Shown here: positions 1 to 36,022 of the stretch, one piece after another
Position numbering within the stretch: the stretch's first letter is position 1
How the letters are laid out: the number at the start of each line of letters is the position of its first letter
Assembly (NCBI GenBank): GCA_017629215.1
Contig: JAGBXP010000010.1
Coordinates: 1-36,022 of the forward strand
Length of the DNA stretch: 36,022 bases
Origin: a bacterium
GTDB lineage: Bacteria > Cyanobacteriota > Vampirovibrionia > Gastranaerophilales > Gastranaerophilaceae
Direction: 5' to 3'
Program-made: the position numbers and the translations under genes
The notes under the pieces: generated by a model
What the model was told of the DNA's origin: nothing
The model's input: only the letters and a program-made list of their open reading frames with translations
The model's database searches: none

Positions 1-252
1 CACGTTCTAGTTAACGGTAAAAAAGTAGATATTCCATCATATTTAGTTAAAGCAGGCGATGTAATTACAGTTAGATCAAAAAGCAACGACTACTTAAAAA
101 CTGTTATGAGCATGATTGATTTATCTTGTGCTCCAGCTTGGGTAACTGTTGATAAAGATGCTTTAAAAATTACATTTGACAGAGTTCCTGAAAGAGAAGA
201 ACTTGATCCTGAAATCAAAGAACAATTAGTTATTGAGTACTATTCAAAATAG
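1..252 (+). CDS. rpsD: Ribosomal protein S4, C-terminal part (5' end outside window)
   Basis: The reading frame is open from base 1 and encodes the last 83 residues of the small-subunit primary binding protein S4, which nucleates 30S assembly and in many bacteria represses its own operon. The visible part holds the S4 RNA-binding fold (VLVNGKKVDIPSYLVKAGD near the left edge) and ends in LVIEYYSK, the usual S4 tail. The stop lies 19 bases before the rpoA start, so it is co-transcribed with rpoA. The N-terminal zinc-binding or zinc-free part cannot be judged because it is outside the window. Confidence 0.95.
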   Translation, partial: HVLVNGKKVDIPSYLVKAGDVITVRSKSNDYLKTVMSMIDLSCAPAWVTVDKDALKITFDRVPEREELDPEIKEQLVIEYYSK

Positions 253-271
253 GCTGATAGGAGAGAAAAAT

Positions 272-1276
272 ATGGAATTAAAAATTAAAACTGTTAATAC
301 TATGGCAGGTTCAGATGGTTCACAATATGGTAAATTTACTATCGAACCATTAGAAAGAGGATTCGGTACAACTATCGGTAACGCACTTAGACGTGTATTA
401 CTTTCAAGCTTAGAAGGTACTGCTGTAACTTCTTGTAGAATTGAGGGTATTACTCACGAATACACAGCTATTCCAGGTGTATTAGAAGACGTTATTGATG
501 TTATGTTAAATCTTAAAGGCTTAGCTGTTAAGACTGAATCAAAAGAACCACAACATTTAAGAATAGATGTTGATAAGCCAGGTGCAGTATTAGCAAGCGA
601 TATTCAATTACCAGCAGGTGTTAAGGTTGTTAACCCAGATTGGTTAATTTGTACAATTGCAGAAGGTGGATCTTTCCATGCTGATATTATTGTTGAAACT
701 GGTAAAGGTTATGTTGCTAACGATGTGCCTAGAAATTCTAAATCAGTAGCTTCAATTGATATGTTGCCTATAGATGCTACATTTATGCCAATTAAAAGAG
801 TAAGTTATGAAGTAGAAAATACTCGTGTTGGTGATAGCATTGATTTTGATAAATTAACTCTTGAAATTTGGTCAAATGGTACAATTGACGTAACAACAGC
901 TTTATCTCAAGCTTCTGAATTGTTAATTGAACATTTTGTTCAAATTGCTGCGATTTCTGGTAAAACTATTCAACCAAAAGAAGTTGAAGAAGTTGTTTCT
1001 GAAACAGTAGAAGTTGTTGATGAAGTTGTAGAAGAGCCTTCAATAACAATTGATGAATTAGACTTATCTGTAAGAGCATATAATTGCTTAAAAAGAGCAA
1101 GTATTAATTCAATGGCTGAATTGTTGAAGAAATCAGAATATGATTTATTAAATATTAAAAATTTCGGTAAAAAATCATCAGATGAAGTAATTGAAAGATT
1201 ACATCATTTTGGGTTAGATTTAGCTCCAAATCCTGAAATGGATGCTGATGGAATGGTTATCGAAAGAGCTGAATAA
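272..1276 (+). CDS. rpoA: RNA polymerase alpha subunit
   Basis: 334 residues. Alpha dimerises to start RNA polymerase assembly and contacts activators and UP elements. The N-terminal domain covers about residues 1-230 (FTIEPLERGFGTTIGNALRR is the signature). It is followed by an acidic, Val/Glu-rich linker (about 233-255) and a C-terminal domain (about 257-320, with LDLSVRAYNCLKRASI and the helix-hairpin-helix LLNIKNFGKKSSDEV). An upstream in-frame ATG at 233 would overlap rpsD; I chose 272 because AGGAG sits at 259-263 and MELKIK is the usual beginning. It lies between rpsD and rplQ as in Cyanobacteria and many other bacteria. Confidence 0.97.
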   Translation: MELKIKTVNTMAGSDGSQYGKFTIEPLERGFGTTIGNALRRVLLSSLEGTAVTSCRIEGITHEYTAIPGVLEDVIDVMLNLKGLAVKTESKEPQHLRIDVDKPGAVLASDIQLPAGVKVVNPDWLICTIAEGGSFHADIIVETGKGYVANDVPRNSKSVASIDMLPIDATFMPIKRVSYEVENTRVGDSIDFDKLTLEIWSNGTIDVTTALSQASELLIEHFVQIAAISGKTIQPKEVEEVVSETVEVVDEVVEEPSITIDELDLSVRAYNCLKRASINSMAELLKKSEYDLLNIKNFGKKSSDEVIERLHHFGLDLAPNPEMDADGMVIERAE

Positions 1277-1373
1277 TCAGAACTTAGTTAGATGTAATGA
1301 TTATAAAGAACTTGACCATTTGGTCATAATAGAAGAAAAATAAATAGTAATAATATAAAAAGGAAAGTAAAAA

Positions 1374-1802
1374 ATGAGACACCAAACAAAAAAACATACG
1401 CTTGGTAAAGCACCAGACCAGAGAAAGGCTTTGTTGCGTTCATTAGCTACTGAACTTTTCACTCATGGTGAAATTAAAACAACTATGGCAAGAGCTAAGG
1501 CACTTCAACCATACGCTGAAAATGTTATCACCTTAGCGAAAAAAGGCGATTTGAACTCAAGAAGATTAGCTGGAAGATATATCTTTGATAAAGAAATCGG
1601 CCAATTAATCGATACAGCTACTGGCGAATTATTTGACGCACCTCAAGAAGGTAAAAAACTAGCAAAACAAACAGTTCTTAGAAAATTATTTAGCATCATT
1701 GGTGTTAAATATTCTTCAAGACAAGGTGGTTATACTAGAATTTACAGATTACCTCCTCGTAGAGGTGATGCTTCTGAAATGGCATTAATTCAATTGGTAT
1801 AA
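1374..1802 (+). CDS. rplQ: Ribosomal protein L17, with an internal insertion
   Basis: 142 residues, compared with roughly 115-130 in most bacteria. The start MRHQTKKHTLGKAPDQRKAL and the end GGYTRIYRLPPRRGD...EMALIQLV are clear L17 signatures, and the EMALIQLV ending resembles cyanobacterial L17. The extra length is an insertion at about residues 74-97 (from IGQLID to KKLAKQ) before the conserved RQGGYTRI. L17 binds 23S rRNA near the exit tunnel. An AAGGAAAG Shine-Dalgarno precedes the start. The 97-base gap to rpoA contains a small hairpin at 1313-1326 (TGACC/GGTCA). Confidence 0.95.
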   Translation: MRHQTKKHTLGKAPDQRKALLRSLATELFTHGEIKTTMARAKALQPYAENVITLAKKGDLNSRRLAGRYIFDKEIGQLIDTATGELFDAPQEGKKLAKQTVLRKLFSIIGVKYSSRQGGYTRIYRLPPRRGDASEMALIQLV

Positions 1803-1805
1803 TTA

Positions 1806-2585
1806 ATGCGATATGCTCTTGAAGTTCAGTATAGAGGTAAAAATTATGCTGGAAGCCAAATTCAATTTGAGGCTGGTGAACAGATAGATGAGCCCACAAT
1901 ACAAGGTGAATTGGAAAGAGCGCTCAGTACATTGATAAAAAGCGAACATTTCGCAAATAATATAAGACCGATTAAAACAATCTTCTCTGGAAGAACTGAT
2001 AGAGGTGTAAATTCTCTAGGACAAGTTGTTCATTTTGATTATGATAAAGATATTGTTGCTTCAAAATTTATCTATCAAATGAACGAAATATTGCCTAGCG
2101 ACATATCAGTTGATAACTTGAGAGTTGTACCTAATTCGTTCCATGCTCAAAAATCTGCAAAGAGTAGATATTACAGATATGAGTTTATCAACAGACGTTA
2201 TAAACAAGCATTTGATGGTGATATCTTAAGAGTTAAGTACGAAATAGATATAGAGCGCATGCAAAACGCTTTGAATTTCTTATTAGGTGAGCACGATTTT
2301 TCAAGTTTTAAAAGTTCTGGAACGCTCAACCCAAGCAAAGTTTGTTTCATATCTAGAGCCGAAGTCGAAAAACAAGGTGATAGAGTTTTTATTCATATTG
2401 AAGGAAATAGGTTTTTGTATAATATGGTAAGAACAATAGTCGGTACTCTTCTAGAAATAGAAGGACACAATTTGCCACCTGAGCATATAAAAGATGTTCT
2501 TGAGGCTAAGGACCGTCGTAAGGCTGGTCGAACTGTCAGTCCTTATGGACTGACGCTAATGAGGATAGATTATCCTCAACAATAG
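1806..2585 (+). CDS. truA: tRNA pseudouridine(38-40) synthase
   Basis: 259 residues. TruA converts U38-U40 in the anticodon arm of many tRNAs to pseudouridine. The catalytic Asp is D65 in SGRTDRGV; the C-terminal half carries [17 protein letters not shown] and the ending [16 protein letters not shown], both standard. The gene begins only three bases after the rplQ stop and has no strong Shine-Dalgarno, which suggests translational coupling. Position between rplQ and rplM is characteristic of Cyanobacteria. The last 50 bases are unusual: codons that are rare in the rest of the gene build two perfect hairpins (separate entry). Confidence 0.95.
2535..2577 (+). promoter_or_regulatory. Paired hairpins in the truA 3' end, candidate L13 leader
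   Basis: Two perfect hairpins stand in a row inside the truA coding sequence, 31 bases before rplM. The first pairs GTCAGTCC (2535-2542) with GGACTGAC (2547-2554) over a TTAT loop. The second pairs GAGGATA (2561-2567) with TATCCTC (2571-2577) over a GAT loop. Autogenous leaders before rplM are known in other bacteria. That this one binds L13 is an inference from position. Confidence 0.45.
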
Positions 2586-2608
2586 TTAATAACAAGAAGG
2601 AAAAGAAA

Positions 2609-3052
2609 ATGGCAAATAAAACATATTCAGCAAAACCTCTTGAAGTTGAAAGAAAATGGTATGTAATCGATGCTGAAGGCGAGATTTTAGGTCGTCTAGC
2701 TACTCGTGTTGCAAACATTTTAAGAGGTAAAAATAAACCTGAATACACTCCTAACGTTGATACTGGTGATTTTGTAATAGTTATCAATGCTGAAAAAGTT
2801 GTAGTTTCAGGTAACAAAGAAACTGATAAAATTTATTATCATCACACTGGTTTCCCAGGTGGATTAAAATCTGCTTCAGTTAAAGAAGTAAGAGAAAAAG
2901 ATGCTACTAAATTGATTGAAAAGGCTGTTAAAGGTATGTTACAACATAATACTTTAGGAGCAGAACAATTCAATAAATTAAAAGTATATTGTGGTTCAGA
3001 GCATCCACATGCAGCTCAAAAACCAGTACTTTTAGAAAAGGAGGCTAAATAA
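2609..3052 (+). CDS. rplM: Ribosomal protein L13
   Basis: 147 residues, normal L13 length. L13 is an early assembly protein of the 50S subunit. Recognisable segments are [20 protein letters not shown] near the start, [19 protein letters not shown] in the middle and [20 protein letters not shown] near the end. AAGAAGGAAAAG provides the Shine-Dalgarno. Its stop shares one base with the rpsI start (TAATG), the usual coupling of the L13-S9 pair. The two hairpins at the end of truA lie directly upstream and could control this pair. Confidence 0.96.
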
Positions 3053-3453
3053 TGGCTGATTCTAAAGAAATGATTATGGCTACTGGACGCCGTAAATGTG
3101 CGATTGCAGTTGTTAAATTAGTAAAAGGTAAAGGTAGAATTTTCGTTAACGGAAAAACTTTACAAGCTTATATCGGTAATATGCCAGCTGTTGAAATGAT
3201 GGTATACAGACCTTTAGTTTTAACAGAAAATCAAGATAAATATGATGTAAGAGTAAAAGCTGTAGGTGGCGGTATCGTAGCTCAAGCAGCAGCTATCAGA
3301 CATGGTATTTCAAGAGCTTTATTAAAAGCTAATGAAGAAAATAAAGCTGTATTGAAGGCAGAAGGTTTGTTAACTCGTGATGCACGTGTTAAAGAACGTA
3401 AGAAATATGGTAGAAAAAGAGCTCGTAAGAGATTTCAATTCTCAAAACGTTAA
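3052..3453 (+). CDS. rpsI: Ribosomal protein S9
   Basis: 133 residues. S9 sits in the head of the 30S subunit and its C-terminal tail reaches the P-site tRNA. The sequence shows ATGRRKCAIAVVKL, the GGGIVAQAAAIRHGISRALL helix region, RDARVKERKKYGRKRARK and the invariant tail FQFSKR. The start overlaps the rplM stop by one base, with AAAAGGAGG inside rplM as Shine-Dalgarno. It is the last gene of this operon; a strong terminator follows within 25 bases. Confidence 0.96.
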   Translation: MADSKEMIMATGRRKCAIAVVKLVKGKGRIFVNGKTLQAYIGNMPAVEMMVYRPLVLTENQDKYDVRVKAVGGGIVAQAAAIRHGISRALLKANEENKAVLKAEGLLTRDARVKERKKYGRKRARKRFQFSKR

Positions 3454-3475
3454 TCTTTTATATACAGAAACAAAA

Positions 3476-3508
3476 ACAGAAGTTGGAAATTTCAACTTCT
3501 GTTTTTTT
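3476..3508 (+). terminator. Rho-independent terminator of the rpoA-rpsI operon
   Basis: A ten-base-pair stem, ACAGAAGTTG (3476-3485) with CAACTTCTGT (3493-3502), is followed by a run of seven T (3502-3508). A-rich sequence upstream could extend the stem. Confidence 0.9.
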
Positions 3509-3516
3509 ATTTCAAT

Positions 3517-3543
3517 AAAAAAGCGAACTTAATATTGTTCGCT
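3517..3543 (-). terminator. Rho-independent terminator of the 51-residue gene
   Basis: On the minus strand AGCGAAC pairs with GTTCGCT (3522-3528 and 3537-3543) and is followed by six T (3517-3522). It stands back to back with the rpsI terminator and closes the small gene at 3586-3741. Confidence 0.85.
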
Positions 3544-3585
3544 AGATTATACTCTTACTATTCTTACTTAATCGGTCAGTCCCAA

Positions 3586-3741
3586 TTACTTCACAGCTTG
3601 CAATTTGACTTGTACACCTGTTTCAGTGTTTACAGTAATTGCATTAGATATCGCCATCGCTCTGCGTTTTTTGGCTCCTCTTAATATAAATTCAACACCG
3701 CTAAATGTATTGTTTGACGGAGTAGTTATCTTCTTTAACAT
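3586..3741 (-). CDS. Small basic protein, 51 residues, unknown function
   Basis: Too short for most gene callers but fully equipped. It has an AAAGGA Shine-Dalgarno eight bases before the ATG, a plausible promoter (TTGAAA, 16 bases, TATTAC) and a strong terminator. The protein begins MLKKITTPSNNTFSGVEF, continues with a basic patch (RGAKKRRAMAISNA) and ends QVKLQAVK. No signal peptide or long hydrophobic stretch is visible, so it is probably cytoplasmic or nucleic-acid associated, but I do not recognise it. A perfect HLR1-type element lies about 85 bases upstream of the start. The reading-frame evidence is modest because of the length; the signals around it make it convincing. Confidence 0.7.
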   Translation of the reverse strand: MLKKITTPSNNTFSGVEFILRGAKKRRAMAISNAITVNTETGVQVKLQAVK

Positions 3742-3771
3742 ATTTTTTGTCCTTTCTGTTGCATATCTGTT

Positions 3772-3799
3772 GTAATAAATATATCGGCATATTTTTCAA
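3772..3799 (-). promoter_or_regulatory. Promoter of the 51-residue gene
   Basis: Minus strand: TTGAAA (3794-3799), 16-base spacer, TATTAC (3772-3777). Predicted start near 3765. The HLR1 element at 3825-3842 would then centre near -68, where an activator can act. Confidence 0.5.
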
Positions 3800-3824
3800 A
3801 AACTTTAGGATTTTTGTGAATATA

Positions 3825-3842
3825 TTTACAAAAATTTACATA
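3825..3842 (+). promoter_or_regulatory. HLR1-type element (RpaB-like response regulator site)
   Basis: TTTACAAAAATTTACATA matches every defined position of the cyanobacterial HLR1 consensus, (G/T)TTACA(A/T)(A/T)NN(G/T)TTACA(A/T)(A/T). The two half-sites are ten bases apart. HLR1 is the binding site of RpaB, an OmpR-family regulator conserved in Cyanobacteria; use of the same site here is inferred. Confidence 0.6.
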
Positions 3843-3856
3843 AGCATTTAGAATAA

Positions 3857-4036
3857 GTAGTAAAAATTTTTACTCCATTTCATATTGCTTGTATGACGAC
3901 TTCTACTGCGCTATTAGGATTACTTCTTAAAAAGACACCAAATGTATTTATTAAAGATATGAAAGGTAACAGAGGCGTAAATTTCTTAAGAACAGACGAA
4001 ATGAAAAAGATTTATGAAAGTTATTTAAAAATGTAA
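3857..4036 (+). pseudogene. Short open frame, possible remnant of a larger gene
   Basis: From an ATG at 3893 a frame of 47 residues runs to TAA at 4034-4036 (start MTTSTALLGLLLKK, end MKKIYESYLKM). The same frame is open back to 3857 without another ATG and reads protein-like (TPFHIACMTTSTALLG). There is no Shine-Dalgarno and no clear promoter, so it looks like the surviving 3' end of a lost gene rather than an active one. A short leaderless gene cannot be excluded. The stretch from 4037 to 4229 beyond it holds nothing I can support. Confidence 0.3.
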
Positions 4037-4229
4037 GAAGCTTATAAGATTTGGGGAAACTCAATAATAATAGTGTGTTGCATTCTTACTAAGAAATTCA
4101 AGTTTTCTCAAATTTGAACAGTATTTCTATCCTCATTTGATGAAAAATGGGTTTTAATATAGCCATACTTTTGAGTTTTATCCAACCTTGCTTAGTGATT
4201 TTTTTTGTAAATTAAAATAAAAAAATGAT

Positions 4230-5267
4230 TTAAAGCAAATTTCCATCTTTAATTTTTCTGAATAAAGCGTCATCGTTTGATTGTTCAGCGAGTGGTTTAG
4301 GTATGAATATGTCCATATATCTTCTTATAGCATACTGGTCTGACATTCCTGAAATATAATCTGTAACTAATTGTGGGATTTCTTCTTTTTCGCAATAATT
4401 TATTAGTTTATCTGAATAATATTCAAATAAAGATTGGACAATGTTTCGAGCTTTTTTTTCTTCTACTTTAGTAATAGGATCAAGGTAGACGTGTTCAAAC
4501 ATCCAATCTCTTAACTTTGTAACATAATGCCAGCCTTCTTCTGACATTTTTATTGTTTCCTTATTATACGAATTTGTAATAACATCAGTTATCATTTTAC
4601 CTAATCTTTCAGACTGATTAGTAGAGAAGTAGTCAATACAATCGTTAGGTAAATCAGTCTCTGAAATTACACCAGCTCTAATAGAATCTTCTATATCATG
4701 ATTTATATATGCAATTTTATCAGCGTATTGGACTATTTGTGCTTCAGGAGTTTTAGGCTTATATCCCCAAGAGTGGGTGAGTATACCATCAATGGTTTCT
4801 GAACATAAATTCATATCTTCAAGAACATCAACAACACGCACACTCTGTAAATTATGATAAAAACCATTTGGTAATAGCTCGTTTAAAATTGCTTCGCCAC
4901 AATGTCCAAAAGGTGTATGACCTAAGTCGTGTCCTAGTGAAATTGCTTCTGTTAAATCTTCGTTAAGCTTAAGAGCTCTAGCCATGGTCCTAGCAATTTG
5001 CGCTACTTCTAAAGTATGTGTTAGTCGAGTTCTAAAATGGTCATTATATGGTGATAAAAATACTTGAGTTTTATGTTTCAATCTTCTAAATGATTTTGAA
5101 TGTAATATTTTATCTCTATCACGTTGAAATTCTGTTCTTATAGGAAAATTATCATCACGACGATGTTTTCTACCTTTTGAGTCTTTACATTTAGTAGCAT
5201 ACGGAGAAAGTATATCGTATTCTCGTTGTTCTATGTCATCTTTTATTGTTTGTAAATTTATCTGCAT
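4230..5267 (-). CDS. dgt: dGTP triphosphohydrolase-like HD protein
   Basis: 345 residues. HD-superfamily enzyme related to deoxyguanosine triphosphate triphosphohydrolases, which cut dNTPs into deoxynucleoside and triphosphate. Metal ligands are visible: H84 in RTRLTHTLE, H113-D114 in GHDLGHTPFGH, and the later Asp in QYADKIAYINHD. The N-terminal RTEFQRDRDKILHSKSFRRL is typical of the family, which supports the chosen start. The length fits the short Gram-positive/cyanobacterial form, whose substrate preference differs between members, so specificity is uncertain. There is no Shine-Dalgarno: the -10 box ends seven bases before the A of the ATG, predicting a leaderless mRNA. It is divergent from the MgtC-like gene. 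Confidence 0.88.
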   Translation of the reverse strand: MQINLQTIKDDIEQREYDILSPYATKCKDSKGRKHRRDDNFPIRTEFQRDRDKILHSKSFRRLKHKTQVFLSPYNDHFRTRLTHTLEVAQIARTMARALKLNEDLTEAISLGHDLGHTPFGHCGEAILNELLPNGFYHNLQSVRVVDVLEDMNLCSETIDGILTHSWGYKPKTPEAQIVQYADKIAYINHDIEDSIRAGVISETDLPNDCIDYFSTNQSERLGKMITDVITNSYNKETIKMSEEGWHYVTKLRDWMFEHVYLDPITKVEEKKARNIVQSLFEYYSDKLINYCEKEEIPQLVTDYISGMSDQYAIRRYMDIFIPKPLAEQSNDDALFRKIKDGNLL

Positions 5268-5273
5268 AGCTTA

Positions 5274-5301
5274 ATTATACATAATTTTAATAAAATGACA
5301 A
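5274..5301 (-). promoter_or_regulatory. Promoter of dgt, placed for a leaderless transcript
   Basis: Minus strand: TTGTCA (5296-5301), 16-base spacer, TATAAT (5274-5279), then only TAAGCT before the ATG at 5267. The expected start site falls on the A of the start codon. Confidence 0.75.
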
Positions 5302-5329
5302 ATAACTAAATCTGATATTGTTATAAAAT

Positions 5330-5358
5330 TTGCTAAATTTAATGAAATAGTGTATTAT
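5330..5358 (+). promoter_or_regulatory. Promoter of the MgtC-like gene
   Basis: TTGCTA (5330-5335), 17-base spacer, TATTAT (5353-5358). Predicted start near 5365, followed by the Shine-Dalgarno AAAGGGAG at 5368-5375. Confidence 0.6.
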
Positions 5359-5381
5359 TTATTGATAAAGGGAGAGAATAA

Positions 5382-6098
5382 ATGGATTTTTTTAGCGTAG
5401 ATTTTTTGATAAGAATCAGTACAGCATTAATTTTAGGATTTATATTAGGTCTAGAGAGAGAACTTACAAATAAGTATGCTGGTTTGAGAACTCATATTTT
5501 AGTAAGCTTAGGCGCTTGTGCTTTTACAATAATTTCAATATATGGCTTCCCGAGCTATGCTACAGGTGATAATGTTATACTTGATCAGGCAACTGGTATT
5601 CGTGATACAGGAAGGGTTGCAGCACAAGTTGTATCAGGAATTGGTTTTATAGGTGCTGGTGCAGTTTTAAGAAATGGTCCAATGATTATTGGTCTTACAA
5701 CAGCTGCAACTCTTTGGATAAGTGCTTCTATAGGTATGACTTGTGGTGTTGGCATGTATGATGTCGCTATTGCAACAACGTTAATTAGCGTTGCTGTATT
5801 AACTCTTGTGCGAATTTTTGAACGTAAAATTTTACCTTCTGGTTTTAAGAGAACTCGTAGATATAAAATAGTTTTATATTGTAATAAAGAAGATGTTGAA
5901 AAAATTCAAACTTTTCTTTCTTCAAATGTTTTAAATTTAGAGGAGTTTTCGGCAAAAAGGTTAATAGAGAATGTTGAAAAATCTAAAATAACATCGACTT
6001 TTGAATATAATAGAAAAAAGGTGATGAAAAATATTTACAACAAGCTTGATAAAATTTGTACATTAGATTCGATATTGATACAAGAAAACAATGATTAA
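5382..6098 (+). CDS. MgtC/SapB family membrane protein
   Basis: 238 residues. The N-terminal 145 residues form the MgtC fold with about four to five membrane helices. Signature segments are ILGLERE, GLRTHILVSLGACAF, SGIGFIGAGAVLR and GLTTAATLWISASIG. The C-terminal 75 residues are soluble and look like an ACT-type regulatory domain. Family members are linked to magnesium limitation and, in some pathogens, to survival in host cells; the transported or sensed ligand is not settled for this group. Shine-Dalgarno AAAGGGAG precedes the ATG. It overlaps the following TPR gene by eight bases, so the two are one operon. Confidence 0.85.
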   Translation: MDFFSVDFLIRISTALILGFILGLERELTNKYAGLRTHILVSLGACAFTIISIYGFPSYATGDNVILDQATGIRDTGRVAAQVVSGIGFIGAGAVLRNGPMIIGLTTAATLWISASIGMTCGVGMYDVAIATTLISVAVLTLVRIFERKILPSGFKRTRRYKIVLYCNKEDVEKIQTFLSSNVLNLEEFSAKRLIENVEKSKITSTFEYNRKKVMKNIYNKLDKICTLDSILIQENND

Positions 6099-7416
6099 AG
6101 AAAAAAAGAGAAAAGTTAGAATTATAGCTAAAAAAAATCCTTTACAAATTCTTAAAGGTTATTTGAGGACATTCTTTTTTTCATTTATTATCGGTAGCAT
6201 AATTACAATTGGTTTTGTAATACAAGCAAGAAATAAAACTCTTGATGATATTTATGCATATAATCAAAGACAATCGTCAATAGATAAATCAGTGGCTCAA
6301 GAGCTTGTAAAATCTTCGAATTTATTAAGCGATTTGAATAGAAAAAAATACTCTGTTTGTATGTATGTTGGTGAAATTTATGAAGCTATTGGGAATTATC
6401 AAAACGCACAAGAAGCTTATCAACTTGCAATTGAAAAAGCTAAGGTTAAAAATTACGCACCTTATTTTAAACTGATCAAGGTCTTAGTTGCGCAAGAGAA
6501 GTTTTTAGAAGCAAATTCAATCTTAGATAGTATTAAAGATAAGACAGATAAGGATTTGATTAAATTTAAAACAAATTCTTATATCATAATTGGTGATAAA
6601 TATTATTCAAATGCTAAGTTTTTATCTGCAGTAAAATGTTATGAAAAAGCTGGTTTTTATTATAATAAGTTTGCAAAAAAAGATTTAAAGATTGATAATT
6701 CTATAAAAGAGCGAATTGTAAATTCTTATATTCAAACAGCAGATATTTTGGTTAAATCAGGTTTAAATTCTGAAGCGATTAAATTTTTAAAAAGAGCTGA
6801 AAAATATGCTCCAGATGATTATAACGTTAAGTACAAGCTTGCTATTATTTTTTCAGATTTAGATCCTGAACTTTCAGTAGATTATTTTGAAGAATTATTA
6901 GATAAAATTCCTCAAAAAATTGATTATGAAATATACAATACGGCACTTATGAAATCTGCTAATATTGCAGACTTAGACAATAGGCCTACAAGAGCTAAAT
7001 ATTATAGATATAAAATTCGTTCTATAGATATGTTTATTAATAGAAAAGTTGTTTATAAAAATGATATTGAATGCTTTGTAAAATCTTTTAAGTTAGAAAA
7101 AATAAGATTTCATTATCCTTTAAAAATAACTTATGCCTTCTTTAATGTGTCAAATTCAGATATTATTAACCTAAAAGCAGATTTTATTCTTCGCCATAAT
7201 GAAAAGCCTATAGAAACGCTTACTATTGATATTGCAAATAAAAACAAACCTTTGTTTATAGCAGCAGATAATCCAAATTTGGTTGATGTTTGTTTTAAGA
7301 AAAAAATATTTTCTAAAAAAGATTTAGAAGAATATACAATTGAAATATATATTTACAAAGATTTAAAATACAAAACTTTTGTAAGTAATTCACCTTTACC
7401 TATTAACATATATTAA
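6091..7416 (+). CDS. Membrane-anchored TPR-repeat protein, unknown function
   Basis: 441 residues. A strongly basic N-terminus (MIKEKKRKVRIIAKK) precedes one membrane helix at about residues 27-46, predicting a short cytoplasmic tail and a large exported domain. Helical repeats of the TPR kind follow (for example GEIYEAIGNYQNAQEAYQLAIEKAK and GDKYYSNAKFLSAVKCYEKAG) up to about residue 310. The last 110 residues look beta-rich. TPR proteins of this layout usually act as scaffolds in envelope processes. It is translationally coupled to the MgtC-like gene (eight-base overlap). I do not recognise a named family. No good terminator follows on its own strand; the hairpin just after the stop is oriented for the opposite strand. 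Confidence 0.75.
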   Translation: MIKEKKRKVRIIAKKNPLQILKGYLRTFFFSFIIGSIITIGFVIQARNKTLDDIYAYNQRQSSIDKSVAQELVKSSNLLSDLNRKKYSVCMYVGEIYEAIGNYQNAQEAYQLAIEKAKVKNYAPYFKLIKVLVAQEKFLEANSILDSIKDKTDKDLIKFKTNSYIIIGDKYYSNAKFLSAVKCYEKAGFYYNKFAKKDLKIDNSIKERIVNSYIQTADILVKSGLNSEAIKFLKRAEKYAPDDYNVKYKLAIIFSDLDPELSVDYFEELLDKIPQKIDYEIYNTALMKSANIADLDNRPTRAKYYRYKIRSIDMFINRKVVYKNDIECFVKSFKLEKIRFHYPLKITYAFFNVSNSDIINLKADFILRHNEKPIETLTIDIANKNKPLFIAADNPNLVDVCFKKKIFSKKDLEEYTIEIYIYKDLKYKTFVSNSPLPINIY

Positions 7417-7441
7417 AAAAAAAGCTTCTCTATTGAGAAGC
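7415..7441 (-). terminator. Terminator of the candidate small RNA
   Basis: GCTTCTC (7435-7441 read on the minus strand) pairs with GAGAAGC (7424-7430) over an AATA loop, and nine T follow on the minus strand (7415-7423). On the plus strand the hairpin is followed by CAAAATC, so it is not a terminator for the TPR gene. Confidence 0.8.
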
Positions 7442-7498
7442 AAAATCGGGAATTTTATTTAGGAAAAGGAAGGGATTAATTTATTTAGGACTTTTTGT
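7415..7498 (-). ncRNA. Candidate small regulatory RNA, about 84 nt, C-rich
   Basis: A promoter with 17-base spacing and a textbook terminator bracket about 84 bases with no open reading frame. The body carries two direct repeats of the form TCCTAAATAAA followed after a few bases by TCCC (copies at 7472-7490 and 7448-7464) and, between them, the pyrimidine run TCCCTTCCTTTTCC. Unpaired C-rich stretches of this kind are how several known small RNAs pair with Shine-Dalgarno regions. Function and targets are inferred. The RNA points towards, and ends at, the 3' end of the TPR gene on the opposite strand. Confidence 0.55.
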
Positions 7499-7503
7499 TT
7501 TAC

Positions 7504-7532
7504 ATCTTACATATATATAAAGTATATAACAA
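7504..7532 (-). promoter_or_regulatory. Promoter of the candidate small RNA
   Basis: Minus strand: TTGTTA (7527-7532), 17-base spacer ending in TG, TAAGAT (7504-7509). Predicted start at about 7498. The -10 box lies inside ACATCTTACA (7502-7511), a ten-base sequence also present in the S24 repressor operator. Confidence 0.55.
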
Positions 7533-7561
7533 TTTAAAAATTTCACTTTCGGTCTGATATT

Positions 7562-7579
7562 GTTACAAATCTTTACATG
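7562..7579 (+). promoter_or_regulatory. HLR1-type element upstream of the 481-residue gene
   Basis: GTTACAAATCTTTACATG fits the HLR1 consensus at all defined positions but the last (G instead of A/T). The TATA-rich stretch at 7617-7624 is the likely -10 of the downstream gene and lacks a good -35, so a site centred near -58 could be an activator site. Confidence 0.5.
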
Positions 7580-7654
7580 AGTAAAAAAAAGTCAATTTAT
7601 AACGATGAAAATACTTTATATATATAGGTAGGTTTTCAGTAGGATTTTTTTAAT

Positions 7655-9100
7655 ATGACTTTGTATCCAAATACAAATACAACATTATTAGTAAATTCAA
7701 GATTTGCAGGAAATACAAATCCTGCAATAAACGCTCCGTTGGTAAAACCTATTGAGACAGTTTCAAAAACAGTTGAGAATGCTGTAGATATTTTTATTCC
7801 AAGTGAAGAGAAAAATAAGAAATCAAATAAAAGGGCTATTTGGGCAGGTTCAAGTGCGCTTGTAGTTACAGCTCTTGTTGCGCTTTTAAATCCGAAGTTT
7901 TCTTCTAAGTTGATTGCAAGATGTAAAAAAGCTTCGCAATCAGCAGGTAAGAAATTTCAAGATAGCAAGGATAACTATTTAAAAAGTAAATTCCATCAAA
8001 CATCACAAAAAGTTTTTGATTGGAGTGTTAAATCTCTGGAATTTACTAACAATTTTAATTCAGCAAAGGATTTATGGTTTAAGAGATTATGCTGTAGTAA
8101 TAAGAGGTTTAGCAAGGTAAAAAATGATTCAGTTAGATCTTTCTTGCAAAAAGTTGATAAAGGTTTTGTCGGCGTTATGTCAAAATTCCATAAAGGAGTT
8201 TCTAGTTGGTTTGATAGTTTAGGTAAAAAAACTGTTTTATCAAAACATAATAAAGCTTCAAGACAAATGAATCATTATGAAAATCTGTTACTTGAATATA
8301 GATGTCGTCTTTCTGATGCAGAAAAAAAAGAATTTGATAATATATTAAGTCAAATTAGGGATAAAAGAGAAGTTTTCTCGAAATCTAATACTTTAGAGCG
8401 TTTAAAAATTCAGGAAGACAAGATGAGTGATCTTGACAAGGAATTTATTAAAAAGGTTAAAAATTATAAAGATGGGTATAGAAAAAAAGATCCTCATAAC
8501 AAAGAACATTTTAAAGATAATTTGTCATTCTGGGCTGAAGAAATTATGTTGCCAGAAAGAAAGAAGCTTGAGATGGAAGGTAAGAAGGTTGTAGAAGAGC
8601 TTGTTGGTAATTCAGAGGGTAAAAAAGGCTTATATGACGAAGCGTATTCTTTAATAAGTAAAAAATTAAATGATTCTGAGAAGAGTTTATTAGAGAATAC
8701 TTTAAAATCTACTAATAAAAAGTTAAATCGAGCTAATACTTGTGAAACAGTTGAATATTTTGACAAGAAACGTGATTTAGTTTTAGGTAGCGCACCAACT
8801 GATATAGTAACAGCAGTTGGAGGTATTGGTTTGAGTGGAGTAGCTATTGCTACTGCTGATAATAAAGAAGACAGAATTTCCAAATTGCTAACAGGTGGTC
8901 TCCCAATTATAACAGGTATTGGAGCGTCTTTAGCATTTACAGCGATGCTTTTCTCTGGCATAAAAGGTATGTTATATGGTGCAGGTGCTTCTATTGCATT
9001 GAGTAAATTTGGTAGTGCAATAAATAAACATATTTTTAATAAGGATATAGATGCTGAAGAAGAGTTTTCAAATATAACTGAACAAAAAAGAACAGCTTGA
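7655..9100 (+). CDS. Large membrane-associated protein, unknown function
   Basis: 481 residues, not recognised. The N-terminus is polar and Asn/Thr-rich (MTLYPNTNTTLLVNSRFAGN). One membrane helix follows at about 61-78 (AIWAGSSALVVTALVALL). Then comes a long Lys/Glu-rich helical region (about 85-375) likely to form coiled coils. The C-terminal segment is hydrophobic and glycine-rich (about 383-401 and 413-452, with GGLPIITGIGASLAFTAMLF), resembling paired membrane hairpins. No cleavable signal peptide is seen. AGGA lies ten bases before the ATG. An HLR1-type site lies 76 bases upstream. It ends eight bases from the convergent kinase gene. The short N-terminal SRFAGN is reminiscent of the NFKAI-type motifs in the genes at 31.3-32.5 kb, a weak similarity. 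Confidence 0.75.
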   Translation: MTLYPNTNTTLLVNSRFAGNTNPAINAPLVKPIETVSKTVENAVDIFIPSEEKNKKSNKRAIWAGSSALVVTALVALLNPKFSSKLIARCKKASQSAGKKFQDSKDNYLKSKFHQTSQKVFDWSVKSLEFTNNFNSAKDLWFKRLCCSNKRFSKVKNDSVRSFLQKVDKGFVGVMSKFHKGVSSWFDSLGKKTVLSKHNKASRQMNHYENLLLEYRCRLSDAEKKEFDNILSQIRDKREVFSKSNTLERLKIQEDKMSDLDKEFIKKVKNYKDGYRKKDPHNKEHFKDNLSFWAEEIMLPERKKLEMEGKKVVEELVGNSEGKKGLYDEAYSLISKKLNDSEKSLLENTLKSTNKKLNRANTCETVEYFDKKRDLVLGSAPTDIVTAVGGIGLSGVAIATADNKEDRISKLLTGGLPIITGIGASLAFTAMLFSGIKGMLYGAGASIALSKFGSAINKHIFNKDIDAEEEFSNITEQKRTA

Positions 9101-9108
9101 TGTATTGT

Positions 9109-9624
9109 TTAGATTAACTTTTTTGAAATTTCTAAGATTTCTTTTTTTAAGCTTTCATAATCTTTGTTATTGTCGATTAAGAAATCCCAATCTTGAATAT
9201 TATCTAAATCAGTTTCTGTAACATCATCTTCTCCTACAAGTTTTCCCCCTCGAGCTTCTCGAATATTTCGGTTTGCTTCAATTCTAATTGATATAGCTCC
9301 TGCATTTTTAAATACTTCGTACTCGTGTTTAACTCGCACATCCGTAACCACAATATTTCCATCTTGTTCAATAATTTTTTTTAGCCAATAATCAGGAGAT
9401 TGTTGACGTCCCCAGTTTCCTAGCTCTATTAATCCTTGTCGGTATTGGGATTTGTTTGCTTCAATTTCGTTATATGTTAAATTGTTGAGCTTGCCGTACT
9501 CAATTTTTATAATATCACCCATTGCACAGCGTTTATAGTCTTTCATTTCATCTAGCAAGATTTTAGCAGCAGTATCTTTGCCTGAATATTGTTTACCTGA
9601 AAATATTATTATTTTATTTGCCAT
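9109..9624 (-). CDS. P-loop nucleotide or phosphate-ester kinase (dNMP kinase-like)
   Basis: 171 residues. A Walker A motif is at the N-terminus (FSGKQYSGKDTAA). Further segments (LGNWGRQQSPDYWLKK, IVVTDVRVKHEYEVFK, SIRIEANRNIREARGG, ETDLDN) follow the pattern of deoxynucleoside monophosphate kinases and the related phosphomevalonate kinase family. The role is probably phosphorylation of a small monophosphate substrate in the cytoplasm; substrate unknown. I chose the ATG at 9624 (MANKIIIFSG) over the upstream one at 9663 because the extension would run into yidD and AAAGGC lies before 9624. It is last in the operon metallophosphoesterase-like gene, yidD, kinase, 13 bases after yidD. Confidence 0.7.
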   Translation of the reverse strand: MANKIIIFSGKQYSGKDTAAKILLDEMKDYKRCAMGDIIKIEYGKLNNLTYNEIEANKSQYRQGLIELGNWGRQQSPDYWLKKIIEQDGNIVVTDVRVKHEYEVFKNAGAISIRIEANRNIREARGGKLVGEDDVTETDLDNIQDWDFLIDNNKDYESLKKEILEISKKLI

Positions 9625-9637
9625 AATATATGCCTTT

Positions 9638-9844
9638 CTATGGAACAGGATCATATCCACCATCGTTAAGAGGATGGCATTTGAGAATTCTTTTTATACC
9701 TAATATTCCACCTTTTAATATGCCGTATTTTAATATAGCTTGTTTTGTGTATTCAGAGCAAGTCGGATAAAACCTGCATCTTGGTGGCGTTAGTGAAGAT
9801 ATTTTCTGATATATAGAAATTAAAAATAAAATTATCTTTTTCAA
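9638..9844 (-). CDS. yidD: Membrane protein insertion efficiency factor YidD
   Basis: 68 residues. The family signature is complete: [22 protein letters not shown], then [30 protein letters not shown], with the three conserved Cys. YidD assists YidC-dependent insertion of inner-membrane proteins. In most bacteria it lies beside rnpA and yidC; here it is between a metallophosphoesterase-like gene (four bases away) and a kinase gene, so it has been separated from its usual partners. Confidence 0.93.
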
Positions 9845-9848
9845 ATGA

Positions 9849-10622
9849 TTATTCCTTAATTGTAGACCAGAAAATTGGGCTTTCTGTATCGTAATCTAAA
9901 ATATCTATAATTCTATAACTTGGAGCGTTTTTTGTTGAAATGTGTAATATTCCATTAGCTTCTTGTTCTTTATTAACACCAAAATGCCCTGCAATTATTG
10001 CTTTCACATTTTTATGTTCAGATAAAAGTTCTAAATATTCATTTGCTTTATATGTATAGTGTGTTTCTTTTTTTATAGGAGGGATTAATGGATAATGTTG
10101 AAGTATAATCACTTTTTTATCTGCATAGTTATCTAATTGTTCGTCTAGCCAGAGTATGACATCATCCTTGAAATAACCAGAAGAAGTCGGAATGACGTCT
10201 TTTGACCCATCGGCTACAATGAATACGATATCTTTTTTCTTAAAAACATAGTTTGGTGATGTTATTTTTCTGTGGGTACGTACATTTTTCTTAACGATTT
10301 TCATATACGCTTCTTTGCTTAAATCTTTTTGTTTGCTTACATCTTTTTGTCCAAGAACGATGTAATACGGTGATTTAAGTTTTTTTGCTGTTTTTAAAAA
10401 ATTTTTTAAATCTATAGGTGAAGGCTTAGAAATGTTATTACCAGTAAAAACAATAAATTCAACTTTTTTTTCGTTATTAATTTTATCAATAAGTTTTTCG
10501 AAATTTTTAGCAGTATTCTGATTGTATAAAAGTCCATCGACTTGTATAAATCTCATGTCTGCGCTAAATGCTGGAATGGATGCCATTAAAAGCACAATCA
10601 AAAAATATATAAATTTTTTCAT
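9849..10622 (-). CDS. Exported metallophosphoesterase-like protein, metal site degenerate
   Basis: 257 residues. The signal peptide is clear ([21 protein letters not shown]), so the protein is exported. The order of strands and motifs follows calcineurin-like phosphoesterases, but most metal ligands are replaced. The GDxxD position reads TGNNIS (60-65), GNHD reads GQKD (91-94) and GHxH reads GHFG (212-215). Only the histidine in LQHYP (H176) is ordinary. It is probably a binding or regulatory protein rather than an active phosphatase, or an enzyme with a changed centre. The start at 10622 is preferred over an upstream ATG at 10643 because GAGGG lies before it and the signal peptide begins there. 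An extended -10 (TGC TAAAAT, 10645-10653) lies upstream. Confidence 0.72.
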
Positions 10623-10644
10623 ATAAATACCCTCAATAGCCATA

Positions 10645-10653
10645 ATTTTAGCA
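10645..10653 (-). promoter_or_regulatory. Extended -10 of the metallophosphoesterase-yidD-kinase operon
   Basis: TGCTAAAAT on the minus strand is an extended -10 box. No good -35 is visible. Predicted start near 10638, 16 bases before the ATG. Confidence 0.45.
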
Positions 10654-10702
10654 TAAAAATTATTAATTTAGATAAATTATTTATAAATTATTCAAATTAT
10701 TG

Positions 10703-10708
10703 TATAAT
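10703..10708 (+). promoter_or_regulatory. -10 box of the M16 peptidase gene
   Basis: A perfect TATAAT preceded directly by TG. Predicted start near 10715; AGAGGTG at 10720-10726 then serves as Shine-Dalgarno. The -35 is weak. Confidence 0.5.
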
Positions 10709-10729
10709 ATACCTAAAGAAGAGGTGAAT

Positions 10730-12058
10730 ATGAAAGAAAGAACAGTTAAATATCCATTTTTGACAAAAGATGTAAAAATATATGAACAAGATAATGGACA
10801 TAAAATTGTACTAGCTTATAAAGAAGGTGGTATGGTGAATGTGTCGAGCTGGGTAAAAACAGGCTCAATTAACGAAAATGATCAGAATAATGGGATTTCT
10901 CATTTTTTGGAACATTTGATGTTTAAAGGAACACATAAACATCCTGCTGGAGAATTTGATCATATACTTGAAGCTAGAGGAGCTATTGTAAACGCAGCTA
11001 CTTGGAAAGATTATACTTTTTATTATGTAACTTTACCAAAAGGTGAAAATAATGAAAATTTTAATCTAGCAATTGAACTTCATGCTGATATGATGATAGA
11101 TCCTGTTATTCCAGATTACGAAATGGGTTTACCGTTTGATATTAATGATAAAAATGTTATAGATAAACGAGAACGCCATGTTGTTATAGAAGAAATCCGA
11201 ATGAGAAAGGATCAACCTTGGACAAAAGTATATAATGCTACTAATCATGCAATGTATACAAATCATCCATATAAAAGAGATGTAATAGGAACTCCTGAAA
11301 TAATTTCTCAAGTTTCGCAAGAAGAAATTATGAATTATTATAAAACATTTTATTCACCAGAAAACGTAACAACGATTATTGTTGGTGAATTTGATTTTGA
11401 AGAAGTCTTAGTAAAGGTTCAAAAAGAATTTAATTGGGGAGAAAGACCTATTCCTCCTAAGCGTAATCTTTTATTAGATAAACCAACTCAAGAAACAATT
11501 TATGTTGAAAATGAAGCAAATATTAATTCTTCGTTTTTGATGTTTGGTTATTTGGGAGCTCCAGCTAGAGATTTAAAAAATATTATTGCACTTGAGATGC
11601 TTGCAATAATTTTAGGAGAGGGAACAAGCTCTAGGTTATATACAAACCTTGTTGAAAAAATTGATGAAAATATTTTCAACATGATAGATGCAGAAAATTA
11701 TTCCTTTAGAGATGGAGCAAATTTCTTTATTCAAGCAAACTTTAATTCTCAATATAAAGAGAAAGCTATTGAACTTATTAAAAATGAAATTGAAATGATA
11801 AAAGAAAATATAACAGAACGAGAATTAAATAAAGCTAAAAAGAAATTAAAATCTCGTTTTGCTTGTGAGGTCGAAACAGTTTCAGAAATTGGTGAATCTA
11901 TAGGTTACTATATGACGGTTTGTGATGATTTAGATTTGGCAGAATTATATATTCCAACTTGTAATGATATAACAGCAGAAGATTTGCAAAATGTAGCAAA
12001 AGAATATTTGAATATTAATAATGCAGTTATTTCATTATTAAGACCAAAATCATTATAA
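10730..12058 (+). CDS. M16 family zinc metallopeptidase
   Basis: 442 residues. The inverted zinc motif HxxEH is HFLEH at residues 58-62 in GISHFLEHLMFKGT, and the third ligand is a Glu of VVIEEIRM (about 154). An insertion of roughly 17 residues (LPFDINDKNVIDKRE) sits just before that Glu. The C-terminal M16 half (about 220-440) contains the usual inactive lobe, with LGEGTSSRLYTNLVE. The family includes processing peptidases and pitrilysin; bacterial members of this size degrade or process peptides. No signal peptide is visible, so a cytoplasmic location is likely. I chose the ATG at 10730 because of AGAGGTG before it; the upstream TTG at 10700 lies inside the promoter. Confidence 0.88.
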   Translation: MKERTVKYPFLTKDVKIYEQDNGHKIVLAYKEGGMVNVSSWVKTGSINENDQNNGISHFLEHLMFKGTHKHPAGEFDHILEARGAIVNAATWKDYTFYYVTLPKGENNENFNLAIELHADMMIDPVIPDYEMGLPFDINDKNVIDKRERHVVIEEIRMRKDQPWTKVYNATNHAMYTNHPYKRDVIGTPEIISQVSQEEIMNYYKTFYSPENVTTIIVGEFDFEEVLVKVQKEFNWGERPIPPKRNLLLDKPTQETIYVENEANINSSFLMFGYLGAPARDLKNIIALEMLAIILGEGTSSRLYTNLVEKIDENIFNMIDAENYSFRDGANFFIQANFNSQYKEKAIELIKNEIEMIKENITERELNKAKKKLKSRFACEVETVSEIGESIGYYMTVCDDLDLAELYIPTCNDITAEDLQNVAKEYLNINNAVISLLRPKSL

Positions 12059-12065
12059 AGAGTGA

Positions 12066-12093
12066 TTGAAAAGACTAGAAAGTGAGTTATAAT
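12066..12093 (+). promoter_or_regulatory. Promoter of the lipoprotein gene pair
   Basis: TTGAAA (12066-12071), 16-base spacer, TATAAT (12088-12093). Predicted start near 12100, about 27 bases before the lipoprotein start. Confidence 0.65.
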
Positions 12094-12126
12094 ATTCATG
12101 CGATCCTAATGAGTAAGGCTTAGATT

Positions 12127-12369
12127 ATGAAAAAATACACTCTTTTAATTGTATGTTTATTGTTATCTAGCTTTTTATTGACAGCTTGTAGTAATTCGTC
12201 GACATCAACAATTAAATATGAGCGAAAGCTTGGTAAGTATTTTGAGAAAGATAATAAATCATACGGTGGTAATACTATTGATTTAAGTGAAGGACCAAAG
12301 CTAAGGTATGATGCTAGTTTCGGTCCAAGGGATTTGAATTTTGATATTAAGATTATAAACCCTTATTAA
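12127..12369 (+). CDS. Small lipoprotein
   Basis: 80 residues. A lipoprotein signal peptide is present: MKKYTLLIVCLLLSSFLLTAC, with the lipobox LTAC and lipidation expected on C21. The mature part is 60 polar residues rich in Ser, Asn, Lys and Asp (ends FDIKIINPY) with no recognised domain. It is expected to be anchored in the inner or outer membrane; residue +2 is Ser. AAGG lies nine bases before the start. It is followed after six bases by the next gene, so the pair is probably one operon with the promoter at 12066-12093. Confidence 0.75.
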   Translation: MKKYTLLIVCLLLSSFLLTACSNSSTSTIKYERKLGKYFEKDNKSYGGNTIDLSEGPKLRYDASFGPRDLNFDIKIINPY

Positions 12370-12375
12370 AAAATT

Positions 12376-12735
12376 ATGGAAAATAAAGAGAATAGAAAAT
12401 TTGTTGGCAGATTGATATATGAGGTTTTAACTGAGCGTAGAAATGTGCGTGAGGCGATAAAACTTTTTCCTGAAACAAAAGATGCAAATATTGAATGTGC
12501 ATATCACGCACTTGTTCATTATGAAGCTGATGAAGAAATGCGTTATCTTGATATAGAATATAGAGAAGCACAAGATGATTATTTAGAGTTTTTAGCGCAA
12601 ACCTTGAGTGAAGGTAAACATTTACCAAAAAATATTATTGATGAGTATAAGCCTTATTACAAAGGCACTGCAAAACTTTGGCAAAATGGGTTAAAAGGTT
12701 TTTGGAGTGAATTTAAACGATTTATTAATATATAA
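12376..12735 (+). CDS. Small helical protein, unknown function
   Basis: 119 residues, not recognised. It looks entirely alpha-helical and soluble, with many charged residues (GRLIYEVLTERRNVREAIKL and EADEEMRYLDIEYREAQDDY) and an aromatic C-terminal stretch (AKLWQNGLKGFWSEFKRFI) that could lie on a membrane or a partner. No signal peptide. It starts six bases after the lipoprotein stop with no separate promoter, so its role may be tied to that protein. A hairpin at 12760-12794 ends the unit. Confidence 0.65.
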   Translation: MENKENRKFVGRLIYEVLTERRNVREAIKLFPETKDANIECAYHALVHYEADEEMRYLDIEYREAQDDYLEFLAQTLSEGKHLPKNIIDEYKPYYKGTAKLWQNGLKGFWSEFKRFINI

Positions 12736-12759
12736 TTTTCTTATCAGGAATTAATAACA

Positions 12760-12794
12760 ACAATCGTGAGAAATGTTTTATTTCCCACGATTGT
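12760..12794. terminator. Shared hairpin between convergent genes
   Basis: ACAATCGTG (12760-12768) pairs with CACGATTGT (12786-12794) in nine perfect base pairs, with GAAA/TTTC able to pair inside the loop. T-rich but interrupted tracts follow on both strands, so it probably ends transcription from both sides. Confidence 0.6.
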
Positions 12795-12814
12795 GTAATT
12801 ATTGTTTTGTGTTT

Positions 12815-13432
12815 TTAGAAATAACGAGTTACTCCAAGACCAACGGAACCACTGTTATCTTTAAAATTACCACCCAAGTGTGCATTTACTTCAGTAGCAC
12901 CATATTTATCAGGAAATTTTACTCCTAGATTAAGGGCTCCTCCCCAACTGTCAAAATCAGTGTTTTTCATTGGAGACTCTGTTGGGATTTCTGCTTTTGT
13001 ATGCATTATAGAAGCACCCATACTAAATTCATTTCCTTTATTATCTTTGTTAGTTAGTCCTCCACCAAATACTAGACGTTTGGTGTTTATTGGATACGAA
13101 GCTTTGTAGGTATCAACAAAGTTATCATATATTAGTGTGTTTTCATATATAACTTGGTCTTTTATTCCAAATGTTTTATCGGCTTGTAAATTTACATAGT
13201 ATCCAGTATTATCAGTAAGTTGTTGAGTATATTTTAATCCTGCACCGACAAAAGCTTCCTTAAGTCCTCTACCGACATTAAGATTTGGTTGCAAATTTCC
13301 CTTCCCAGCTGGTGCATCACCAGTGAGTCCAATAGTACCTATTAATACAGGGCAAATTCCTCTACTTTCATACTTTGCTCCAACAGTAGGTACTAATTTA
13401 GCTGGGCCATTGTTGTTGATTAAATGTGTCAT
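12815..13432 (-). CDS. Beta-rich protein with outer-membrane-like ending, no signal peptide
   Basis: 205 residues, family not recognised. Alternating hydrophobic/polar strands rich in Gly, Asn and Asp (AFVGAGLKYTQQL, TGYYVNLQADKTFG, RLVFGGGLTNKDN, WGGALNLGVKF) and the final GSVGLGVTRYF resemble an outer-membrane beta-barrel, which often ends in Phe. Yet the protein starts MTHLINNNGPAKLVPTVGAK with no signal peptide. The start is secure because AAGGAG lies just upstream, so either export is unusual or the protein stays inside. The upstream region carries five copies of TATGT and a dispersed repeat, which hints at variable expression. It is the first minus-strand gene beyond the fimbrial operon's terminator. 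Confidence 0.65.
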   Translation of the reverse strand: MTHLINNNGPAKLVPTVGAKYESRGICPVLIGTIGLTGDAPAGKGNLQPNLNVGRGLKEAFVGAGLKYTQQLTDNTGYYVNLQADKTFGIKDQVIYENTLIYDNFVDTYKASYPINTKRLVFGGGLTNKDNKGNEFSMGASIMHTKAEIPTESPMKNTDFDSWGGALNLGVKFPDKYGATEVNAHLGGNFKDNSGSVGLGVTRYF

Positions 13433-13515
13433 AAAATTTTCTCCTTATTTCTTAAAATAATCCTGTGCAAATGTATCTTATATAGGTATAAAGAATTTTT
13501 AGATAAGAGAATTGC

Positions 13516-13540
13516 TATGTTATGTTATGTTATGTTATGT
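13516..13540. repeat. Pentanucleotide repeat (TATGT)x5
   Basis: Five perfect copies of TATGT. They lie 84-108 bases upstream of the beta-rich protein gene and just upstream of its probable promoter (TTATCT 13501-13506, TATAAG 13477-13482, minus strand). Gain or loss of a unit would shift upstream sites by half a helical turn. Confidence 0.9.
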
Positions 13541-13597
13541 TGCGCGCCGTTACTGAATTTGAGGTTGATAAAATTTGTCTTAACAATTTGTTACAAT
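13540..13597 (+). repeat. Dispersed intergenic repeat, copy 1
   Basis: This copy begins TTGCGCGCCGTTACTGA, continues through TTGATAAAATTTGTCTTAAC and ends in an HLR1-like pair (TTAACAATTTGTTACAAT, 13580-13597, one mismatch). It aligns along its length with 25409-25466. The GCGCGC core stands out in this AT-rich sequence. Confidence 0.6.
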
Positions 13598-13677
13598 AAG
13601 CAAATTTGTGAAGTTTTATTACAAAAATCGTGTTTTTTTTATAAAAATTGGATATAAAGTTTAACTTTTCATTAGGT

Positions 13678-13702
13678 AAAAAAAACCGCTTCATTGAAGC
13701 GG
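13678..13702 (-). terminator. Terminator of the fimbrial operon
   Basis: Minus strand: CCGCTTC (13696-13702) pairs with GAAGCGG (13686-13692) over a three-base loop, followed by eight T (13678-13685). It lies 38 bases after the usher stop. Confidence 0.88.
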
Positions 13703-13739
13703 CATGATCACATATGTGTTTTGTTAAATAGAAATTGTT

Positions 13740-16700
13740 TTATAGAGATAAAGTTTTATACTCTAAATTTTGGTTTATAACATCCGTTGGATTTTCATAA
13801 TCAAACGGGATATAAATACTACGTTCGCTTAAATTATGTAATTTTTCTAATCCATAAGCATTAATATATCTATCATCTAATTTGAGGGTATATTTACCAG
13901 GTGCGAGACCTGAGATATAGAATTCTCCAGTGCTATTTACTGTTGAATAATTAATTTCATTTCCTTCTTCGTCGACAATAATTACAACAAAATCTGTAAT
14001 TTTTAAATCTCTTTGAAAATCATCAGTAATTTTTAATATTCCTGATACGCTACCAACTGTGCTAATTAGTGGTAGTTCAAGTGTTGTAGTGCCACCATCT
14101 TCAATTTTAATTGTTTTTGAAATGTAATCATTTGTAAGAGGAGCAACAGTAATTGGTAATGTGTTCATATCAAGTGAAACTTTATAAACTCCACTAGCTA
14201 GTGAGGACGAAGCAATTCTACCTGTTCTATTAGTGTATTCAGGTTTGCTTGACCAGCTTGTAATTATAGGAACATCTTTCATTGGAATATCTATTTTTTT
14301 ATCGTATTTACCATTTTTATTGGTATCAATGAATACTATTGCTTCAAAAATACCTTTATCATCTATTTCATTACCAATAGACTTAAATCCATGATGGAAT
14401 AATTGGTATGCGTCATTAAATATAAAGTTTACAGAATGTCTATTTGTTGTTGGCATAAACATATTATCTAAGAAATAACCACCATTTTTAGAATATTGAT
14501 ATCCAATATTCATCATTTGACCAGATTTAGCTTTATAAGACATGTTTACATTAAAATCGTGTCCACCTTGACCACAATATCTAAAACCCCAGCCTAAGCC
14601 AAGAGTTATACGTTTCCAGGTTGGGAAAGTATATCCAAATCTAAACATGTTATAATCGTTTTTATAGCTTGAAGTTTTATAGCTAATAAAGTTGTGTCCA
14701 ATACGAAATCTGCCTAGGTTTTTAGGAAGAGGAGTTGTTACATTGATATAAGTATCATTATATTTTGAATAGTAATCTCTATTTGAGCTTGTTTCTTCTT
14801 TATAATCAGTATCATAGACGCTTTCTCTATGACCAGCTTGGAATACTGATCCACGCCATAAAGTTCTTGTTAGACCTGCATCATAATTGTAGTTTCTGTT
14901 TCTACCTAATTCGTTAGAACCACGTTTGTGGAATATGTTAAATCTAGCTGTCCCAATATGAGGTATTCTAGAGTTTGCGTTGATATTATATTCATCAAAA
15001 CCAATTGTACCACCTTCGTAGCGATGGTTTGTGTTTGAATAGTATTTATTATATCCACCACTTACAGAGGTTGAATTAAAGCTTATAGAACCACGAACTC
15101 TACCACCACTTCTATCAGCTTTTGATGTAGCATCTGAGCTTGCTATATAAAAATCTGGAGAAGAGTGGTATCCATCAAGTCTTAAAGAAGCATTGTTAGG
15201 CTTGAATATTTTATAACCGTATTTATCTAGACTCTTAGAATATTCAGCAGTACCTCTCAAAGTCCAGCCAACTTTGGTAGATTCTTCTCTGATATCTTTT
15301 GCAACACTTGTACCACCGATACCTTTTAGTTTAAAGTTTTTATCTTTTTTATGGATATATTCAAGACCACTTAATGCACTTGCGCCTTCTTGATAATTAA
15401 CATTCTTTTGAGTACCAGTTACTAATAAAACGTCGTTCGTTGGTATGTTGAAATAAACGCTAGATTGGTTTTTTTCATAAATATTATCAGCAGTAACTTT
15501 TGTATTAAAAGTTAAATTGTCTTTTATACCGTATTTATATTCAACACCAGCTGTAACTTTTTTATTGTTACCTCTGTAGATATTAGCACCTTCTCGGAAT
15601 AATCTGTTTTGGTAGCCCCAAACACCAGCGTAAGCAGATGTCTGGCTCTCTAAAGCAAGTGGAGTGTCATTTCCATATATTGAGCGTCTTTCTTCTTTAA
15701 CAGTTTCAATAGAGCCATCTTCATTAATTTCTTCAATTTTAACATAGCTAATATCTCCTGAAATGTGCATATCTTTTAATGTATAATAACCAGCATAAGT
15801 GTTTAATGTTACAGGCTCATTGTCATTAATTGTAACTCTTACTAAACTTGTAGGTTTTACATAACCACTTAAATTTCTAACAGGAGTTTTATCATAATCA
15901 TAATTCCATATTTGCGCACCAAAAATGTTGTTACCAACTAAAATTTCTCTATCACGGAAGCCTCTTACTTTGCCTAATTCATAATAATATTTATTGCCAC
16001 TTTTTTTCGTTGTGAAGTTATTCATATATGTAGCAGATAAACCTCCGAACATAAATGAATCTGAGTCATAATGGAAAGCGTTAGCTTCTACACGATACTT
16101 ACCACTAAATACATCACCAGTAATAGATAGTTTTGTATTCCCAGAGAAATTATCAGAAGCAGTTGTATAATGAGCGTGTCTAGTACTCATATCAGTATTT
16201 ATCATGTTACTTTGTAAGCCAACTTTTTTAAGACTTATAGCTTTTCCTTTTTTAGGCAAAGCTATATCCTGATATGCGATTGGATTATTTTCATCTACTG
16301 AATTTTTTTGATAAGCTTGTAAAATCTGTAGTTTTCTATCAACATTTGCACTAATAGTTAAACTTGAATAGTCAGTTTTGAGTTTTATGCCAAAAATCTG
16401 TTCAGCGATTTCAGCTTTAATGTATGCTTCATTAATTATGTTATCCATAATACCTTGTTGTATATATATTGGTGTGCTAGAAGGTATTTTTTGCTCGTTA
16501 ATAAATATGCCGTTAGTGTTTATCTCACCTTTTAGACCATCAAAAGTAGTGAAAGTGATTAGCTTGTCAACACGGTTGGCAGTATATTTGATTTCAAAAA
16601 TATTAGCTAATTGCTTGAATGGAACTAAAATTTCTGCAGAATCGGAAACAAGCAACTCGACATCTTCATACACTTTGTCGTTAATTGCGATGTATGAAAT

Positions 16701-16787
16701 TGTTGAATCATGAGCAGCTAACGCAGGTTTAACCAAACTTGCGCTTATTATAGCTGCTATTAATATGTATTTGATTCTATTTAACAT
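13740..16787 (-). CDS. Fimbrial outer-membrane usher
   Basis: 1015 residues. The usher forms the outer-membrane pore that receives chaperone-bound subunits and assembles the fibre. Signal peptide about 1-24 (ends PALAA). An N-terminal periplasmic region (about 30-150) resembles the copper-amine-oxidase-N type stalk domain, not the usual FimD N-domain. A large beta-barrel covers about 200-810, interrupted at about 305-375 by a plug-like domain (SGYVKPTSLVRVTIN, GYYTLKDMHISGD, INEDGSIETVKEERRSIYG), which matches the usher plug layout. Beyond the barrel comes a calcium-type loop DTNKNGKYD (821-829) and a carboxypeptidase-regulatory-like domain (about 915-970). It is the last gene of the five-gene operon and has a 276-base leader with repeats. 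The call rests on domain order and neighbours. Confidence 0.82.
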   Translation of the reverse strand: MLNRIKYILIAAIISASLVKPALAAHDSTISYIAINDKVYEDVELLVSDSAEILVPFKQLANIFEIKYTANRVDKLITFTTFDGLKGEINTNGIFINEQKIPSSTPIYIQQGIMDNIINEAYIKAEIAEQIFGIKLKTDYSSLTISANVDRKLQILQAYQKNSVDENNPIAYQDIALPKKGKAISLKKVGLQSNMINTDMSTRHAHYTTASDNFSGNTKLSITGDVFSGKYRVEANAFHYDSDSFMFGGLSATYMNNFTTKKSGNKYYYELGKVRGFRDREILVGNNIFGAQIWNYDYDKTPVRNLSGYVKPTSLVRVTINDNEPVTLNTYAGYYTLKDMHISGDISYVKIEEINEDGSIETVKEERRSIYGNDTPLALESQTSAYAGVWGYQNRLFREGANIYRGNNKKVTAGVEYKYGIKDNLTFNTKVTADNIYEKNQSSVYFNIPTNDVLLVTGTQKNVNYQEGASALSGLEYIHKKDKNFKLKGIGGTSVAKDIREESTKVGWTLRGTAEYSKSLDKYGYKIFKPNNASLRLDGYHSSPDFYIASSDATSKADRSGGRVRGSISFNSTSVSGGYNKYYSNTNHRYEGGTIGFDEYNINANSRIPHIGTARFNIFHKRGSNELGRNRNYNYDAGLTRTLWRGSVFQAGHRESVYDTDYKEETSSNRDYYSKYNDTYINVTTPLPKNLGRFRIGHNFISYKTSSYKNDYNMFRFGYTFPTWKRITLGLGWGFRYCGQGGHDFNVNMSYKAKSGQMMNIGYQYSKNGGYFLDNMFMPTTNRHSVNFIFNDAYQLFHHGFKSIGNEIDDKGIFEAIVFIDTNKNGKYDKKIDIPMKDVPIITSWSSKPEYTNRTGRIASSSLASGVYKVSLDMNTLPITVAPLTNDYISKTIKIEDGGTTTLELPLISTVGSVSGILKITDDFQRDLKITDFVVIIVDEEGNEINYSTVNSTGEFYISGLAPGKYTLKLDDRYINAYGLEKLHNLSERSIYIPFDYENPTDVINQNLEYKTLSL

Positions 16788-16807
16788 TTAACTCTCTGAT
16801 TGAAAAA

Positions 16808-16919
16808 TTGAAAAGTTAAGGTGTTGAATAGTTCATATCATTTATTTTTTTAATAAACGGTGTTTGTTTTTACTCTTTTGTAAAGAACTTTTCAACTATT
16901 CATCTTTTCAACTATTCAA
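16808..16919 (-). repeat. Tandem and inverted repeats in the usher leader
   Basis: Two tandem 16-base units, CTTTTCAACTATTCAT and CTTTTCAACTATTCAA (16888-16903 and 16904-16919), face inverted copies TTGAAAAG (16808-16815) and GTTGAATAGTT (16823-16833). In the minus-strand RNA, the distal elements can pair with either tandem unit, giving two alternative stems of nine to eleven base pairs just before the usher start codon. Other small hairpins (GTACA/TGTAC, CAAGC/GCTTG) lie between this and the subunit gene stop at 17064. Confidence 0.6.
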
Positions 16920-17063
16920 CTTTTAATGTTCCACTTCAAGCCATCCGTCGCTTGGAATTTTTTTGTAGCAATTTTGCTTTCTCTATTTAACTCTCATGTA
17001 TTTGTTTTTCGTACAACCTTGTACTTTAGAATTATATTAAATTACGCTACCTTGCGTATTATT

Positions 17064-17675
17064 TTAAAGTTCTGTTATAGCAGTTACATAAACTGTTGCT
17101 GAATAGTTACCAGCTACATCTTCTCCTGCTTGATATGTGTTAGTAGCAGGTTTTCCACCTATAGATTGTTCTAATTTACCACTAGTTTCGGAATTTGCTA
17201 ATGTTATTTTGTAGCATTCATTATAATTTGCTGATGTAGTGTTTGTGATTGTAATACCTTCACCTGAAAGATTTATTTTATAGCCAATAACATTTGCATT
17301 ACCAATAAGACCTTGTTTTGCATTATTTACAGCTGTTTCTGTTGGAGGAATTTGAGTGTTAGCAAATAACAAATTCCCGTTTAAATCAAATGCCGAAACC
17401 TGAGTCCCACCTAAAATTGTTATTTTTGAATAAACAACAAAGAATGTTTGCTCATCATTTGATTGAAGATTGAAAGACGATTTTAATTCACTGGCATTTC
17501 CGTTTGAGGGGTTAATATTTCCTACTTCAACTGAAGTCATTTTTTCAACAGCTACTGTAGGCTGTACAAGCGTATATAACGCTTGTACAGCTGTAGCTTC
17601 ACAAAAAGCTTTCTCTGTACTTAGAAGTACAGCCATTACCATTATTAAACTTTTTAGTAAATTAAGCTTTTTCAA
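17064..17675 (-). CDS. Fimbrial structural subunit (second pilin-like protein)
   Basis: 203 residues. It is a secreted beta-sandwich protein: signal peptide MKKLNLLKSLIMVMAVLLSTEKAFC, then a Ser/Thr/Asn-rich body and an ending AGNYSATVYVTAITEL. The G-x-Y followed by alternating residues is the typical last strand of usher-assembled pilins. The start codon is TTG at 17675; GAGG six bases before it and the standard MKK signal peptide support it, and the next ATG lies inside the hydrophobic core. It begins 14 bases after the preceding subunit and is followed by a 276-base leader before the usher. Low similarity to the first subunit apart from the fold. Confidence 0.72.
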   Translation of the reverse strand: MKKLNLLKSLIMVMAVLLSTEKAFCEATAVQALYTLVQPTVAVEKMTSVEVGNINPSNGNASELKSSFNLQSNDEQTFFVVYSKITILGGTQVSAFDLNGNLLFANTQIPPTETAVNNAKQGLIGNANVIGYKINLSGEGITITNTTSANYNECYKITLANSETSGKLEQSIGGKPATNTYQAGEDVAGNYSATVYVTAITEL

Positions 17676-17689
17676 TTCTTTACCTCAAA

Positions 17690-18379
17690 TTATGTGTGAG
17701 ATTCATCTGTTAATGTTAATGTTGCTTGGTAGTTACCTAGCGTATCATGAGTACTGAATGTTGTTTGTTCAGCTTTGCTGTTAATAGTAAACTCAACTAC
17801 TGCAGTACCATTTTTCATATCATATTCAATATGATCGCTTACCCATTTAGAAACAAAAGGTGTTTCTGTTGGTCCACCACTATGACTTTCATCTGCTGTA
17901 ACTTTGAAAGCAATTGCATTAGGGTTTAGAGATGGCTCAGTTGTTTTGCCTTCTCCTGGTGCTGTAATATTTGTTACAGAAGATGCTGCAACACCGCCTG
18001 TTGCGCTTGCGTTAGTGAATACTAAATAGAAGCTACCGTTATTAAATCCATACATAGCTGATGGAGAACTTGCTGCTGTGTTAGTAGCTGTTAATTTTAA
18101 AGTTCTTTTTTCTGCGTTAGAAATAATTGTAAAACCAGAAGTCATCGAATCTGTCAATGTTAGGTTTGCATAGTTCTCATCAAATGTACCTGCTGAAGTT
18201 AATGTTGTAGCAGGGTGTGTTGAAGTAATCTTAATGTAGTCATTAAGTGTTAGCTGATAATTTAGAGTAGCTTGTGTTGACTCATCATCACCTTCAACTA
18301 CAGCTGCTTGGACGCTTGTAAATGATAATGCTAGCGCCAATGCAATCGGTAAAAGTTTTGTGATTTTTGCGATTTTCAT
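17690..18379 (-). CDS. Fimbrial structural subunit (first, probably major pilin)
   Basis: 229 residues. Signal peptide MKIAKITKLLPIALALALSFTSVQA, mature part rich in Thr, Ser and Ala with beta-strand periodicity, and the pilin-like ending LGNYQATLTLTDESHT. The body (YQLTLNDYIKI, GTFDENYANLTLTDSMTSGF) resembles spore-coat-U/CsuA-like fimbrial subunits of archaic chaperone-usher systems. GGAAGG lies eight bases before the ATG. It follows the chaperone gene after 22 bases. No cysteine pair is visible, so the fold would not rely on the disulphide found in many pilins. Major status is inferred from size and composition. Confidence 0.72.
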   Translation of the reverse strand: MKIAKITKLLPIALALALSFTSVQAAVVEGDDESTQATLNYQLTLNDYIKITSTHPATTLTSAGTFDENYANLTLTDSMTSGFTIISNAEKRTLKLTATNTAASSPSAMYGFNNGSFYLVFTNASATGGVAASSVTNITAPGEGKTTEPSLNPNAIAFKVTADESHSGGPTETPFVSKWVSDHIEYDMKNGTAVVEFTINSKAEQTTFSTHDTLGNYQATLTLTDESHT

Positions 18380-18401
18380 CTGGGGTACCTTCCTTTCTTA
18401 A

Positions 18402-19223
18402 TTAAATTTCACCAGTGATTTTTAATATCGTTTCTTTCTTTATTATTTTTTTATTATCGTTCTCGTCGTTATAAGATAGTAGCAATCTTAGAGTATAATC
18501 TCCTGCTTTGGTTATCTTTTTTGTATCAATTTTTTGTAATGAAGAAAAAGAATTATTATCGCCAACTGCTGAACTAGCAATTGCATACTCATCAATTAGT
18601 TTTTTACCCTCTATTACTTGGATTGTGCCAGTATAACGTATTCTGCTATTTCCAGTTGATACAACTTTCATTTTTGTGTATAGACCATCTTTTAATCTTG
18701 CAATTTCAAATATTTCAACATCAGCTTTTTTAGTGAATTTACCTTTGTCAACGTATACAGGAACTGCAACTCTTGTTTTTAAAATTAATTGTGCGCCAAT
18801 ACCATTTTGATTAGGTAGATTATATTCTTTTGGTTGAACATCTTCTAAATATATAACTGCTCTTGATTCACCATCAGGAAGAGATTTGATATTAGCGATA
18901 TTCACACGGACTTTTTGTGATTTGCCTGCAGGAATAGTAAATTCTGAAGGTACAAATCTTACTTTTGAAGCTATGTTATGAGGGGTGTTTAAACCTTCAG
19001 AAACACTCATCTCTGCTTTGTCATTGATTTCAAAGTAGCCAGTATATGCTTTATAACGCATTGGCTTATTTTTTGAACCTCTTATTTCAATCGCTGTTGT
19101 TGCGTAATTATTCTTTATTTTATTAGCATTAAGTTCTATTCTAGTAGGAGAAACTGTTATAGTGGCATACGCAGGTATCGCCATTATAATTGCTATTAAT
19201 AATCCTAAAATCTTCTTTTTCAT
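18402..19223 (-). CDS. Periplasmic fimbrial chaperone, PapD-like
   Basis: 273 residues. The signal peptide (MKKKILGLLIAIIMAIPAYA) is followed directly by ITVSPTRIELNANK, the usual beginning of the chaperone's first Ig-like domain. Within that domain, VRFVPSEFTIPAGKSQKVRVN is the characteristic stretch, and RVAVPVYVDKG ends it. The second domain covers about 165-270. Such chaperones hold unfolded subunits by donating a strand and deliver them to the usher. Start and the upstream gene's stop overlap by one base (TAATG). The neighbours (three subunit-like proteins and an usher) fit the role. Specific subtype not determined. Confidence 0.82.
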   Translation of the reverse strand: MKKKILGLLIAIIMAIPAYATITVSPTRIELNANKIKNNYATTAIEIRGSKNKPMRYKAYTGYFEINDKAEMSVSEGLNTPHNIASKVRFVPSEFTIPAGKSQKVRVNIANIKSLPDGESRAVIYLEDVQPKEYNLPNQNGIGAQLILKTRVAVPVYVDKGKFTKKADVEIFEIARLKDGLYTKMKVVSTGNSRIRYTGTIQVIEGKKLIDEYAIASSAVGDNNSFSSLQKIDTKKITKAGDYTLRLLLSYNDENDNKKIIKKETILKITGEI

Positions 19224-20086
19224 TATTTTTGTCCTTCTCTTAATATGTATTTAATTCTATTAATATATTCTCCTGTTTTGTATGCGCCTTTCGCAGGGTT
19301 TTCAACAGAAAACTCTACTGCAACAAATTCATTATCAGCAGGAGCTTTGCCACGAGCTAATATAATTTCTCTATTTGGAATTATTAGAGCAGGCTCTTGC
19401 AGTCTTGATGTAACATTTGGTGAAGCAGATGTTGTTTTTACATAATAATTACCAATAGTTTCACCAAAATCGGTAGCGTCTATTGATAAAACCCAATCAG
19501 TGTTGGAGCGTATGTAAACCATTGGTGCAACTTCACTTGCATTTTTGTGTAATGGTTTAAATGCGTTTGTAGAAGAAACTTTTATTTTTGTATCTTCTGA
19601 GTAATTGTTCAATTCGTGAACTATTGGTACAATGAATTGTAGATTAAAGCTTGACATAGAAGCTACTTCGTTTGTTTGGATATCTATAGCTTGAACTTCA
19701 AGTAATATGCTATATGTTCCAGCAGGAACAATGCCATAATTTTTAATCTTTGCTGTCATATTTCTAGGGACACCGTCCATTACAGTGTCATAGAAGATAT
19801 TAGAATACTCGTTGTACTTTAAATACACATCTTCCTTAGTGTTGTTGATATATAAGTTTTCAAGTGGGATTGTATAACTGCCATCGACATTTTTGATACT
19901 TTCTTCTAATGGTCTAATTGCTATGTTATACTGTTTCCCATCATCGCTATTAACGATTAAAGTACGCTCAATATTATTAGTCGTAACAAGAGTTTCTCCA
20001 AAATAGTCAAGAAGAACCATAGAGGAGTCTGCTGGTACGCACGCAAGCGTAATCGCTATTAATGATGTGAACAACATTTTTTTCAT
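19223..20086 (-). CDS. Fimbrial subunit or tip adhesin candidate
   Basis: 287 residues from the ATG at 20086 (MKKMLFTSLIAITLACVPADS), chosen because AGGA lies before it and it begins a signal peptide; a longer frame to 20194 would run through the promoter. The body is beta-rich with two apparent domains (about 25-150 and 155-287). The ending GAYKTGEYINRIKYIL has the G-x-Y strand seen in the other two subunits, which suggests that this too is assembled by the usher. Being first in the operon, larger and two-domain, it could be the tip adhesin, but this is an inference. It overlaps the chaperone gene by one base. Confidence 0.6.
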   Translation of the reverse strand: MKKMLFTSLIAITLACVPADSSMVLLDYFGETLVTTNNIERTLIVNSDDGKQYNIAIRPLEESIKNVDGSYTIPLENLYINNTKEDVYLKYNEYSNIFYDTVMDGVPRNMTAKIKNYGIVPAGTYSILLEVQAIDIQTNEVASMSSFNLQFIVPIVHELNNYSEDTKIKVSSTNAFKPLHKNASEVAPMVYIRSNTDWVLSIDATDFGETIGNYYVKTTSASPNVTSRLQEPALIIPNREIILARGKAPADNEFVAVEFSVENPAKGAYKTGEYINRIKYILREGQK

Positions 20087-20114
20087 GAAAAAATTCCTAG
20101 GGATATCTACTCGT

Positions 20115-20142
20115 ATTTTAACAATTTGTAGTAAAACCTCAA
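20115..20142 (-). promoter_or_regulatory. Promoter of the chaperone-usher operon
   Basis: Minus strand: TTGAGG (20137-20142), 16-base spacer, TAAAAT (20115-20120). Predicted start near 20108, about 22 bases before the first gene. The rest of the 304-base gap up to cdd (20087-20390) holds a short hairpin (AATCC/GGATT near 20338-20357) and nothing else I can support. Confidence 0.6.
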
Positions 20143-20390
20143 TATAAAATTGAATAAAATCATCTATATTTTGTAGTTTTTTTCTAAAAATCATACAAAT
20201 AAAGTAGCTATACTCTTATTGTAACCTTTCGTGTTTAATACATGTCTATTAACGGCATAATCTATAATAAACTTTAGTAATTTGAGAAAAAATGTTACAA
20301 AAATTAATAAAATGGCAATTAATCCTTTAACTTAAATAAATCCACCGATTAACGGATTACTTTTTAGTAAGATACGATAGTATTAGAAAT

Positions 20391-20783
20391 ATGAATATAG
20401 ATTATAAAAATTTAATGGATAATGCTAAGGAAGCATCAAGAAATTCTTATTCACCTTTTTCAAGGTTTGCAGTAGGAGCAGCAGTTTTAACATCAACTGG
20501 CAAAATTTATAGAGGGTGTAATGTTGAAAATTCTTCTTTTGGGCTTACAAATTGTGCAGAGAGAACTGCTATTTTTAAAGCTGTTTCAGAAGGAGAACGA
20601 GAAATTTTAGCAGTTGCTATTTATTCACCAAATTCGGATTCTTGTTATCCTTGTGGTGCGTGTCGTCAAGTTTTATTTGAATTTCAACCAGATGAATATG
20701 AAATAGATGTGATAACAGAGAATTTAGGTTCTCTTGAAATTCAAAAATTAAGCTATTTCTTACCTTGTGGCTTTAGAATTTAG
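20391..20783 (+). CDS. cdd: Cytidine deaminase
   Basis: 130 residues, the length of the tetrameric bacterial form. It deaminates cytidine and deoxycytidine to uridine and deoxyuridine in pyrimidine salvage. The zinc site is complete: TNCAERTAIF (catalytic CAE) and YPCGACRQVLFEF (PCxxC). The N-terminal SYSPFSRFAVGAAVLTSTGK and VENSSFGLTNCAE are standard. No Shine-Dalgarno precedes the ATG. A weak promoter (TTAACG 20349-20354, 18 bases, TACGAT 20373-20378) would leave a leader of only about six bases. It is followed closely by the zinc-ribbon gene and pgpH. Confidence 0.95.
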   Translation: MNIDYKNLMDNAKEASRNSYSPFSRFAVGAAVLTSTGKIYRGCNVENSSFGLTNCAERTAIFKAVSEGEREILAVAIYSPNSDSCYPCGACRQVLFEFQPDEYEIDVITENLGSLEIQKLSYFLPCGFRI

Positions 20784-20791
20784 GGTATTTT

Positions 20792-20986
20792 ATGTACATT
20801 TTAGAAATTTTTGTAAAGTGGCTTAACAAACGCCAATCTAAAGAAGTTATACCACAGAAACCTAATTTTGATGAGGTTGATGAGGCATTATCTTGTGAAC
20901 ACAATTTCATGCCTATAGACAGTACTGGCTTAACATTAGCTTGTACAAAGTGTGGGTTTGTTGTAAAAAAGAATAATAACAATTAA
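20792..20986 (+). CDS. Small zinc-ribbon-like protein
   Basis: 64 residues. Cys/His positions (CEHNFMPIDSTGLTLACTKCG, with C35, H37, C51 and C54 by my count) form a plausible metal-binding hairpin in the C-terminal half. The N-terminus (MYILEIFVKWLNKRQ) could form an amphipathic helix. The role is unknown; such proteins often bind nucleic acid or a partner. GGGT lies a few bases before the ATG. It sits eight bases after cdd and ten before pgpH, so the three are probably transcribed together. Confidence 0.65.
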   Translation: MYILEIFVKWLNKRQSKEVIPQKPNFDEVDEALSCEHNFMPIDSTGLTLACTKCGFVVKKNNNN

Positions 20987-20996
20987 GGATTATTAT

Positions 20997-23174
20997 ATGT
21001 TTAAAATATTAGATTTTATTACTTCGAAAACATTTAGAAACGTATTTTGTTTTGTATTGTTTACATCATTAATGACGGCTGCAATATCATCTCAAAATTT
21101 CTTTTTTCAAAAGATAATAGATAATAATATGGCTCTTAGGGAGGTTATTGCAGAAAAAGATATTAAGGTTATAGATACGGTTAAGACGGAGCAACATAGA
21201 AAAGAGGTTGCTCAGAATGTAGAGCCAATATTAACTCAAGCTGAGGATGAGTTTATAACAACAAGCTTGACAGCTTTACAAAATTCGATTATAAAAATTC
21301 GTAAAAAAAATATTTCTGATTCAATCAAGTTTGAGGAATTGAAAATACTTTTTGATTCCCAGAATAGAACAAGTATTGTTGAGTTTTTATTACGCTCTAG
21401 CGATAATGATTTGCAATATATCTTTGACAAGTCAATGGTAACACTAACTTCAGTTTTGAATAAGGGTGTATCTTATAAAGACTTTGAAAATAATAATGTA
21501 TCAGAGATTATAAAAAATAGTTTGCCAAATAATATTACTAGACATAAGAGTAATATTATTATTGAATTACTTAATCAAGTAATTGTCCCAAACTTAGTAA
21601 TAGACGAGTATGCAACAGAAATTGCGAAGAAAAATATACAAGACGCAGTAAAGCCTTATGAAGTTATTTTCAAGAAGGGACAAGTTATAGTATCACAGGA
21701 TGAGCCTGTAAGCAAGCTTAAAAGGGATGCTTTAAGAGCTGCAGGATACAATGTATTACAGGTAAATTTTGTTGGTATTTTAGGGATATTTTCTTTAATA
21801 GCTTTCTTTACTTTTGTATTTTTACAATATGAAAAGAATTTTGAAAAGAAGTATTATAATTCAAAGTATTTAACGATGATGGCTTCTTTTACATTGATTT
21901 TAACACTTATTGCAGCTGTATTACCAACTGGATTTTCTCCATATATATTGCCAATTCCTACTTATACAATATTATTATCAATATTTACAACTCCAAGAAA
22001 TGCGTTTTTTGCATCAACCATTGTTCTTGCTTTGTTATCAGTAGGAATGCACTATCCAACAGAAGTTATTGTTTCGTTTATGTTTTTAAACACAGTTGTA
22101 ATGACAGCGATGTCTAATCTTAAATTTTCTAGACGCTCAGATCTGTTGATTATAGCTTTAAAAATTACACTTACTAGCATTCTTTTAGTTGGTGGTATAT
22201 TCTTACTAGAGCGTTATATGATGGATATTGATAATTCTAAAATCTTATGGGATTTAGCGTTGTTGATACTTAATTGTTTTATTATAAGTGGAGTTTTATT
22301 GTTAGGTCTATTACCTATTATTGAAAATATTTTTAAAGTAATGACACCTTATGGCTTAGCAGAACTTGCTGATAGTAAATTGTTAAGACGTTTATTGTCA
22401 GATGCTCCAGGAACATATAATCATAGTTTGATAGTTTCTCAACTTGTAGAGGCTGCAGCAGAGGCAGTTGGAGCAAATCCAATATTAGCAAGAGTTGGAA
22501 CAATGTACCACGATATAGGAAAATTACTTCGTCCTATGTTTTTTGTTGAAAATCAGTCTTTCTATGGAATAGAAAATCCTCATAAAACTTGTACTCCAAG
22601 GTTCAGTAAAATGCTTATTACAGCTCACCCTAAAGACGGTATTGAGCTTGCAAAAGAATATGGCTTACCTCAAGTAATTCACAATTTTATTAATCAACAC
22701 CATGGTACGAGCCTAGTAAGTTATTTTTATAATGAAGCTTTAAAGGAAGAGGGTGAAGAAAATGTACAAGAAGATCAATTCAGATATCCTGGGCCTAAAC
22801 CAAATACTAAAGAAACAGCGATATTAATGATAGCGGATGCTGTCGAGTCAGCTGTTAGAGCTGCAAAAAATCCTTCTAATGAGGAAATCGATGCTATTAT
22901 CGCTAAAATTATTAAAGAAAGATTAAATGATGGACAGTTAGAAGAATCTCCTTTGACATTAAAAGATTTAAAAATTATTGCTGAGACATTATCAAGAATG
23001 TTACGAGGAATGCATCATAAAAGGATTAAATACCATAATGAGCTTGTACAAGAATTAGATAAGAGTAAACAGTTAATAATACCGACTGTTGAGGAAGTTT
23101 TGCCACAAACTTTAGATGCAGATTTAGATTCTAAAATTAAGGAACTAGAAAGCAAGAAAAATGAAAACAATTAA
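20997..23174 (+). CDS. pgpH: Membrane HD phosphodiesterase, PgpH type (cyclic di-AMP)
   Basis: 725 residues. It has a first membrane helix (about 13-33), a large outside domain (about 40-245), a seven-helix membrane region (about 248-455) and a cytoplasmic HD domain. HD residues are visible: H476 in TYNHSLIVSQ, H505-D506 in MYHDIGKLLRP, later His residues in LITAHPKDG and INQHHGTS, and the final Asp in MIADAVESAVRAAK. In the 7TM-HD family this enzyme hydrolyses c-di-AMP to pApA; substrate assignment is by family. The ybeY start lies 14 bases inside its 3' end, as in many Firmicutes and Cyanobacteria. AAGGA precedes the ATG. Confidence 0.92.
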   Translation: MFKILDFITSKTFRNVFCFVLFTSLMTAAISSQNFFFQKIIDNNMALREVIAEKDIKVIDTVKTEQHRKEVAQNVEPILTQAEDEFITTSLTALQNSIIKIRKKNISDSIKFEELKILFDSQNRTSIVEFLLRSSDNDLQYIFDKSMVTLTSVLNKGVSYKDFENNNVSEIIKNSLPNNITRHKSNIIIELLNQVIVPNLVIDEYATEIAKKNIQDAVKPYEVIFKKGQVIVSQDEPVSKLKRDALRAAGYNVLQVNFVGILGIFSLIAFFTFVFLQYEKNFEKKYYNSKYLTMMASFTLILTLIAAVLPTGFSPYILPIPTYTILLSIFTTPRNAFFASTIVLALLSVGMHYPTEVIVSFMFLNTVVMTAMSNLKFSRRSDLLIIALKITLTSILLVGGIFLLERYMMDIDNSKILWDLALLILNCFIISGVLLLGLLPIIENIFKVMTPYGLAELADSKLLRRLLSDAPGTYNHSLIVSQLVEAAAEAVGANPILARVGTMYHDIGKLLRPMFFVENQSFYGIENPHKTCTPRFSKMLITAHPKDGIELAKEYGLPQVIHNFINQHHGTSLVSYFYNEALKEEGEENVQEDQFRYPGPKPNTKETAILMIADAVESAVRAAKNPSNEEIDAIIAKIIKERLNDGQLEESPLTLKDLKIIAETLSRMLRGMHHKRIKYHNELVQELDKSKQLIIPTVEEVLPQTLDADLDSKIKELESKKNENN

Positions 23175-23670
23175 TGTTTTTACTGAAAATATTTTTCAGG
23201 GCTGGGAATTAGATGAAAAAGATATTATAGATAAAACAAAAAAAATGATAGAAATTTTTATTTCTACATTATTTGAGAATACTTGTTTAAATGGTTATGA
23301 ATATAATTCTCTAACATTAGATATTTTGTTTTGTAATTCAGAAAAGACTCATGAGTTAAACAGGGATTATCGAGGTAAAGATAAGCCAGCAGATATTATA
23401 ACTTTTGCGATATTTGCAGATGACGAAAATCGCTTTGTCTTTGATGGTGATATTTATTTAGGAGAAATTATAATTGCGCTAGATAAAGTTATTGAGATGG
23501 TAAATAAGGATATTAGTAATGCACAAAATCGTGAGCAAGAGTTGTTCTTTCTGATAAGCCACGGATTAATGCACTTACTTGGATTTGACCATCAAACAGA
23601 AGAAGAATATAATTTTACTATAGGGGAACAAAGAAAAGCTTTAAGGGGTATTGAATATGACAAGATTTAA
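23161..23670 (+). CDS. ybeY: Endoribonuclease YbeY (16S rRNA maturation)
   Basis: 169 residues. The metal-binding signature HGLMHLLGFDH is complete, and SEKTHELNRDYRGKDKPADIITFAI is the typical central segment. YbeY takes part in 3' end processing and quality control of 16S rRNA. It overlaps pgpH by 14 bases, and its 3' end overlaps dgkA, so the three genes are translationally linked. This order is widely conserved. Confidence 0.95.
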   Translation: MKTINVFTENIFQGWELDEKDIIDKTKKMIEIFISTLFENTCLNGYEYNSLTLDILFCNSEKTHELNRDYRGKDKPADIITFAIFADDENRFVFDGDIYLGEIIIALDKVIEMVNKDISNAQNREQELFFLISHGLMHLLGFDHQTEEEYNFTIGEQRKALRGIEYDKI

Positions 23671-24025
23671 GTCTCAGGGATTTAATAATACGTTCAAGAA
23701 TGCTCGTAAAGGTTTTAGAATTGTTTTAAAAAGTGAAATAAATTTAAGGATACATATAATAATAGCATTTTTGGTTATGTTGTTTGCGTATTTGTTGGAT
23801 TTTTCTGCTTTAGAATTTTGTATGGCATTTTTTGCAATATCTTTAGTTATTGTATCTGAGATGTTGAATACAGCAATAGAATTTACTCTTGATTCGATTT
23901 ATCATAATCGTTATTCAAAAATGGTTGGTATGGCGAAAGATATTTCTGCAGGTGCAGTTATGTTTGCGTCTGTAGTATCTGTTATTATTGGAGTTGTTTT
24001 GTTTGGCAAACATTTGTTAAATTAG
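23657..24025 (+). CDS. dgkA: Undecaprenol/diacylglycerol kinase family protein
   Basis: 122 residues with three membrane helices (about 32-50, 54-74 and 97-119). Signature segments are SEINLRIH, VSEMLNTAIEFTLD and MAKDISAGAVMFASV. In Gram-positive bacteria this protein phosphorylates undecaprenol for cell-wall recycling; in Proteobacteria, diacylglycerol. The neighbouring pgpH, ybeY and murF suggest the cell-wall role. I chose the ATG at 23657 because AGGGG (23643-23647) is nine bases away, whereas the TTG at 23651 is too close. It overlaps the ybeY 3' end by 14 bases. Confidence 0.9.
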   Translation: MTRFKSQGFNNTFKNARKGFRIVLKSEINLRIHIIIAFLVMLFAYLLDFSALEFCMAFFAISLVIVSEMLNTAIEFTLDSIYHNRYSKMVGMAKDISAGAVMFASVVSVIIGVVLFGKHLLN

Positions 24026-24041
24026 CTTAAATAATACTTAC

Positions 24042-24070
24042 TTTAAACTTTTGATACTTCGTTGTAAAAT
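24042..24070 (+). promoter_or_regulatory. Promoter of murF, placed for a leaderless transcript
   Basis: TTTAAA (24042-24047), 17-base spacer, TAAAAT (24065-24070), then AGTCTT and the ATG at 24077. The expected start site coincides with the start codon, and no Shine-Dalgarno is present. Confidence 0.6.
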
Positions 24071-24076
24071 AGTCTT

Positions 24077-25381
24077 ATGAAAATAAGCGAATTAATTGAA
24101 GCTACTGGAGCTAAAGTTTTTGGAAATTATGATAAAGATTTAGATGTTCGAATTTCTACGGATACTCGAACAATAAAGAGTGGAGATTTATATTTACCAC
24201 TTAAAGGTGTATCTTTTGATGGTGAAAAATTTATTGAACAAGCAATAAATAAAGGTGCAATTGGTGCATTTTATACGTCTATTGATAGTATTTCAAAACG
24301 ACAAGAATGGGAAAATACCTTTTCTTTGTTTCTTCAAGTTCCTGATACGTTGACAGCTTATTTACAACTTGCTAATTATCGTAGGAAGAAATTAAACCCA
24401 ACTGTGGTTGCAATTACTGGTAGTTCTGGAAAGACTACAACTAAGGAAATAGTTGCTTCTACACTTGAGAGTAAGTATAGGGTATTTAAGACGCCACTTA
24501 ATCATAATAATGAAGTAGGGCTTTGCCAGACAATTTTTGAGATGCCAAACGATACAGAAGTTTTGGTATTAGAAATGGGTATGCGTGGTCTTGGTGAAAT
24601 TGAGTTACTTTCAAAGTACGCTGAGCCAGATATAACTATAATTTCTAATGTTGGGACTGCACATATCGGACGCTTAGGTTCTCGTGAGAACATAGCAAAG
24701 GCTAAATGTGAAATTGTTAAATACCAACGTGGAGATGTTTTTATTGCACATGATGATGAGTTAATCAAAAAAACTGTAGAGTTTGATAAGGATAAGCTTT
24801 TTTATTCAATAAGAGATGTAAATATTATTGAAAAAGATGTAAATTATTCTAAGTTTGAGTATAAAAATAATATTTATGAGTTGAATGTTGGTGGAGATTT
24901 TAATATCGAAAATGCCATTTCTGCAATTAATACAGGCATGAAATTAGGGTTAAATATTAAAGAAATTCAGTTAGGTTTAAAGAATTATAAGCCTATTGAG
25001 AAACGGTGGGAAGCAGTAAATGTTAATGGGTTTGAAATTATTAATGATAGCTATAATGCAAATCCTGAGTCAATGCGAGCTTTTGTAGATACCATTTTTG
25101 AGTTATATAATGATTACCTTTTAATTCTTGGAGATATGGGAGAACTTGGAGATAAAGAGGTACAGTATCACAAGGAACTTGGAGAATATATTTTGGCAAA
25201 GAATGCCAAGGTAAATATAATCACTGTAGGAAAGTTATCTAAGAATATTGCAGAACCGAATTTCGAAACTATAGAAGATGCTGTTGAATATATTAAAAAT
25301 AATGTTTCCAAAAAAATAAAGCTTTTTTTGAAAGCATCTAGAAGTATGAAGTTTGAAAGAATTATTGAGTTATTGAAATAG
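24077..25381 (+). CDS. murF: UDP-MurNAc-tripeptide:D-Ala-D-Ala ligase
   Basis: 434 residues. MurF adds D-Ala-D-Ala to the UDP-MurNAc tripeptide, the last cytoplasmic step of the peptidoglycan precursor. The N-terminal domain includes STDTRTIKSGDLYLPLKG. The ATP-binding loop is VVAITGSSGKTTTKE (about 110-124). The Mur ligase segments MGMRGLGEIELL and ISNVGTAHIGRLGS follow, and the C-terminal domain carries NDSYNANPESMRAF. No Shine-Dalgarno is seen; the -10 box ends seven bases before the ATG. It lies behind dgkA with its own promoter. The end converges on fmt across a 174-base gap that holds copy 2 of the dispersed repeat. Confidence 0.95.
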   Translation: MKISELIEATGAKVFGNYDKDLDVRISTDTRTIKSGDLYLPLKGVSFDGEKFIEQAINKGAIGAFYTSIDSISKRQEWENTFSLFLQVPDTLTAYLQLANYRRKKLNPTVVAITGSSGKTTTKEIVASTLESKYRVFKTPLNHNNEVGLCQTIFEMPNDTEVLVLEMGMRGLGEIELLSKYAEPDITIISNVGTAHIGRLGSRENIAKAKCEIVKYQRGDVFIAHDDELIKKTVEFDKDKLFYSIRDVNIIEKDVNYSKFEYKNNIYELNVGGDFNIENAISAINTGMKLGLNIKEIQLGLKNYKPIEKRWEAVNVNGFEIINDSYNANPESMRAFVDTIFELYNDYLLILGDMGELGDKEVQYHKELGEYILAKNAKVNIITVGKLSKNIAEPNFETIEDAVEYIKNNVSKKIKLFLKASRSMKFERIIELLK

Positions 25382-25408
25382 CAATATATACTTATATGTT
25401 TAATTATA

Positions 25409-25466
25409 TTGCGCGCAGCTACTGAGATTGCGATTTATAAAATCTGTCTTTACAAATCTTTGCATT
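25409..25466 (+). repeat. Dispersed intergenic repeat, copy 2
   Basis: Begins TTGCGCGCAGCTACTGAG, continues through TTTATAAAATCTGTC and ends TTTACAAATCTTTGCATT (25449-25466), an HLR1-like pair with one mismatch. It aligns with 13540-13597 without gaps, with roughly seven of ten positions identical. It lies between the convergent genes murF and fmt, where a promoter would not be expected for either. Confidence 0.6.
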
Positions 25467-25555
25467 CACGTTTTGAGTGAGTTCAAGAAGCAAGCACAAC
25501 ATATTGAAATGTGATTTTTTTAATTAAGCGAGTAAGTGTTAAGAATTTAAAAGTT

Positions 25556-26473
25556 TTAGTGCTTAATACCATTAGCCCAATCAGAGGCGAGCATTTCTCC
25601 TTTGCCTTCTGGTTTGATTTTAATGAGACGTAGAATACCTTTTCCTGTTTTTACATCAATCCCTTTTTTAGAGAAATTTACAAAACTGCCGATTTCTCCT
25701 TCAATTTCGTGTTCGACTGGTTCTGTTTCTAAAACTTTAATTATTTTATTTTGGTATTCAAAGTGTGCGCTAGGGCATTTGTAAATTCCACGAACAAGAT
25801 TGTGAATTTCAATAGCTGATTTGTTCCAATCAATTTTACATTCTTCTTTTTGAAGTTTATCAGCAAAGCATATCCCTTCTTCACATTGTTTTTGAGGTGT
25901 AATTGTTCCATTTGCGATACCAAGAAGAGTTGTTTCAAGTAGCATAGGTGAATTTGAAGCGCATATTTCAAAAAGCTCAACGCAATTCATGTTTGGCGTG
26001 ATTTTGATAGGATATGTTTGGCAAATATCGCCACAGTCAAGTCCCAATTCTGTAATCATTGTGCAAATTCCTGTTTCTGTTTCACCATTGATAATTGCAC
26101 GTTGGATAGGATTTGCGCCTCTATATTTTGGTAGTAATGAAACATGAAGATTTATTGTTTCATATTTTGGTATATCTAAAACTTCTTGAGATAGAATTTG
26201 ACCGAATGCAAAAGTTACAAAAAAATCAGGTTGTAGTTTTTTTAAAGCTTCGATAATTTCGGGCTCTTTTCTAATAGATTTTGGCTGATACACAGGAATA
26301 TTATTTTCCAATGCAAAAACTTTAATCGGACTTGGTGTAAGTTTTTGTCCACGTCCTGAAGGCCTATCTGGTTGAGTTACAATAGCAAGTACATTAAAAT
26401 TTGGCGATTTATGTAGATATTCCAACGACTTTAGACCAATATCTGGTGTGCCGAAAAAAATTATATTAAGCAT
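25556..26473 (-). CDS. fmt: Methionyl-tRNA formyltransferase
   Basis: 305 residues. Fmt formylates initiator Met-tRNA using 10-formyl-THF. Family features: IIFFGTPDIGLKSLEYL at the start, INLHVSLLPKYRGANPIQRA (catalytic His region and SLLPxxRG), and LGLDCGDI with the active-site Asp. The C-terminal tRNA-binding domain follows from about residue 205. AAGGA lies nine bases before the ATG. It is 43 bases downstream of def, the usual def-fmt pair, so formylation and its removal are made together. Confidence 0.96.
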   Translation of the reverse strand: MLNIIFFGTPDIGLKSLEYLHKSPNFNVLAIVTQPDRPSGRGQKLTPSPIKVFALENNIPVYQPKSIRKEPEIIEALKKLQPDFFVTFAFGQILSQEVLDIPKYETINLHVSLLPKYRGANPIQRAIINGETETGICTMITELGLDCGDICQTYPIKITPNMNCVELFEICASNSPMLLETTLLGIANGTITPQKQCEEGICFADKLQKEECKIDWNKSAIEIHNLVRGIYKCPSAHFEYQNKIIKVLETEPVEHEIEGEIGSFVNFSKKGIDVKTGKGILRLIKIKPEGKGEMLASDWANGIKH

Positions 26474-26516
26474 TCTCTAATTCCTTCTCAAATCCTCTTC
26501 TAGAGAGAGGTAAATA

Positions 26517-27110
26517 CTATTTATTTTCTTTTTTTAAATTTTCTTCAATTAATTTATCTACAGCTTCAGCTAGCTCTGGCTCATCTAGTAGTTTTTCAAC
26601 TTGAATTGGTGGTAAGTTATGTTTTTTCAATGCTTCTTCTGCTTCAAATCTATTTATTGAATGGTCAATAAACAGTATTCCATCTAGATGGTCAAATTCG
26701 TGTTGAATAGCACGAGCAAGTAATGTTCCATCTGTAGCTTCCATTACAAAAGAGCGTCCGTTAATATCAAGAGCTTTGATTGTAACATTACTGTAACGTC
26801 TTACGTTAGTATATGCTTCTGGGAAACTTAAACAGCCTTCTGCGCTAATACAAGCTCCTGTTTTTTTGATTATTTTAGGATTAATAAATACTTTTGGATT
26901 AAGAGGCTCATCTCCTGTTGATACATCGATTACAAAAACCCTTACATTTTCTCCTATTTGAGGAGCAGCAAGCCCAACTCCATTTTGGGCATACATTGTA
27001 TCCATTAAATCTTGTACTAGGTTTTTTATTTTTTGTGAAACTTTATGAACTTCTTTTGAAGGTTGTCTTAGACTCGCTTCTCCATATTTTACAATTTTTC
27101 TTATAGCCAT
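26517..27110 (-). CDS. def: Peptide deformylase
   Basis: 197 residues, slightly longer than usual because of an acidic C-terminal tail (about 165-197). It removes the formyl group from nascent proteins. All three motifs are present: GVGLAAPQIG, EGCLSFPE and the metal-binding QHEFDHLDG. GAGGAG provides the Shine-Dalgarno. It precedes fmt, with its own probable promoter inside the trkH 3' end. Confidence 0.96.
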   Translation of the reverse strand: MAIRKIVKYGEASLRQPSKEVHKVSQKIKNLVQDLMDTMYAQNGVGLAAPQIGENVRVFVIDVSTGDEPLNPKVFINPKIIKKTGACISAEGCLSFPEAYTNVRRYSNVTIKALDINGRSFVMEATDGTLLARAIQHEFDHLDGILFIDHSINRFEAEEALKKHNLPPIQVEKLLDEPELAEAVDKLIEENLKKENK

Positions 27111-27132
27111 TATAATCTCCTCTTTTGACTAT

Positions 27133-27161
27133 ATTGTAGCATAAGTTTGTTATTTATGTAA
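27133..27161 (-). promoter_or_regulatory. Probable promoter of def-fmt
   Basis: Minus strand: TTACAT (27156-27161), 17-base spacer ending in TGC, TACAAT (27133-27138). The TGC directly before TACAAT makes an extended -10. Predicted start near 27126, 15 bases before the def ATG. Confidence 0.5.
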
Positions 27162-28613
27162 TATCCAAAGCTCTTTTTGGAAAAGAATGAGAAAAGGTAT
27201 TAGCTCTAGACGACCAATATACATGTCGATTGTAAAGATGAATTTTGAGACTTCGTGTAGGTTGTTATAGTGTCCTAAAGGTCCAATAATTTTACTTAAT
27301 CCTGGACCAATGTTTCCAAGTGCGCTTACTGCACTTGAAATCCCAACTGTTGTATTTTGTTCTAAAATTGCGATTACAAATCCTGAAATCACAAGTATTG
27401 CAAGATAGAAAGATACAAACATTAAAGTTTGATATAGAATATCTTTTGAAACTGAATATTTTCCGATTTTTATATTATAGATAGCTTTAGGATGTAGAAC
27501 TTTAGCAAGCTCAGCTTTCATTATTTTAAGTATGAGTAACCATCTTACAATTTTTATACCACCACCAGCTGAACTCGCACAGCTACCAGCAAGCATTGCA
27601 AGTAGTAATATGGCTTTAGAGGAATAATCCCAATTTGTAAAGTCAACACTGCAAAATCCTGAAGAAGAAATCAAGGATGATATTTGGAAAAAAGCGTGAG
27701 TAATACTTTCTTGTATATTGTAATTTGAGTGGGTTAGTAATGACAGTGTTAATAATGAGCTTAGACCTATTATTATGATGAAATATGTTTTAAACTCTTC
27801 ATTTTTGAATAATACAAGAGGGTTAAATTTTGTCCAAGCTCTATATTGTAGATTATAACTAGCTCCAGCACAGAACATGAAAAAGCAAACTATCCATAAA
27901 ACAGGATAAGAATTACCTATTAATGATTCGGGATTAGGTGAAAATCCTCCACCAGAAACTGATGAAAAAGAATGACATATTGAATCAAATAATGTAACAC
28001 CGTTAAATTTGAGCAATATTATTTCTAGTAATGTCATTCCAAAATATATTTTCCAAAGAGATGATGCTGTATTTTTTATTCGAGGTGTAAATTTTTCTTC
28101 AGTTGGTCCTGGTGTTTCTGCAAAAAATAATTGTCTACCTGCAATAGCAAATTGTGGAAGTATGGCGATGAATAATACGATAATTCCCATACCTCCTAAC
28201 CATTGAGTAAATGATCTCCAAAAAAATAGCGCTTTTGGATAATCAAAGTTGGTAAGTATTGTAGCTCCAGTTGCTGTAATGCCTGAAGTTCCTTCAAAAA
28301 AAGCGTTTATAGGACTTAGATTGAAGAATAAATATGGAATTGATGCGAATATACCTGCGAAAATCCAACAAAGTGTTACTGCGCACAGACCTTCTGATTT
28401 TTTTATATCGTTTATAGTCTTTATTTGGGAGATGCTAGGAAATAATTTACGCATTGTAATTCCAATTAGAAGAGCACTTGCTCCAGATATTATGAATGGT
28501 AGAATAGCTTGAGACTCATTATAAATTAATGCAACAATGATTGGTATTAATAATACAATACTAAAATACATCATCGCAAGTGAAAGTGTATAAATTAAAT
28601 ATGTAAGTCTCAT
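27150..28613 (-). CDS. trkH: Potassium uptake channel, TrkH/KtrB family
   Basis: 487 residues, normal length. It has four membrane-pore-membrane repeats with visible selectivity loops: GTSGITATGATI, SSVSGGGFSP, LISSSGFCSVD and SAVSALGNIGPG. It moves K+ across the inner membrane and is gated by the TrkA ring. The start shares a base with the trkA stop (TAATG) and has AAGGTGG before it, so it is translated with trkA. This pair is the standard two-gene Trk/Ktr system. Confidence 0.95.
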   Translation of the reverse strand: MRLTYLIYTLSLAMMYFSIVLLIPIIVALIYNESQAILPFIISGASALLIGITMRKLFPSISQIKTINDIKKSEGLCAVTLCWIFAGIFASIPYLFFNLSPINAFFEGTSGITATGATILTNFDYPKALFFWRSFTQWLGGMGIIVLFIAILPQFAIAGRQLFFAETPGPTEEKFTPRIKNTASSLWKIYFGMTLLEIILLKFNGVTLFDSICHSFSSVSGGGFSPNPESLIGNSYPVLWIVCFFMFCAGASYNLQYRAWTKFNPLVLFKNEEFKTYFIIIIGLSSLLTLSLLTHSNYNIQESITHAFFQISSLISSSGFCSVDFTNWDYSSKAILLLAMLAGSCASSAGGGIKIVRWLLILKIMKAELAKVLHPKAIYNIKIGKYSVSKDILYQTLMFVSFYLAILVISGFVIAILEQNTTVGISSAVSALGNIGPGLSKIIGPLGHYNNLHEVSKFIFTIDMYIGRLELIPFLILFQKELWILHK

Positions 28614-29953
28614 TAATCCACCTTAAAGTATTCTCTTATGATAGGAGCATTTTCACTTGTAGTAAATATTATTAGATTATCTCCGTTCATGATTTGTGTA
28701 GCTCCGTTTGGAATTATAATTCTGTTTCTTCTTTGGATTACACCAACAATTGCTTTGGCAGGAAGTTTCATATCCATGATTTTTGTTGTTTTGAAGTCTT
28801 CTGCAAGAAGAATTTTTAAAACCTCTCCTTTACCTTGTTCTACAGTTGCTAGTATGCCGATATTAGTACCACAAAGACTACTTTTTATTTCATTTAACGA
28901 AGCATTTTTAGATGAAATTGTTATATCAACTCCAACTTTTTCAAACAAGGTTGCATTAGCAATTTTTGATACACGTGAAATAACTCGATTAACTCCCATT
29001 TGCTTAACTAATAGCGAGCAAAGAAGATTTTTTTCATCGTTATTTGTTACGCTAACTACTACATCGCTTGTGCCTATATCTTCTTCGCTAAGCAGTTCTA
29101 AATCAGTGCCGTCTCCGTGAATTACCAATGAATTATCTAATTCTTCTGCTAATATTTCGCAACGATTTTCATCTCGTTCAATTATTTTTATATTGAGTTT
29201 TAAATCTTCAAGGCTTTTTGCAAGTTTTAGCCCAACATTACCACCGCCAATAATTGCAATATTTTTTACAAATTCTTTTTCGTGGAAGAAAGTACCAGCA
29301 AGTATGTCTAATGAGTGAGAAAGTCCCATAAATATAACTTTGTCATCTTCGTGTAAAACAGTTTCTCCACTAGGTATAAATAATTCATCATCTCTAGTTA
29401 TTCCTACGATTAATGTGTCTTTTGGAAATTCACAATGTTTGATCATTTTATTAACAAGAGGGGAATTTTCAATTATTTTATATTCTAGAAGTCTAGCTTT
29501 GCCATTAGCAAAATTCTCAACATCAAGAGCTTTTGCTACTGTAATAATACGGAAAATTTCTTGCGTAAGTAGTTCTTCTGGCCATATAATATTGTCAACA
29601 TAAAAATCGCAATTGTATTCTGCATCTTTGGTAATGCCTAATGATGATTTATAGCTTTCTTTTCTTACAAAACAATGAGTTGTAGCGTTGCTTATGCGCT
29701 TAGCTGTAAGGCAAGCTACAATATTTAATTCATCAGAATCAGTGCAAGCTATAAAAACATCAGCATCTTTTGTGTTTGCTTGTTTTAGTGTATCGATATC
29801 TGTTGCATTTCCATCAATAAAACTAATATCAAGTTTATTAATGGTATCGCATTTGTTTTTTTCTTTATCGATTATAGTAATATCATTGGCTGTATAGAAT
29901 TGTGAAGCTATCATAGCTCCAATATCATTAGCACCGAAAATAATTATCTTCAT
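28613..29953 (-). CDS. trkA: Trk potassium uptake regulator, two RCK domains
   Basis: 446 residues. Two RCK modules, each with a Rossmann NAD-binding part and a C-terminal ligand part. The first begins IIIFGANDIGAMIASQF, the second IAIIGGGNVGLKLAKSLEDL at about residue 225. TrkA forms the cytoplasmic ring that gates TrkH in response to nucleotides. I chose the ATG at 29953; the TTG six codons upstream lies inside the promoter. There is no usable Shine-Dalgarno, and the -10 box ends seven bases before the ATG, so the mRNA is probably leaderless. It overlaps trkH by one base. Confidence 0.95.
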   Translation of the reverse strand: MKIIIFGANDIGAMIASQFYTANDITIIDKEKNKCDTINKLDISFIDGNATDIDTLKQANTKDADVFIACTDSDELNIVACLTAKRISNATTHCFVRKESYKSSLGITKDAEYNCDFYVDNIIWPEELLTQEIFRIITVAKALDVENFANGKARLLEYKIIENSPLVNKMIKHCEFPKDTLIVGITRDDELFIPSGETVLHEDDKVIFMGLSHSLDILAGTFFHEKEFVKNIAIIGGGNVGLKLAKSLEDLKLNIKIIERDENRCEILAEELDNSLVIHGDGTDLELLSEEDIGTSDVVVSVTNNDEKNLLCSLLVKQMGVNRVISRVSKIANATLFEKVGVDITISSKNASLNEIKSSLCGTNIGILATVEQGKGEVLKILLAEDFKTTKIMDMKLPAKAIVGVIQRRNRIIIPNGATQIMNGDNLIIFTTSENAPIIREYFKVD

Positions 29954-29959
29954 GCCTAT

Positions 29960-29988
29960 ATTTAACTTCAAATGATAGTATAAGTCAA
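29960..29988 (-). promoter_or_regulatory. Promoter of trkA-trkH, placed for a leaderless transcript
   Basis: Minus strand: TTGACT (29983-29988), 17-base spacer, TTAAAT (29960-29965), then ATAGGC and the ATG. Same -10-to-ATG distance as at dgt and murF. Confidence 0.6.
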
Positions 29989-29999
29989 TCCAAAAACGG

Positions 30000-30620
30000 T
30001 TAACTTAAGCTTTTAAAAATGCCAATGATTTTTCCAATTAATGTCAATTCTCGTATTGTGCTTCCATTTATTGTGCGAATTCTATAATCAGGATTGTCTG
30101 ATTTTATAATAATTTCATCAAGGTTTTTTGATAAGCGTTTTACGAAAAATTCATTGTTGAAACAAAAGACATAAATTTTATTATCTTGTATCTGTCCATC
30201 TGTCCAATGTTCAACAATAAGCTTATCACCGTTATCTATTGTTGGATACATACTATTGCCAGATGCGTTAATTATAGAATATTTTTTCTGTTTTGAATAT
30301 TCATCTATCAAGGTTGTTGATAAATGTAGCTGTTTTTTTTCTTTTGAAAAAAGAATATTTCCATCTCCGCAGCTTGCAAATATGTCAGTATAATAGTCAA
30401 TGGATATTATATCTGCATTTGTGTTAATGTTTTCTTCAAAAAGTTTAACATTAAAAAAATCTTCTATTTTTTTTAACTCACTTACAGTTACCTGACTTTC
30501 GTTTTTAATTCTGTTACTTATAGTCTGTCTTGTAACTCCTAGGCTTTCTGCTAATAATGATTGATTAACATAGCTTTCGGTTTTTTTTGACAATATGGTT
30601 AATAATTCTTCTAATCTCAT
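30000..30620 (-). CDS. LexA/CI-type repressor with self-cleaving S24 domain
   Basis: 206 residues. The N-terminal helix-turn-helix (about 18-55, NQSLLAESLGVTRQTISNRI) is of the phage-repressor kind. The C-terminal S24 peptidase has Ser123 in ASGNSMYPTIDNGD and Lys161 in FFVKRLS. The expected cleavage site is Cys84-Gly85 in IFASCGDGN. Cys-Gly instead of Ala-Gly is the bond cut in UmuD, and the spacing is close to that of LexA. The protein probably represses its own divergent promoter region until DNA damage triggers RecA-assisted cleavage; the trigger is inferred. A promoter (ATTACA, TATAAT at 30630-30635) would start the mRNA about three bases before the ATG, much as phage lambda cI is leaderless from PRM. 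Confidence 0.88.
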   Translation of the reverse strand: MRLEELLTILSKKTESYVNQSLLAESLGVTRQTISNRIKNESQVTVSELKKIEDFFNVKLFEENINTNADIISIDYYTDIFASCGDGNILFSKEKKQLHLSTTLIDEYSKQKKYSIINASGNSMYPTIDNGDKLIVEHWTDGQIQDNKIYVFCFNNEFFVKRLSKNLDEIIIKSDNPDYRIRTINGSTIRELTLIGKIIGIFKSLS

Positions 30621-30629
30621 GTTTCACCA

Positions 30630-30658
30630 ATTATAAAATAATACTTGACAAATGTAAT
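30630..30658 (-). promoter_or_regulatory. Promoter of the S24 repressor gene
   Basis: Minus strand: ATTACA (30653-30658), 17-base spacer, TATAAT (30630-30635). Nine bases separate the -10 from the ATG, so a leader of two or three bases is predicted. It lies back to back with, and partly overlaps, the divergent promoter. Confidence 0.5.
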
Positions 30659-30673
30659 ATAACATCTTACAAT
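30645..30673 (+). promoter_or_regulatory. Strong promoter of the two divergent small genes
   Basis: A perfect TTGACA (30645-30650), 17-base spacer, TACAAT (30668-30673). Predicted start near 30680. The operator palindrome covers the -10 and the start point, so bound repressor would block it. Confidence 0.75.
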
Positions 30674-30687
30674 ATATTACAAGATGT
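30662..30687. promoter_or_regulatory. Operator palindrome of the S24 repressor
   Basis: A 26-base palindrome: arms ACATCTT (30662-30668) and AAGATGT (30681-30687), two non-matching pairs, and the palindromic centre AATATATT (30671-30678). Eleven of thirteen pairs are symmetric. Its position over the divergent promoter and beside the repressor promoter is that of an autoregulatory operator. Confidence 0.7.
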
Positions 30688-30779
30688 AAGTCTTTATATG
30701 ATATTTAAGCATATAATTTTACATCTGTCAATTAGGAATTATCACAAAGCTTGATTATATATGAAGGAAGAGGTTAAAA

Positions 30780-31001
30780 ATGGGCTATAAATATAATATT
30801 TCCTGTTGTGAGACTGTTTCAAAGAAATGGACTCCAACTGCAATTGATTGTTATTTGCTGGGATGTTCTTGTTCAAAGTGTAATATTTATAAAATATATT
30901 TTTATAATACTGAAATGAGATGTCGAATGAAGGATACGGTTATTGAATTAGTAAGGCGTATAGGTGTACCAAATAGGGAGTTGTATGAAAATGACGGATA
31001 G
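30780..31001 (+). CDS. Small Cys-rich protein of the repressor-controlled pair
   Basis: 73 residues. The core KWTPTAIDCYLLGCSCSKC, followed by NTEMRCRMKDTVIELVRRIG, has five Cys in a tight cluster suited to binding a metal. I recall similar proteins as common in gut Melainabacteria, but no function is known to me. GAGG lies six bases before the ATG at 30780. An earlier ATG in another frame overlaps the Shine-Dalgarno and is not used. It is transcribed from the strong repressor-controlled promoter with a leader of about 100 bases, and overlaps the next gene. Confidence 0.65.
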   Translation: MGYKYNISCCETVSKKWTPTAIDCYLLGCSCSKCNIYKIYFYNTEMRCRMKDTVIELVRRIGVPNRELYENDG

Positions 31002-31290
31002 AAAATTTGTTAGTAGCATTAATGGTAAAAAAGGTGGGAGACCACGACAAGACTCAAAAATACGCATTGAATTACCGAATGTTGAATTGGTAATTCTTAC
31101 CCCAGAGCAATATGGTTTATTGTTATCTAAATATGGAGAAGAACTTTTAACAAAAGCAATATTTATTCTTGATAGTTGGTTTAAAGGTGGAGGTAAGTAT
31201 TCAAAGAAATACGTGGGAAGGAATAATTATGCTCATTTTCGTTCGGATGGATGGGTTATAAATGAAGCTAGATTAACTAAAACGGGCTAG
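30985..31290 (+). CDS. Phage-like small protein of the repressor-controlled pair
   Basis: 101 residues from ATG 30985, or 99 from ATG 30991; GGGAG at 30976-30980 fits either. A basic stretch (SINGKKGGRPRQDSKIRIEL) is followed by helical segments (LTPEQYGLLLSKYGEELLTK) and an aromatic ending (YVGRNNYAHFRSDGWVINEARL). The YxxLxxxYGEE...KY...NYAHFRSDGWV layout resembles proteins next to replication genes in phages and integrative elements of Firmicutes; this is a likeness from memory, not a proven homology. A DNA-related role under the S24 repressor is plausible. The stop codon lies inside the terminator stem. Confidence 0.62.
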   Translation: MKMTDRKFVSSINGKKGGRPRQDSKIRIELPNVELVILTPEQYGLLLSKYGEELLTKAIFILDSWFKGGGKYSKKYVGRNNYAHFRSDGWVINEARLTKTG

Positions 31291-31308
31291 GTATTAACCT
31301 TGCCCGTT
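31281..31308. terminator. Bidirectional terminator
   Basis: AACGGGC (31281-31287) pairs with GCCCGTT (31302-31308), extended inside by AGGT/ACCT after one mismatch. TTTATTTT follows on the plus strand and TTTTAGTT on the minus strand. The stem contains the stop codons of both neighbouring genes or lies directly beside them. Confidence 0.8.
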
Positions 31309-31872
31309 TATTTTGTGATTATTGATTAAATCATTTAATGAATTTTCGAAAGCTATCCAAACATCATTTTCGTTTATTGTTTCTTCGGGATTTATTTTGA
31401 TTGTTTCTTGTGTTTGTAGGTTTTTCTTTTCTAATACACTTTTAATATTATCTTCTTTTGTTTTAATCTTTTTTGCAAGGATGTCTTTAGGTTCTTTTAT
31501 ATTTTCAATGAGTCTTTCGGTGCATTCTTTTATGCAGTCGTTTGTGTAAAATTTAATACTATAACCAGTTGCCGTAATTTGATCTTTTTGATTACCAAAT
31601 ATGCCTAAGAATTTACTTTTGGCAGGATTTATGAATGAAATTTCAATCATATTTTCAATGAAGCTTTTCCCTTTTTTTACAGCATTAAAAACAATGTCAA
31701 CGTCGTATTTTTTGCAAAATTCTAGTGCTACAGTATTTTCTTTAAAAGAAGTTGCTAGTTCCTTCCCATAATGAGGAAATTCTTTGTATAGACCTTGTAG
31801 TTTGACGCTTTTGATGTTTCTAAAATTTATACTGGGTTTAATATCTCTATGAGATCTGTCTTGTACGTGCAT
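31294..31872 (-). CDS. Unknown protein, paralogue of the next gene upstream
   Basis: 192 residues. It aligns with the 189-residue neighbour over the first 140 residues. Both share INFRNIKSVKLQGLYK versus TNFKAIKGIKCYGLYK, EFCKKYDVDIVFNA versus DFCNKYDVNIIFDA, and a NQKDQIT/GQKDRIT motif. The last 50 residues are Lys/Glu-rich and helical. No signal peptide or membrane helix. AAAGGA lies six bases before the ATG, and it starts 13 bases after its paralogue, so the pair is one operon formed by tandem duplication. Function unknown. Ends in a shared terminator with the phage-like gene. Confidence 0.65.
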   Translation of the reverse strand: MHVQDRSHRDIKPSINFRNIKSVKLQGLYKEFPHYGKELATSFKENTVALEFCKKYDVDIVFNAVKKGKSFIENMIEISFINPAKSKFLGIFGNQKDQITATGYSIKFYTNDCIKECTERLIENIKEPKDILAKKIKTKEDNIKSVLEKKNLQTQETIKINPEETINENDVWIAFENSLNDLINNHKINGQG

Positions 31873-31885
31873 TGACTATCCTTTT

Positions 31886-32455
31886 TTATTTGCGATTAAT
31901 GATGTCATTTACGGCATTTTTAAATTCGATATTTTCTTTCTGTTCTTTTTGCTTAATAATTTCTTTTCTATGTTTTTCTTGAGATTTTTTTATTTTTTTT
32001 GCGTTTTTATTTTCTATATATTTTTGAATACTATTATCTTTCTCTTTAACGAAATAGCTAAGAGTTCCTTCTTCTTCGCTTATTCTATGAATAAGCTCAC
32101 TAGTGCTCTCTTTTAGTGCTGTTTCTTGTTCAAATGCGTTTGAAATTCCAAGTGTTGTAATTCTGTCTTTTTGTCCATTGAATAAGCTGAAAAGCCCCTT
32201 TTTAGTTGGGTTTTTGAATAAGATGCTGATTTGACTACAAATTATATTTGAGGCTTCTTTGTATGCGTCGAAAATTATATTTACATCATATTTATTGCAA
32301 AAATCCATTACAGTTTTGTTTTTGTGCAGAGATTTTATTAAATTCATTCTGTGTGAGTGGTTTGTTTTGTATAAACCATAGCATTTAATTCCTTTAATAG
32401 CTTTGAAATTTGTACTGTTAGCTACCGGATTGACGGTATTGTTTCTAATTTGCAT
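31886..32455 (-). CDS. Unknown protein with N-terminal NFKAI motif
   Basis: 189 residues, first of two tandem paralogues. The start MQIRNNTVNPVANSTNFKAI is a short disordered lead ending in the NFKAI-type motif. A mixed alpha/beta domain (about 20-125) and a strongly charged helical tail (KKIKKSQEKHRKEIIKQKEQ) follow. I recall many gut Melainabacterial proteins starting with such a lead, but its role (sorting, docking or chance) is not known. AAGGAG precedes the ATG. A TATAAA box lies at 32470-32475 on the minus strand, and a perfect HLR1-type element lies at 32535-32552. Confidence 0.65.
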   Translation of the reverse strand: MQIRNNTVNPVANSTNFKAIKGIKCYGLYKTNHSHRMNLIKSLHKNKTVMDFCNKYDVNIIFDAYKEASNIICSQISILFKNPTKKGLFSLFNGQKDRITTLGISNAFEQETALKESTSELIHRISEEEGTLSYFVKEKDNSIQKYIENKNAKKIKKSQEKHRKEIIKQKEQKENIEFKNAVNDIINRK

Positions 32456-32534
32456 ATAAATCTCCTTTTTTTATACAATAAAACCTCGCAAAAAAAATGT
32501 TGCTATTTTGTAGTTAAATTTTACAAAACTTAAT

Positions 32535-32552
32535 TTTGTAAATTTTTGTAAA
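32535..32552 (-). promoter_or_regulatory. HLR1-type element between the paralogue operon and rpsJ
   Basis: On the minus strand TTTACAAAAATTTACAAA matches all defined HLR1 positions with ten-base spacing. Another single unit, TTTACAAA, lies nearby in the opposite orientation (32517-32524). The site centre is about 70 bases upstream of the rpsJ start point and about 80 upstream of that of the paralogue operon, so either could be the target. Confidence 0.6.
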
Positions 32553-32578
32553 ATTTGAATTAAACTTAAAATCCCTTG

Positions 32579-32607
32579 TTGACTCTTATTTATGTTTGTT
32601 TTACTAT
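32579..32607 (+). promoter_or_regulatory. Promoter of rpsJ
   Basis: TTGACT (32579-32584), 17-base spacer, TACTAT (32602-32607). Predicted start near 32614, giving a leader of about 100 bases. Confidence 0.65.
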
Positions 32608-32613
32608 TTATCT

Positions 32614-32713
32614 TGTTGTAGTGTATTACTACAACTAGCCGGAATTTAAAAGAGGTATTAACTCTTTTTAAAACTAGCAATATAGGTAGATACAAAAAAT
32701 AAAGGAAGCAAAA
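32614..32713 (+). promoter_or_regulatory. Structured rpsJ leader
   Basis: Two hairpins are seen. GTTGTAGT (32615-32622) pairs with ACTACAAC (32628-32635) in eight perfect pairs. TTAAAAGAG pairs with CTCTTTTTAA (about 32646-32672) with one bulged T, and CTAG copies flank it and can extend it. The AAAGGAAG Shine-Dalgarno at the end is free. An autogenous control role is inferred. Confidence 0.5.
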
Positions 32714-33031
32714 ATGACAACAGCTAAAAGACAAAGAATTAGAGTTTGTTTAAGATCTTACGAACACAAATTAGTTGACGTATCAGCTGAAAAAATCGTA
32801 GAAACTGCAAAAAGAACAGACGCTAAAGTTGCTGGTCCTATTCCTTTACCAACAAAAAGACGTATTTATTGTGTATTACGTTCACCTCACGTTGATAAAA
32901 AATCTCGTGAACACTTTGAGATCAGAACTCATAAACGTATTATCGATATTTACGAACCTACTCAACAAACAACTGAAGAATTGAGTAGATTAGACTTACC
33001 TGCTGGTGTTGATATTGAAGTTAAGTTATAA
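32714..33031 (+). CDS. rpsJ: Ribosomal protein S10
   Basis: 105 residues. S10 is in the 30S head and also works with NusB in transcription antitermination. The segments [39 protein letters not shown] and the ending [13 protein letters not shown] are very close to those of cyanobacterial S10. It has its own promoter and leader and is separated by 229 bases from rplC, which has another promoter. In Cyanobacteria rpsJ normally lies behind the tuf gene, away from the L3 operon. Here it lies directly before that operon but as a separate unit, and the gene upstream is unrelated and on the other strand. Confidence 0.97.
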
Positions 33032-33064
33032 TTTTTAGTTTAGCCGAAATTTAACATCACATTT

Positions 33065-33095
33065 TTGAAAACTTAATAAGCATTATGCATATAAT
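33065..33095 (+). promoter_or_regulatory. Promoter of the rplC operon
   Basis: TTGAAA (33065-33070), 19-base spacer, a perfect TATAAT (33090-33095). The long spacer is a weakness. Predicted start near 33102. Confidence 0.5.
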
Positions 33096-33101
33096 GTGAA
33101 C

Positions 33102-33260
33102 TACGACGTCAGGTAAGACGGGGGTAGGGGTAAGTTATAAAAGTTTACCACCTGCTCAAAAGGTAAAGTATTTAGGTAGCGCTCGCAAGACGTAAGGCAT
33201 AATTTTATAGAGATTACTATATTTGTGTCTCTGTGAAATTAATGTCGGAAAGGAAAAATT
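33102..33260 (+). promoter_or_regulatory. Structured rplC leader RNA
   Basis: About 159 bases without an open frame. The main stem runs from 33122-33136 to 33142-33157: about 15 pairs, including four G-U pairs, with one bulged A and a five-base loop. A small stem CGTC/GACG (33107-33110, 33117-33120) lies before it. CTAC (33101-33104) can pair with GTAG (33176-33179) to close a multi-branch, or ACGTC (33106-33110) with GACGT (33189-33193) as the alternative. The GC-rich composition contrasts with the surroundings. It probably binds L3 or L4 or another regulator; which one is unknown. Confidence 0.55.
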
Positions 33261-33896
33261 ATGACACTAGGTGTAATAGGAAAGAAACTTGGAATGACTC
33301 AAATTTTCGATTCAGAAGGTTTGGCAGTTCCTGTAACCGTTATTCAAGTTGGAAAAACAGTTGTTACTCAAGTTAAAACTGTTGAAACTGACGGTTATAA
33401 TGCTATACAAGTTGGTACAATTGCAGCTAAAGAAAAACATTTAACTAAAGCTGAAATTGGACATTTTAAGAAAAATGGTTTAGACAACTACAGACATTTA
33501 CAAGAATTCAGAGTTGACAATGCTGCTGATTATAAAGTTGGTCAAGAGATCGACTTATCAGTTCTTGCTGATGTACAAAAAGTAGATGTTACTGGTACTT
33601 CAATTGGTAAAGGTTTCCAAGGTACAGTTAAGAGATGGAATTTTGGACGTGGACCTATGGCACATGGTTCTAAGAATCACAGAGAACCTGGTTCAATTGG
33701 TGCAGGTACAACTCCAAGCCGTGTTATCAAAGGTAAAAGAATGGCTGGTAACATGGGTAACGAAAGAGTTACAATTACTAAACTTAAACTTGTTAAGGTT
33801 GATGCTGAAAACGGTTTAGTATTAGTAAAAGGTTCAGTTCCTGGTTGTGAAGGTAGATTAGTAACTATCGTTCCTTCAAGAACAAAATGGAACTAA
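33261..33896 (+). CDS. rplC: Ribosomal protein L3
   Basis: 211 residues, the usual length. L3 reaches the peptidyl transferase centre and is an early assembly protein. The beginning LGVIGKKLGMTQIFDSEG and the central GKGFQGTVKRWNFGRGPMAH, then GSIGAGTTPSRVIKGKRMAG, are unmistakable. AAAGGAAA precedes the ATG. It is the first gene of the operon rplC-rplD-rplW-rplB-rpsS. The 84-base gap to rplD holds a small hairpin (ATTTCT 33934-33939 with AGAAAT 33944-33949). Confidence 0.97.
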   Translation: MTLGVIGKKLGMTQIFDSEGLAVPVTVIQVGKTVVTQVKTVETDGYNAIQVGTIAAKEKHLTKAEIGHFKKNGLDNYRHLQEFRVDNAADYKVGQEIDLSVLADVQKVDVTGTSIGKGFQGTVKRWNFGRGPMAHGSKNHREPGSIGAGTTPSRVIKGKRMAGNMGNERVTITKLKLVKVDAENGLVLVKGSVPGCEGRLVTIVPSRTKWN

Positions 33897-33980
33897 TAAA
33901 TTAAATAGTAGAAGGACTTGCCATATAAAACTTATTTCTAAATAGAAATTTGAAAGAGGTAAGGGAAAGTAAGGAAAAAA

Positions 33981-34607
33981 ATGACAAAACAATTATTAAA
34001 TACAAATGGCGAAAAGTTAGGCGAAATTTCTTTAGCTAAAGAAGTATTCGGTGTAGAACCTAACTTACACGTAATGCACTTAGCATTAAGAAGACAATTA
34101 AACAACGCAAGACAAGGTTCAGCTTGTGCAAAAACTAGAGCAGAAGTTTCTGGTGGTGGTAAAAAACCTTGGAAACAAAAAGGTACTGGTAGAGCAAGAG
34201 CTGGTTCTTTAAGATCACCTTTATTCGTAGGTGGTGGTGTTGTATTTGGACCAAAACCAAGAAGCTTTGAAATCAATATGCCACAAAAAGCTAGAAAGTT
34301 AGCTCTTAAATCAGCTCTTTCTGCTAGAGAAGAACAAATTGTAGTTGTAAAAGATTTCTCAGCAATTACTGAACCAAAAACAAAATTAATGGCTGGTATC
34401 ATTAAATCATTAGAATTATCAGGTAAAATTCTAGTTATTGCTGATACAATGGCTGAAGAAAATAAAAATTTAAGTTTAGCAGCTGGTAACATTCCTTCAG
34501 TAAAATTGTTATTACCTTCTAACTTAAACGTAAAAGACTTACTAGAAGCAGATTTCGTTGTTATGACAGAAAACGCTGTTAATGTGATTACAGAAAGGTT
34601 GCAATAA
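33981..34607 (+). CDS. rplD: Ribosomal protein L4
   Basis: 208 residues. L4 lines the exit tunnel and in enterobacteria represses the S10 operon, which makes it one candidate ligand for the rplC leader. The tunnel loop region is standard: NARQGSACAKTRAEVSGGGK, PWKQKGTGRARAGSLRSPLF and GGVVFGPKPRSF. It ends one base inside the rplW start (TAATG), so the two are coupled. Confidence 0.97.
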   Translation: MTKQLLNTNGEKLGEISLAKEVFGVEPNLHVMHLALRRQLNNARQGSACAKTRAEVSGGGKKPWKQKGTGRARAGSLRSPLFVGGGVVFGPKPRSFEINMPQKARKLALKSALSAREEQIVVVKDFSAITEPKTKLMAGIIKSLELSGKILVIADTMAEENKNLSLAAGNIPSVKLLLPSNLNVKDLLEADFVVMTENAVNVITERLQ

Positions 34608-34915
34608 TGAGTAAAGATAGAACAAATGTTGAAAAATTATATGACGTAATTAAACGTCCAATTATTACAGAAAAATCAATGATGGCAACCACTTTGGGTC
34701 AATATACTTTTGAAGTTAACATGAAGGCTACAAAGGTTGAAATTGCTCAAGCTGTAGAATTAGCTTTCCCTGGCAGAAAAGTTAAGAAAGTTAGAACAGT
34801 TTATATGCCATCACACGAAAAAAGAATGGGTTACAAATTTGGTAGAACTGATTCTTCTAAAAAAGCAATCGTAACTATCGAAGGCGATCCAATCGAAGAA
34901 TTAACAGCTCTTTAA
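34607..34915 (+). CDS. rplW: Ribosomal protein L23
   Basis: 102 residues. L23 surrounds the tunnel exit and is the docking site for trigger factor and SRP. VIKRPIITEKSMMATTLGQY and TFEVNMKATKVEIAQAVE open the protein, and the ending (KKVRTVYMPSHEKRMGYKFG, KKAIVTIEGD) is standard. The start overlaps the rplD stop by one base. Confidence 0.96.
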   Translation: MSKDRTNVEKLYDVIKRPIITEKSMMATTLGQYTFEVNMKATKVEIAQAVELAFPGRKVKKVRTVYMPSHEKRMGYKFGRTDSSKKAIVTIEGDPIEELTAL

Positions 34916-34923
34916 TGAGCGTA

Positions 34924-34940
34924 GCCGGTGTAAGTCCGGT
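34924..34940 (+). other. Small hairpin between rplW and rplB
   Basis: CCGG (34925-34928) pairs with CCGG (34936-34939) over a seven-base loop, extended by one G-U pair. It lies nine bases after the rplW stop. It could be a processing or attenuation point; no T run follows, so it is not a terminator. Confidence 0.4.
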
Positions 34941-34988
34941 AAACAAATAGATAATTAGCCAAAAAAAGATATGAATAGGAGAAAAAAA

Positions 34989-35816
34989 ATGGCAATTCGT
35001 AAAATTAATCCGACATCTCCGGGACAAAGAGGTATGACAAAGAGTGATTATCAAGAAATCACTACATCAACTCCTGAAAAATCTTTATTGAAGAAGTTAA
35101 ACAAAACTAGTGGTAGAAATAACACTGGTAGAATAACTTGTCGTCATAAGGGTGGCGGTGTAAAACAAGCTTACCGTGTAATCGACTTCAAAAGAGAAAA
35201 ATTCGGTGTTCCAGCAACAGTTAAAACTATTGAATATGATCCAAACAGAAATGTTAGAATTTCATTAGTTTTCTATGCTGATGGTGAAAAGAGATACATC
35301 TTAACTCCAGAAGGACTAAATGTTGGCGATGTAATCGTAAGTGGCCCAGAAGCTGCTATCCAAACAGGTAATGCATTACCTTTAGAATTAATTCCACTTG
35401 GTACAATTGTTCACAATATTGAACTTATCCCAGGTAGAGGTGGTAAAATGGTTCGTTCAGCTGGTAACTTTGCACAAGTTATGGCTAAAGAAGGTAACTA
35501 CGTTACAATCAAATTACCATCAGGTGAAATGAGAATGGTAAGAAAAGAATGTATGGCTACCGTAGGTACTCTTGGAAACTCAGAATTCAAGAACCTTAAA
35601 ATCGGTAAAGCTGGTAGAAAAAGATACATGGGTGTTAGACCAACAGTTCGTGGTGTAACAATGAACCCTTGTGATCACCCTCACGGTGGTGGTGAAGGTA
35701 AAACTGGTCCTGGTGGACATCCAAAAACACCTTGGGGCAAACCAGCTCTTGGCTATAAGACTAGAAAGAAAAATAAAGCGTCAGACAAACTTATTGTACG
35801 TCGTCGCAAAAAATAA
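34989..35816 (+). CDS. rplB: Ribosomal protein L2
   Basis: 275 residues. L2 is a core 50S protein close to the peptidyl transferase centre. [20 protein letters not shown] opens the protein; the signature near the C-terminus is [20 protein letters not shown], with the conserved His, followed by [20 protein letters not shown] chose the ATG at 34989: the earlier in-frame ATG at 34971 overlaps the AGGAG Shine-Dalgarno that serves 34989. Confidence 0.97.
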
Positions 35817-35830
35817 TTTCTTAAAGCTTG

Positions 35831-35864
35831 TAGGGTGAATATAAGTAAAATTATATTAAGCCTA
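35831..35864 (+). other. Hairpin between rplB and rpsS
   Basis: AATATAA (35838-35844) pairs with TTATATT (35851-35857), and TAGG (35831-35834) with CCTA (35861-35864) across an internal loop. An A-rich, not T-rich, tail follows, so a terminator is unlikely; it may be a processing site or a leader element of rpsS. Confidence 0.4.
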
Positions 35865-35913
35865 GCAAAAAAATAATTTAGAAACATTATTATAAATATA
35901 AAAGGAGAAATTA

Positions 35914-36022
35914 ATGGCACGTTCATTAAAAAAGGGCCCATACGTAGAAGAAGCTCTTCAAAAGAAAATTAACAAAATGAATGAAAATTCAGAAAAGAAA
36001 GTTGTTAAAACTTGGTCAAGAG
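35914..36022 (+). CDS. rpsS: Ribosomal protein S19, N-terminal part (3' end outside window)
   Basis: The first 36 codons are visible. [19 protein letters not shown] is the typical S19 start; it continues [17 protein letters not shown] at the window edge. S19 sits in the head of the 30S subunit beside S13. AAAGGAG precedes the ATG. Order rplB-rpsS is the standard one. Confidence 0.96.

Follow-up and report, generated by a model that had tools for sequence, protein, structure and literature searches.

The window, the whole 36,022-nucleotide stretch of DNA analysed here, is contig 4 of a 1.80-Mb Gastranaerophilales genome in 54 contigs (G000). At positions 3825-3842, the original prediction placed a perfect copy of HLR1, the RpaB site of Cyanobacteria, whose 18-bp consensus is KTTACAWW-N2-KTTACAWW (PMC13421787, PMC11633204). 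The match is exact: TTTACAAAAATTTACATA on the plus strand agrees with the consensus at 16 of 16 defined positions. The features of this locus are as follows.

3825..3842, minus strand with respect to its promoter: perfect HLR1, TTTACAAAAATTTACATA on the plus strand, acting as TATGTAAATTTTTGTAAA on the minus strand
3785..3807, minus strand: sigma-28 (FliA-type) promoter core, TAAAGTTT-N11-GCCG, coordinates checked
3586..3741, minus strand: 51-aa gene starting MLKKITTPSNNTFSGVEFILRG, 83 nt past HLR1; ribosome-binding site AAAGGA

HLR1 lies upstream of the sigma-28 core with a gap of 17 nt. Because the motif was first read on one strand and this arrangement uses the other, the site is assigned to the 51-aa gene on the minus strand. 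A 47-aa open reading frame at 3893 on the plus strand was rejected as the target because the promoter points the opposite way. The 51-aa product has no Pfam match in a profile search. Its 51-aa orthologue in a genome of a different genus (G171, L380:1643-1798) is 65% identical, is preceded by HLR1, a 17-nt gap and TAAAGTTT-N11-GCCGA in the same arrangement as in the window, and adjoins a different gene. Because promoter and gene have both been kept despite the different neighbourhood, they move as a pair and the tiny gene is genuine. Thus, the predicted tiny gene beside the site exists and is conserved in another genus, but it is encoded on the strand opposite to the motif reading.

A second perfect HLR1 lies at 32535-32552, where the consensus is read on the minus strand, and both perfect sites are intergenic. 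In 100 dinucleotide shuffles of the window, the mean number of perfect sites was 0.02 and two were never obtained, in agreement with the earlier estimate that well under one would be expected. One-mismatch sites are found at 7352, 7562, 13580 and 25449. The original prediction counted two perfect matches and one near-perfect match, all of them intergenic; this holds for the perfect sites but not for the near-perfect ones, of which there are four, those at 7562 and 25449 being intergenic and that at 7352 lying inside the 6091-7416 gene. The surroundings of two of these sites are as follows.

32535..32552, plus strand: second perfect HLR1, written TTTACAAAAATTTACAAA on the minus strand, upstream of rpsJ on the plus strand
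32579..32607, plus strand: sigma-70-like promoter TTGACT-N17-TACTAT for rpsJ, 26 nt downstream of HLR1, read from the sequence
32714..33031, plus strand: rpsJ, ribosomal protein S10 (Pfam PF00338, 126 bits), heading a run of ribosomal-protein genes
7562..7579, plus strand: HLR1 with one mismatch, GTTACAAATCTTTACATG, flanked by divergent promoter cores of a second type
7516..7544, minus strand: second-type core GAAAT...ACTTTAT, exactly 17 nt from the HLR1 at 7562 in the usual orientation
7592..7619, plus strand: second-type core TCAAT...ACTTTAT, facing the 7655-9100 gene, with HLR1 12 nt upstream in reverse orientation
7655..9100, plus strand: uncharacterised 481-aa gene from the list of open reading frames, downstream of the 7562 site

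With a promoter core on either side, the 7562 site is the functional-looking one among the one-mismatch sites of the window.

The whole genome contains 66 perfect HLR1 sites, whereas the reversed pattern gives none. In the stretches examined, 65 of the 66 lie outside open reading frames of at least 100 aa, which occupy 82% of the bases (p about 1e-46). Intergenic enrichment over controls, set beforehand as one of two points on which the prediction could fail, is therefore clear. The spacing of the repeat is specific as well. When TTACAWW-N(0-14)-TTACAWW was scanned over periods 7-21, period 10 accounted for 55 of 100 among the matches listed and every other period for at most 9; this specificity is taken from the whole-genome listing, a spacing table from stretches mostly chosen for HLR1 being biased. 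A period-11 spacing showed no enrichment in initial scans, and the 18-bp consensus was used instead. Enrichment is seen in each of the 11 genomes sampled from the genus, with 32-66 perfect sites against 0-5 in controls, and other genera of the same family are also enriched, with 6-71. Counting perfect matches only, the sister family f2 has 0-1 sites, the deeper families f3, f5 and f12 have 0-3, and photosynthetic cyanobacterial families mostly have 1-27.

Three OmpR-type response regulators are encoded in G000. One of them (L031) matches the RpaB equivalog model NF045944 over its full length with 356.5 bits against a cut-off of 330, and the other two score 205. Its identity to cyanobacterial RpaB is about 70%, and it carries the recognition helix DTRVVDVHISRLR(A/S)KLE, which is identical in the cyanobacterial protein and different in the other two OmpR regulators. 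The RpaB orthologue with a conserved DNA-contact helix that was to be looked for is thus present. Among genome records, the relatives with a name are Candidatus Gastranaerophilales MAGs, and its best matches outside the phylum reach 46% identity or less. In a maximum-likelihood tree, all RpaB proteins of the phylum group together (100/99), and a cyanobacterial clade (100/99) stands beside a clade of Gastranaerophilales, Vampirovibrionales and Obscuribacterales (96/78). Such a topology looks like vertical inheritance within the phylum. The families f2, f3, f5 and f12 also have RpaB, with the same recognition helix where read; because they have so few perfect sites, the helix alone does not predict heavy use of HLR1.

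Where cyanobacterial RpaB has Cys59, all Gastranaerophilales alignment rows read have Thr (GYGVTREIRR), and the Cys is kept in the cyanobacterial, sister-family and deeper-family rows; Cys59 is not counted as a defining trait of the RpaB family. Any thiol input to the Gastranaerophilales protein would therefore differ. In Synechocystis, direct redox sensing by Cys59 has been excluded (PMC13421787). The best match of the candidate kinase (L163) is NblS (NF045911), with 335 bits against an equivalog cut-off of 1000 and WalK close behind at 310, and from these scores it is graded as NblS/WalK-like only. WalRK (YycFG) of Bacillota consists of a related OmpR regulator and a PAS-HisKA kinase, and its models are among the high-ranking NCBIfam matches for the G000 proteins. 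WalR likewise binds a direct repeat. However, the G000 regulator scores higher with the RpaB model (356 bits) than with the YycF model (221 bits), and the tree groups it with cyanobacterial RpaB.

Direct repeats of about 10-11 bp are the binding sites of many OmpR-family regulators. The sites could thus be genuine activator sites bound by another regulator, either one of the other two OmpR-family regulators or an unrelated protein, with the likeness to HLR1 arising by convergence; G000 does have two further OmpR regulators, and HLR1 lies directly behind the gene of one of them (L033). Such a convergence would have to account for agreement at 16 of 16 defined positions in 66 places, and the recognition helix occurs only in the RpaB orthologue, the other two regulators sharing about 29% identity with it over the DNA-binding half. 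Binding by another regulator is therefore rather unlikely, and RpaB is the favoured candidate.

When HLR1 is read as WWTGTAAM-NN-WWTGTAAM, promoter cores follow at fixed distances. In type A, the sigma-28 core TAAAGTTT-N11-GCCG starts 17 nt after HLR1 in 10 of 10 cases. In type B, the second type, G(C/A)AAT or TCAAT is followed by ACTTTAT 21 nt on, and the gap from HLR1 is 16-18 nt in 16 of 17. Type D, about 100 bp long, is a unit in which TATAAT stands 29-30 nt past HLR1 and a second core, of sigma-28 type, 80-86 nt past HLR1. The remaining sites have sigma-70-like or further cores. The sigma-28 core TAAAGTTT-N11-GCCG occurs 29 times in the genome and never in the reversed control. When such cores were located independently of HLR1 and then tested for HLR1 with up to 3 mismatches, 11 of the 28 testable cores had it exactly 17 nt away (shuffle mean 0.04), and about a dozen more belong to type D. 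The corresponding fraction for second-type cores, 17 of 27, is biased upward because the stretches were mostly chosen for HLR1, and the four imperfect sites are fairer evidence. G000 also encodes a FliA_WhiG-family sigma factor (221 bits against a cut-off of 189.6), and so has both the core TAAAGTTT-N11-GCCGATAA and a FliA-family sigma factor, as sigma-28 promoters require. The composite of HLR1 and TAAAG has 12-22 occurrences in each genome of the genus and none in the controls there, 19-24 in the genus g15 and 0-8 in the remainder of the family; the few cyanobacterial matches are mostly a third TGTAAAG repeat and not a sigma-28 core. Two flagellin promoters from two genera (L041, L337) have an additional core of approximately GTTA(C/T)TA...GGAATATATA after HLR1, which may belong to a SigB/SigF-like sigma factor (L068).

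From the geometry of the cores, HLR1 would lie at about -69 to -52 in G000 promoters. This position matches that of activating sites in the cyanobacterial regulon, upstream of the promoter at about -66 to -45 (PMC13421787). The constant distance between the motif and the -35 element would also suit a fixed part of the promoter, such as an UP-like element or a sigma recognition site, that needs no regulator. However, the motif is found unchanged before promoters whose cores differ, and it is an exact HLR1 in a genome with a genuine RpaB orthologue, so that a fixed promoter part is a very unlikely explanation.

The unit of about 100 bp, which consists of HLR1, TATAAT, (GATAT)n pentamers and a sigma-28 core, has at least about 14 copies among the matches listed; it is found at L040-L056 (e.g. 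L047, L049, L056), often before short proteins starting MKFFDLEL. Similar units of HLR1, TATAAT and pentamers with different bases occur in other genera (G081 L133, G049 L156). The identical sequence TTTACAAATCGTTACAAT at at least about fourteen sites among the matches listed, with about 100 bp of common flank at those examined, raises the idea that the sites were carried along by a mobile or amplified repeat, without any part in regulation. However, the repeated unit is itself a promoter arrangement, with TATAAT and then a sigma-28 core, and other sites, including those in the window, share nothing in their flanks except promoter motifs. Single-copy flanks at most sites and conservation between orthologues make such passive spread highly improbable.

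The genes downstream of HLR1 in G000 include two flagellin genes, rpsJ, rpoB, atpB (L014), the gene of AdoMet decarboxylase, a sigma-70-family gene (L067) and many genes of uncharacterised proteins. HLR1 also precedes each of two LuxR-type DNA-binding proteins of 70 aa that are 90% identical to each other (L016, L054), and a more distant LuxR-type protein is found near HLR1 in G081. Several targets are kept in other genomes, namely rpoB in G171 and G201, flagellin in G171 and rpsJ in G201, where HLR1 is likewise upstream of the gene. In most matched cross-genome cases, a type A promoter stays type A and a type B promoter stays type B. The atpB site was not found to be conserved in the genome stretches examined. 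A family of proteins starting with MG(M/L)SASQAR is common to four genomes behind HLR1. More loosely defined as MG(M/L)(S/A)(A/S)(S/A)QAR, it occurs near HLR1 in several genera (L057:12378-13850, L061:3385-4515, L035, L058, L137, L146, L151, L160); its members have predicted long terminal helices and no Pfam match. When the family was checked for likeness to flagellin, the AlphaFold model had a pLDDT of 64 and the best PDB match an E value of 0.49. A short motif resembling (N/S/T)F(K/R/A)G or a variant thereof, such as SFKG, is seen at the N terminus of many uncharacterised proteins, for example those encoded at 31886-32455 (minus strand) and 7655-9100 (plus strand) of the window and at L024, L019 and L035. 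This motif is possibly a sorting signal.

A G+C content of about 31% in the G000 stretches examined would favour chance repeats of AT-rich DNA, but chance is refuted with near certainty by the shuffles (0.02 against 2 in the window), the reversed control (0 against 66), the intergenic placement, the fixed phasing and the cross-genus conservation.

The 3825 site is thus, with good confidence, a functional HLR1, one of about 66 that would be bound by the RpaB orthologue to activate a promoter 16-18 nt further on. RpaB, probably phosphorylated by the NblS/WalK-like kinase, would occupy HLR1 (roughly -69 to -52) as a tandem dimer and help RNA polymerase at the promoter that starts 16-18 nt beyond it. 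At 3825, this promoter would be of the sigma-28 type, used by FliA, and would drive the minus-strand gene of 51 aa. At other loci, HLR1 would serve second-type and sigma-70-like promoters, including those of the flagellins, rpsJ, rpoB, atpB and the sigma-factor gene.

RpaB is usually regarded as a regulator of photosynthesis. The G000 system shares with the NblS (Hik33)-RpaB system of photosynthetic Cyanobacteria the same 18-bp site, an orthologous regulator and an identical recognition helix, and both systems have ATP synthase (atpB in G000) and a sigma-factor gene (L067 in G000) among their target themes. However, the target sets are almost entirely different. Photosynthesis genes are absent among the identified targets of G000, which are flagellins, rpsJ, rpoB and many uncharacterised proteins, and unlike in the cyanobacterial regulon, a large share of its HLR1 sites is phased to sigma-28 cores. 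Homologues of rpaA, rpaB and nblS in Melainabacteria have been published (Di Rienzi 2013, PMC3787301; Soo 2014, PMC4040986), and Di Rienzi 2013 (PMC3787301) already proposed that the regulator preceded the use of light. Both papers only reported the genes and left their function open, and HLR1 is absent from the text of Di Rienzi. No published report of HLR1 sites or of an HLR1 regulon in Melainabacteria or Vampirovibrionia was found in papers joining RpaB with either name. What is new here is therefore the HLR1 sites, the regulon and the promoter anatomy of Gastranaerophilales, the homologues and the pre-light idea having been published before.

The original prediction held that the regulator either predates photosynthesis or was given a new job in this lineage, and this is supported. 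Because the regulator and the site are shared and the tree looks vertical, the RpaB-HLR1 pair is placed in the common ancestor, and on sequence evidence the simplest reading is that it is older than the split between Gastranaerophilales and photosynthetic Cyanobacteria. The few perfect sites in sister lineages with the same helix are a reservation about such an ancestral pair. Whether the common ancestor was non-photosynthetic is debated and is a separate matter. Dozens of sites and a matching regulator without photosynthesis suggest that the switch was probably there before it took on a role in the response to light. It is possible, although somewhat doubtful, that RpaB-HLR1 predates oxygenic photosynthesis and first ran genes for growth and motility (those of the ribosome, RNA polymerase, ATP synthase, a sigma factor and the flagellum), that its light role was recruited later, and that it is a global activator linked to sigma-28 in Gastranaerophilales. 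An exact RpaB site at the activating position in a non-photosynthetic lineage makes a role before photosynthesis testable by comparison of target genes. For uncultured gut bacteria, the sites also amount to a first regulatory map at genome scale, in which transcription is predicted to start about 52 nt beyond HLR1 and uncharacterised but conserved proteins are picked out for study.
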